Shown piece after piece: positions 1 to 64,000 of a stretch of DNA of 64,000 nucleotides. Position 1 is the stretch's first letter. The number at the start of each line of letters is the position of its first letter. Position numbers and translations under genes: made by a program. Source of the DNA: Capitulum mitella (lineage: Eukaryota; Arthropoda; Thecostraca; Pollicipedomorpha; Pollicipedidae); contig CP099851.1 of NCBI GenBank assembly GCA_030062745.1, positions 5,147,661 through 5,211,660 of the forward strand. Reading direction: 5' to 3'. The notes beneath the pieces are model-generated. The model saw only the letters and a list, made by a program, of their open reading frames with translations. It was not told where the DNA came from and did no database searches.

Positions 1-681
1 CTACATATACACTACCGTTGCATATGGAGGAAGGGAACACTCAGCGCACCTGGCGGCGGCCCCCGAAGCGCAAGCGCGGCAAGGGCGGGGCAAGAACAGC
101 ATTGGTCCACAAGCTGACACCGTGCGCGCTGACTGGCTGACACCAGCATGAAGCTTCCGTCCGCCAGCCAATCAGCGTTAATACTGACCGAAACAGACGG
201 GGAGCCGCCACAGGCTGGGAACTTATACAAAAAATAGCCAAAATATCTTTGGATATAAAATGCGGTGGGCCGTAAGACAAGATTCAGGCGACACACACAG
301 AGCACAGGACAGCCTCGACGCGCGAGCGCTCGCACCAACCGAGTAAAAAATGAGTATTACAAAACGTACAAAAATCGTGCGATAAAATGCCTAATTTTTG
401 GAATGACACTTTGGCAGCTAAAAAGCTAGAATTCCGTCACGAGAGTAAGACAAGCATGCACACTGCCTCTTCGGCGCCGCACACCTAAGCGGACATTTAT
501 ACAAAATGTTACAATATGTACGGCCGGCGTCGGCGGCCGGCCCGCCTAGTCGCCCCCAGTGGACGCCGCCTGGGGGCGCTGGGGGCCCGCGATGGGGTGT
601 GCGCCCTGCGGCCTGCGGGCGCCCGTCGCTCGCCCCCTGTCCGATGAGATAAAGATTCACAAGTCGTAATAATGGGCGTTA
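1..681 (-). other. fax 3' UTR / downstream region
   Basis: Sequence after the fax stop codon. It has no convincing gene. There is no canonical AATAAA on the coding strand in this stretch, so the 3' UTR may run past the window edge or use a variant signal. Short open frames on either strand are Pro/Arg/Ala-rich composition artefacts. Confidence 0.4.
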
Positions 682-744
682 TTATTCTGCCTTGTCGGCC
701 TCGCTCTTCTTGTTGTCCTCCTCCTTCTCCTTGTCCTCGTCCGC
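682..744 (-). CDS. fax: fax terminal coding exon 6 (charged tail)
   Basis: Short exon after TTTCCGGCAG, phase 0 from the donor at 2030. It encodes ADEDKEKEEDNKKSEADKAE and then TAA, followed by another TAA. The Glu/Lys tail continues the composition of exon 5 and resembles the highly charged C-terminal tails of insect fax. It is too short for an ORF scan. It is supported by acceptor quality, phase and composition, not by strict homology. Confidence 0.72.
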   Translation of the reverse strand, partial: ADEDKEKEEDNKKSEADKAE

Positions 745-3700
745 CTGCCGGAAAGGACAGACCGGTCAGCGGGTTCGCCGGCGCGGACGGGACAGGGCGT
801 GGCCGCCGCCGACTCGACTGAGTCACCGCCGCCGTCGCCGACCGTCCCGTAGTCGACCGCTCGATGGCGGGTGACTCAGCCGCCCAGACGCATCGACTCG
901 GCCCGCCCGGCGACCGCCACGTGACCCAGATCGCCGGCGGCGGCGGCGGCGCCGGCCCGTTACGCCCGGCGGGCACGACCGCCGGCCGCGCCCCATCGAC
1001 CACACGGGCCGGCTCGGGCCAGTTCCGCGCCGGCTGCGCCCCGTCCGAGCGAAGGCGCTGCTCGGAAGTTGGGCCGCTGACCTGACCCGCCGCTGGCCGA
1101 GCCACGACCGCCCGGGGTCGCCCCGGCTGACCACAGCGCGGCCGCGGCGCCGATAGCGGACCACGCCGGGGATGTCCCCTCACTGGGTCATCAGCGGACG
1201 GCTGCCGGGCCCTGCGGCCAACCGCTCCCCCCCCCCCCCTCCATCTGCCCGGCTGATTCATGGAGTCGTCACAGTGTCGAGATCATCAGCGGCAATAAAC
1301 AACAATCAGGGATGCGGAGCCCGGCAGCGGAGGGGATCTCCCTTTACAGCCCTCCAGCGGCGGCCTGACGACACCGAGCGCCACAGCTGGGGCCGGCGAC
1401 GGCGACCGAAAGCTCAGATAAGACGCCTCGTCCACTTCAGTCGGGGCGAGGGCGCGCAGGGGTATCGGTGACGCGCAGCAATTCTTATCTTGCAGCTGGT
1501 CATACGGTCGACCAAGCTCTGCATGTTCCGGTTACGACGACAAGCAAGGACAAACACGTCGGCAGCAAGAAGCGAGGAATGTGGAGCAAACCACGGCGAG
1601 AACTTTGCTCACTGGCTGGCAAGCAAATGACTAACTGGGATGTTTATTGTTCGACCCGCGTTGCCTTCACACAAAGTGGGACGCGGTGGATGCAGCCGAA
1701 CTGGAGCACAAAACAGGGCCTCGACGGGCCGATCATATGCATACAGCAAATGGGGTCAGGCAAAAGTCCACAGGCCATCATGAGTGTAGACTGTCGAAAC
1801 TCTTAGGCTGAATATTACCGAGGATTCGCCAACGGAATCCCAGTTGCCGAAACTTCACTACAGGTAACAAAAAACAACGACACTATCTCTTTCCAACTCT
1901 TTGGGGAATGCTACAAACTGAGACCAACGACACAAAGGAGTTGACAGTACGACCCCGATACTGCTCGCTTTCTGGCAAGGACTACCACTACGGCCTCCCA
2001 CGAACCAAGCCTGCCTCCCAAGCCCCCACCTTCTCCTTGTCGGCGGCCGCCTCGGCGCTGGCCTCCTCCGGCTTGTCCTCCGCCTCCTCCTTCTTGGCCT
2101 CCTCCTCCTTGGCCTCCTCGGGCGGCGGCTTGGGCAGGTGGGTGTTGAGCTCCAGCGTCTGGCACATCTCCTCCCAGTCCGGGTAGAAGCGCTCCTTGAT
2201 CCGGTTGGCGTGGCCCACCAGGTTGGTGTGGTTCTCCTCGACGTAGGTGCGCAGCGGGCAGTCCACCTCCTTGTCCAGGAACACCAGCTGCGCCACGTTC
2301 GCGAACGCCACGATGTCCAGCTGCAACGGAAGAGGCTCGCCATCAGGTCTACGCCGGACGGCAGTCTGATCAACGGCCTCGATAACGATCCGTTCACGCG
2401 TAACCCAGCAGCGACCGAACAGCAGAAACGGCGGGAGTGGCGCGTTTCAATCCCACATTTTTCACATGAATGTTCAAGGTTGTTAAGTCAGGTAATTGGA
2501 TCAAAACGCGTGGAAGGGCATGCCTGCTAATCCATTAACGAGCAGGGACACCAAAAGGTGACCTTCAGTTTGCTTTCCATGAAATCGTAAAATACGAACT
2601 CCATGGCAAAAAATCTAACATGCTACGCCTCCGTGATGTTTGACTCAGGCGGTGCGGATCAAGTTCCGCTAATGGCAGCTGGCCATAGGCGGAAAACGCG
2701 GCAAGTCCCTGATGCCGACACATCCTCCAGCCAACGTCATTCCGACAGACTATCAGTCCGACAGATCTGTCCGCCAAACTTGTCAGTCTGACTCGGCGCC
2801 AGCCTGAGCTAGCCCAGGCTGACCGGCCGCGCGGTGGCTGACCATCCTGCATCGGCCCAAACACGCCACCGCCCGGCGGCGCCAGTGTCACCACGGTCAA
2901 ACACGACCGGCCACGGCCACCACCGCCCGACCGGCACGCATATCACCTCACAGCCAGCCGGGCCATCAGACCACCCAACAGCCAGCCGGGCCATCAGACC
3001 ACCCAACAGCCAGCCGGGCCATCAGACCACCCAACAGCCAGCCGGGCCATCAGACCATCTCACAGCCAGCCGGGCCATCAGACCACCTCACAGCCAGCCG
3101 GACCACCAAACCACCCAACAGCCAGCCGGGCCATCAGACCACCTCACAGCCAGCCGGGCCACCAAACCACCCAACAGCCAGCCGGGCCGCCAGACCATCT
3201 CACAGCCAGCCGGGCCATCAGACCACCTCACAGCCAGCCGGGCCGCCAGACCATCTCACGGCCAGCCGTGTCGCCAGTACCAGTCTCAGCGGCCTGGGTT
3301 AGGCCCAACTAAATCAACGCCAAGGCGCCACACGCCGTCACCCCGGCCCGGATCAGCGGACCGGCAGCCGCCGAGAGCGCCGCGTTTGGCGTCCGCCGGC
3401 CGTCGGCTCGGAGCGCGTCACTCAGCGTGACAGGCGATAACGACCGTAAACAAACGGCGCACTCAGACGGACGGCACGCAGCCGCCCGGCGGCCGCCGCC
3501 GGCTCCTTTCATCCGTCGGGCCCGCTGTAAAGCGCCAACCGGACGGCGAGGGGTCGCTTTGGTTCGGTTCGGTTCGGTTCTGTTTTGTTCTGTTCGGTTC
3601 GGTTCGGTCCGGTCCGGTCCGGTCCGGACCGGCGTGGTATGGTCCCGGTTCGGTCCGGTCCGGCTCGGCGTGTTATGGTCCCGGTTCGGTCCGGTCCGGC

Positions 3701-6700
3701 TCGGCGTGGTATGGTCCCGGTTCGGTCCGGTCCGGCTCGACGTGGTATGGTCCCAGTCCGGTCCGAACAGAGCCTGCGCTCTCCCTGGGCCGGAGTGATT
3801 CGGGCAGGCTGACGCTCCTCTCCATGCCCCGCCCCATCAGACACTAACGCCGCCAGTACCAGACATCTCGCGTGCAATCCGGCAACACGTCAACATTACA
3901 GAGGCCCGACACATAGCACAGCATGCGTCATCGGGCGAGGCCCACTGAGGCCAAATTAAACGCGCCATTCGGCAGTCAGGGCTGATTTCAGCATTTCAGC
4001 CTCAGAGAGCTGACACCAGAAGCGGCTGACACACCAGGTCACGTGCTCTGACCGCGGCGCAGGCGCCGGCACAAACCACAAAGAGCCGCCGGCCGCGGTC
4101 CCGGGGGGGGGGGAGGAGAGTGAGGCGGGGGGGGGCGAAGACGCCGGTGACTCACGGCAGCCGCGGCGCCGCCGTCTGTTTAGCCGGTGCCAGCACCGCG
4201 AGACATTCCCGGAGAGCTGAAGCCGTGAGCTGTCGGCGGCCGCCGCCGTTCCGGATTTAACCGGAGCGAACGCTGACGGCGCTCCCGGCGGCGGCCCGTC
4301 CGCCACCGCGGCGTCACAGGGCAGCCCGGCCCGGACGGCGGCCGACGCGCCGGCAGGGAGGGCGTGGTCCGAGACAGACCGCGGGGACAAAATAGAAACA
4401 GCGGGACCCGGAGACTAGAGACATGCCGCGGCGCTGAGTAACGCTGACGGGCACCAGGACTGCATTAACGAGTCTTACTGTCTTCAAGTCTTCATTAAAG
4501 GTGCCTCATTAACTGCAGACAACGCTTTAGATCGACAGGCCCGAGTCGACCGTGAGTGAACATTTTCAGACGGCTGGCCCCATGTCCCGCTTAGTCAGTC
4601 CTTCACGGATGCAGACGTTCTGAACTGGTAAACGATAATCAGATGCAGGGCGTGAATGACTCTGGCGATCCGCTCTTAAAGGGGTTAAGGTGAAACACTT
4701 GTGTTTATTTCGCTATCGCGAGAGAAATGGGTGAAGGAATCGTTGTTTTTTTCTGAAGCCGGCGAAAGAACTGCGGTTCCGCTTCCCAAGAGACGCCTGG
4801 TCTGTGCCCTGACCCGGCACACGGTGAGAGTCTGTTCCCCACTGTGGGCCGGCGGCCACCGTCTGCCTCCTCACCAAGAGTGGGCTCGTCGCCGAAGAAG
4901 AACGGCTTGTCCTGCAGCTGGTCCGACAGCACCTTCAGGTCGTTCTTGCCCATCTCCTCGATCTCCTCCGGCTTGTGGACGCCGAGGCCGACGGCTTTCA
5001 CGGCCTTGGACTTCTGCAACGTGAGAAGCAGCGGTCACACCGGTCCGCGGTCGGACAGGACGGCAGCGACAGCAGCAGACCAGCACTGATATCACCAACA
5101 AACACCGCATCAGACGGCAACGGTCCTTGGGAATGCGTGACTACAGCCCTTCTTTAACTATTGCGCCTGGTAGCACTGTTTATTTGCTTTGCTCTCGGCA
5201 TGCCTCATATGCAAGGGCTGCAAACTCTAGCCGGGGCGCCAAATTAGCCAGCTGACGGCCGAGGACCCGGCAGAATCGCGCCCCGCAGCCGTGCTGCGGC
5301 CGGCAGCGGGGCCCGGCCTCTGTGTCCAGCACCAGAATCACGACCCAGCGGGCGGCTGCTCGGCCAAGCGTGAGCATCGGTAGCGCCACTCCGGTCCGAC
5401 CGGCGGCCGCCGCGCCGGCAACTTGGAGACACGCTCTGCTGGCCGCCCGGCCAGCCAGCTGCCCGCCTCAGAATACCGCCGGCGGCGGCCGACACGACTG
5501 AGTAACATACGCGGCCTGCACGCTGTGCCTCTGCGTGAACACGTACCGCCTCCCGGCTCCACGCCAGCAACCACACCAGCCGTAGCAGAACACAGGGTCT
5601 AGAGCGCATGCGCGGTGGCCAGGTGCGTACTCACAGACTTCATACGGAGCTTGAAGCCGAAGTTGAGCAGCGCAGCGGGCAGCTTGGTCTGGAACATGCG
5701 CTGCAGGTCGAGCTTGTAGCCGGCCAGCATTCGGCTGGGCACCTTACTCCGCCACCAGCCGACGACCCTGCGAAGCGGAGGTGCCCGAACCAAACGTAAG
5801 CGCTAGCAACTCAAAGAGCATAGCCAAGCGGACGTTGCCGACACATCCCGAACGCCGCTGCGTTCGCGGCGCCGGCGCGGACGCCGGCGACGCCGGCAGT
5901 CACCTGTTTGTACCGCAGCTTGAAGGCCATGTTGAGCACCATGTTGGGCACCTTGCTCTCCAGCGCCTGCTGCAGGTTCAGGCGCGTGCCCTTGAGCCAC
6001 TCGCCCGGGTTCTTGCAGCGCCAGGACTTGTTGATCCTGGCGGCAGCGGCCCGCGGCTGAGGCGGCGCCGCCGAGCGCGGACGCGCGGCCGCCGCCGCGG
6101 GCAAAAACGGCGCACGTCGCGCGTCGAGACCGCCGCACGCGCGCAAAAACGCCCCCGGCCCGTCGACAGACTGTCCAAAAACTAGCCGGGGTCAAGGGGC
6201 TTAGGGGCGGCGAGACAAGTGCAGGAATTCCGATCAGGGGTTCGCAGGACCGAACGGAAAGAGCAAAAGGGGACGGAAAGCGGCGTCAGTTCAACGTGCA
6301 GGTGTTGCAGTCACGGGAACATGTCACCGTTTCCAGAACTGGAAACACCCGAATATCACTGGCTGTGCTGCCCTCCATCATAGCTGGAAGTGGCGACAAG
6401 TGAACATATCCAATTACATTAGCCACTGCTGCTGTCGGTGCTCCCGTGCTCAGTACCCGGGAAACTAGACCAGTTTGTCTGATCTAGAACAATGGCCAAG
6501 CCGACGCCTCACCGGAAACTACCAGCATCCGGCGTCACTGGATCCGGCGGCGGCCAGGGCGGAGCAGGAGTGCCGTTACTCGGCCACAGACCGTCTGCTG
6601 ACCGCCCGACGCGGCGCGGCCTGACGGGCCGGTGTGACAGCGTGACGGGCCGGCGTGGCGGCGTGACGGCCGTGGCGGGCCGGCGACGGCACACAGCTGG

Positions 6701-9700
6701 CCTCTGACACCGCCGGCGGCGGCGAGCGTCGACAGCCGGCGTCGCCAACACCGCCCGAGGCAACCTCCGACCGCCACCGGTCAACACCGGCCGGAACCGC
6801 GCCAGGCCGGGCCGGACCACCGCTCTGAGCGGGCCCAGCTGGCCCCGCTCGGCCCGGCCGACGCCCGTCCAGGGTCGACGGCCCCCGACCAGCCGGCCTG
6901 TCGCGATCGATGGTCGCGCCCTCTCGCGCCCGCCGGCGGGGCAGCCGCCGCCGCCGCCGACGTACCTATTTCCAGCCGGCGTCGACAGCGCCGCGCCGCC
7001 ACAAAGCCGCGGCGGCGGCGGAGCGTCGGGGTCGATGGCACCGCCGCCGCGTGCCGACGCTGGCGGCGTCGGCGACGGCGTCACCGGCCGTGGCGCCGGC
7101 CGCCGCCGCTACCGCCGCCGCCGCCGTCTACCTGACGCGGAGCGGCGGCGGCGGCCGGCCGGGCCGCCTCACTCAACAGGCAGGCCGGCCCGGCCGGCCC
7201 GGCACGCTAATGACATGAGCGATGCGGAGGGGGAGGGGTGGAGGAGCCGGCCCGGCCCAAGTACCCAGAATTGCGCTCAAGGCTGAGGCGGCGGGTGCGC
7301 GCCGGCCGGCGGAAATCGATACGGCGGGAGGGCGCGGTCAGCAGGAGCCGTGGCTACACTCGGGGGCAGACCCGCTCCCCGGCATCGCCCCGGCACCGGA
7401 ATCAAATAACTAACGCGGCCTAACGACCATACACCACTCCCAGCGGCTTCAGGAGAGAACCTGCCCCCTCTCGCCACTCCGGCAGGGGATTCTGCCTCCT
7501 TCCGTGCCTCCGAGCAGGGGCTTCTGCCCCCTCCCGTGACTCAGGGCAGGGAATCTGCTCCCTCTGAGATTCCGCATAGGGAATCTGCTCCCTCCGTGAC
7601 TCCAGGCAGGGATTCTGCTCCGTCCCGCGGAGCGTCCGGAAGAGACACAGCTCCCTGCAGCGGCTCGCGGGCTGGACCCCGTCCTCCTCGTCAGAACGAC
7701 GCGTCGGGGCGGCCAGTGACCACCGGACCGGTCCGACGTGGCGCGCCGCCTCGGACCGTTTGGCCGTGACCCGACCACTCGGTCGGAAGGCGTCATTACG
7801 GACCGTCAGCGGTATTTCTGGCCCAATCGCCGTGCCCAGACGACGAGCGTCTCTTGTTCATGCATGGGTGGGCGGCAGCGGCTCGCTCCAGCGGCGATCG
7901 ACGGCGGCAGCGGTACCAGCCGGGAGAAGCAAAACCAACGCCAGGACTGCCTCCTCCGCTCAACGGGGCGGGCACGGCTGGTCTGAAGAACGGCAGAACG
8001 AGTGTAGGGGAACGCGGCCAGCATGAACAGCGGCACGTGGTCGGCCTGGGAAACTCGAGGTCAGCTCGGCCGCGAAGTTCCGCAGCGGTCACGACTCGCG
8101 ACCACCGAGGGTCGACTGGTGTGCTTTATTTACTGGCGAAGCATGCCGCCGTCCCGTGCAAACGGTTCCCAGGGGGAGGGGAGGGGGTGAAAATCACAGC
8201 TTCAGTTCCGCCCAGCCCGCGTCCAGGAACCACCCCGACCCATCACGACCCACACCATCTGGCCGAGACTCCAGGAACAATCTCGACTCACACCACCCGG
8301 CTAAGAGTCCGGGAATCGCCCGACAGTCTGCGGCCGCCAGCTAGGGTCCGCACTCTGCAGGTATCAGTGCAACTTAGTACACAGCGGGAGCACCATAACC
8401 AGACTCATCACCACGCTCAGCAGCTGACGCTGACCAACGGCCGTCAGCGAGTTGGCCAAACTTCACGTTTGCACTCGATCACGGTGACGGAGCCAATTGC
8501 TTGTTACATCCGGACTTTAACCCTATTCCCGGCAGGGGGGGGCGGAATCCGCCCCCCCCTCGGGTTTTCTGCTTGCCAATTCCAGGCTTTTTGACGCAGC
8601 TTCACGAAACTTGGTCACTTTTCCTAGCTATTCCTTCTACGCGCCGTGACAAAATTTCGAAATTCTATTTTGCTCAGGGGCGGAGCCAGGCAACGTTTTT
8701 GGGAGGAACCTCAGGTCATTTTTGGCCATGTTGAGGGTAAAAGAAAAATATCTGCCAAAAACAGAGTTTTTAAGATAGAACTTAAAACTTTATATGAATA
8801 TATAGCTAAATAGTTGGGCAATGTGCATATGTAATTTTGTTTATCTGGGGTCACTTTACAAGGTCAGGTCAAGGTCAAAAGTCAAAATTTGTTTTTTCGC
8901 AATAATTTCGGCACCGTTTTTTCAAATGCCAAACCCGGAATATATGTGACGTCGAAAGATGTCCTCTACTTGTGTACCAAGTTTCAGCTTGATATCAGGT
9001 CAGGTCACGGAGCTATGACCTAAAATGTCAGTGCACGTACCCTATATCGCAAAAGCCAAAAAATGAATTTTTTGGAGTAGAGTGAATTTAATCGATTAAA
9101 AACGTTTACAGATAATATTGAATGCACACGACGTCATTCCAGGTGACCCCAAGGTCACTGGAGGTCATTTAAGGTCAAAGGTCATTAGTTGATCTGAAGA
9201 ACGTGTGACCATGACAGTTCCCCCTTTTTTATGTCCCTGGCACCGCCTATGCTAACATTATACAAACATTGTAATGTGATTTGTACTTCTTTAGCATAAC
9301 ATGACTAGCAGAAGCTAAAAAAGTGTTTTGGCCTCTTTTGTTCATTCCGTTATTGGAAAACTAATCCCCCTATTTTTGAAACCCTGTGAACGCCCATGAA
9401 TTTTCTCAAAATTTCAAATTTGCATGCCCATGGTAAAAGCCCTATCCATAATCCCTCGATTGATGCCAGTTTCATCGAAATCGGTCCATAAACAACGGAG
9501 TTATAAGACGTCAAAAAGTACCCCCCATTTTGACATTTTTGCCCCCCTGTATCCACAAATTTCAAAATTTTGAAAATTTCTTTTTATCAAAATGTAGTTC
9601 ACGTCACGGCAAATCGATTGCCGTTTGTTGCGATGAAATCGGATAAGTAGTTCTCGAGATCTCAGGGGGGGGCCGAATCCGCCCCCCCCTGCCGGGAATC

Positions 9701-12700
9701 GGCCATACCGTCTAGCCCTCCGGGAATAGGGTTAATTAACCAGCATCGTGAGACTTCCGTCAGGATGGCTCACCTCTGAGTGCAGGTAATTAGTTTAGTG
9801 TGTCAGAGCGCATAAATAACGGCACCGGAGCCAGACGCTTCATCACGCTGACGGCGTGATGGGCCCGTTTTGATTTGCGAGTCAGTCGAACTCCTCTGCG
9901 CGGAGAACATCGCTGCCAGCAACGTCGCACCGCAGCAAAACGCCGTCCCGAACTGGGTCAATATTCAACACCCGCGGCAACTGACGCTGTCTGGCTGCTG
10001 CGGGGGGGGGAGAACAGTGAAATGGTGGGTCGAGCCCAGGCAGTGGTGGGTGGAGGCCCCGGCAGTGGTGGGTCAAGCCCAGAGGGGGACCAGCGCGGCT
10101 CGACACATGTCCCCGGCCTCTAAAATGGGCCCCGCCAGGACAGATCACGTGTCCAGGCCTCTGAAATGAGCCGCGCCACCGGCGCCGGTCACGTGTCCCG
10201 TCCTGGCCGCTGAAATGAGCCTGCTCCGGGACCGGCGGTGCTCATTTCCGGCGGCAGCGCTGAGCCGCCTGTGAGCCGCTACTGCTGATTAAACCCGCAC
10301 GGAGCGGCCGCCGACAGCTCCACCGCCGCCACCAGCATGTGGGCACCGCCCCAGCTGCAGTCCGCCGTCCGGAAACGTGTCAGTAGCAGGAGCAGTCAGC
10401 GGCGGTAGTCGTCAGTGGCAGGAGACGTAAGAACAGTAACTGTTCAGATTTGCCAGAACCTACGCCAGATCAGTCGACAGCTGTCAGGAGTTTTTAACGC
10501 TAAGTCTGCCACCGTCAGAGTCCACCAGACATAGACCACCAAACGCACTCAGAAACAGGCCACTGTCGTCGGATTGCCAAAGTTTTCGACATCCGTTGAG
10601 CGCTGTCGGCGACCGTCAGGGGGTGGCCGCTGTTGTCTTTGACGGGTGATCCCCACTTCGCTCCAAATTAGAGGCCAGTTATCTAAAGCGGCCTACCACG
10701 CCCGACGAGGGGTCGACATCCTCCACCAGCGCACTCTCGGGAAGCTGCGGTGACGCCAAGAGGATTTTAGCATAATGCCGTCACGCGGTCGATGAAGAAT
10801 CTTTAGCAAAGCCGTTCGTTTGGTTTTCCAGCGCTGGCTTCCGTGCGATAGAATGCTGTTTCAAGGCCAAACTACGCTTGTTTTGAAAAGACGAAGACCC
10901 CATCTCACTCATTACGACGCACAAGAGGCGACGGTCTTGGCATTCCGAACAATGGGACGGGATTGCGATGCGGAACACAGCTCGACTATGACGTCCACAC
11001 TACCGCATTCAAGCCGAAGGCCTTCGTCGCTTTCAAAGTAAATATCTCAAGAAGACGAAAGAAGACAAAATGCCGGGGAAACATGTTTGTTAGGCTGTGT
11101 ACCAAAGGTTTCTGAGTTTTCGTTTATCAAGAACGAGAGCGTGGTCCCAGTGATTGGATCAGAGGAACCCAGGTGAAATGGTCGAATATCTTTCCCTCAA
11201 ACTCGGTATGAGGAACGAGAAGCATGAACGTCCCCTCGTTAGTTTAGCGACTTGCCATTCCCAGCCACATTGTGCATAAATTTCCCCGAATACAGATGGT
11301 TTCCGGACCAATGTTTCAGCTTTTGTTTGGTTATAGTTATATAGCAGTTGGTGTCACGTGGACATTATTTAATATTCCTGTAAATTCGCAAAAGAAAACT
11401 ACGGCATTTCCCACTATTTACGGAGACGAATATTACATTAACGTTAACGTTACTGCGCATCCATTGTACAATGAATACGCACCCATTAACATTTCGACGT
11501 CTGCACTGTATCGTCCTGGGATGTCTCAGCTCCAAGAATTCCCAGCACAGACAGTTTGTGTTTGTGCTGTCTCTCGAACAAAATTGAACAGCATAGCCAG
11601 TAACATGAGCATTACAGACGTTCAAGTTTGGAGGCACTCTGCTTAATTCTCATAGCAGGGGCGGTAGAACCACTGTGGAGAAGGGGGGAGCGGCAAACGT
11701 GATTTTTATCTCGTTTCTTTCCATGCAACGCCATAGGGTTCATGTTAAATGTTGCCCAAAGTTAAGGGGGAGGGGTAGCTGCCCCCTGCCTTCCCCCGGT
11801 TTCCGCGCCCCTGTCTCCTAACCTTTCTCAGCCAGCCGCACCCCTTATATGAACCAAGGCATCACGCACTCTCGAGAAAACGGCCGGGGAAGATCCGAAC
11901 AGCGCTGTCCAAACGCCCATTTTTCAAACTGAACGAACTCCTCACCATTCGCAAATGGCCACGGCAACGCCAGAGCGGCAATAATGGCGCCACGCTCCGC
12001 CATTGTTCCGCCGCCAGTGACCCAAAATTAATGCCAATAGATTACGCCGGTTGACATTTTAGCCGGTCACTGTAAATCAACGGCACGATCCCCACCGTTC
12101 GGGCGGCCGGGCGGCGACCGCAGCGCCGCGCCGGCGCGGCGGCCGCCGGCCGAACCAGGCGAGGTGCGCAAGGTCCAGACATACCCGCGCCCGGCGCCGC
12201 TGACGGACGGGCCGGCGGCCGGCGAAAGGCGGCGTGGGAGCCGCCGCGCCGGAATCGGCGCCGATTGCCGGCCCATAAATCGCATCTGGACCGGGCCGGC
12301 GGCGGCGGCGACCGTCTCCGGCGCGTGGGAGCCGCGCGCCGCGCAACTGTGTCAGCCGGCGCGGCCGGCGCCGATTTTAACCCCGTTTTTCAAGCGGCGC
12401 GCCGTGGCCGTGCGGCGGCTAACTGTTGCTACCTCCCGGTCAGGTCACGTGGCGGGCCTTTGTGCCGTCGTCGGCGGCGGCGGCGACGGCCGGACGGTCG
12501 ATAGACGGCGTGCCGGCGGCGCCGGCGGCCGCGCCTGCGGCGCCGCGCGAGGGGACGCCCCCGCCGCCGTCGGGGAGATAAGGACCAGGCCCGGCGCGTC
12601 GGCTGGACGTACCGAGCCGGGAGGTGTTTGCCGGGGAGGGGACGCCTGGCGCGAGCAGACCGATAGGGCCGCCCGTCCGAGCCGGGACAAACTTGACGGA

Positions 12701-15395
12701 AAGGCATACACGGTAAGAGACAGCCAACAAAGCGAAAGGTGGGGGGAGATAGCGAGCAAAGAAAGACGGCCGACGGCCGTAAGCCGGCGGACGCAGCCCT
12801 CGGACCGCGTCCGGGATTCCTCTCCCCCGCTGTTCCGGATTCCTGAGGCTGCGAGAACGGCCGCGCGCCGGCCAGGTCGCCGACTTCCTGTCGCCGCCCG
12901 GCCCCGATCAGCGGCCCATCAGCGCCGGCTGCCCGCGGCGCCGTCGCAGTGTATCCGGGCCGGACCGCCGGCGCCGGACGGCACACGGCCCGGCTGGCGT
13001 CGGCCGCGGCCGCCGCCGCCGTCGGCTCCTGCACCAACGTTACTCAACGATTCGCCCGGCGGAGGCGGGCCGGTGGTTCCAGGCAGTCCACCAGGGACCG
13101 CGAACGGTCCGGCGGCGGACCGGCCCTGCCCGGACCAGGGGCCGGAGACCGTCCTATGGCGGACCGGGGAAGGGCCATCCAGCGCACCGGCGACGAACGG
13201 ACGCGACCGGCAAAAATCGTACGCAAGCCTTGACGGCAGCCATGAGAACCGATCAACGCGTCGCCCTCGACATCGAATACTAAAACCCACACCCGGCGAC
13301 AGGAACTCCGCAAGAGGCGGGGGAGGCCGCCCAGGAGATGGGAGGAGACTCTCGAGCCGGCGACATCCCCCACCCAGCCGGTTACAGCCGCTATGATTTC
13401 ATAATGAGCGCGACGAAAATCGATGTTCCAGAGCCGCGCCGGCCGGCGGAGGCCAGAGAGGGGAGAGCGGTGGTCTGGCGGCCGGGGGACCGGAGGGGGA
13501 CGGTGGGGGGGGGGGACGGCGGAGGGGACGCCGACGCTGGCTCGGGCCACGACGCCGCAGATCGCCAGCCGGCGGCGGGGACCACAAGATGACGCGGCGC
13601 CGGCCTGCGCGGCGGAGTGGGTCAGGCCGCAGCCGTGGGCCCCTGACGCTGGCGAGGGACCCTGACGCTGGCGCGGGACCCTGACGCTGGCGAGGGCCCC
13701 TGACGCTGGCGCGGGACCCTGACGCTGGCGCGGGACCCTGACGCTGGCGAGGGCCCCTGACGCTGGCGCGGGACCCTGACGCTGGCGCGGGACCCTGACG
13801 CTGGCGAGGGCCCCTGACGCTGGCGCGGGACCCTGACGCTGGCGAGGGCCCCTGACGCTGGCGAGGGACCCTGGCGTGGGAGCCGGACGCTCGTTCTGGG
13901 TCCGGTCACGGCGCACGCCACGACTGTCGCGTCCAGCATGAAGTGGACAGTGAGGCGGGCCCACTCGCCGGCCCGAGACACGATGCCCCAGCCGGCGAGA
14001 CACGGACATGTGGGGCGTGTCGGGTCTTGCGGCCGCCGACTCCGGGCCGGCAGGTGGCCGGCACGTGGATCACAAATCACGCCGGGCCTCATGGAAATCA
14101 GGTTTCCAGCTCAAACGACTGCTGACAGCCGCTGATGATGCAGGCCTTCTCGACGCGATAGATCATAAAGCGAGCCAGTCAGTCGGCGATGGAACTGACA
14201 AATGATACCAATACCTTCCGAATTGAAATCTTGAATAATGAAATCGAATTGAGCGGCAGTAAATAGATAGTCGTGATGATTTTGCAATGTATTAAGAAGT
14301 TTCGGGACGATCTGCAGCGCTTTTATTAATTCTGGAAGTTTGAGGCCTGGTTTTTTTCACTAGCCTAACTCGCCGCGACGACAAGTCTTGTCTGACCGTC
14401 TGGTTTGGCCAACTTTAAGCCCGACCATATGGTCGAAACAATTCGGCCTCGTCTGCCCGTCGGGTGCGGACGGTCCCGCCCAGTCTGAAACTACGGCCGA
14501 GTCGTCCGGTCTGACCGACTCAGTGCAGTCGGACCGGACCGTTCGGCGCGCCCGTCTGGTTCGCAAGGCCGCCAGACTATCCGCGCTGTGACGTCACGCT
14601 TCCGGTCGGCGTCACCGTCTCGCGGCCGGCCATTAGCCCAATTGGACATAAATTTTGTTGCCGAGAGTGCCGCCGGCACGCGTCGACCGGCTGCCGGCCG
14701 GGCAGGGGCGCCGCCGACGCGACGCGACGGCGCAGCGTCCGAGCCGAGCCGGGCCAACGCGCGGCGTCCGCACCACCCTCCGACAGAGATAAACGATCAT
14801 CGACCACCGCCGGCGACTCTGTTCTGTGCCGTCCGGCGGCAGCTCCCCGTGACGGCGGCGCCTCTGGCGGTGCCACCTGCTCGGGGGACCGCAGCCGCCG
14901 CGGCTGGCTCGCGGCGTCCGGGCGCGCGCCGGCGGCCGCCGGCCGGGACGCTGACAAATGGCCGCCGGCCGCCGCTGATGAGCCCCGATCGAGTTACGGC
15001 GGCGACACCGGAGCCGGCGCGGCCGGAGGTCGGCGGCGAACCGCCGATCGGCCGGCCGGCCGGGCGGGGCCGCGCCGCCCGTCGGCCGCCGCCGCCGGCG
15101 GAGCGGCCGCGTCGTATCCGCTTCGCCGGCCGGCGGCGCTCACCTCCGCCTATCCGGGGTCAGTCGGCGAACGCCGCAGCCGCCGCGGAAACAAAGGCGG
15201 CGCGGCCATTCATCAGGCGCGGGTTAACCTCGCCGGTGGCGGCGGCGCCGGCGCCGCCTGGCCGTCGGCGGCCGCCAGTTTCGGGCGCGCCCGGTCGTCA
15301 GCGTGTTTACCTATCCGCCGGCCGGCGGCGGGGGGTGGCGAGACGAGGGTCCTCCGGCGGCGGCGGCGCTCCGCCGGCCGGCGACGGCGACGCCG

Positions 15396-15426
<31 letters not shown>

Positions 15427-18400
15427 ATCAATACGGCAAAGTGCCGCCGGCCGGGCGGCGTCGGCCGGCTGCAGTGCAATAGCCGGCGGCGCCGGTCGGG
15501 CGGCCGGCTCACGGGAGGGGAACCGCCCAGGGCTGCCCTCGGGGCCGCCCCGGCCGCCAGGGTCCAGTCACCGGCGCTACCAGCACGGTCGGAGCGCCTG
15601 TACGGAATACAGCCGCGGGTCCGGGGGAGAAGACCGTCGAAGCGCGTACGTGGGAGACCCGACGAGGGAAGGATCAAGAGAGATACAGTGAAGACGTGCC
15701 CGAGTGTCCAGAAGAAGGAGAAATTTCCCAGGCCGAGGAAAAGGGAGGAAGAACAGAAATTCGCGCGGGACCAATACGTGATTCATCGGAAGTGTTCGGA
15801 ATGGACCCAAGAACAGAAATGAACGGAATTTAGAACCAAATTTGACCAGACTTTAACCAGACCATGCATGATAGATTTCGCAGTAAAATGAGCCATTTTT
15901 ACGCCAACAGCTACATCAGTGCGCGAAGGTAAAGCAAATTAAGCGCAGTCTAGAAGTAACCAACATAAACATCAAGTGTTTGTTTGTTCCCGACAGTGGC
16001 AAGAATACGGTGACAACCTAAGTGCACGATGAGTCAGAATTAAATAACTCGTCCGCAGACATGCAGGCAGAAATAGACAGCGCTCGCTGCTAATATTCCG
16101 TCTCGGCATTACAACGACCGTGCTAGAAAAATAAACAACGACATTCTGACGGGTGTAATAAACAGCTCTGTTTCCTATCAACGTCAATTTACCGAGCCGT
16201 TTCATGCTTATGGCATGAAGAAAGCGGAAGTGTTGATCATGGCTGTAACAAGGCTGGCCGAGGCCCATTCCTCCGTGGCTCGCGTCAACATTTGCCCAGC
16301 TCTGGCCTCCGTTCCGGCCTACTCCTTAGCTCCACCTCTGGCCCCAGCTCTGCCCCCAGCCCCAGCCCAGTCCCAGCCCCAGCTCCAGACCCGGTTCTAG
16401 CCTAGCTCCAGCCTCAGTGTAAGCCCTGAAGATCTACCCACAGTGCTCGAAGGACACTCGCTCCAGCTCCAGTCCCCGTTCCAGCCCCAGCTCCGTCCGC
16501 AGCTCCGTCCGCAGACCGCGCCTCAGCTCGGGCTCGGGCGGCTCGAGTTCACCGGCTGACGGCCAAATCCGTGCTCTGGGCCGGCGGCCGAGACGATCCA
16601 TAAACCGCCGCCGTCCGAGCGAACCGGTGCAGAGCGCGCCAGCCGAGCGCTGCCGTCCACCGGAGCATCGGCCGGCGCCGAGAGAACGACCGAGAAGCAC
16701 CGGCAGACCGACCGGGTCATCGGCAGACACAACGGAGCACCGGTAGACACACCGGAGCACCGGAAGGCAGACGACCGGAGCACCGGCAGACACACCGGAG
16801 CGCCGGAAGGCGCACCAGAGCACCGTCATATCGAACGGAACACCGATAAGTACAATGGAGCACGGACAGACTAGGCGGACCACAGGCAGATCCACCGGAG
16901 TACCGGCAGACCCATCAGAGCACTGTCGGATCCATCGGAGCACCGGCAGATGCGCCAGGGCACGGACGGACCGAAGGACGACAGACGGGCAAAACCGGCG
17001 CACGGGTGTAAAAAACTGAAGCATGACAGACTCACCAGAACACGGCCAAACTCCAGGGAATGAGAGCAGATTGACCAGAGCACGACTGGATCCACCGTAG
17101 CACGGACAGACCGACCGGAGAAAGGGCAGACGCACCAGAGTACGGTAACTTTGCCGGAAATCATGGTAACAGACAGAGCTGTTGTTGTCGCGAGCATGGA
17201 GGGAACGTAGCAGGAATAAAACAAAACAAAGGTCCGGAACACGCCCGCAGGCATCACAGAAAACAGCAGAGGGCACCTCCACATCGCCTTGAGTGCAAAC
17301 TGGATAAAAAGGCAGCAGGGAAAAATACATACCGTTCCCACAATACGTACGGTCCCCACTACGGATGGAGGTGTTATTTTCTTACGCTGAAAGGCACCAC
17401 AAAATGGGTGCTCCAAAAACATTTTGTGCTCCAAAACTTCGATCCAGTGCATCCATCAAAAATCTACGTTATAACCATGTTGGCAAATTCTAACTCTGCA
17501 AGCAAATGACTATCTCCATTCAGTACGAAGCAGGTAGGTCGTCATAACTAACTTACACCAAGAACGCCAACTTAAACCAGTGTTACTGTTTGCAAAATTC
17601 TGTAATTCAAAAGAAAAAAAATTGCTCCGACACCAAGAACAAAAACCAAACTTCCAGCCCCGGTTCCCATTCAGCGGGGAGCACAGCCGCAGCACCTCCC
17701 CCCCCCCCCCCGACTGCCTCCCAGACCCCGCACGGCAGACGGCCGGCAGGAGTAAATCAATGACCTCGTCTGGCCACCTGCCTCTGAGGCCAGGATCCAT
17801 TAACCCCCCCCCCCCGGGGGCGGCCCGCCGGCGGAGGGCGCGCGGTCTCGGCGAGACACTCACCAGTGCAGGTGGTTCTCGATCATCGAGATCATGGCGT
17901 GGCTGAGCGTCTTCTGCTCGGGCGTCAGCGCCGCGTCCAGGTCCTTGTCGAACTTGGTCGATAGCTCCTTGACGATGAAGGACGAGTCGGAGATCTCCTC
18001 GCCGTTGAGCTCGACGAACGGCAGCTGGCCCTTCTTCGACCGCAGCTTCATCCGGTGGTCCACGTTCTGCGAAAGCGGCGAGGGAAACCTCACTCGGAGC
18101 CGCAGGAGATTGGGCTCTCCTAGATCACGGATTGCCGTTTATTGCGCCGCGGCGTCCGCGAGACTCACGCCACTGAGTGCTGCTGTGTTACCGAACTCCA
18201 TTAAGTTCGCCGCCTTTCCCGGCAGCCGGCAACGACATGAAAAATGCGCCCTTCCAAGAGCCATTCACGCGGACGCTCAGCGATTTTCGCGAAGTGCACC
18301 GGGTCTGTAACACTGCCCCATAGCCAAGTAGGCTGCTGCAGCAGTTCGGGCAAATTGGTCACGCCGCCCAGCGAATCAGCAACGCTCCATATTTACGTGC

Positions 18401-21268
18401 GTGGGAACGCTACAGCGCTTTCGTATTTCCACCGAGCCATGCTTTATGGCCGCGGATTACTGACGGGGAAACGTCGTTACAGCAGCTGCTTTCATTTGGC
18501 CGGCATCACTCGAAAACTGGAGCGCGCAGACATAGATATCCGGGTAAAGGACAGCAGAGTTCAACGTCATGAGAAAGGAAATGAACGCTCAGATTGTCTT
18601 ACTGACGAACGTACTTTTTCATTTTACATATATCTTATTTTAAACATCTTCTGTATACATTTCATTACAATTATTTTATTTTGTACATTCCAGTAAGTTA
18701 ACGTGGCATTTCAAAACCGATATTTTCAAGAGTCCGTAAAAAAGGCCGACTCACTGACCCGGCCGAGAAGACTCAATCGTTTGGCGCAGCCAGCCGGAAC
18801 TGGGCACTTCCGGCCGCGAGGTGGGCTGGTCCGCCGCAGGATCACCAGGCGGCCTGACGTTAAATGTAACAATAAAAATGATCTCGGCTGCATTCGATCC
18901 TGTCCTTCCTTCCAATCGTCAGAGGTAAGGACGATAGCAATGTGCTGACAGTGAAAATAACAATTGCAGCAAATACGTACCGTCGCAAACCATCGTAATC
19001 TTCTTTCGACACTGGGCCTGGTCACCTGCCAAGTGATGGCTGTGTTCTAACGAACAGACACCGACGACGTCGATCAAAACATGATACGGACTCGGCGTTT
19101 AGGTTTAATTTTCAACAGACAAATCAGCAGCAGTACATCAAAGTCAACCGATTCAATCGCTAAATTCAATCCCTACGGCATATTTCACCATCCTATCAAT
19201 CTCTGTCGTCGGCAGCAGAGACCGTAGAGGGCGGAGGGCGGGCCTGTGCCGGGGCTGTGACAGGACGGGGGAGGGACAGGGGCTGCGGTACTACACGGTG
19301 GCACCGTTCGTGTACACAGGCCAGGAAATGGAGCACGTGACGAGCCGACCTCCATCATTAGACCACCGGCAGTGACTGATAACCATCATACGCGACTGCC
19401 GCTTCGCTGGGTTGCATGTTAAAACGCTCGGCGCTGTTTGCGGGCGTTGAAATGGCGGGATTCCAGCGAACGATTCGAACAAGAAATTGTCAACTTTGCT
19501 GTCATCAGTGCCATTGTATCATTGACGTGACGTTGCTTAATCGCCGATGCTATGTCAACGCTCCCTATTGCCGTCCAGCGCCAACGATGAAATAGAAGCA
19601 AATAAATGAAACATTACGTGGATGACATGATCTTAAGCCGAACCAAGCCCGCCTGCAGATTCCACGCGCTTGACCCCACGTTCTCGGCACCGCAGCTCGA
19701 GTCGCGACCGTTAGCTGCGTCACTGCGAGCAACTGCACGAGCGGGAGACAAAAAGCACGTGCACAGTCTCCACCGGCGTCAATGTCGACTAGCTGTCCCG
19801 GAAGCATTCCCAGCCGACTGAGAAGAGTCCAGCCAGCAGTGCGCGCCGCAGAAAACATCGCAAAAACGGAGTCCCAGTCGGCTAATGCGCCGGTCTCTGC
19901 CGCGGAGGACGCGGCGGCCAGGCCGGCAAAAAACTTAGCAACAGATGCAGCTTCCAAACAAGCCGGCGGCGTTTTTGTGCGCCTCGTTCGCCGCGTGCGC
20001 CAAATTGGGTCGCTGCATCCTCCGAGATGCGGCTGATTGCCCGCAGCGTCCGCGAATACGGCCGAAACCGGACAGGGTTTTCGTTCCCGTCCGTAGTTCA
20101 CAGACATGCCCACAGCGGCGCTGCTGGAAGACGCAGAGGATCTTTGTTTGGGGTCCGCGCACGAACTCAGTGCAACATCGCTTCAATGTCGATGTTCCAC
20201 GCGATGCGCACCCACCCGCCTTTGTGGTGATCGCTCATCCCTCTTCCTCTTTCATTGTGCGTCACGCAAACGCCCAAAACCACCGCAGCAAGGCAAACAC
20301 GGCGCACGCACGCGGCCCCGCCGCGCAATCCGGGACGCGGCGGCCGTTTTTTTCGCCCGTCATCCCGTCATCGCCCCGGACCGTCCCCCTCCCCCGCCTG
20401 CCCCGGCCGAGCGGCCGGACCGCGCGCCAAACTGTTTGAACGGTCCGGTCCGGTCCGGTCCGGGCCGGGCCGGGCCGCCGGCTCCGCCCGTAATTGGCCG
20501 GTCGGCGCGGCCGGCTGGGAAGGGAAGTCGTCACGGACCCGCGTGCCCGGCTCTGCCGCTGGGCGCTAATCGCGCTGTTGGCCCGGCCGCCGGCCGGGGG
20601 GGGGGGCGGCGGCAGGTGCGGGCGGCGGGCGCAGCGCCGGCCGGGTTCGATTGTGCGCCCGTCAGAGGGTGAGCGCGATGTATGGGGCCGTCATGACAGG
20701 CGCGATACGGCTCGGCCCGCTGTCAGGGCCGATACAGCGCAGCCAGGACGGCGTAGGCCAATTTGTCGTCCGCCGCTGGATTGAGGATGGAGCGTGACCA
20801 GAGCAGCGACAGCCCAACAGAGCGGCGACAGCCCAACAGAGCGGCGACAAACCAACAGAGCGGCGACAGCCCAACAGAGCGGCGACAGCCCAACAGAGCG
20901 GCGACAGACCACCAGAGCGGCGACAGTCTAATTGAGCGGCAACAGTCTTATAGAGCGGCGACAGTCCAACAGAGCGGCGACAGCACAACACAGCGATGAC
21001 AGTCCAAGAGAGCGGAGACAGCCAACGAAAACTGCAGTAGTGGGAGCAGACCACGTCCTACAAAGTTCAGTATTTCCTCTACAGTATTTGATTATTAGTG
21101 TTTCAAAGCGCATCAGCTACGAATCAGTTTCCATGCCTCAAAACCGTCCTTGCCATCGTCACATGCAGCACGAAAACCCATGCACCCTCTGACTCGAGTT
21201 CCCGTATTCCTGCACGTTTTCCGCGCCCCGGCAGTCGGGCTGCTTCGTCACCGGCCGAGGCGGCGGCT

Positions 21269-21308
<40 letters not shown>

Positions 21309-24300
21309 TCCCGGCCGGCCAGCCGCCGCCCGCGGGCGCCGCGTGGAAGCGCCGCCGCCGACAGCGGAAGGCCGCGTTGACCCAGGTCGCCGGCCGGCCG
21401 CGCTCCGCCCGCCACAGGACGCGCGGCACAGATAGCGCCGCCTCGCGCCGGCGGCGCGGTCGCGGCCGTGACTCACGGGCCGCCGCGGCACCGGACGACG
21501 GGTGATCCCGGGCCGCCGCAGGACAACACCGCACCGGCGGAGCCCAGTCGAGGGGAATGCAAGCCGCGCCGCCGGCCCGCCGACGTCGCAGGGTCGGCGG
21601 CGGCGGCGGCGCGCCGAGACGCCCGCCGCCCGTCATTACCCAGCTAACGGAAATGATTGCCACTTCCGGTGGGGCGCGCGCGGCGGCGGCGGCGGCGGCA
21701 GACGCCGGCCGTGGGAGCCCGGCCGCCTTTTAAGCCAATTTCGGCCGTGGAAACCGACGCGCGGCGCCGCGTGAGAGCGCGGCCGCCGGCCGCCGGCAGC
21801 GCCGGAGTCCTGCTGGATATCGATAACGGATTGGTGGTGATCGATGACAGCTGGCCCCGGGGCTCCGCGCGACGACGAATTGAAAGCCAGACGGACGGCG
21901 CGGACGGGCGGCGTCGATCGCTTTTGTGCCCTAGTTTTAGACCGTGAGCTCCGAGGATAAACGGCATTCATTGGGACCCGATAAACGGTTTTATTCCTGC
22001 TGCAGCTCCGCGTAACGATAGGACCCAAGCCTATTCTTCGGGCTCAGGAAATCGTCCGCCGAAACATACGCTTAATAGCCCTGAGGAGCCCGACGTCCCG
22101 GCGGCCAGAGACCCGAGACGTATCGACGTCGGCGGACAGAGGTATCGATGTCGGCGCCTTTTCACGCTCGGCCGCCGGACGAAGACGCTCGCCGGCGACG
22201 GCCAGAACAATGGCGCGGACACAATGCGGCGCAGGAAGCGCGTCCGCGGCGGCGGACGGCGCGGCGGAGGCGGCATTCGCGGCGCGCCGCCGACAATCGG
22301 CCGGGACTCCGGCGGCGCGGCCGAGCGGCAGACAATGCCGGCCAGGTCGCCGGCCGCGTCGCCATCCGGCCGGCCGCCGCGGGTCAGACGAGTGACGTCA
22401 CAGGCCCCAGGAGTGACGTCATAAGACTGAGGACCGACGTCTCACGTCAGATGACTGAAGTCGCGGGTCAGGCGATTGACGTTACGCGTCCCGAGGACTG
22501 ACGTCGCAAATGGACTGATATCATGGGTCTACAGACTAACGCCGAAGGTCCGAGGAGTGACGTCACAGGTCTGCAGACTGACGTCGCAGGTCTGCGAATC
22601 GGTGCCGACGAACCGTTGACGCGGCGACGGACTGGTGCTCCCGAAGAGGACAGCATGCATCCGCAATTAATCGCAACCGAAGCAGGGCTTATCAGACTTA
22701 CGAGTGACCGACTGATGACGGCCTACCGACTTGCCGTGCGGTTCGACCGACGGCCGTTCCTTCAGGTTAATCCGCAAACAAACGAAGCGGCCATGCATCC
22801 CCTGATCGGATCCGGAACAGATCCGGATCCAGACGGTGCGTAAAGACCTGAAGAGGGTTCAGCGCGCGATCGGCTCGCCAAGTGACCCTCGAAGCCTCCT
22901 CCGACAGATCAGGCAAGCACTCGGGAGAGGACTTGATATTCTCGCGCTACTCAGGCGTCAGACCACAGCAAGACGGGGCCTCCGGAGCCAGTGTTCGGTT
23001 CAGTCGTTCGGCTACCGGGGAGATTCAGTGGCCGCACAGCTCCGACCAGACTTGTGCCGTATCAAATACCACAAACCACTGAACCGCAGCAGGCGTGAGG
23101 AAACACGACCAGCCCGACCGGCCCGGCCGGAGCGGACCGGACTGCGCTGACCCTTGGATCTTGTCCGGACCGGGGCGGAGAACGGAGGGCAGCGGAGGGG
23201 GAGGGGGCTGGTGCACGCGCCCCGGGCGGACGGCGTGACGAAAACCAGCGGCGGCGTCACGGCGCAGCGGTAAACAGCGCGTCACGCGGCCGTCACGGGG
23301 CCGGCGTTAGTCAGCGGCGCGCGGGAGGCCTGACTCACTGGCGGCGGCGAGAGGGCCGCGGGCGGAGACAGGACCGACTCACGCGGGAGACAGAGAGACA
23401 GCAGGACAGCGAACCGACCTCAGAGCTAGCTTTGGCAACCTCGCGATGGCTCAGCACCAAGAGCTTCACCTCCCTCCGGCCCGGAGAGGCCGATGATCTC
23501 ACGAGCAGACGGATAGCTTATCTGGACGTCTTTCATCGTCGCGACCCCCGGAGAGCAAGACGGCCGGATGCCTGGTGCAGTGGTCATCTACAGCTGGACA
23601 AATGACCTCCGACAGCCGGCCGTTCCTTCGCGCTCAGTCATGCCAGATGTTCTGAGCGATCTCTTGAGCACGCAGGTCGCCGACCTTGCAGGCGACCCAG
23701 CTGCCCTGCAGCTGGCCAGCCTCGGTGGAACGGGAGATAAATCACATGCAGACCAGCTCGGAAGTGCCAACGCCACGGAGAGGCGATGCGAAAGATAGCG
23801 AAGGGGTGAGGGTCCGCGAGAAAGCCCATCATTGTGAGCGTCCCGCCCGGCTGTTTACAAAAGATAAGGGACGTAAATCAATTGCTCAAAAGGCGAGCGT
23901 GAGCGGAACGCGAAGTCGGCGTCAGGATTTATTGCGGGGGGTGAACGTCCCGGCAGGCGGGAGGCGGCAGTCGGGCCTAACTGCCCGGCACCGCACGACT
24001 TCGGCAGCCGCCTGCGCGGCTCTCCGCGCTGCCGGGCCGCCGGTTGATTGAATTAGCCAGAACCGGCGGCGGAGAACGGCCGTCTCCAGGCGGCGCCGGC
24101 AGACGGCCGGCGGCGGCCGCCGGCTGCACGGGGGAGCCGGCGGCGGCGGCGGCGGTGGCGGCGGCCGCCGGCTGCGCGGGGGAGCCGGCGGCGGCTGCGC
24201 TGCGGCGGCGGCCGGACGGCGCCTACCGGTCTCAGGACGGCCGCACGGCGTCTCCCGGTCCCGGGCCGCTGTCCGGGCTGCCGGCCACCCCGTCCAGCGC

Positions 24301-27300
24301 CCCCGCCGCCCCGTCAGCCCGTTCCAGAACAATGCCCCGCTCAGTCCGACCGCTGCAGATGCCAGACGTGCCGGGCAGCGGCCCTCGCTCCGGCCGATCA
24401 CAGTCTGCACTCGGCGCCGGGCGGCCGGGGGGGGGGGGACGTGACCCCTCCCCGTCAGAGTCCGCCTGGGTTCGCACTAAAAACACGAGCCCGCCGACAG
24501 AGAGCGGCGCCGCTATCTCGGCTCTGCAGCGGCCGGCGTCATTAGCGTTCGAGCCTGCCAAACTCGCTGAAAGGAAGGCAAGCCGACCGTGCCGTCGGGC
24601 ATGACGGGAAAATTCTCGACCCGGCAGAAGGGAACACGAAGAATCGTTTCGTGCCCTGTGCTTTCGCGTTGCTTCCAGAAAAGTGCGAGGTCACGGGTTC
24701 TCCAAATGGCTCGGAACCCCAGCGGACCGCGGGTGAAGTGCAACGTTTGAGGCATTTGCCGCCCAGCCTGGCCAACCACACCAACACCCCAGCAAAGGGC
24801 TGCGCTACTGCATTAGCAGACTGACAGTCCACAAGACATCCCGCCATCGAACCACCAGAGCAAACGACCGCCAGAGCAGACGACCACGAGACCATCAGAC
24901 CGGCCGACGTGCGGACAGACAGCGCGCCGCAGCCGGAGCCGACGGCCGACCGAGCAGTGCCGAGGCCGGCTGACCCACGTGACGCCAACGGACTGGCCGT
25001 CACGCGCGTGACGCGCGGCGGCGGACAGAGCGGGCGGCGCCGCGCCCGCCGGCCTGACGCAACGGCGAGGCGTGCCGACGGGGCGCACCAAACGCGACCG
25101 TCCAGAGTCCAGAAAAAGGCCGCCGCCGCCGCGCGTCACGCCACCCCGTCACCGCACGTGGCGGGCGGACCGCCGCCGCGCGTCACGTGCCGCGCGGGTC
25201 AGCGCACGCGCGCGCACGTGCAGCGTCCAGACGCGGCCGCGAGACGTGCGTGCAGGTTTGCAGCGGCCGGGCATGTAAAGGCGGCGGCGCCGACCCGCAA
25301 ATCAGTGTCTGCATAAAACGGCGCGCAGCCCGCCGCCTCCGGGGCCTGTGAGCGGCCGCCGTCGCCGTCCGGCCAGGTTCGACGAACCTCCGGCGACCCC
25401 CGGCCGGCGGCGGCGACCCAGCCGGGTCCCCGGCCGCCTGCGCCGCCGCCGCCGCCGCCGCGCGGACCGCACGGAAACGGCGCCACGCGAGTTTTCACCG
25501 CAAAATCGTCGGCGAGCGCTGCCGGCGCCAGGCGAAGTTGACGCGCGCCTCGGACGTCGGGCCGGCTGTGTCGGAGGTTCTCGGAGGTCACGTCGACGAG
25601 TCGGGACGGTTCCAGCGCCACCCCGCCATCCATCAGGCGGTAATTGACGTAATTGAGCGATGCGCCGCGGCCGGGCGCGGCCCGCGGAACACGAAAATCT
25701 CCCAAAGTGGTATACGCGGGGAGGGCCGGCAATCAGGAGCCACTCGCTGGAAATGGTCACATCGGAAGGAACAACGGCCGTCACTGGGTACAGTCGACAT
25801 TAAAATTGATTCGGCAAAATATAGAATTTTGACAGGCTAGGTAAAAACTGCCCTTTACCAGGACATTTTGACGGACTTCAGTCACAAAATGCAACGCATA
25901 GAGTTCGGCGCTTTCGTGCGCGATTTCAGAAGTGAGCAGCTTCTGTTTTCAGTTTCGTTTCGACAGTTTCGTGCAGTACCATAAACGCAGCACCAACAGC
26001 TCGAATTGCCCAAACTCCATTAGAAACCACTTTGCTGCAAACCCTGCTAAAATGCCTGGGGCCACCATCACCACCTGGGATGGCTATCGGACGTTTTTAG
26101 GTAATTAAAGTAATGACAGCGCTCGGCAATTATGAGCTGAAAGAAAACCGCCATCAAAATTAGATTTTCGGGGATGACCTGCCATGTCATATCACGTTAC
26201 CTGAAGTAATTTCCAAACAGTTGCGGCCATTTTAGCCGCACACAAATTATTCAAACCCGTTTCGTACTCGTAGAGCCTTCATTACCACGGAAATTGGCTT
26301 TTCCTCCAAATACGGCAACATGCCCAGGTAAACCTGGCCGTTCCTGGATCCGAAGAGGGCTCAATCACCACTGATGATATCGGGATTCAGTCTGTCGACG
26401 AGGAAGATTCCGGCGCCCGGCGGAAGCCGTGAGTCAGCGGCCGGCCGTACAAGGCCGGGAGCCGCCCCGACTCACCGCCTGACCATTTACCCGGCCACGG
26501 ATCACGACTGAGTCAGCGCATCACGGGCCTTATCACGCTCGCCGCCGGCGCTGTGAGCCCTGTCCAAACAGGTCGGCCTGATCTGTCTGTGTGCCCGCAG
26601 GGCCACTCATCAAGGCCTCCCTGGGCTGGTCCGTCAACAGACGCGGCCACTAATCCCCATCCGATTGGAAATTCTGACAAGGGTGTCATGAGGCTCCGTC
26701 ATAACCCGCTATCGTTCAGTGAGTGGAACTTCTGATTCGCAGTGCGACGACGCAGCAGAATAAACGCTGTGACGACTGCCGCCATGAACAACATGAGTCG
26801 TCTGATTTCGCTGTCTTACAGAGCACAGGTGCCGACGCGGCACAACGTTGCCACACGCGGCAACGTCAACGGCAAACAGTTCTTCCCCACTCTATTTATA
26901 ATTCGACGCCTCGCAAGCATACCAGCATGTCCCATCAATCCTTCAAGATACAATGAAATCGCGCCAGCGCAGGGATGAAAATCAGATTTGGAAAAATACG
27001 TGTAATACAAAGCCAAACCGTGCCCATTTCGAACACCGTTGCCAAAAATAACGCGTGTTTGGAGTACTTTAATGTTTTTTGCCTGTAGTTTACTTATTTG
27101 AGTGACACACTAATAACTGTTAACAAAAACTAGCTGGCCGGAAGAGCTTTAAGTCAAACATAGCCCGATCAACGTCCCTGGGCCAAAATAAGTCGCCAGG
27201 GACGTGCCAGGCGACGTCTGAGTAATATTTCAAACGAGAGTGGAATAATTCGTCTACTGAGTGTGCCAGGTCGTCAACTGACAGTGTCAGGGACGCAGAA

Positions 27301-30182
27301 GAAGTTCATGCCATTGGGCACATTAGCCTAGGGACGTCAAGCTGCCTGAGGATATTTCTACAGATCTTCAGTAGAACGGACGAATGTCCTACCCTGTTTC
27401 AAACGAATCGCGTGGCCAGTCGATGGCCGATGACTGCTGCCGGGTTCCAAGTGTGATTGCCCACATTTCTGTTGGCATAATATTCATTGGCCCATATATC
27501 TTCCAGGGCTATTGGGAGATACATGTTGGCAGCAGGCGACGTGATCTATCTCGCGATCATCATTAGCGCCCAAGTAAATACGGAAAAAAACATGCTGTTT
27601 GGGCAGAAGAACCAAGAAACCAAACAGGAAAGCTGCTCTTTCGCTTTTCGTTCTTTTCTTGTAACGCGGTTACAGATGCTAACCTGAGACGAGACCCTGC
27701 GGCAACGGATAACAAAAGGCAACGATCCCTGACCAAAGAGAGAAAATGGAGCTTTAAAGGCCAAAGTTTGTTATGTCTACAAAGCGATTAAGAGATCACG
27801 ATTCGGAGCTACGGCTCCTTTCGGTGCCAGGATCAGTCTGCTGTACACGTGACAATCAAGAGTGCATGCAAGAGAACAGGACAGGGACTTTCGTCGAAGA
27901 AAACTGTTCAGGCTCCGACACATGTTTTGAACCGTGATGGCCAAGCTGCGCCTTCTGGTCTCAGATCATCTGAAAACCATTTACATTTTCAGTCCCCGAG
28001 GATTTCCCGTGCCCTGTTCATCCGTGTCTTGCTGACAGCTGTGTGGCGAGATGCGCGAGACAGGCCAGTGAATGTTAAGCGAAAACCCGTACTGAATAAT
28101 TATCAATGGGTGACACGCGCATACAGCTTTTTGTCGATTACAAATGTTTTTTTGGCTTTCGCTGAAAATACTCTCCAATTTTTGGAACGAAGATATTCGC
28201 ACATTTTTGGACCAAAAAAACAATATGTTTATGAAAAGATGACCAAGACTGCGCATATCTTTCATGGATGCGACATTTTTAGTTAAGAATTCTGCGGAAG
28301 GATACACTGAACGACCTTAACGCTGCTTTAGTTTCCGCAGAAGAAAAAAGATCACATAACTTACATTAACGTGTTTGCGCCCGCAACATCAACATGTGGT
28401 GCAGCATAGCCGGAAATACCTTTGCATCGGTGCCAATCGCACACAGAAAGGGCGGTCGTACGAAATCCACTTGTTTTGGCAACGTCAGCGAACCAACACA
28501 GCTGCCGTTGTTCGCGATAAACCGTGCTACCTGTCAGCAGGTTCACACCGACAATGGCGCAGCCGCGCATTCAGCGGGCCTCGACTAATTCCCTGCGTCG
28601 AAAGCGGCGCAGTATCCAGAGCGAATCGGATTGCATTCCTGGGTAGCGGAGCGAGGCGCCTGCTCGTAACCGGCTTTCAACCGTGCTTCTAATGGTTGCA
28701 TGTGCGCACGGGTGATTTGAGGGCTCCGGTTTCGTGGACAGTTTTCTTTCGCTCACAGACTGCCCGATAAATTACGAAAAGAGTCTATTCGGCGTGCAGA
28801 ATGGCTGCGTCGAGCAGCCGAATGGCGCTTGGGGTAACGGGGCGCAGTCGACATGAATCGTCTGTGTGGCGGTAAAGTCATGACCCTTGTCGAAACGACC
28901 TCCGGTCGATCGACCCCAATGCCCGTCGTAAACCCCGGCTGGAAACTCGATACAGGGCACCGGAAGGGCCGATCAGGCGACGACCAATTGTTCGGCGCCG
29001 GTCCAGTCGCTGTTGACTGTCTCCGGGATCATATTCCGACCCCGATCAGCGGCAGCGCCCCGGGGAAATCACCGCTTCGCCCCGGCCCCGCTACAGCAGG
29101 GCCGGACAGGTCCCCAACATCGAGCTGGCGGGATTGACAACCAGGGTTAAAGATGCCAGTGGAGTTGGGGGAGCTGGCTCCTGCCGGCCGGGAAATTTGG
29201 AATCACGATAACGCCCGTTTTTTCCCTTCACAGTCGACTCACCGACTCTTCGAGAGTGAACGACCCTTCCGTATCAGGCGAAATTTTCGAAGCACATTTC
29301 CGCCAATTCACACCAAACGTGCATCTCCGTGCGCAATCGTAGTAAATCTGCGCTTGACTGTCGCGCGTTAAAATCACATGAGAAACTGCTGGATTTCTTC
29401 GTGTGAGGCGTTATGGTCTCCTTGTCGGTGTGCTGCCAGACAGGATAAGAAAAACTGAGGACAAAGGGGTCATCGTTGGCGCCTCGCCCCCCCCCCCAAC
29501 GGCTCCAGCCCCCGGGAATCACTTATGCGAAAGCTGAACAGACAAAAGCACGTACCGAGGGGTTTCGGCGGAAATTTAATCATTTCTGTTGAAAACAACT
29601 CTACATGAAATTTGGAGTCCGTTCGGCCACATGGGCAAACAGTGCTTTACAATACCATAACCCAAACAAAATTTTATTGCCCTTCTCCGAACTGTCTTGC
29701 TCAAAATCCATCTAAAAGAAAACGTTTACATGTGAACGTTTGCCAACACGCACTCCAGATTTTCCTGCGCGACGACTGCAACATCATAATTATAACTGGA
29801 ATGGAATGGATGGCACTCAAGCGCACGCCATAAGATGACATACCAAAGCTAGCGCCGACATCCTCACCTCGTATTTGATTCCGGCGACCCTAAGGAAAGT
29901 CTCCATCTTGAGGCAGAAAGGCGAGATGGAGGGGACCACCGGCGTGCGGGAGAACTGAAACAAGTAAACCACGTCCTTCTCAAAGTCCGGCTTGTGCACG
30001 GTGGGCTTGGGCGGCGCCGGGGGCTTCTTCTCCTTCTTCTCCTCCACCTTCTTGTCCTTCTCCGTGTCCTGGTCAGACTTCTCCTCCTTGTTGACCTCTG
30101 CCTTGACCTCCTCCTTGACCGGGACGTCCTGGTCCACCGGCGCCGCCGGGACCTCGGTCTTGGTCTCTGCCTCGTTGGTCAT
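682..30182 (-). CDS. fax: Failed axon connections (fax/FAXC) protein, whole coding span, 6 coding positions
   Basis: Multi-exon gene for a GST-like protein of the failed axon connections family, known in insects from axon growth and sharing the metaxin-type split thioredoxin/GST-C layout. The exons in order give an acidic/Lys-rich leader (residues 1-70), a thioredoxin-like strand-helix region (FSRTPVVPSISPFCLK, then KKGQLPFVELNGEEISDSSF), an all-helical GST-C region (NLQQALESKVPNM or its alternative; EEIEEMGKNDLKVLSDQL; KPFFFGDEPT; LDIVAFANVAQL; YPDWEEMC) and a highly charged tail. The model is about 380 aa. All junctions are GT..AG and phase-consistent except exon 4 to exon 5, which is off by one base. 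Introns total about 28 kb. The start is the first ATG of exon 1, in context GCCATCATGA. Family assignment rests on recognised motifs, not a search. Confidence 0.9.
745..2029 (-). other. fax intron 5 (GC-rich)
   Basis: About 1.3 kb between the exon 5 donor and the exon 6 acceptor. 750-1250 is very GC-rich with GGC/CGC runs and a C-tract near 1229. The remainder has ordinary composition. No gene was seen beyond the read-through tail of exon 5. Confidence 0.5.
1643..1648 (-). promoter_or_regulatory. Candidate intronic poly(A) signal for the read-through fax isoform
   Basis: TTTATT on the plus strand is AATAAA on the coding strand, 340 nt after the alternative stop at 1988 and within the intron between exons 5 and 6. 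Confidence 0.35.
1988..2320 (-). CDS. fax: fax exon 5; donor at 2030, or read-through terminal exon to stop at 1988
   Basis: Acceptor TCCGTTGCAG|CTGGAC. It encodes LDIVAFANVAQLVFLDKEV, then DCPLRTYVEENHTNLVGH, ANRIKERFYPDWEEMCQTL and LNTHLPKPPPEEAKEEEAKK, followed by more Glu/Ala/Lys-rich tail. The first half is the end of the GST-C fold. A donor, GAGAAG|GTGGGG at 2030, allows phase-0 splicing to the short exon at 682-744. Without splicing, 13 more codons (VGAWEAGLVRGRP) precede TAG at 1988. An AATAAA on this strand at 1643-1648, 340 nt on, could end that isoform. Confidence 0.87.
   Translation of the reverse strand: MDIVAFANVAQLVFLDKEVDCPLRTYVEENHTNLVGHANRIKERFYPDWEEMCQTLELNTHLPKPPPEEAKEEEAKKEEAEDKPEEASAEAAADKEKVGAWEAGLVRGRP
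2940..3275 (+). repeat. 28-bp minisatellite, about 12 copies
   Basis: Direct tandem copies of a 28-bp unit beginning GGGCCATCAGACCACC and ending CAACAGCCAGCC. Variants alternate CACCCAACAG with ATCTCACAG or ACCTCACAG, and a few copies read GGGCCGCCAG or GGACCACCAA. It lies in the fax intron between exons 4 and 5. Confidence 0.92.
3556..3765 (+). repeat. Pentanucleotide (GGTTC/GGTCC) tract merging into a 36-bp minisatellite
   Basis: 3556-3635 is (GGTTC)n passing into (GGTCC)n. From about 3636 a 36-bp unit (CGGCGTGGTATGGTCCCGG then TTCGGTCCGGTCCGGCT) repeats about 3.5 times. The larger unit contains the pentamers, so it probably grew out of them. Confidence 0.88.
3766..4874 (-). other. fax intron 4, remainder
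   Basis: Non-repetitive GC-rich intron sequence with G-runs at 4100-4135 and a short unremarkable stretch at 4400-4700. No gene or RNA could be supported. Confidence 0.4.
4875..5013 (-). CDS. fax: fax coding exon 4 (GST-C core)
   Basis: 139-nt exon, acceptor CACGTTGCAG|AAGTCC (phase 0). It encodes KSKAVKAVGLGVHKPEEIEE, then MGKNDLKVLSDQLQDKPFFF and GDEPTL. The only good donor is CTTG|GTGAGG, which leaves one extra base relative to the phase-0 acceptor of exon 5. Insect homologues read GDEPT-x-LD at this point, so the exon should logically end one base earlier, after CTT. A single-base assembly insertion in the CC at 4874-4875 (GG on the coding strand) would explain it. Confidence 0.85.
5014..5634 (-). 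other. fax intron between exons 3b and 4
   Basis: 621 nt, GC-rich, with no repeat or gene apparent apart from the GCGCATGCGC palindrome at 5604-5613. Splicing signals for the 3a/3b choice would be sought here and in the 136-nt intron at 5768-5903. Confidence 0.4.
5635..5767 (-). CDS. fax: fax exon 3b, mutually exclusive with 3a
   Basis: 133-nt exon, acceptor GCTTCGCAG|GGTCG and donor AAGTCT|GTGAGT, with the same phases as 3a. It encodes VVGWWRSKVPSRMLAGYK, then LDLQRMFQTKLPAALLN and FGFKLRMKS. Positions shared with 3a include the W-R-x-K-x-P core, the L..G, the L-x-L-Q pair, the K-x-P turn and the F-K-L-R-x-K end. Differences fall mainly on helix surfaces (for example E-S-K-V versus Q-T-K-L), so the pair would alter one face of the GST-C domain. 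A GCGCATGCGC palindrome (5604-5613) lies just past its donor. Confidence 0.87.
5904..6036 (-). CDS. fax: fax exon 3a, mutually exclusive with 3b
   Basis: 133-nt exon, acceptor CGCCAG|GATCAA (takes one base to finish the Trp codon) and donor AAACAG|GTGACT (phase 0). It encodes the first helices of the GST-C region: INKSWRCKNPGEWLKG, then TRLNLQQALESKVPNMVLN and MAFKLRYKQ. It is collinear with exon 3b 136 nt downstream in transcription: same length, same phases, and 18 of 44 residues identical by hand count. Using both exons together would shift the frame, so one or the other is expected per mRNA. Confidence 0.88.
6037..7445 (-). other. fax intron 2, first part (GC-rich, CGG-type repeats)
   Basis: About 200 nt of ordinary intron near 6200-6480, then 6530-7300 of GCCGGC/CGG-rich DNA. 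Long open frames occur in several frames on both strands, as expected where stops are rare, so I annotate none of them. Confidence 0.45.
7446..7640 (+). repeat. 30-bp minisatellite, about 6 copies
   Basis: Degenerate tandem units of about 30 bp with the core GGGAATCTGCTCCCTC followed by GTGACTCCAGGCA, varying from 30 to 33 bp. Located in fax intron 2. Confidence 0.85.
7641..8516 (-). other. fax intron 2 segment, no gene recognised
   Basis: GC-rich intron between the 30-bp array and the piggyBac-like element. A near-duplicated stretch of about 44 bp occurs at 8225-8330 (CACACCATCTGGCC versus CACACCACCCGGCT). The open frames look compositional. Confidence 0.35.
8521..9731. mobile_element. Non-autonomous piggyBac-like element, 1.2 kb, TTAA target duplication
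   Basis: The left end TTAA|CCCTATTCCCGG (8517-8532) and the right end CCGGGAATAGGG|TTAA (9720-9735) are exact inverted repeats flanked by a duplicated TTAA. TTAA duplication with termini starting CCC is the piggyBac hallmark. Inside the left terminus, GGCAGGGGGGGGCGGAATCC forms a palindrome with the following CCCCCCC. The right end has the same palindromic block, but about 23-28 nt of extra sequence separates it from the tip. The interior is AT-rich, carries AGGTCA-type motifs (8860-9010, 9140-9190) and has no transposase frame. Confidence 0.82.
9736..11655 (-). other. fax intron 2 segment with short E-box repeats
   Basis: 10020-10085 has three copies of a 22-bp unit with core GGCAGTGGTGGGT. 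10105-10230 has about three degenerate copies of a unit containing CACGTGTCC and GCCTCTGAAATGAGCC. 10250-11655 is unremarkable. An open frame at 11272-11646 lacks recognisable similarity and is not called. Confidence 0.45.
11656..11813. mobile_element. hAT-like MITE, 158 bp
   Basis: Ends CAGGGGCGG (11656-11664) and CCGCGCCCCTG (11803-11813) are inverted repeats of the CAGGGGCG type common to hAT elements. The flanking octamers TCTCATAG and TCTCCTAA agree at 6 of 8 positions, consistent with an aged 8-bp target duplication. The interior contains the G- and C-runs typical of such elements and no coding capacity. Confidence 0.6.
11814..13635 (-). other. fax intron 2 segment, very GC-rich
   Basis: 12080-13600 is dominated by GCCGGC/CGG words. 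Frames open for over 400 codons here are explained by stop-codon depletion and show no domain. Confidence 0.4.
13636..13880 (+). repeat. 19-bp minisatellite, about 13 copies
   Basis: Near-perfect tandem array of the 19-mer GACGCTGGCGCGGGACCCT, with a variant GCGAGGGCCCC form interspersed in a semi-regular order that suggests a 57-bp higher-order unit. Confidence 0.93.
13881..16299 (-). other. fax intron 2 segment
   Basis: 14200-14360 and 15700-16250 have ordinary base composition. 14580-15600 is extremely GC-rich with a (GCC)n run at about 15397-15425. No gene, tRNA or element ends were recognised. Confidence 0.4.
16300..16400 (+). repeat. CCCAGCYC-type simple repeat
   Basis: Degenerate hexamer-like runs of CCCAGC, CTCCAG and CCCAGT, continuing weakly to about 16520. 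Confidence 0.6.
16655..17150 (+). repeat. 20-bp minisatellite, about 25 degenerate copies
   Basis: Tandem 20-mers of the form GAGCACCGGCAGACCCACCG. Consecutive units can be read in register from 16740 to 16980, for example GAGTACCGGCAGACCCATCA then GAGCACTGTCGGATCCATCG. Copies decay toward both ends. The long minus-strand open frame over this array is a by-product of the unit. Confidence 0.85.
17151..17863 (-). other. fax intron 2, part next to exon 2
   Basis: Mostly ordinary intron. C-runs at 17699-17711 and 17805-17815 lie shortly after the exon 2 donor. No gene was seen. Confidence 0.4.
17864..18066 (-). CDS. fax: fax coding exon 2 (thioredoxin-like half)
   Basis: 203-nt exon, acceptor TTTCGCAG|AACGTG (phase 0) and donor CACTG|GTGAGT (phase 2). 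It encodes NVDHRMKLRSKKGQLPFVEL, then NGEEISDSSFIVKELSTKF, and ends in MISMIENHLHW, the Trp codon being completed by the next exon. The K-G-Q-L-P-F-V-E-L-N-G-E-E stretch is the signature of the fax/metaxin-like GST_N part and matches the insect proteins closely. Introns of about 11.8 kb lie on each side. Confidence 0.92.
18067..20430 (-). other. fax intron 1, part next to exon 2
   Basis: About 2.4 kb of mixed composition, moderately AT-rich at 18560-18720. No repeat array, RNA gene or coding exon could be supported. Confidence 0.4.
20438..20478 (+). repeat. (GGTCC)n/(GGGCC)n pentanucleotide tract
   Basis: Runs of CGGTC followed by CGGGC. The same pentamer family occurs at 3600, about 17 kb away in another intron of the same gene. 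Confidence 0.8.
20805..21020 (+). repeat. 19-bp minisatellite, about 11 copies
   Basis: Tandem 19-mers GCGGCGACAGCCCAACAGA with substitutions (AACCAACAGA, GACCACCAGA, TCTAATTGA). The period equals that of the array at 13636 but the unit sequence is unrelated. Confidence 0.9.
21257..21308 (+). repeat. (GGC)n trinucleotide run
   Basis: About 16 consecutive GGC units with one GT interruption near the start, inside 21.2-22.4 kb of GCCGGC-rich DNA. Confidence 0.9.
22385..22605 (+). repeat. 21-bp minisatellite carrying CRE-like TGACGTCA sites
   Basis: About ten degenerate 21-bp units, best seen as GAGTGACGTCACAGGTCTGCA followed by GACTGACGTCGCAGGTCTGCG. Most units keep a TGACGTCA or one-mismatch palindrome. 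Confidence 0.78.
22606..29867 (-). other. fax intron 1, part next to exon 1
   Basis: 22.6-25.7 kb is GC-rich with CGG runs (24130-24200, 25435-25460) and multi-frame open stretches. 25.8-29.8 kb is near-balanced. C-runs near 29490 resemble a transposon end. No exon, RNA gene or paired element ends could be supported. Confidence 0.4.
29868..30182 (-). CDS. fax: fax coding exon 1 (N-terminus)
   Basis: Encodes 105 residues. The first ATG gives MTNEAETK, followed by a long Lys/Glu/Pro-rich leader to about residue 70 (probably disordered). The start of the GST-like fold follows, with VVYLFQFSRTPVVPSISPFC and then KMETFLRVAGIKYE. The donor is GAG|GTGAGG, phase 0. An in-frame GTG 42 nt upstream is open but less likely as a start. 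Possible acceptors (CTAG, GCTAGCAG) lie just before the ATG, so a 5'-UTR intron is possible. The Cys in SPFC occupies the place of the GST N-terminal active-site region, but I infer no catalysis. Confidence 0.88.
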
Positions 30183-30330
30183 GATGGCTGCTAGCGGAAA
30201 GGCTCCGGCTAAAGGGAGAGGCACCTAAGTGAAAGAGCGACGCGCGTCCACGACACCCGGCGTCCAGAGCGTGTCTCAAGCCGGCCCTCCACTTTGAAAT
30301 GGAAGGCACCCCGGGGCGTGTGACGTCACT
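30183..30330 (-). promoter_or_regulatory. fax 5' UTR and probable promoter-proximal region
   Basis: Sequence upstream of the fax ATG. It is moderately GC-rich up to about 30330 and then changes abruptly to AT-rich DNA. No TATA box or clear initiator was identified, so the transcription start is not fixed. Confidence 0.4.
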
Positions 30331-33069
30331 TGAACCGATCGACTGAGCAACTTTCTTGCTATCGCAATGGAAAATCTTATACTAATCAAATAATTTCAAG
30401 TTTCCTATATTAATATGCAAGCACAATAAGTTGCACTTATTGAACCGTTGTAAGTTTTTAGTTTGCTATGATAATTATTTAAAAAGACGATATCTTTTGA
30501 CACAAGAATAGTACTATGTTGACTATCCAGGGCGTGTCCCATCGGTACCAATGGTCCGTGTAGCCCCTAGATATAAATTTGGGAGAAGTGTCAGTCTTTG
30601 ACGTACTGTGGAGTAAGAAATTTTAGAAGGGGGAAAATGTCGAATGGAGTCTCGGAGCTTTATCTTTCCTGAAACGGCCTTATTTCATACACCTCAAAAG
30701 GCACCCGAAGAACAATTGTCGATAGCGCTGCCATCTAGTGACCAATGATGAGTACCATCTTCCTGACAATGTACAGATGGCGCTCTCGGGCAGTTTTTCG
30801 TGGGTATTTTGTTGAGTAACGTGGTTGACTCATGGGGTGCACCGCTGGCGGCCAGTGAACTAAAAAAGCTCTTGGGTGCCTTGAGTCATACGTACCAGCT
30901 TTTCGGGGAAATAAAGTCCTTGACTACTTTGGGGCGTTTACACATGACGAAACGCCCCGAAATTTCAGCCAATCAGAGCGTCCGTAAAATTACGACCCGT
31001 TTGTGACTGTGTTCAAGACGTATCCCAATCATTACCTCAAACATACCAACTCATGGACGAATCTTGTGTCTTAGCTCAAACAGGTCAAGCAGTTCCACCT
31101 TAACAGGTCAGAAAATGCTCCAAAAATGTCCTTAGCAGAAGGGCGGATCCAAGGGGCGATGGAAGATGGGGGCTATTGCCCCCCCCCCCCGCCTCTCAGA
31201 CTCCGCAGGGACTCGTAGAGGTACCGTATGAGCTTCACAGGGTCTCCGTGAAAACCTGACTGGTTCTTGATGCAGTCAGGGGGGCTCGGGGGGGGGGGAG
31301 GTAGATGAGCCATGACATGGAAGACTGTTTGACTGCTGGAACGACACGCTTTCGTTCGTGAGCAGGCGCAGACAAGATACGTCAGCACAGGTCAGGTCAA
31401 GATCTGGGGCCGGATCGGGCAGTTGGCGATCCAACGAAGCTTTGAAAGACCTGGTGTAGCTGATAACTGCACCACACGTCTGTTGATCAGTTCTAACCGT
31501 TAGCTGTACGTCAGGTCATGACTGATAGATACATGCTCATGAACCCTTTATGTTTTTTGCGTTTTTCTGGCTTTAGCCATCAATATTCCTGTAGTATATT
31601 TTATTTTTCGGAAGAGACCAGAACGAGGCCATGAATTTCCCGCTTGGGAACGTCTTTGCCTGCGTCCTTAAGATGGCGGGATTGTGCGGAGTGGATGGCC
31701 TCTGACGCAGCAGGTGGTGGCGGACGGTTTGCTGCGCATGTTTTCTTGGCCTCTGTCGCCTGCGTTGAAAGGCATTCGTCCTCTTCAAAGGCACTGCAAT
31801 CAAAATGGCCATCTCCGGCAGACCTTGAATCCAAGTGTTCATGTTCACTGGGGTTGCATTCTTCGTCCAGACTGCCCATGAGCACCGCTCAATCTCGTGG
31901 ATGGCGGGGGGCAAAGTCGAGGTTCCTAAGGATTCCTGAGCTTCCTTCACCATTGTGGAACGTCGTCATCAGCCCAAAAACAAACCGACTTAAGGGGCGT
32001 TTCCTGGGACGTCTGCGACCAAAAAACAAACACATGACCACCATTCTGTTTGGCAAAATCCAAGTACTGCGCGAGAGTGCCCTGACTTCTAATCGCCTCG
32101 TGACACGTGATTTATGATTGTTTTGCGGCTTATGACTCATGATGGCTCGTGCCTTGCGTGACGCTCGTGAATAAATTAAAGAATATGCCCCACCTGGGTC
32201 TACTCATCATAAGTAGACTTGGTGTGAGAAATGCTGGGGATAACGTTTGCAGCATGAATGAAGTTCATAATGAGTTTGTTGGCACTTCGCCACCCCCCCC
32301 AAAATTGGGAAGCAAGGCATCTTGATCATCTCCAGTCTCCTTCAGTGCCTGCGATCTGAACTGTGGTGCGGCTCACCGGAATCGTTCCAACGTCAGACTG
32401 TCAGTGGAAACTGAAATCATACGAAACCGCTTGCCTGGAATACGATGTGCAATGGTTTCCACAGAAAATGCGGGTCTATGGGGAGGAAGGCGGACCCCCT
32501 GCCCGGCCCTTGGCTGCCCTGTGCTAGTGAGCATAACCCGTCACCGCAGCTGACGAACGACCGACTTTCTTAAGCCGGCCGTAACATCGGGATATGACAC
32601 CGTCTGCCGCCCTGGTGACACATAAGTGACGTCTCGAACAGCTGACGTGCTCGTCATTCCAGCGAAGACCGGAAGATGCCTAACTGAGTCGTCACGGTGT
32701 CGGCCCGCTCGTGCCTCGTGGTTTCGACCATGCCGAGTGCTGGGCCACGACTATGTCCGGTCTCTTCGTGAAAACTGTGCGTCACACGTGCAGCGGTCGT
32801 GCTTCCTGGCAGCACGATGTTGTCTGAAGTAGCTAGGGGCGTCTGGCTGGTGGGGGCAGCAGGCTGCTGGTGGTGTTCCGTGCACGGGAACAGCGCGGAT
32901 TGTCAGGAGCTAGTGGTCGCTCGTTCTGCGCACTCATTTCTGAGAACATGAAATACTTATTTCTGAACGGGCTTCAGTTGTTTACTAAACGACCGAAGCC
33001 CGAACGACCGTCGCCATTGAACGGAGACGTTTTATGAAAAGAACCGAACGTTTAATGCTCTGATATCTT
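30331..33069. other. Intergenic region with transposon-like fragments
   Basis: 31138-31300 holds G/C-runs and an AGGGGCG-type terminus (GGATCCAAGGGGCG) resembling a hAT-like element end, but no partner end was found. A minus-strand frame at 31604-31885 is Glu/Cys/His-rich and could be a decayed transposase exon. It is not called as a gene. Confidence 0.35.
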
Positions 33070-34030
33070 GCAAGGTTTGTGTACTCGAAAACGGTGTTCC
33101 GGGTTTTGACTTAAGGTCAAGGTCAAACCATGACCTGTGCCGGCTGAGGACCATTTGCTTAATTTATCTTAAACATTTTGCTTTTATATCAATGTGTTAC
33201 AAAACTTCTGAAAAGTTGTGATCAGGGCGAAAAACGGTATTCCAAATTTTGACCTCGGGTTAAGGTCCCTTGCATAATTGATATTTGACGTCCTGGCGTT
33301 CACAGAAAATGCTCGCGACGATTCACGAAAGTCGACATCGGGGAGAAAAATGGTGCCCTAGATTCGGCTTTGGGTCACGTCCAAGCCATAACCCCAGGGC
33401 AAAATGTGACCCACACCCAACACTTGCTCTTGACAGGAGATTTCGTTTAAGAGTGACTTGAAGACTATACATTGAGTGGGTTTCAAGTTCCTTGTCGTCA
33501 CGGATGTCGTCGCAAAAAGTTCAATCAACCTTTTTAGGCCTGATGTCACGGCAAGGGTACTGCTTGTTTCTGAAAGGAGCCTTTGCACAACTGACGTTTT
33601 GCGCCCTAGCTTTCGTACGAACGTGCCCTGACGACTGACAAACGTCGTCATTCGTGCGAAAACCGTGCCCCAGTTTTGACCTGATATCAAGATCAAACCA
33701 TGGTCTGTGTCAGTCAAAAACCCTCGCGTAACAGTTCTTTGACGTCTTGACTTTCATATCGAATGACTGCGATGATTCGCAAAAGTCAACGTGATGGCGG
33801 AAAAGGGAACTCCAAGTTTTGACCCGAGTTCAACTTTAAACCATGACGTGTGTCCATCGAGGACCCTTGCGTAATCTGTATTTGGCGTTCTGATTTGCCG
33901 TATGAATAGACCACGACGTTTCCAAAAAAAAAAACATGACTAGGGCAAAAACAGTTCCCCGGGCTTCGACCTGAGGTCACGTTAAAATGATGATTTGGAA
34001 CGAAATATGACCCCACCCAATTCTTGATCT
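33070..34030 (+). repeat. Degenerate satellite, about 145-bp unit, with AGGTCA motifs
   Basis: Units start with GCGAAAA-CGGT-TTCC near 33087, 33228, 33342, 33657, 33797 and 33943. Each continues with TTTTGACCTGAGGTCAAGGTC-like sequence, then ACCATGACCTGTGT, GGACCCTTGCGTAAT and a GACGATTCGCAAAAGTC block. Spacing is 114-157 nt, with one unit start unreadable. Confidence 0.65.
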
Positions 34031-35100
34031 TGACAAGAACTTTCGCTTGAACATTTTCTGAAGTCCATACATTGAATGGTGTTGACTTTGACTTTGACTT
34101 TATGGGGTCAAAGTCAAGCCAGGTCAGGACTGATAGTCGTTTCTATTTTTCCGACAAGGAGCAATGATTGTCCTCTGCTGCTAATGAATGATCTTCCATA
34201 GACAATGTTTTATTTCATTTCGTTTTGACATCTACCTATGACGTGACCTGACATGACCTCGCGTTACATTTGGTGAGCCTTTACCAAGAGGATCATATGG
34301 ATTTGCTTGTCTGGCTTGACCGATAGGAAGGCCAGCGGCAACCACTTCCATAAACCACAATGCAGATCAGTCCAAGTGTTATCATGTAGGTGACCTAGCG
34401 TGACTTCTAATGTTGACGTGTCACGGCTGTATATCCCTCTGGGGACCGTGTGCTTTGTAAATCCAAATGATCCATGCATTACATTCGCGGATATTATGGA
34501 AAAAACGAAGCATGTTCGCGCTACTGCCCGAAGAGGCGAAAACATGCATGAATGAATTCACTGATGACATCGTATCTCCACGGCCTGACCAGCCATGGAA
34601 ACGGTTTTAATGTCAAAATATGTAAAACTGATTGGTGAACAGACACTGAAAATTTGATTGAACTGGCTCTAACGTCTCAAAAGTTATTTAGGAAACCCGA
34701 GGCTGCACTATTTGACACGCCCCGGGCGTTGCCGGATTTATCATACAGAGAAGAAATCCCTTCATGTCGGCGGTAGTTGCCGAACACAATCAAAGGCATT
34801 TCTTCATTTAAGAGATGTGGAGGCTTTGAAAGTAAACGACATATCCGGCGCGCTCGGGACAAGCATTGGCTAAAGTTTGCGCCGCGGTTCGCGAGGTGGG
34901 CGGGAAGTCACAGTGATCCAGCTACGTGGCAAGGCCCTAGTTACGTGGGAATTCGGGCGAAAAGGGAAGAACGTCATCAAGCTGTTACGGTACAGAATTA
35001 AAAGGCCAAAAGTCCTTGCACGTGGGCTTTTCTTCTCCGAGGTAAGCAGGCTGAAACAGTAGGCCGAGACCATGGTCGTGTCAACGACCGTCCATTCAAC
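34031..35100. other. Intergenic, nothing recognised
   Basis: A short (GACTTT)n run lies near 34083-34100. The rest shows no gene, RNA or element ends. Confidence 0.35.
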
Positions 35101-37020
35101 CGTAAATTGCAAAAATGGATATAAATAAAATAAATATAACTTAAAGGAAGGCCATCAAAACTGTGTGTATTAGCCCGAAAAAGTCTGTCAAGGAAAAAAC
35201 AGAAGTGATTTAATAATTGCTAGTGGTACATGATGTCAGTTTTCATTTGCATTTTGAATGGCAGAATGCAGTAACATGCCAGATTTGTTTCAATATGACA
35301 GTGGTGAAGAAGCATCATCTAGTTCATGAACACACAAACCAGTTAGGCATCACTTACTGTGTAACCAGGCCTATTCTGTGGCCATAAGCTGTATAAGTGC
35401 TAGTCATAGCCTGAAATATCCTATTTAGTGTCACACTACTTGACCAGATGAAATATTACATATTGTTGATTATCTTATGCAGTTTAAGGTAATGTACTGA
35501 CTGTATATAGTATGATATAACCTAACCTAACTCAGATGCATCTACCTATCTTACCTTTTCTGGCAGACTATAAATATCATTATCTCAGTTACTACCCCTA
35601 TCATAAATGATAATTTGATTACCTTTAATTTTACTAATTTTTCCTTTAAGGCATTGCTACCATTTCCAGTCACATCTGCTGCATATGGTTTGTTAACATT
35701 ACAGCAGGACTCCTGGTTCTCAGTACCCAAAACATAAACTTCCCATGATTCTAGAACAGTTGATTTGAACTACAGGAGTGGGCTAAAGGCAAGTTTCTGA
35801 CTGACTAATATCCAAATAATCCTCTGTGATTACAACAGCTGTAAAGAACATATCATTTTGTATCTAACCATATTTCTGACTGCCTGAATTTCTTGAAAAA
35901 CAACAATAAAGTCATAACAATAACATACCATACAGTACTACCATGCTGGGATTGGCAGATGGAGAATGTCAGTATTCTACAGCACAAAATGTAGTGTATG
36001 CAGGGTTAAGGGTATTGGCACTAAGGATGTGTGAAGACCGTGCAGACAGCTTCAAGCGGTTAATGATGTCATATATACAAAACCTTGGTTTTGTTGCCAC
36101 AAATTGAATTTAAAGCAATGGCTGAATTATTATATCATCATATTATTGTATCAGATGATTGTTAGGATATCTCCAGTACTATTACAATATTGCATTTTAT
36201 GTTCTGCAGGGACTAGATATGTAGTATGGGGATATTGTTGGAACTGGGGTTTTGTGTGGGGGGATTTTTACCATTATGGTCCTATATCATGGTTACAATG
36301 TCTTATATGGTTGCTGTTATGATGGTACATGATAATATTACTGAATTATATCATTGCAGTACCAAATACAACCATGGTGCGGGATGCTCCCTGGATAGAG
36401 AAGGTTTGTTTGCCCTGGATGTACCCAGAAATAAGGACAAATGTTGTGCTGAAGGTGCAACCCTGTGCCACAGGCATGGCATTGGATACTAGAGGCTGCA
36501 GGCCGATGAAGGGTGCAATTGGACTTTGCTCTGTCCAATAAAGAGGCCGTGTGAAGGGCGGTATTAGGTAATATCTAAATAGGGGCTGTGTGCTGATAAG
36601 GTTAGGTCAGGTTAGGTCAGGCAGAGTTAGGTTAGGTTAGGTTAGGTAAAGTTAGGTTAGGTTAGGTTAGGTTAGGTCAGGTCAGGTCAGGTCAGGTCAG
36701 GTAAGGTTAGGTTAGGTTAGGTTAGGTTAGGTTAGGTTAATATTTTAGGATAGGTAAATTTTTATTTTTTTTTTTTGGTTCCTAATATTTTTCTATTTTG
36801 GTTTGTGATTTTTTCAGATACTTTACTTCATTACTTTTTAATTATTTTCTTTATGTATTTTTTAATAACAATTTCATCTTTCCATATCTGTGATGTTTTG
36901 TAATTATTATTGTTATTATTATTACTGTTATTATTATTTTTATTATTATCATTACTAACTTTTTTATTTAAAGGATAATTTACATCACATACTAGTTATT
37001 TCCAAACCTTTTTATTACTC
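35101..37020. other. AT-rich, CpG-poor block
   Basis: Sharp change from CpG-rich flanks to AT-rich DNA with very few CG dinucleotides. It contains the TTAGG/TCAGG tract (36598-36740) and ATT/TTA microsatellites (36900-36960). No coding exon was recognised. Confidence 0.6.
36598..36740 (+). repeat. Interstitial telomere-like (TTAGG)n tract with TCAGG variants
   Basis: About 28 tandem pentamers: GTTAG units interrupted by a central run of six GTCAG and by single GCAGA and GTAAA variants. TTAGG is the canonical arthropod telomere repeat and TCAGG is the variant found in some beetles. Short CCTAA copies also occur at 35521-35535. Confidence 0.85.
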
Positions 37021-38567
37021 TTGATCGGACCTTGGGTTCGACCGACGGCCGGTCAGCTCCGAGATCACACGTAAACAAACCATTTAACGCAGAAACGTCA
37101 AAAATCCTTACGCGAGCGTCTGGCGGCCAGCACGACAGTGACGACGCAATCTGCTTCAGGGGAAATAATGTGTTTCAGGTTTTTCCGGCTGAAATCGTAA
37201 GAAGTACGCATCAATATTGCATTTCAAGTACTATACAACCACTATTAGGACTATTTTCCTTCAGTGTAAGTGCACGGTCATAATCTTACTGTTGACCCAG
37301 GAGTGCATTAAATTATAGCACTGATGCCATTAGAGACTTATCTGAATTAAGCTTCATGCACAATGATCAATGCTAAGGAAACAGATTAGTACAATCAAGC
37401 CAAATGAAATGAAACCACAGTTAAAGGAACCAGACTTAACTCTTCTTTTTCAGTGCACTAAACCTAATTCATCCAACCTAATCTAACATAACATGGCCTA
37501 GTCTTGGTCTTGAATCAGATTCATGGGTGGAATCTGCTATTCTGTTGATATGGCTAATGCAACAGCAGTAATGCCAAAACTTGGCATAAAACTCTTGGTA
37601 AAGTATGAGAAGAATTGACTTGAAAGTGATGCTGGAAACACCAAAATTTTCAGCACCATCACAATGCAATGAATTGACAATGATTGACCAATCCAAGGTC
37701 TGCTGTTCCACAGCATGAAGCGAATTAGAGAAGGTTGGGCAAGAGATAGTTAGTTGACTACATTGCCATAGGTTTAGTCTTGTTGTGATTAGTGTATCAG
37801 CTTGCAGTAATTGAAACCGCATAACTTTGTCCTTATTAGTGTTGCTCTAGATGAATTTGTGTTATAAGTATAGTCATCTTGCTTTGGACATAAATTCAAA
37901 CTTCTTATTGCTCGAGTTTGTAATACTCATCATAATAAGAAACGTTCGTAGTAATAAAAATGTGATCATTTTCAATGTCATGCTTGTAGTGGGGAGATGG
38001 GGTTATTTCGTTGGAGCTTCAGATCATTTGGGAACTCAGTTCAGTGGTCTCGTGAAATTGCTCATGACGTGGTCTCTGACCCCTGAGAAAACCATTTGGC
38101 CTGTAATTTGTGAATCATTTACGGTATATTGTTTGAGCATACAGCTTCATACCCTGTGCACAGAACTTTTTAGCTTTGTTTGTTTGCGCAGTAGCTTAGC
38201 TGCAGCAGTGTTCCAATTATCTTTTTGATACAATGAAATGGATGTTCGTTTGGTGTTGCAGTATGCTCTGTACTATGGGGAGTTCCCTATACTCAGGACG
38301 GAATTGGAATGATTTCGCTCTTTTAATTTGCATTGCATGTATGTTTCATTGGATTAGAACTACCAACAAGGAAAAGTACCATTACCGCTTTACTTTTTTG
38401 ATTGGTGGCTGTGACAAGTTTCTGAAAAACTTTCGCCATGCGTGGTGGGAGTAAACCGCCCACTAAATGTGAAACTGTATATTTGATCATGTGGTATCAT
38501 TCCATGTGTTTTGAAACTAAAAAGCACACCCAAAATTTAAGGAATGTTTGTACTTGTCTCTTCACAG
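37021..38567. other. Region upstream of NTMT1, possible 5' exon/promoter near 37.0-37.2 kb
   Basis: 37030-37150 is a small CpG-containing patch in AT-rich surroundings and could be the NTMT1 promoter or first non-coding exon. A first exon is required because the coding exon starts with a splice acceptor. I cannot place it. Confidence 0.3.
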
Positions 38568-38590
38568 GCTCATATCACACAAAAGCTACC

Positions 38591-41215
<2,625 letters not shown>

Positions 41216-44200
41216 CGGTGTTTGCCCGTGCCGGCGGTGCAGGCTGTTGCTGCGTTCAGTCTGTGTGCACTGGCGTTGTGTTTGTCCTCACGGGACGTGC
41301 AGGATACGAAGTGTTCAGCCTGATGTGTTTTGGGCCGTGTTGAGCCCGGCTATGCGCGGTGTTGTGTTCATCACCTCGGGGCTTATTCAGTTTGATGGCA
41401 CGTGTTGTTGCGACCTGTTAGATCACGCCTCAGAGATGTGCTGGAAATGTCATTTTTGCTGTTTGAGGTGTCTTGTAAGTCGGATGGCTTTTGGTTGGTT
41501 ACTAGACTTTGTGTCACGTCCCGCCGTTTGCTTTTTGCTTTTTTTGCTTTTTTGCTTTTTTGCTTTTGGGTTTGCTTTTGCTTTTTTGTTTGCTTTTGCT
41601 TTCACCGACACATGTGAACATTTCGGTCCGAATTTACGGCGTCGCGAGGTGCGGATTATGTCGAGCCGTATTTCTGTTTTTCCGGTTTTTCTTTCGTCAT
41701 CTGTCGTGAATTAACCGGATTCTGTACGCCTTTGCACTGGGGACTAGACGTTACTGTGGCCTGAAGTGAACACCGTGAGCTTAGTCTTATAAAGCGGTGT
41801 TTTTTCGTGACGTTGGTCGTGATGTGACGAACGTTTTGTTGTCGGTGGCATGTTCCGGTTGCTTGCTTTGGCTGGCAGGCTGAGGGGTATACCAGGATGG
41901 GTAGTATCCCGTCAAAATGAGTGTTGATACAACGCCTCCGTGTTTGGCACCAACGTTGTTCATTGTGTTTACCATCATCAACAACATCATCTTCTGAATT
42001 GGTAATAAGCTCAGGTTGACCTGGTACAGCCAGTGTCTGTGCATGTTTTGTACCAGCTGCGCGTGCGTGCCGCGTGTATAATACAAGCTATGCGAAGACT
42101 CTTGTTGCGACTCCTGGTTCTCTACTGTTATAGTTTAAACTGCTACTTAAAACTGTCCGAAACTCTTAAACATGGTAACTTGCTTGGCTGCGGTGCTGAT
42201 GCCTCAGAATGACGATGATGTCAAAGTACGCCTGTACACAGTTTTAGTTTGGTAACTCTGGGTAGACAGTAAAAGCCATCCGTGCCGTCCAGCTGTTCAT
42301 GCGTGCGGTCCGACACAAGACTTGATCGTCCGCCTAGATTCCGTCACGTAGTCCTGAGGTTCCAGTGTCAAATGTCGGACTGTATCCAACATCCCGCATC
42401 CTTTTCGCTTTGTGTATTTTTGTGAAACCTTGTCTGTGACACCGTGCGAGTTAGAAGTGTGTGCAAAGGTCCGAATGTGTACGGAAGGACCTGCCCACCA
42501 GCAGAGGACATTTCCGCCAGCGTCAGCTGCTGAGGCTGCTGGGCTGGCTATTCAGTTGTTCGCAAAGTCGAAGAGGATGGGCGTGGTTGGTTTAAAGTTC
42601 AAGGACGAAACTTTGTGGTCCAAACGCGTCTGTTCAGGCCTGGCTGGCAGCAAGCCAACCGAAGAGCTGATGGTAGTTTGCCAAGTGTCCGCAGCTGAGT
42701 GGTGGCGCTGACCCGACGGTGCTGCCACCTGCGGCGGCCACCGGTTCCGCGGGCACGTTGTTTTTGTTTCCGCGACGGAATACAAGTTAAGCAGGAAAGC
42801 TGTGTGAGCCTTCCAAACCTGAGGTGTTAGAATGACGAGGGGAAAACGAAAGTGTAGCCTAATCTTTCAGCTAAACAGAGATATTTTGTTTGATCATTTC
42901 CTTTACACAGGAACCTTACAGGCGAACTCGGAGGAGGTTATGTCATTAGACTGTTTTCGACTGAATCGCATGGGACTGGCATGTAGCCTATATAACGCTG
43001 TTGAGAACGAGCCCAGAACGATTTGTGACGATGTAGCGACTACATGTACCGTTTTTTTGCAAATCAACGTTCCTGATTAAACCATGGGTCCTCTGAGGTA
43101 AAACAAGGTCAGTGATCTTATTTCATGACTTTTACCTGAGCGCATGGATGACACCTATGCATACGACAGAGCGAGATTGAGTAGGGTAAAACACAAACCT
43201 TGGTAATCTGACAACGACCGTCGCCGTATCGTGATTTGCTAGTGACATTCCTTCGCAAAAGGAATGATTGGTCTGTGACCTGTCAAAGAATTGGCATGAA
43301 AATTGAAGGCAATATGGAAAAATGTTATAAACTCAACTCTGCAAAGTGTCAGAAGGATCGGGGCAGTCATTCTGAAGCACCTTAAGGGAAACATCGGAGC
43401 GTTGCAGCCCGCTTTACTGGCGACGATTAAAAATGGTTTGTTTGTTTGTCTGTGAATTACGATACACAGCCTCCTGGGTTCAGGTGTCCAGAGTCTTGTA
43501 TGGTCTTGTGTCGCGTCAGGCGTCAGTGACTCGTCCGCGAGAGATAAAAAAGGGCATTCCTTTCAGTTCTGCTTGCCTTGTAACCTTGTAATAATGTAAC
43601 GTTCTAAAACTGTGTCGGTATCGAAGTCAAGAAACTGTGTAGTGTATGGCGGATACGTCACGCCACTCCGCCCATAACTCACCCAGTGCGAAAAATAACA
43701 CTAAAAACAACGGCGCGAGGTAATTTTGCGTGTGGCGCAATCAGTGAGCTGCGCTGCTGTTGCTTAAGCTTTAACGGCAGCTGCAATCCAAATGGAGCAT
43801 GCAGTGCAATGTCACGCAGAAATACACGGTGCGTTACAGCACAACTCTATATACATAGTTTCGAGAACATAGTACAGATGTAAGTGACCGGATGTGGTAG
43901 TCGTAACAGAAAATTAGAGCTATGAAAAACCCATTATCGTTTTGTTATTTTTGATTAGCATCGTGAGTCTAATTAGTATCCACCGTCCTGCTTATTTGCA
44001 ATTATTTTTACCTACTTCTGCTCTGGAACTTGTGCTCCTTATGGAATATTTGTAGAGATAATCGTTTTCCTGGAATGTCTGTAGCTGGCGCTTGATGCAA
44101 GTGTACATACGAAAAAAACAGGTAACATTTTTTTGTATTCGTTTCAACTAACCACTCGAGGTGTCTGGTTCCACAGAGTGCAGCTGATTCTTGATCGACC

Positions 44201-44869
44201 AGGGGCAGCTTTCCATAACTTACCACGTGCTCCGTTCCCGCCTAGCAACAAGTGTTCGTACGCATGATGCGGCGACTCTGTGCTTGTAACATAACCTGAC
44301 ATAACCTGAGGAAGCAGAATAATTACGTCGAAACGTAGTACACTACAGTGAACTTTGCATTGATGAAGAAGCTTACACCGCCTGTGTTTTCGGCCGGCCA
44401 ATGCGAAATGTTAACTACTCTTCAAAGGCAGTTGAAGAAATCTTCGAATTTCTCCACTGATGTTGCTGTCAAACACTGAAAACGTAACGAGGGCACGAGC
44501 GGTCTGACTCTGATCACGCCGTTCCGGACTCGTGGAGTTTGTCTGCGGTCTCGTTATGGACGAGCTTTAACGACGACATTTCACGCCACCGTCGGCTTAT
44601 GAAAGCAAAACCGAAGCAGCGAAGCAGATGTAGATCGGATCGCTCTCAGCGAACCGCAAGATCTCGATAGAACGTCCCTACGAGCACTTCCGACGTCGGC
44701 CTCCCCATCACTGCAGAACGCAAATATTCACTTGATTACCATGGCCTCTCGACAGCTCCTTCACCAGCCAGCTGACGAAGCCGCTGCTGGCCGACTGGCC
44801 GAGACTGGAGACGGCATCCCGACCGGCGCCACCACCTGATGACGCCCTGACGTCGGCGACAGCGTCAGC
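41216..44869. other. NTMT1 3' region and intergenic DNA
   Basis: 41525-41605 is a TTTGC/TTTTTGC simple repeat, probably in the 3' UTR. Small open frames at 42832-43080 and elsewhere lack recognisable similarity. Nothing else was supported. Confidence 0.35.
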
Positions 44870-45420
44870 CAGCCGAGTGTCGCCAGATCGGCCTCCGCCC
44901 GTCCCGCGGCGCTCCGCCCGTCCGGCCGCGTGCCTCAGCCGCGGCGAGCTGCCGCCGCCGGCCGGCCGGACCGCCTGGGGCCGCGGCGCCGGCGGCTGCA
45001 GCGACAGGGCGTCACCGTCCGCCGCGGCTCGCTGCCGCGTCCTGCTCCGGCGGCCGGCGACGCCAAACGGTCCGGCCGCCGCCGGCCGCCGGTACGGCCT
45101 CGGAGAGCCGTACCGGCGGCGTCAGGCGGTACCGAGGTGCCGTGGTGCACCGCTGGGGGTAACGCGGCTCCGGGCCGGCCCGCCGGTGGCTTCTGCGCCG
45201 CCCTCGGCGTCATCGGGCCGGCTCCTCCGCCTGAGAGCGCATGCGCGTTCATAAAGCACGGTCGCTGGCCGCGATTGCGTCAGCGCAGGTCGAGAATGAC
45301 TGGATTTTCTGGGTTATGAAACGGCCGCCGAACGCCGGTGCAATACGGGTTGGCAGTGTCGCGCTTGGCCGTCCAGCCGACCCCGTTCCGGCGCGCGGCG
45401 GCAAAAGCTCTTTGCTTTAT
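44870..45420. promoter_or_regulatory. CpG island-like segment with NRF-1-type palindrome
   Basis: A CpG-dense patch bounded by balanced DNA. It contains GCGCATGCGC at 45237-45246, the consensus of the NRF-1 / erect wing factor, followed by TCATAAAGC. It could be a promoter, but no adjacent plus-strand coding exon was recognised. Confidence 0.4.
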
Positions 45421-45853
45421 CCCATTCTTCAGTCGTACTGAGCAGTCATGTGCCGGGTGTGTTCATCACGTTTTTCACAAGTGATTAAAAAGTCCGGAAA
45501 TCACGCCGTGATTTCGGTAGCGTGCGGAGCTCGCGGCGTCCGAGGTCGACGTCGCCTGGCAAGTGAATCAGCTGAATCAGCTGGCTGGGCTGCATTTTAG
45601 TAGCCTGAAAGTCCTGCGCCTCATTAAAAACTAGCAAGTTTATTATATTCCTCAGTCCCTTTCTTTTTATTAGCATTAGGATTAGCGCTTTTTACTAATT
45701 TCAAAATTACATTTTATACCGTTATGTATCTCAAAGATATCGATCAGGGCTGTCTGTACGACAAAAAACGTACATTATGTTAGTCCATATTAGGCAAGTT
45801 TCAAGCAACAAAAACCTGAGTACCAGCTTTGCAGCCGGCAACGCGCCACTTAC

Positions 45854-46805
45854 CGATCATAGAATGTATGAAGCCAACTTCTGAGCTCATAGAGCCCGCT
45901 GTATTCATATCTCCTCTTCTCCTTGGCTCGTCGGACATTGTTAGAGCAGGAATGCCATGCATCATTTGCCTGTTTGTCACGGCTTCCAGGGGTTTATTGG
46001 GAATGTAGGGTATAAACCCGCCAAGCATCTGCATTGGATCATTTGTTGTCTGGTTTAAATCGCTCGCGACCATAAAGTCAACGACTATGTCTCGGTTCTG
46101 AACATCATTGTCCGCTTCATTTGTTTTGTGTGACTGAATTCCAAGCACACGATGCTGATCTGGTGTCGTCTCATCACTCTCAGTAAACGCATGGTCTGCA
46201 GGCATACTTTCTAAAATCTGACTGGCGGCATTGAACGTTAGGTCCTCGGGTTTGGCTGCTGTCGTGCTGGTAACTTCATCGGCCCTTCTTGGGTGAACAA
46301 AATCGTCATTTACGTCGTTAGCCGTTCCATTTGTCGCCCCATTGTCGGCATCCAGACTAGGTGAATCGGTTGCTGAAATTTTCGCGTCAGTCGTGTCGGA
46401 CATCAGAGCATCAGTCGTCTCTGTGGTCAGCAGCTCTGTCCTTCGTGTCATGGGGTCGTCTGACGTGTCGTTTATAAGTAATTCTGAGCAGAAGACCATG
46501 CGCCGATCTGGAATCGTCGATTTTATTGAAAAATTCAGCGACGTCGTCAGCTGATCAGTCACTTCTGTCGTCGTCTCGTCATTGAGAAGGTTACGTACAG
46601 TCGTCAGCTGACTAGGGGAGTCGGGCTTCGCTGATCTAAATTGTGACGTGAGATTGACTCCATCTGCCATTCTTGCGGCCATGGAAGCCAACAAAGTCAG
46701 TGGGCTCGCCTTTGGCTGTGCACCTACCGTTTGGAAAGCAGTCGATGAGCTCAGCAAAAGCTTGGATCTCACAAGAAAAATAATGGTCAAGACTGTCAGG
46801 ATCAC
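45854..46805 (-). CDS. Exon of an unrecognised glycoprotein: hydrophobic segment plus Thr/Asp/Asn-rich ectodomain
   Basis: The frame is open for 334 codons in near-50% GC DNA, which is unlikely by chance. Acceptor TTTTGTTTCAG|GTGATC (phase 0). The exon begins VILTVLTIIFLV then RSKLLLSSSTAF, a signal-anchor or the second half of a membrane helix. About 290 residues rich in T, S, D and N follow, with at least five N-x-S/T sites (NLTS, NFSI, NDTS, NGTA, NQTT). The end GGFIPYIPNKPLEAV...GFIHSMIG runs into a strong donor, ATCG|GTAAGT, at 45854. Without splicing, the frame stops at 45801. Upstream and downstream exons are missing. I do not recognise the family. Confidence 0.55.
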
Positions 46806-46983
46806 CTGAAACAAAACGGCAGTACCAGAAAATTACAGCGACATTTTTGGTGGTGAGACAATGGTACAGGGCACAGATATGTACAGTCTGGCACCCAAAA
46901 GATGAGGGCGAAAGAAATGGTTTAAAAGCCAAACGAACCATCAAAGACGTGCATGCGTAAAGTAATCAAACGAAACTACTTAC

Positions 46984-47045
46984 GGCGCACACAGCAGTCG
47001 CAAGTTCGTTCAGCCATTTCTTTAGTTCTCGGAGCAATTTGCTCT
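46984..47045 (-). CDS. Candidate preceding exon of the glycoprotein gene
   Basis: Donor GTGCGCC|GTAAGT at about 46983, preceded by SKLLRELKKWLNELATAVCA in the frame that joins phase 0 to the exon at 46805. The joined ATAVCA + VILTVLTIIFLV makes one typical membrane helix. The upstream boundary (GCGGCTAG|AGC) is a guess. The same DNA is also open in another frame (ending ERTCDCCVR) that could join the next exon in phase 1. Confidence 0.3.
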
Positions 47046-50000
47046 AGCCGCTTGACATAGGGAGGGAGTCGGTCGAAGAGTAAATGAAAATGAGACGAAC
47101 CCTGCCGTGAAAATGCCTTCGACCAGCTTGCTGTGATGTAGGTAGGCGATTCACACAAACAAGACAAGGCGGCAACATTTAAGCTTGTTTGATGAAGACT
47201 TTTCCCGGAGACCTAGCTTTCCCGTCTCATTTTACGTTCTCAAGATGATGTTCTCAAGATACGTTCTCAAGATGCACACAGATGTTTCCTTAAGAGTGAA
47301 AGCCGACAGTTTATCGTGACAGTTATATCCTTTACACGACTGCGAACCTTTTTCTTAGTATATTACTTGGGCGCAAACAACATGAATATGCTCTTAGCAG
47401 ACCATGGGCCTATATGCAGGTTATCGGACTCCATATATATCGCTGTATAGCACATCTCGACATCACGCAGGCGTAAGGCTACGGGAACAGTAATGTATGT
47501 GTAGCCATATGCACAACAATGAGACTTACGTGGCCTCGCTCCCCCATTTTCCATGAATTTTGAACAGTTCAACAACATCAGACGCTGCACGAAAATAACT
47601 GCCTCGGAATAAGTCAATGCCATTTAATCTGCGTGTTGTAACGTGAGCCCCGACTGTCCCTCGACAAATTTCTCCACGAGTCCTACGCCACTAATTTAAG
47701 CCCCATTTTGATTTCAGTCTTTGACGTTGGGTATGCACGGTACTGGATGAAAATGCATGAAAGCCTGCTAACAATCTTCTACATATTTTTTTGCTTCCTG
47801 AGATCATAAGGTTATGCAAAAGTAACCAATGTTGTGACTGTAACATCAAAACCAGCCCGGCGGCGGCCAGCTCACCATTTTCTGGGCTCTTGCGCGGCGG
47901 CAGTCCAACATTTGTCGACTCGGCGTCCTCTCTCTATGATATAAGCCCTCATCCTCGGAGCGACGTCATTTGTCAGTGCCCTGGGGCGGTTCTGCTCGGC
48001 ACCCGTGCCCGCCTCGTTCGTCCAGTCACCGGTCGTAACGATGCCGATGGGTTACTCCGGCGCGTTACAGCGGGGGTCACAGCGGGGCTGCTGTGGCTCG
48101 CTGCGGGGCTGTGCCGATATTGAGCTGTTGGTGACGTTTCGCCGTTAGCCGGCCAGAAAGCTGCCGCGAAATTTCTGCTTCGTCGACGCACGGGTGTGCC
48201 CATTAGCTGCTGTTGGCTAATTGGGTGACGTCAAGCAGTGGACGTGTTGAAGCAAGCGTGAATAATTGCTGTTAGATGCGCACTCTGTTTTTACAGACGC
48301 AAGAGGTACGTGACAACGTGAAATAAAATTTGTTCTTCCCGGACCATTAAATTTGCTTAACCCGGACTTCGTGGCGTGTTTCGTTATGCGCGGGGCAGTG
48401 AGGGTAGAACAAAACTATGTCCTCTGCCGCCTGTTCAAGAAACAAGGCTTCCCGCATTCAGCTGATCACTTCGACCAGAGCGTTTCGTCATCCGACATCT
48501 CAGGTCTACATCCGTCCTCAACAATGATAATACATCAGGACAAAATTTCAAACACACATCCCTCACCAGAGACCTACGAGCGACCACAGTGTGTGTGGGG
48601 CGGGCAAAGAAGTTTGTTTCCACGTGGCTAATGTTAAATTTCCCAAAAAGCGGAGCAGGGGCATGACCTCCCTCCTGCCCCCACCCCCCGTTCCCACGCC
48701 TATGCCCCTCAACAGAGATGACATTCGCGGACATCTCTCACTGGACATCACATCCGGGACCATCCCTCACTAGACAAATCCCGTAACATCCCAGGAAACG
48801 TCATCACCAGACCACAAACCCCAACAACCCCCCCGCAGCACGCGTCGTACCCGGCAACCTCCCACAGTGCACACCATGCCACCGCCCGCGACCTCATCAC
48901 CTGAGCAGCCAAGCACCAAACGGCGCTTCCTGCCAGCATCCACCCCCCCCCCCTTCGTCCCGAGCGACGCGCGCCGCCGGAGCGCGTCCCGGCTCGTCGG
49001 CAGCGGCGAAAGTCGGCGAAAGTCCGCCCGCGCGCCGACGGCCGGCGCCGCGGCCCGCCGTGCGTTGAGTAAGCGGCCCGGCGACAGCCAGCGCCGGATC
49101 GGAGCCGTCCGGGGGGCGCATCGAGTTGCGCAATGCCGTTCATGACCGGCGCGTGGCTGGCAAAAATCGGCACCGCGAAATTGTGCCGCGATAAACGCCC
49201 GCGGACGTTGGCGACGAGGATCTTTCGGCGCAGCCACGCACGGGAGCAGGTCGTGACTGTGTTGCGACCGTTTCGAAACGTCTTGTCCTGATGCCCATGA
49301 GCAAAGCGGTCTTCGCAACAGTAGGAATCTCGACTCACTTGAAGCAGTTTTGAATGGCGCTTTTATTCTTTCTGATGCAGACGTCAGTTCGTGGTGCCCA
49401 TTACCCTTTGGAGGTAATGAAACCGTGCTGGAAATCACGGGACCATACAGAAAGAGCGAGGAAAAGATACGGTTAGCATGAAGTGGCCAGTTGTGACCTC
49501 ATGTGCTCTTTTCTCGCACCAAATAGGTCAATCAGGCTTTTTTACGTCTAACCTTTTTGGAGTCACGTAAACGACTTGATTATCGTAATTTTCTGCCAAA
49601 AATGTCAACAGATGAATTGACCTAAGGCGGCCTCTGGTGACTTCAATATTGACCTGATTGGACTAAATCTGGGTGTTTTCTTCTAGTTTCGCAAAGGCCT
49701 TTGGAACGGCGTTCTTTGTTTTTTTCTGGGCTACTTATACCTCTCGAGATCATCACCTCCCCCACCCCACCCGGTCAAGGTGGATCCGGAAGCCGGCCCA
49801 CCGAGGGTTAATCAAAATAAAACTGGCCCGAATGACTTCCTGCGCTTATATTTGAGAGGATCAGCCTAAGCTACGAGAAGTTTGACATTTGTCGCATGAA
49901 ATGCAACCCGGCACTCGGCCGGGCAGTTCCAAGTAAAGGCTGATTTGGTGGCGGAAGTTCAACGTGCTGGTAGCCGGATTACGAGTACATGACGGTGCGG

Positions 50001-50089
50001 TAGTCCGACCCTCTTTGGCAGTTGCCTTCGAGGGGAAATCAGCAAATCGGATTCGTCTCCCCAGGACGGGAAAATCGGCGCTTCACAAC
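47046..50089. other. Intergenic/intronic, no confident gene
   Basis: 47528-47623 (minus) has a small frame starting MALTYSEAVIFVQRLM with donor GCCAC|GTAAGT and could be another upstream exon of the glycoprotein gene. 48640-48715 has a G/C-run and a GTTCCCACGCCTATGCCCC block resembling a transposon terminus. 48830-49150 is GC-rich. Confidence 0.3.
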
Positions 50090-50240
50090 TGAGCAGCCAG
50101 TCACAGTTTCCAGTCCGCTACCAACTGAAACATAGATCATGGCTTCTAGCCCCCTGCCAGCTGAGCTATATCGGCTCAGCATCCCGGTTATCTACCAACT
50201 GAGCGAGGGATCACGGCTTGCAGTCCCAGGGGGCAATGAA
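50090..50240 (-). repeat. Tandem array of about 36-bp units resembling tRNA 5' halves (A-box)
   Basis: Read on the minus strand there are four consecutive units, each with CTCAGTTGGTAG-like sequence (CTCAGTTGGTAGATAACC, AGCTCAGCTGGCAGGGGG, TTTCAGTTGGTAGCGGA, GCTCAGTTGTGAAG). They alternate with CTGCAAGCCGTGATC, CTAGAAGCCATGATC or CTGGAAACTGTGACT. CTCAGTTGGTAG matches the A box and D-arm of many tRNAs, but no B box or acceptor stem is present. Confidence 0.7.
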
Positions 50241-50917
50241 TCTTTATATTACCGTGGAGACGTCGCCTTAACATTCGCTGAGCCTGGTTCCACACGTAGA
50301 CCAGTTGCAAAATTGCAAAGGCCTTGAATAAAGATCGTTTATGCAATGTTTGCACTTGGCTCTTATCTTCCGCTGGCCTAAATGTGAACACAGTTGCAGC
50401 AGGACGTATCCCTCGTCGTGTGCTGGATATGAACTGACGGAGAAAAATATGCACAGTTTCCAGCTCCGCTGACAAACAATGGCCCTGCTTGCCGCTCTGG
50501 CAACCATCGGGTTCAGCGTTGCTGTCCACCTGCATTGTTTTGAAGAATTTGACGGCTTGGCGTTAAAATTCAGTGCCATTATCATTATAATCCCAAGGTG
50601 CAGAAACGTCCCTGTTTCGCTTTAAACTATGCGGCATTAATTCTCGGCCGCACACATTGTGACGCGCATGATGTTCCACACCGTGAGCGCATCCGAGGCG
50701 GCGTTCAGGTAGAAAGGACCAGGATGGAGCATCGACCTGATCCTGAACTGAAAGGAACTAGAACCGGGCAGTTAGAAAATGATAAAATGGCTACTACAGG
50801 AGCAAACAATTAACCCTCGCCCAACCGGGGCAGGAGGTCGTTTCGACGTTCCCTCCCCAAGGACTTTTGATGGCGGCAAAAACACTGAAATTACAGTAAG
50901 TACACTGAAAGTACACT

Positions 50918-51360
50918 GAAATTTTCCGTACCTTTCCTCACATCCTCTGTGGATGTCCTGCAGAATTCCCAACTTCAGGTCAAGTCAGGTCACTGACTTA
51001 AGTCACGTAAAAGAGGTCAGGCCCGATTTTTTTGGGTTTTCTACAAATCTTGCCGTGCAGTTAATCGACCTAAAACTTTCAGGGATTGTAGGCAAAAATA
51101 TTCCTAATAGCTGTGCTATCTCGAAATTTTGGTAGTACGGAAAAAGTACGGAAAAATGAAATTTTCCGTACTTTTTCTCACATCTTTTGTGGATGTCCTA
51201 TAGAATTTCCAGCTTCAGGTCAAGTTAGGTCACTGACCTGGGTCACGTAAAAGTGGTCAGCCCCGATTTTTTTAGGTTTCCTACAAAGCTCGCCGTGCAA
51301 TTAATCGACCTAAATCAGGGATAGTAGACAAAGACATTTCTGATAGCTGTGCTACCTCGA
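50918..51360 (+). repeat. Tandem duplication, about 240-bp unit with AGGTCA motifs
   Basis: Two copies beginning GAAATTTTCCGTAC (near 50918 and 51158). Both read through TGTGGATGTCC, CTTCAGGTCAAG, GGTCACTGAC, GTCACGTAAAAG and AGCTGTGCTA in the same order, with roughly 85-90% similarity by eye. Confidence 0.85.
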
Positions 51361-51439
51361 TTTGTCAAGGTCAAGGTCAATGGCCTGAAGTCAGCTCAAT
51401 TTCCGCCCCATTTCCTCATTTCTAACGGTTATGAACCAT

Positions 51440-51995
51440 TTCTTCATCTTGTTGATACCTGAAATGCGTTCCTGGGCCAAGCAAGTCACCAAATACGACA
51501 AATGGTGTTGACCCATATGAAGGTGTATGTTGTCAGGTCAGGTCACATTTGGGCTGAACTAGCGAAAGGACTCTAAAGCCCGTTTTGATGGTCTCTGAGG
51601 TGAAAATAGGCACCGAAGTCGATTTTGCAGTCCAAAATTGCCTAAGACGCTTCCAAGCTGCGAAATGACCTGAGGTCATGCAAGGTCACCGTGGTAGAGG
51701 TTGAAATGCATTCGTGGTGCCTGGAATGCATCGCCAAGGAAGTTGCTGAACACGACAAATAATGTTAAAGCACATGAAAGGTCATGAGGTCAGGTCGGGT
51801 CCAATTTGGATTAAAATAGCAAAAGGGAGTCTAAAGTACAGTTCTGATGGTTCATGAGGTATCAATGAGCATTGCAGTCGATTTTGTAGTCCAAAATTGC
51901 ATTAAGACGTTTGCACACTTTAAAAATGGTCATAGTTCACATGAGATCATGCGAGGTCACCGTGTTAGACGCTGAGTTCATATCCAGATGTACAG
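51440..51995 (+). repeat. Tandem duplication, about 260-bp unit with AGGTCA motifs
   Basis: Two diverged copies share in order CCTGGxxxATGC, ACACGACAAAT, AGGTCAGGTC, ACTCTAAAG, GTCGATTTTGxAGTCCAAAATTGC and GAGGTCACCGTG. The second copy starts near 51700. Confidence 0.75.
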
Positions 51996-54900
51996 CTTAT
52001 CTTTAGTGTGTTTCATGAGTTAATGACAGTTGTAAAAAGATGAAAAATGAAAAGATGAAAAGATGAAATAAAAAGATGAAACCCGAGAATGCTTCGAATC
52101 AGGTCATGATCCTACATCAGTTCAGGTCATATGATCAACCTTATATAACATCTTATCGATCACGTTTGTGGAATACAAGTAGATTTTATCCAAAAATACT
52201 CCTTGCCATTTTGTTTGCATTGATATTGATCCTCGATAAAACACGGAATAAGGCAAAGGAAACGGCTAAACATTAGGTCAGAACACAAGGTCAAGTCTGG
52301 TCGCGTCAGGTTATTGGAGTTCTGGTCCGTCGGTTAAAAAAAAAAAATGTTAGTACAAATCATTTCTACCGTTTTGGAAGCCTACATGGACAACAACTCG
52401 CTAGCGTTGTTTCAAAAACCTCGAAAATTACAGCGAAATGAGATTTGACATTATGGCAGTTCACATGATGCAATGCGTGATCATGTGCATATCATAAATT
52501 ATATGCGCACAATTAAATGGTGTGCGCATAATTACTCTACCTTTATTAGGTGGTGGAGGTAGAACTCTTTTACAGAAAAATCTTATTTTCGCATACATAG
52601 GCCAAAAGCATTTTTTTCAGTTTTTTCCAAAAACTTTGAGTGTTTCCAAACGTGCTCATGGCGACAACTTTCCGATGATAAGAGTTCCATTTTTCTCCGA
52701 CGTACCGTTCGCGAGATAGAGGGGCGACAAAACACACACACCCCCAGCTCCGGCCGCCCATGGCAGGGTGCCGGTTGGGCGCGGGTTAACCTTGCACGTT
52801 GAATACCTCGGCGTCTTCCGCATTGTGACATGGACACACATATGCTTGCGGTGGGCGAAAAATTTTCCATTCATGCGCCCCAGTCTAGACAATGGGGCGA
52901 TTCATACCCTCATCCCCATCCTATTTCCTCTCCAGTCTTCAAGATAGGACAATGGAAAGCAAAAACGAACACGAGGAATGGTACCTGTTTATCTGAATAG
53001 TACCTAGTTCGATTTATTTAGATTGCATGATGACCTTACTTCACAGGTGACAATGAAAGAGTATCCCACTGCGTCAGGCGTCACCTTGCTCATCGCGCTG
53101 GTTTCAGGATTCTGTCAGAGAGTTCAGTCATTTCTTTACTTGGCACTGCCCAACATTGTTTTCCGTAGTGAAGTCGGCGGTGCGAATCCCTTGATGACCC
53201 GTTCGAGGCTTTTTTAAACAATGAATGTAAATGGTCTCACTTGACATCAGCAAGGCCAAGGATCTTATAATAGCGGCTATGTCATGAAAGCCAAGGTGAA
53301 GCTTATGAATTTCAAAACTTAACCGTAAGAACGACATGATAACTCGATACTCTGAAATGGCCTAATCTTTCGATTTTCTGTTTTCCAAAATAGAATAGTG
53401 CGTCTTTTTCTGTCCTTGTTGCAGATTTCAGATTCGCCACTCGCAATGCTTAGCGGGAGCTTTAAAAAGAGCGCCTGGAGGTAGTGTCCACTCCTCTTGG
53501 CTGATGAAGTTTAACATGAACAATAAGCTGTCGATTATTCGCGCTCGTGTAGTAACGAAACAATGGTGAGTGTTTTAATTCCTTAACATTTTCATGTCTT
53601 TTCCCTTGTTCCGTTTCGTTCCTTTTTCTTCTTTTGCGACTCAGTTACCCTTTCATATCGGTGAGGATCGAGGTTCCCAGTGCACATATGTGTTGATATT
53701 CGACAAATCTGTGACGTCTTGGGGTCTGAAAAACATAAAATAATGCGTTTTTGTTTGACATTAACCAAAAGCCAGAAAAAAACATTATTTTGTATGCCTT
53801 AACGAGTCCTCCAAATGACCACAAAAGTGTTTGATTTGTTCCCAGACTCGAACACGACGTTTTTCGGTATTATACAAGTCAGCAGTCGCAGGTCGTTTTT
53901 GATAGACGTAAAGCCTGTCCTTATCAAACGCTGATTTTCAAGCGAGTAGAACGGGCACATGCCGTGTCATCGCAATGCGCAGCAGCACCACAACTCTTGT
54001 CTGCCTTTGGCGCCAGATGACTACGACGGCCGTGCGTCCTTGAGCCCCAATAACCAACAAATCAATCGCGTCTGTTTTTGCCATTGTTTCATCATCGCTT
54101 CTTCCGGGAGCTTTGTGCTCAGACTTCCCCTCGTCTACATCGGCAGTCTGTCCTCCATCTCTCGCCTCCCAATGGCGGATCCGTGAACGTCTCTTCCCTT
54201 CCTCCCGTCGCTCTGACGTCTTTGTCTGCCTGAAACGTTTCTCCTTTGACGGTTCGCCTCCGTCTGACGGCTCCAACGTCTCCCGTCGCCGTCTGACGTC
54301 TCAATTGTCTCCTGCCTCCGTCTGACGGTGTCACCGCCTCTCGTCTTCATCTGACAGCCTCGCCGTTTCTCGTCTGTCCGTGCGACGGCTCCGTCACGTC
54401 TCCACTGGCGGCCGTGACGCGGGTGACGGCGCCCTTTGTGCGGCACGCGCCGCTGTCACGTGTGACGGGTCGGCGTCACAGCCGGGCCGCGCCGAAGTAA
54501 CGTTCGCTCTGGTGTTGCACCTATCACCGTCGGGGCAGGCACATGCTGAGCAAAACTGCCTGCCATACGCCACCATTGTTTGGCAAAGGTGAAAGTGCTC
54601 AATTAGCGGCGGATTTCATTAGTATAAGTCGGCGGCGGGGCGGGCGGAGGCCAGAGGTGAGAGAGGTGTCGGCGCGATATGGTGTGCCACGGGAGCTCGG
54701 ACATGAAGGTGGGAGACGACCGCTGACGACCAGTGGGTCTGTTTTGTTGGTGGAGGTCGCCTCTGGAGACTGGAGTTGCCCGGGCTTTTCGCCTGCGACG
54801 CCGAATGGCTTGTGCTTACGTCTTCGATGTGGCTGAGGGGTCCATCCCAGGGTGCTTGTTTATTGTTATCTGACTTTGAAATTAATTTCGTTTACGTAGC

Positions 54901-56105
54901 ATCGAGTGAAGAACCTGTGGTAATAGTTTTCCAAACGTTTCTATTTTTATCTCTTTATGCCTTATTTTTTCAAACGTTTGTAGCACGCAGGGGTGTCGAT
55001 TGGCATTCTTTTGAGAGGGCCCTAGCCCACCCAATGTTGATTTGGGCCCACCTCATGCTGGTTCTGGCCCATCCAATATTTTCTGTCGGTTGTAAAGGGA
55101 ACTGATAATAATAACTAATAATAACGAAAAATAAGACCGAAGTAGATAAGAGATAGACAGAAAGTAAAGAATAAGGTCTAAAGTGATATATCTATCTTTT
55201 TATCTCCTATGTGAATATATATAAACAGATATATATACATGGGGATAAATACAATTTTTCTTTTGATAAAAAGTAACAAAAAAACACTGATAAATTTTCG
55301 TTGGTCAGACTAAAGTGCGTTTAATCCACTGAGAAATCCCCATTTGGGGAGAGGTTAGGTTGTCGGACCCTCGGTTCGCCCCCTTCCCAATCATTTCCAG
55401 AAATCGACTGGTAGTGCGTATGCATCTGCTGAGTAGTGTCTACTAAGGAATATTTATACGAACGGACGTTAAGCAAACGCCTGAATGGCAGCAAAAAGGA
55501 TCATCATGAATGTTTCTAATGCGAAAATATATGTAAATCACCTTACATACGTGTACCGCCCCGAAACGACGGCAGGAAAGCTGCGATTTGCAGTTGTGTC
55601 GTCCGTTAATGGCAAAATTCAAGTTGCCAGGGTCCTTTTTTGGTATAGACCTTTATGCAATGGCAATAAGGAAATAATAGTGGGATTTAGAAAATCATGA
55701 CATATTGTATATTTATTTACTACGAGTGCTTGACAGCTGTAGGCACGCTGAAGAGTTACAGCTGTCGAATGTGGTGATGTTATGTGCTAAATAATGTTAA
55801 TGGTGATGCTATCCATATGCACTGGGTGCCTCCTAAAATGGTGCATTTACGGTAAGGTAAATGTAAGGTGTGATTTTTACGTGATCTTAAAAATACAGTT
55901 TTCCTGTTCATTAGTAGAAAAAGGCAAGGAGGTACGGGGAGAAAGTTGGTATGATATTGATAACTTTAAACCTTAGGGCCAAGGTGAAGTCATTACCACC
56001 AGATGTCAAAGGCACAAATGAAGGTTGGATTGTGTTTCTATAGCCAGTCTGGGAAGGCCCAAGCGAAAATCATATGTAAAAGTAATGACGCGATTTTTAG
56101 TCCTG
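51996..56105. other. Intergenic, no gene recognised
   Basis: 52030-52080 has short AAAAGATG runs. 54200-54420 has CGTCTGACG-type degenerate repeats. 55140-55245 is AT-rich with (TA)n. A 71-codon frame at 55485-55700 has no recognisable similarity and is left uncalled. Confidence 0.35.
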
Positions 56106-56106
56106 C

Positions 56107-56140
56107 CTGCAGTCACAAGACCGTTGTCTTGTGACTGCAG
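56107..56140. repeat. Perfect 15-bp inverted repeat with 4-nt loop
   Basis: CTGCAGTCACAAGAC, CGTT, GTCTTGTGACTGCAG. It is a perfect hairpin in otherwise unstructured intergenic DNA, too short for a pre-miRNA stem as it stands. Confidence 0.9.
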
Positions 56141-57862
56141 ATGTCTTTATTTGTATTTGCCGCATCAATATTTGTAAATACCTCAGTTGTAACTGAATGA
56201 CGAGCAGACATCTTTAATGAACAAAATCACCGTTTTTGTCCAGCTCCATTGCACTTTTTGAAAGCTGGGAATACAAGCAGTTTGTGGGCAGAGACTTTTG
56301 GGCCACCGTAAAATGAATGCAAGGTTCCTGTAAAAGAAGTAGAAAGAGATATATTGATTCCTTTTCCTCTTTCCGAATGTTAAATATTTACTCACCTGAC
56401 TTCTTACTCCTGATTTCTTGAGCATGTAAAATTACGGGTTTATATTTAAGAACGAGGCTGTATTGTCGGTATAACCGGGACGTATGATGAGGCTTGATTA
56501 CACTTGGCGGATAGCTCTGCGCAGTTTTGCACATAATTTTCCGAATTGCGGATATCCATACCGCATGCGCTGAATTGGAGCCATTAGAGCAGAATATATT
56601 AAACCGCAGTTATTCGCATGGGATATGCTGAGCTGCGGATGTCCGCTTTCTAGGAAAGTCGCAATTAAAGTGGTAGCATGTCCAGCAAATGATAATAATA
56701 ATCAATCATTGCAAGTCCTTGTCGTCAGGATGTATTGCACTGGACCAATAATGACAGTATAAGTAATTTAACGTTGCTGGGCTCCGCAATCGTATCAAGT
56801 ATATGCTGCCTAGGCACACGTGACCGTGGTGAAGGGGAAAAAGTATCAGTTGATTCGCAAACGCACAAATGACGTATCTGCTCGTTTGCCAACGTCCCGC
56901 CAATCTGGAACGACGGAAGGCCTGTTAGTCGTATCCAATTAGAGTTCTCACCTTCATAATTCCAAAAAGTAATGCAAGTCGGTATGACGTCATTGGCATG
57001 ATTTAAATCAAAGTCAGGCGCTGCCAGAAGTTTCCACGCATTGAGCCATGCTCGGCATGAGTTGGCAAATCGGCAGAAACTAAGGCCTGATCACATTGTG
57101 TAAAAATCTTTTGAATATAAAAAAATAATTCCAAGGTCTTTTTACCATGCATCATCATACAGCTTATGTTGAAAATTATTTTTAATTGGTTTGGCAGTCT
57201 CTATACCTGTTCTGTGGACTGCTACAGCCATGTCTGTGCGAGCGCTTGCTGATGCAGTGTTGGTCTCTGAGTGGAAATCTCTGACATAAAGAATATTCTT
57301 CTGACTTTGTTCGGTGCTGATGCTCCTTTTGGGTTCGGAACATATTCAACAACCGACATGCTAGTCACAAAGCTTTCTTATCATCGACATATGGTAAAGG
57401 CACATAAATCTCTATAGACATTTAAGTACTTTGGTCGTTGCTGAAAATGTTTGGTACAACCGGCCGCATGTTGTACATGAACGCTACTGGTTTGCGCACA
57501 GTTCGGTTTGCTCTGCCGAACTGCGTGGCGTGGCTTTTTTTTCTTCGGTTCCAAATTCAGATCTTTCTCATCCCTTTCTGGATTTCTCTAAGAGAAATCG
57601 GTTCGAAGAACAATGGACATCGAACATGCGAACAATGAACGTTCGCAAAAGATGAGATGCTCCCTGCAGTCAGTCACAACGAACGATGATGTCTTTGTTC
57701 CCTTCATAATGACATTTTCCAACCCATTTGGACCGGTTCAGGTATCACACACTACAACCATCTGTATCGCCAGCCTCGTTTCCAAAGATGAGTAATGTCC
57801 GTTTGTGGTCACTGGTGCCTATGTGCTATCCGTGCAGTCTGCTCCAGGCGGCCACACTAGTT
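56141..57862. other. Upstream of the secreted-protein gene; first exon not located
   Basis: The secreted-protein gene needs a first exon with an ATG ending in phase 0. It should lie here or further left, but no candidate stands out. Confidence 0.3.
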
Positions 57863-58838
57863 TTAGCCGTGCTTGCTCCGACGCCAATATCCACTTACAT
57901 TAGCCACATTTCGCCGTGTCCGCTCCAACGCCTGTGCCGAGTGCCGAGTTCCAGTTGTCCTCGTTTGGCCGAGTCCGTTCCAGCGCCTGTGTCTGGTCTT
58001 ATCTGACCACAGCTGTGTCCGTTACAGCGCCTGTGTCTGGTCTCAGCTGACCAAGTGTGTCGTTAAGCTCTGTGTCTGGTCTCAGCTGACCACAGCTGTG
58101 TCCGTTACAGCGCCTGTGTCTGGTCTTATCTGACCACAGCTGTGTCCGTTACAGCGTCTGTGTCTGGTCTCAGCTGACCACAGCTGTGTCCGTTACAGCG
58201 TCTGTGTCTGGTCTCATCTGAACACAGCTGTGTCTGTTACAGCGTCTGTGTCTGGTCTTAGCTGACCGCAGCTGTGTCCGTTACTGCGTCTGTGTCTAGT
58301 CTCAGCTGACCACAGCTGTGTCCGTTAAAGCGTCTGTGTCCAGTCTCAGCTGACCACAGCTGTGTCCGTCACAGCGTCTGTGTCTAGTCTCAACTGACCA
58401 CGTTTGGCAGTGTCCGTTCCAGCGATTGTGTCCAGTCTCAGCTGACTACGTTTGGCAGTGTCCGTTACAGCGTGTGTCCAGTCTCAGCAGAACCACGTTT
58501 GTTGGTGTCCGTTCCAGCGTCTGTGTCTAGTCTCAGTTGACCACGTTTGGCAGTGTCCGTTCCAGCGTCTGTGTCCAGTCTCAGCTCACGTTTGGCAATG
58601 TCCGTTCCAGCGTCTATGTCCAGTGTCAGCTAACCACAGCAGTGTCCGTTCCAGCAGCTGTGTCCAGTTTCAGCTGACCTACGTTTGGCAGTGTCCGTTA
58701 CAGCGTCTGTGTCCAGTCTCAGCAGAACCACGTTTGTCGATGTCCGTTCCAGCGTCTGTGTCCAGTCTCGTCCAGCGCCTGTGTCCAGTTCCATTTGTTC
58801 TCGACAGCCCAGTTCACGTCAGCCTGTATCCGTCGCAG
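57863..58838 (+). repeat. 44-bp minisatellite, about 20 copies, abutting an exon
   Basis: Unit TGTGTCCGTTACAGCGTCTG followed by TGTCTGGTCTCAGCTGACCACAGC. Copies in 58010-58400 are near-perfect. Later copies carry CGTTTGGCAG in place of CAGCTG. The array ends exactly at the splice acceptor of the next exon, whose flank TATCCGTCGCAG|CGCCTCGTG matches the TGTCCGTTACAG|CGCCTGTG part of the unit. Confidence 0.92.
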
Positions 58839-59137
58839 CGCCTCGTGCTGTGCTGTCTCCTGGCGTCGGCGGCGGCCGGCACGGTGAAGAAGGAGTCGGA
58901 CGGCGCGGCCGGGACGCCCAAGACCGACCTCACCGAGTCGGATTACCCGGACAGCATCAAGGAGATGCTGCAGGACGCGCTGGTCGAGCGGCCCAAGAAG
59001 GCGCGTCAGATCTTCGAGACGGGCACCTACATCGGCGGCAGCAGGGCCGGCAAGGCCAAGGCGCGCAGTGACGATGCTGCAGAGGACGTCGCCAAGGCAG
59101 CCGCCGCCGGGGACGACCAGAAGAAGGCCAGAGAAAG
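58839..59137 (+). CDS. Secreted protein, exon with signal-peptide core
   Basis: Acceptor CCGTCGCAG (phase 0) and donor GAAAG|GTCAGG (phase 2). After the hydrophobic start it encodes TVKKESDGAAGTPKTDLTES, DYPDSIKEMLQDALVERPKK and ARQIFETGTYIGGSRAGKAK, then an Ala-rich stretch. An open frame continues left through the minisatellite but is a repeat by-product. Confidence 0.72.
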
Positions 59138-61487
59138 GTCAGGACAGCAACAAGGGGAGCGTTTGTGCTGGATAGCGGCGTGGTGGTTCTAACGTGGCTG
59201 TGGATTAGTAATAATTAGCATGGATTGTTCGGTTTCTGGACTCAAATGGACGGTGCATTTGCTGAAATGTAGCCCAGCCGCGGACTCTATAAATCACCGC
59301 TGTATGCGAACATCTATGTGTGGTCGGGGCTTTAGGGCGTTCAGACGATTAAGTCGTATGACGTTCGCTGTAAATCACCGGCGATGAACCTTGAAACTGC
59401 TGCTTAAATCAAATGTTGCTGGAAAATTGAGGAGCCTACTGCAAGAAATGCTTTGACATGCGATTGAAACAACTTGGAATGTTTCCACGCGACTGCAACA
59501 GTTTGTTTTTCTCGTAACTGGACGCCTATTTGTAACAAACAATTAGATTTTGAACCCTCGCCTATGTCTTTCCATATCCACCATGGAATATTTTCCCTTC
59601 GCTGATGTATGTCTCATGTGCACGTGGAAACTTTGCCAAACTGGCAAGCAATGGAACTTTTGTCTCGCTACTTAAAGAGAAAATCATGTTTTTTTTTAAG
59701 TTATCTGGTCTAGGCGTAGGCCCGCCATTCTGTCCACCATCGGCCGCATTCACATACCCAGATCTGTCAGAAGTGCTCGTGAGTCGGCCCCGATCTGATT
59801 GGCTGCGTTTAAAACGGCGGGGTCGGCCGCTCTGACCGCTGCTGTCCTCCCCGCACAGCCGCCGTCGACGGGATCGGCCAGGAGGTCGGCTGGCGTCCCC
59901 TGGCGCTGCGCTTCGCCAAGCGGCAGAAATCCCGCAGCCTGACGGCCGCCAAGGAGCAGAAGGCCGAGCCGGCCGCCGCCGACGCCGCCGGCTCCGACGC
60001 TGAGGAGAAGTCGGCCGACGCCGACGGCGAGGAGGACAGGGAGGCGGAGAACTCGTACCTGTCGCCTCACTTCGCGCCGGCTCCGGGCGGCTACGGCGGC
60101 TACGGCGGCTACGGCGGCGGGCCGTACATCTACATCCTGCCGATCGTGCTGCCGCCGGTGCCGCACCACGGCCACGCCGCGCGGCACGTGGTCACGGAGA
60201 CGGGGCACGAGAGCCACCATTACAGCGGGCCGCCGGCACTGCCACCTGTCGGCCACGGCGAGTACCATCCGATCTACGCAGGTTCCCACAACGGTGAGTA
60301 AGGTGTAGAGGGCGCCACAGTCTGTTGGCTGCGGTCGTGTAGGCATACTGTACGTTTTTTTTTTTGATGTTCAAAACATATCCTCCCGATGGCAATGCTA
60401 TTCCTTGACCATGAACCTGACTTCCGATCATTAAACCATGACCTCCGATTCTTGGCTGCTGACCTTTACCTCAGATCATTGAACTTCTCTGACCCTCTGG
60501 CACCCGAACCGCAAACCGTTGGCATCTGACCTCAGACCGTTGGCCTCAGACCTCTGAAATGCACTAGAACCTGACCTCAGGCACCACTAGGAACTGAGAG
60601 GTGAAGCCTGACATCACACCGTTGACTGATGCCCATTGAACCCTGAGTTGAGATCACCAGCTACTGTCTATTGAATCGCAAGACCTCAGGCCACTAACAA
60701 ATGCCTACTTAACCCTGACTTCAAACTACCAACTACAGACTCTAGACTTTGACTTCAGATCAATGATTCCTGAACGCTGAACTCAGACCACTAATTACTG
60801 AGTAGTGAAGCATGACCTCAGACCACTGAATACTGAATCCTAACATCTGGCCACTAATTACTGCTTACTGAAGCCTGACCTCAGACCGCTAATCACAGCC
60901 AAATGACCCCTGACCTCAGACTACTGACTGCTGAATCCTGACCCCGACTCTTAACTGCTGAATACCAAACCTTGACCTCAGATCACTGACCAATGAACCT
61001 TGAACTCAGACCACCGATTTCTGGGCCCTGACATCACACCACTGACAACTGAAACTTGGCCTCAGGCCACTGACTACTGGACCCTGACCTCAGACCACAA
61101 ACTTCTGAGCACTGAACCTTGACCTCAGACTACTGGCTGTGACATAGTGTGTGACCACTGACTAGTTAGCCCTGACCTCAGGCCATCAACTGATGACGAC
61201 CTAGGACCCTGACCTCAGACGACTAACTAGCGAGTACTGCACCATGACCTCAAAATAACTAACAGCCGAGTTACTGAAGCTTGGCATCGGTCTGCTGGCT
61301 GCCGCCTGCTGAACCCTGACCTTAGGTCAGGCCGTGGCACCTGACCGCTGCCGTCTGACCGTCCCCAGTGCCGCCCATCTACATCCCGAAAGGGTACGGC
61401 GGCGCCCACACGACCGTGCACCACGACAAGAGCGGCGACAGCGGACCCATCATCCGTGACATCGACCCGCCCATCTTCAGCGCTTGA
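58839..61487 (+). CDS. Unrecognised secreted Gly/Tyr/His/Pro-rich protein, coding span (first exon missing)
   Basis: Splices from 58839-59137 through a candidate microexon 59762-59778 to 59859-60293 and 61369-61487, TGA at 61485. That gives 289 aa plus an unlocated first exon. It begins with RLVLCCLLASAAAG, a signal-peptide core with a likely cleavage after AAAG or nearby. Next come a charged region (ESDYPDSIKEMLQDALVERP), an Ala/Asp/Glu/Lys-rich linker, a GGYGGYGGYGGGPYIYILPI block, His/Pro-rich PPVPHHGHAARHVV, and an end in PPIYIPKGYGG...RDIDPPIFSA. The Gly-Tyr and His-Pro features suggest a cuticle, matrix or adhesive protein. I recognise no domain. AATAAA at 62081 fits a 3' UTR of about 600 nt. 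Confidence 0.7.
59762..59778 (+). CDS. Candidate 17-nt microexon of the secreted protein
   Basis: CACATACCCAG|ATCTGTCAGAAGTGCTC|GTGAGT. It converts the phase 2 donor at 59137 to the phase 1 required by the acceptor at 59858, adding R-S-V-R-S-A-P. A longer form starting at 59714 (after GGTCTAG) keeps the same frame. Direct joining of the flanking exons would be out of frame. Confidence 0.45.
59859..60293 (+). CDS. Secreted protein, Gly/Tyr- and His/Pro-rich exon
   Basis: Acceptor TCCTCCCCGCACAG (phase 1) and donor CAACG|GTGAGT (phase 1). It encodes AVDGIGQEVGWRPLALRFAK, an acidic Ala-rich stretch, YLSPHFAPAPGGYGGYGGYG and IYILPIVLPPVPHHGH, then TETGHESHHYSGPPALPP. Confidence 0.78.
60393..61340 (+). 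repeat. 28-bp minisatellite filling the last intron of the secreted-protein gene
   Basis: About 30 degenerate units of CCTGACCTCAGACCACTGACTACTGAAC with indels. They occupy nearly all of the 1075-nt intron between 60294 and 61368. Confidence 0.85.
61369..61487 (+). CDS. Secreted protein, terminal exon
   Basis: Acceptor CTGACCGTCCCCAG (phase 1). It encodes VPPIYIPKGYGGAHTTVHHD, then KSGDSGPIIRDIDPPIFSA, followed by TGA. The Ile-Tyr-Ile-Pro word echoes IYILPI of the previous exon. Confidence 0.78.
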
Positions 61488-62080
61488 GCGGGCCCTCCGC
61501 CCGAGCCGCCCGTCGCGGGTGGTCATCTCCGCCTGAAACAGGCGGTCATCTTTTCCGCCTGGCCTGCCTCCTGCACGGGAGGTCGTCTTCTTCGCCTCAA
61601 TCGTCGGACGGAATTCCCGCCTGAACAGCTGGACACAGGGGGTCGTCTCCGCCTGAACTCCCACACCCCGCTGGCCGTAATTTCCGCCTGAGCTGCAGGA
61701 CGCTGTCGTTCGCGTTCTCCATCAGCAACACTGAATGTTGCCACTAACCGAGCGGTGGTAACCTGCTGTCCGTGAACAATATGGCCGCCGCCAGTCAAGG
61801 TCATGGCGCACTCCGGCCTCCGGCGCTAGAGGTAGTGACTCCTGCGGGCCCTGCTGTGGTTAGTGACGAGTTTGAAAAATAGCAGATTATTTTCCTTAGC
61901 AGGCTAAAATTGTCTGCCAAAAAGTACCTTATGCTCATCGTTAAAATCAGACTTGTTTTCCCGTCGGCCTACTGTCGTGGTCGACAACAGGCGGCGAAGT
62001 GTTTGTTAGCGGTCTGTGGAGTGGTTGTTAGTCTCGTGTATGCGTACTTGTTAAAGAGGTTCATCCTACCGTATTTATTC

Positions 62081-62086
62081 AATAAA
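62081..62086 (+). terminator. Poly(A) signal AATAAA, secreted-protein gene
   Basis: AATAAA in TTCAATAAATATT, 594 nt after the TGA at 61487, with no closer canonical signal seen. A small open frame at 61910-62188 overlaps the UTR and is not called. Confidence 0.5.
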
Positions 62087-62225
62087 TATTTATTTCACCT
62101 TCAGTATATGTCACCAGAATTTGCCCAGACATTGAAATGTCGAGGAAATCTGAAGTCCAGATCTAGAAAGCTAGGTGATTTCTCATAAATTTACGCCGAA
62201 CGTGCTGATACGGTTAGCTTTGGGA

Positions 62226-62480
62226 TCAGAGGCTGCGGTAAGCCGAACTTGTTGCCGGGTCTTGATCCCGCCACCGAAGTAGTCCTTGTCTCAGACGTCC
62301 AACCAAATGTCGTTTAAGGATCTTTATCGTGCGGTGCACTCCGCGATACGCTCGCCCCGTGGCCGGCTGGCCCTTTCGGTCGCAGGCCAAATACATGCGT
62401 CCGTTCTGGGACTCGAACCCAGTGCCTGTTACGCATCGTATCTGGTTCCTTAACCGCCAGGCCACGGCGACGGTTTGACA
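62226..62480 (-). mobile_element. tRNA-derived SINE-like element
   Basis: On the minus strand a polymerase III promoter is visible: A box TGGCCTGGCGG (62454-62464) and B box GGTTCGAGTCC (62409-62419), 35 nt apart. The sequence between them does not fold to a proper anticodon arm and the acceptor ends pair only partly, so this is a decayed tRNA or SINE head. About 170 nt of non-tRNA sequence follows. Confidence 0.5.
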
Positions 62481-64000
62481 ACAATCGCTCGAAACAAGGC
62501 GTAAATGTTTATCACACCAGGTGGTCGCCACATAAACGACGTTTAAAGCATCACATATTATAACACGAGACTGCTTTAACTACGCTGATTGTACGTTTGG
62601 AGTGAACCGCAAATGGGTGTGACACGAACCGCAAAACAACATCAAATGTCAGACAGCTCCTTTGCCGCTTAGGGGTGCTGAGGTGTTGAGGTGGAATGCA
62701 TTCTTGCGATACGTCAAGTCATCACCAGCTATACTTTTACACCGGCCTAGCTCGGCAGTGTAGCGTGAGAGGTAATGCACAGCGCACATTGTCACAGATT
62801 CGTCACAGTCCAACACTTGTTCTCTTCTAACCTACACAAAAAGTTCACGACTGCTTCGAGGAGACGCAAATCGATGCTCAGTTCACAACAAAAAAAAACT
62901 TTACACAAATCTGCGCACTAATCTGTAGCCCTTGCATAACTTTTGAGTCATGAAAAGAAGCCCGTAGGAAGTAAGGAAATATAAACATTATAAAAAATGA
63001 GAACAAGAGAAAAGCTAATTTACGATACAGGTATAAGCCAGCATAAGTTGGCATATGTACCTTAATTTATACAACGATACTGACGCATGCCATTTATGTC
63101 TTAACCTCATTTAGCAAGGTTTTGCAGCTTCATGGAGCAAAACAAAAAACAAACACTAAGAGGTACGATCATTCTATTCTTACGGCCAATGCGTCCGGAT
63201 CTCAGAAGGGCTTTAGTTTTGAAGATAGTTGAAATCTAGTCAGAGAAACGCGTTAAAATTGTGGAACTTCTTTTCGAAATTACACGTAGTACAGATTCGT
63301 GGAACTTTCCTCGCATGCATAGCATGCATTTTCCATTTCGAACTTTGCATTGTGCCGATTCGCCGTGCACTAAGCATTCCATCCAACGAAGCTACCTCGT
63401 CGGTGTTTATTACGGGGCCAAAGAAGCGCGTGACGCCATTTTGTATTTTCCTTTATCCCGAATGCTTCCAAGTGAGTGTGTAATGGGATCACCCTGTGCT
63501 AAGTCAGACTTTTAGTATACAGTCTGTGCTTGCCACTCATGGGGCAAATTTCCCCAGACTCGGGTCCAAATAGCGCTGCAGGGTCGATATCACAACATGC
63601 AATTTCAGGAGACTGCTCCCCCGTGACCGATTGACCCTTAGCCTTCTGGCAAGAACCAGCACTCTTTTCAAGACTCAAACACAGTGTCTGCCAAACACTA
63701 AATATTATCTTCCAGTTGATCCCGGTGATCGCAGTTTTGTTGTATCCCAGTTGCAGCTTCTACATTGCCTCACTTCCATCTACATCGAATCAAATGATCA
63801 TCGTTGGGCCCCAGCTTCAGCCAGCTACAGCCTCTGCATCGCCTCACTTGAAGTCAGATGGTCACATTTTCCTTGTGCAGGTTCCTTAACAAACCTACGT
63901 ATAGACATACTAAGACATATATTATGAATGCCAACCCAATGGCGCCAAACTCTCGCCCCTTCAAGGTTCACGTAGGAGAGCAGGAGGTATTTGAGAGGCT
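62481..64000. other. Intergenic, nothing recognised
   Basis: Moderately AT-rich DNA. A repeated CAGTTGCAGCTTCTACATTG / CAGCTACAGCCTCTGCATCG pair with CCTCACTT occurs at 63748-63855 (about 78-bp spacing). No gene or RNA was supported. Confidence 0.35.

Follow-up and report, generated by a model that had tools for sequence, protein, structure and literature searches.

Tandem-duplicated mutually exclusive exons, as in the Dscam clusters, are described by the WebScipio criteria as neighbouring internal exons of equal length and identical phase that are homologous to each other, one of them being needed for the full reading frame (PMC3228551). The two exons analysed here, designated 3a and 3b, share all of these features. 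On the fly X chromosome, the features that predict such pairs were found in 90 of 16,180 exons that are not mutually exclusive, counted per transcript (PMC3228551, section 13), and in the same paper only 26 of the 65 internal exons predicted had by then been annotated (section 14). The present cluster differs from the Dscam-type clusters in that it consists of two exons, lies in fax and is predicted from sequence. The exons 9/10 of PKM and the exons 7a/7b of unc-32 likewise offer a binary choice between two internal exons; these pairs differ from the present one in that regulators have been reported for them.

The gene carrying 3a and 3b is fax-like. Drosophila Fax, whose function is described as unknown (PMC4197710), and human FAXC, which is described as little characterised (PMC10452860), contain a GST-like domain, and the protein of the present locus shows matches to GST_N_4 and GST_C_6. 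Metaxins and GDAP1 carry additional helices that separate alpha-4 from alpha-5 in their GST-like fold (PMC10452860), and the protein studied here is predicted to share this feature. For the metaxins, the prediction is that these helices lie over the glutathione site (section 3.2), and a figure legend of that paper groups FAXC with the metaxins for the inserted helices. No report of mutually exclusive exons in fax was seen among the titles and abstract beginnings listed. A term search of the main texts of PMC3228551 and PMC3303723 did not find fax named, which carries little weight because PMC3228551 covered the fly X chromosome only. The type of switch is already known, and the absence of a fax report from the literature searched is a weakly tested point.

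We consider it about 80% probable that an exon of this fax-like gene was duplicated in tandem long ago and that the copies are now mutually exclusive, which would yield two full-length proteins differing only in 44 residues.

Structure of the fax-like gene

The gene lies on the minus strand, and its start and stop codons are both present within the window (the whole stretch of 64,000 nt that was analysed). The name fax is presumed here from the label in the original prediction and from a resemblance to fax; we also take the combination of GST_N_4 and GST_C_6 to define the fax/FAXC family. The parts of the gene are as follows (a slash in a motif marks an exon boundary).

29868..30182, minus strand: coding portion of exon 1, with the start codon ATG at 30182 and a phase-0 end; encodes the start of the GST_N_4 match
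17864..18066, minus strand: exon 2; its terminal TG is part of a split Trp codon; donor CTG/GTGAGT
5904..6036, minus strand: alternative exon 3a; 133 nt, namely the final base of the Trp codon and 44 codons; T-poor acceptor
5768..5903, minus strand: intron 3, separating 3a from 3b; 136 nt; branch-point-like motif CTTAC about 30 nt upstream of the 3b acceptor
5635..5767, minus strand: alternative exon 3b; 133 nt, namely the final base of the Trp codon and 44 codons; nearer to the fax-like paralogs
4876..5013, minus strand: exon 4; starts with AAG in phase 0; a GT donor lies one base further on (exon to 4875)
2030..2320, minus strand: exon 5; the remainder of GST_C_6 and the start of a charged tail
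682..744, minus strand: exon 6; the end of the coding sequence, with the stop codon TAA

Exons 2 and 3a are about 11.8 kb apart. With either alternative exon, the protein comprises 380 residues when the in-frame join of exons 4 and 5 described below is used. Its Pfam scores are 97.2 bits (3a form) and 99.4 bits (3b form) for GST_N_4 (curated cut-off 30), 67.9 and 67.6 bits for GST_C_6 (curated cut-off 28), and 46.1 and 44.5 bits for Tom37.

One irregularity was found at the join of exons 4 and 5. Exon 4 ends in CTTG/GTGAGG and exon 5 starts with CTGGAC, and GT-AG joining of the two is one base out of frame (4875-4876 / 2320). The fax-like paralogs have no gap, by eye, at the point matching this join, and a one-base assembly error is the likely cause of the misfit. 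The use of an alternative exon 4 donor, ACA/GTGGGG, was also considered: this weak donor would restore the frame and add 11 residues, but the paralogs contain no such insert by eye, and an assembly indel is therefore preferred. In the searches, exon 4 was ended one base early so as to give the in-frame join. The misfit casts some doubt on the gene model, while exons 3a and 3b are unaffected by it.

The homologous exons 3a and 3b

The features originally predicted for the pair proved exact to the base: 3a (6036-5904) and 3b (5767-5635) are both 133 nt long, lie on the minus strand and are separated by a 136-nt spacer. Each of them completes the TG/G Trp codon and ends in phase 0, and the 44 residues that each encodes can be aligned gap-free and agree at 18 positions, all as had been claimed. 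Counting the shared Trp gives 19 identities in 45, and the aligned segments have 26 BLOSUM-positive positions. Their alignment score of 89 stands against a mean of -38.6 (SD 13.8) for shuffled segments, none of 100,000 shuffles scoring as high; among the other open 132-nt stretches on both strands of the window, the highest scores are 19 with 3a and 17 with 3b. The pair has GT/AG at each of its four splice sites, the donors being GTGACT and GTGAGT, and the cluster is flanked by exons 2 and 4 on either side.

No third copy of the exon was found in the window when both exons were used as queries against both strands. In the 477-Mb genome to which the window belongs (16 contigs), the 44-residue segment of 3a matched, at E ≤ 10, only itself and 3b (E 3.3e-4; 2 candidates scored), and that of 3b matched only itself and 3a (E 3.4e-4; 3 candidates scored). 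Since queries of this length miss the diverged paralog counterparts that the full-length query finds, these results exclude similar copies, not distant ones. Taken together, the findings indicate that the fax-like gene holds a real, old and phase-locked pair of homologous exons.

The codon composition of the two exons points in the same direction. The GC content at third positions is 0.98 in 3a and 0.89 in 3b, while the first two positions together have 0.42 in 3a and 0.49 in 3b, so that the contrast (position 3 minus positions 1 and 2) amounts to 0.56 and 0.40, respectively. None of 11,194 non-exonic 133-nt windows of the gene region (sampled every 5 bases on both strands, with the best of three phases taken) attained the contrast of either exon. 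Among 24,668 samples of 133 nt from the whole window, none reached the contrast of 3a and 40 reached that of 3b, 20 of the latter being open. The identities between 3a and 3b at codon positions 1, 2 and 3 are 22, 27 and 23 of 44, the expectations from composition being 11.9, 11.4 and 19.0: third positions are near saturation, while first and second positions are conserved, and both exons thus look as if they had long been under selection. The open frame of 3a is in itself weak evidence, because a frame of the composition of intron 3 would be open by chance with a probability of about 0.46. In sum, both copies look coding and anciently duplicated.

One productive exon at a time

The original prediction had argued that inclusion of both exons would shift the frame. 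The frame logic turned out to be stricter than this. When 3a and 3b are joined, a TAA appears at codon 8 of 3b, and when both are skipped, the TG of exon 2 and the A of exon 4 form a TGA at the exon 2/4 junction; thus, neither combination is open. With either exon alone, the frame is kept and the GST-like domain is complete, a test that lies upstream of the exon 4/5 join. Both stops precede at least two further junctions, and decay of the corresponding transcripts would therefore be expected.

What stands of the proposed mutually exclusive pair is that the exons are homologous and phase-matched and that one of them is productive at a time, whereas exclusivity in splicing itself is deduced from the sequence; we regard the pair as very probably mutually exclusive. 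Similarly, decay had been proposed to enforce the exclusivity: the wrong combinations are indeed unproductive by frame, but this does not explain the choice made by the spliceosome. According to the reading preferred here, each transcript would use either 3a or 3b, and the wrong combinations (both or neither) would be removed by nonsense-mediated decay.

Each form also fits the profile of the bacterial relatives as a single continuous domain, with 141.7 bits for the 3a form and 140.0 bits for the 3b form; without exon 3, the match breaks into two pieces totalling 129.7 bits. This profile was built from nine sequences: both loci of one set, 6 of the 12 records of another, and the transferase StyI. 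Exons 3a and 3b share the Arg of the 'WR' motif with all nine bacterial relatives and all eight aligned paralogs.

Position of the segment in the GST-like fold

The segment had been described as the first helix pair of the GST-C region. This placement had to be modified: the segment falls between the two Pfam matches, after that of GST_N_4 (which extends to residue 176 with 3a and 179 with 3b) and before that of GST_C_6 (residues 239-304), and corresponds roughly to the end of alpha-4 and the alpha-4/alpha-5 linker. The solved sequence nearest to the 3b form is that of the bacterial transferase StyI (9qd3, E 2.6e-12). When mapped onto the bacterial relative L001, exon 3 covers residues 106-144, that is, the end of a helix at 86-113 and two short helices before a helix at 159-177; the boundaries are approximate, the pLDDT of the L001 model being below 50 at 121-142 and 144-155, precisely in this part. 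This model is of low confidence: its alignment holds two sequences and its mean pLDDT is 61.7, as compared with 38.9-41.5 for the other four models. Its best PDB match is StyI 9qd3, with GDAP1 at rank 10. On this model, the swapped segment takes in roughly the last part of alpha-4 and the small helices leading up to alpha-5.

To our knowledge, metaxins and GDAP1 have one fixed version of the extra-helix segment, in contrast to the two alternative exons of the present gene. The segment encoded by 3a is more polar (GRAVY -0.75) than that encoded by 3b (-0.08), and the net charges are +7 and +8, respectively. A swap between them might alter how the glutathione site is covered and which partners it has. 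We offer only as a tentative and rather doubtful extension that the exon choice exchanges a lid above the glutathione site in a metaxin-like GST. Since no other stretch of the domain is less conserved in the fax-like paralogs compared, one gene may hold two functional forms, a polar 3a form and a more hydrophobic 3b form, which would differ in their ligands, partners or membranes, the pair being old enough to occur in many arthropods. An evolved two-way switch confined to 44 residues would point to the alpha-4/alpha-5 linker as a site of specificity, and the two natural isoforms would provide a ready-made comparison.

Paralogs and bacterial relatives

A search of the same genome with the full-length query yielded eight fax-like loci that have a single open frame across the fax intron positions, with 31-37% identity.

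L017-L020 and L022 on C6 (about 4.25-4.29 Mb) and L021 on C2: six close paralog copies, 81-96% alike
L023 on C4 and L026 on C9: further single-frame paralogs

The translation of L021 was ended at its stop, which is located beyond the domain. The loci that are in pieces (L027 with L030 on C6, and L028 with L029 on C7) were left out of the comparison. In the exon-3 columns, all eight paralogs compared score higher with 3b than with 3a, and the paralog profile gives 161.2 bits for the 3b form versus 155.1 bits for the 3a form; as six of the eight are close copies of each other, they represent about three independent lineages. Of the 34 aligned residues of the segment, 5-7 are identical between the paralogs and 3b, and 2-5 between the paralogs and 3a. 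The flanking parts of the domain have higher identities: 36-44 of 103-104 residues before the segment, and 27-35 of 93-94 residues after it. The exon-3 segment is thus the most divergent part of the domain between fax and the paralogs. Outside the paralogs, the polarity is mixed: the bacterial profile mentioned above and Tom37 score higher for 3a and GST_N_4 higher for 3b, and neither the bacterial relatives nor the Pfam scores decide which copy is the ancestral-like one. From the paralogs, we infer that 3b is the ancestral-like version and 3a the diverged one, although the lower resemblance of 3a to the paralogs would also fit a decaying copy.

This fax-like family, whose domains are intronless and five of whose close copies are clustered on C6, appears to be expanded and is possibly of retroposed origin. 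Among 23 candidate stretches in viral contigs, no relative was confirmed.

Choice between the exons and rival explanations

The acceptor of 3a contains only two T in the 22 nt before its AG and is the T-poorest of the six acceptors scored. Such an acceptor suits regulation, and 3a may be rarely used. Our preferred guess for the exon choice is that RNA-binding proteins would regulate this weak acceptor. Two other modes of exclusion were considered. Steric hindrance operates where the distance from donor to branch point is below about 50-60 nt; in the 110 nt of intron 3 nearest to 3b, which were scanned, a single YTNAY motif (a consensus match only) lies some 106 nt away from the 3a donor, and steric blocking is therefore not suggested. 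An incompatibility between U2 and U12 sites was discarded because all sites of the pair are GT/AG, and no U12 motifs are seen by eye.

It is unlikely that the exclusivity is enforced by competing base-pairing between introns through docking and selector sites. Strong pairing is computed for the beginning of intron 3, both with the sequence preceding 3a (-40.5 kcal/mol) and with intron 4 (-42.2 kcal/mol), energies reached by none of 25 shuffles in each case, and none of 60 shuffles was as strong as the pairing of the whole intron 3 with intron 4. Nevertheless, among 33 GC-rich control triples from the same gene region, 7 reach the energy of the intron 3-4 pairing, 11 that of the intron 2-3 pairing and 3 both, two of these with one shared element; and when the whole-intron test was rerun, 4 of 150 shuffles reached the observed value, as did 19 of 67 pieces of intron 2 (2 of 15 when GC-matched). 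This GC-rich element of intron 3, which could pair either just upstream of 3a or within intron 4, is thus kept as a lead and not used as support for exclusivity. As a separate observation, intron 4 contains, by eye, an imperfect tandem repeat with a GC-rich unit of about 30 nt (about 2945-3260 of the window).

The remaining rivals concern the status of 3a and the level at which the choice is made. If 3b were constitutive and 3a a diverged poison exon, inclusion of 3a together with 3b would cause the premature stop at codon 8 of 3b and lower the expression of fax; the T-poor acceptor of 3a and its greater distance from the paralogs would agree with this. However, 3a by itself is open from end to end, with matching phase and length, shares 18 residues with 3b and has the stronger GC bias at third positions, all of which would be superfluous in a pure poison exon, and we judge this explanation quite improbable. 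The weak acceptor might also mark 3a as a dead duplicate that has dropped out of splicing. This is very unlikely in view of the conservation at codon positions 1 and 2 in spite of the near-saturated third positions, of the two intact splice dinucleotides and of a GC bias that none of the 11,194 control windows reached; the open frame counts against it too, weakly by itself given its chance of about 0.46. Least probable of all is that both exons are real but are kept apart by the use of different promoters or transcript forms, and not by a choice within one pre-mRNA: the interval of about 11.8 kb between exons 2 and 3a leaves room for other starts, but the Trp codon begun in exon 2 is completed by 3a and by 3b alike, and each of them thus appears shaped to follow that exon. 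A choice between two functional exons within one pre-mRNA is thus the reading that we retain.

Two minor observations concern other genes. In one strain of Methylocystis parvus, fax-like transferase genes (L004 and L007) lie on two plasmids just upstream of mdlC, which encodes benzoylformate decarboxylase, and each of them has a hypothetical gene directly before it. In the window itself, an open frame on the plus strand (38426-38968) matches the Pfam family Methyltransf_PK (AdoMet-dependent proline di-methyltransferase; E 1.5e-10) and is probably part of a neighbouring gene.
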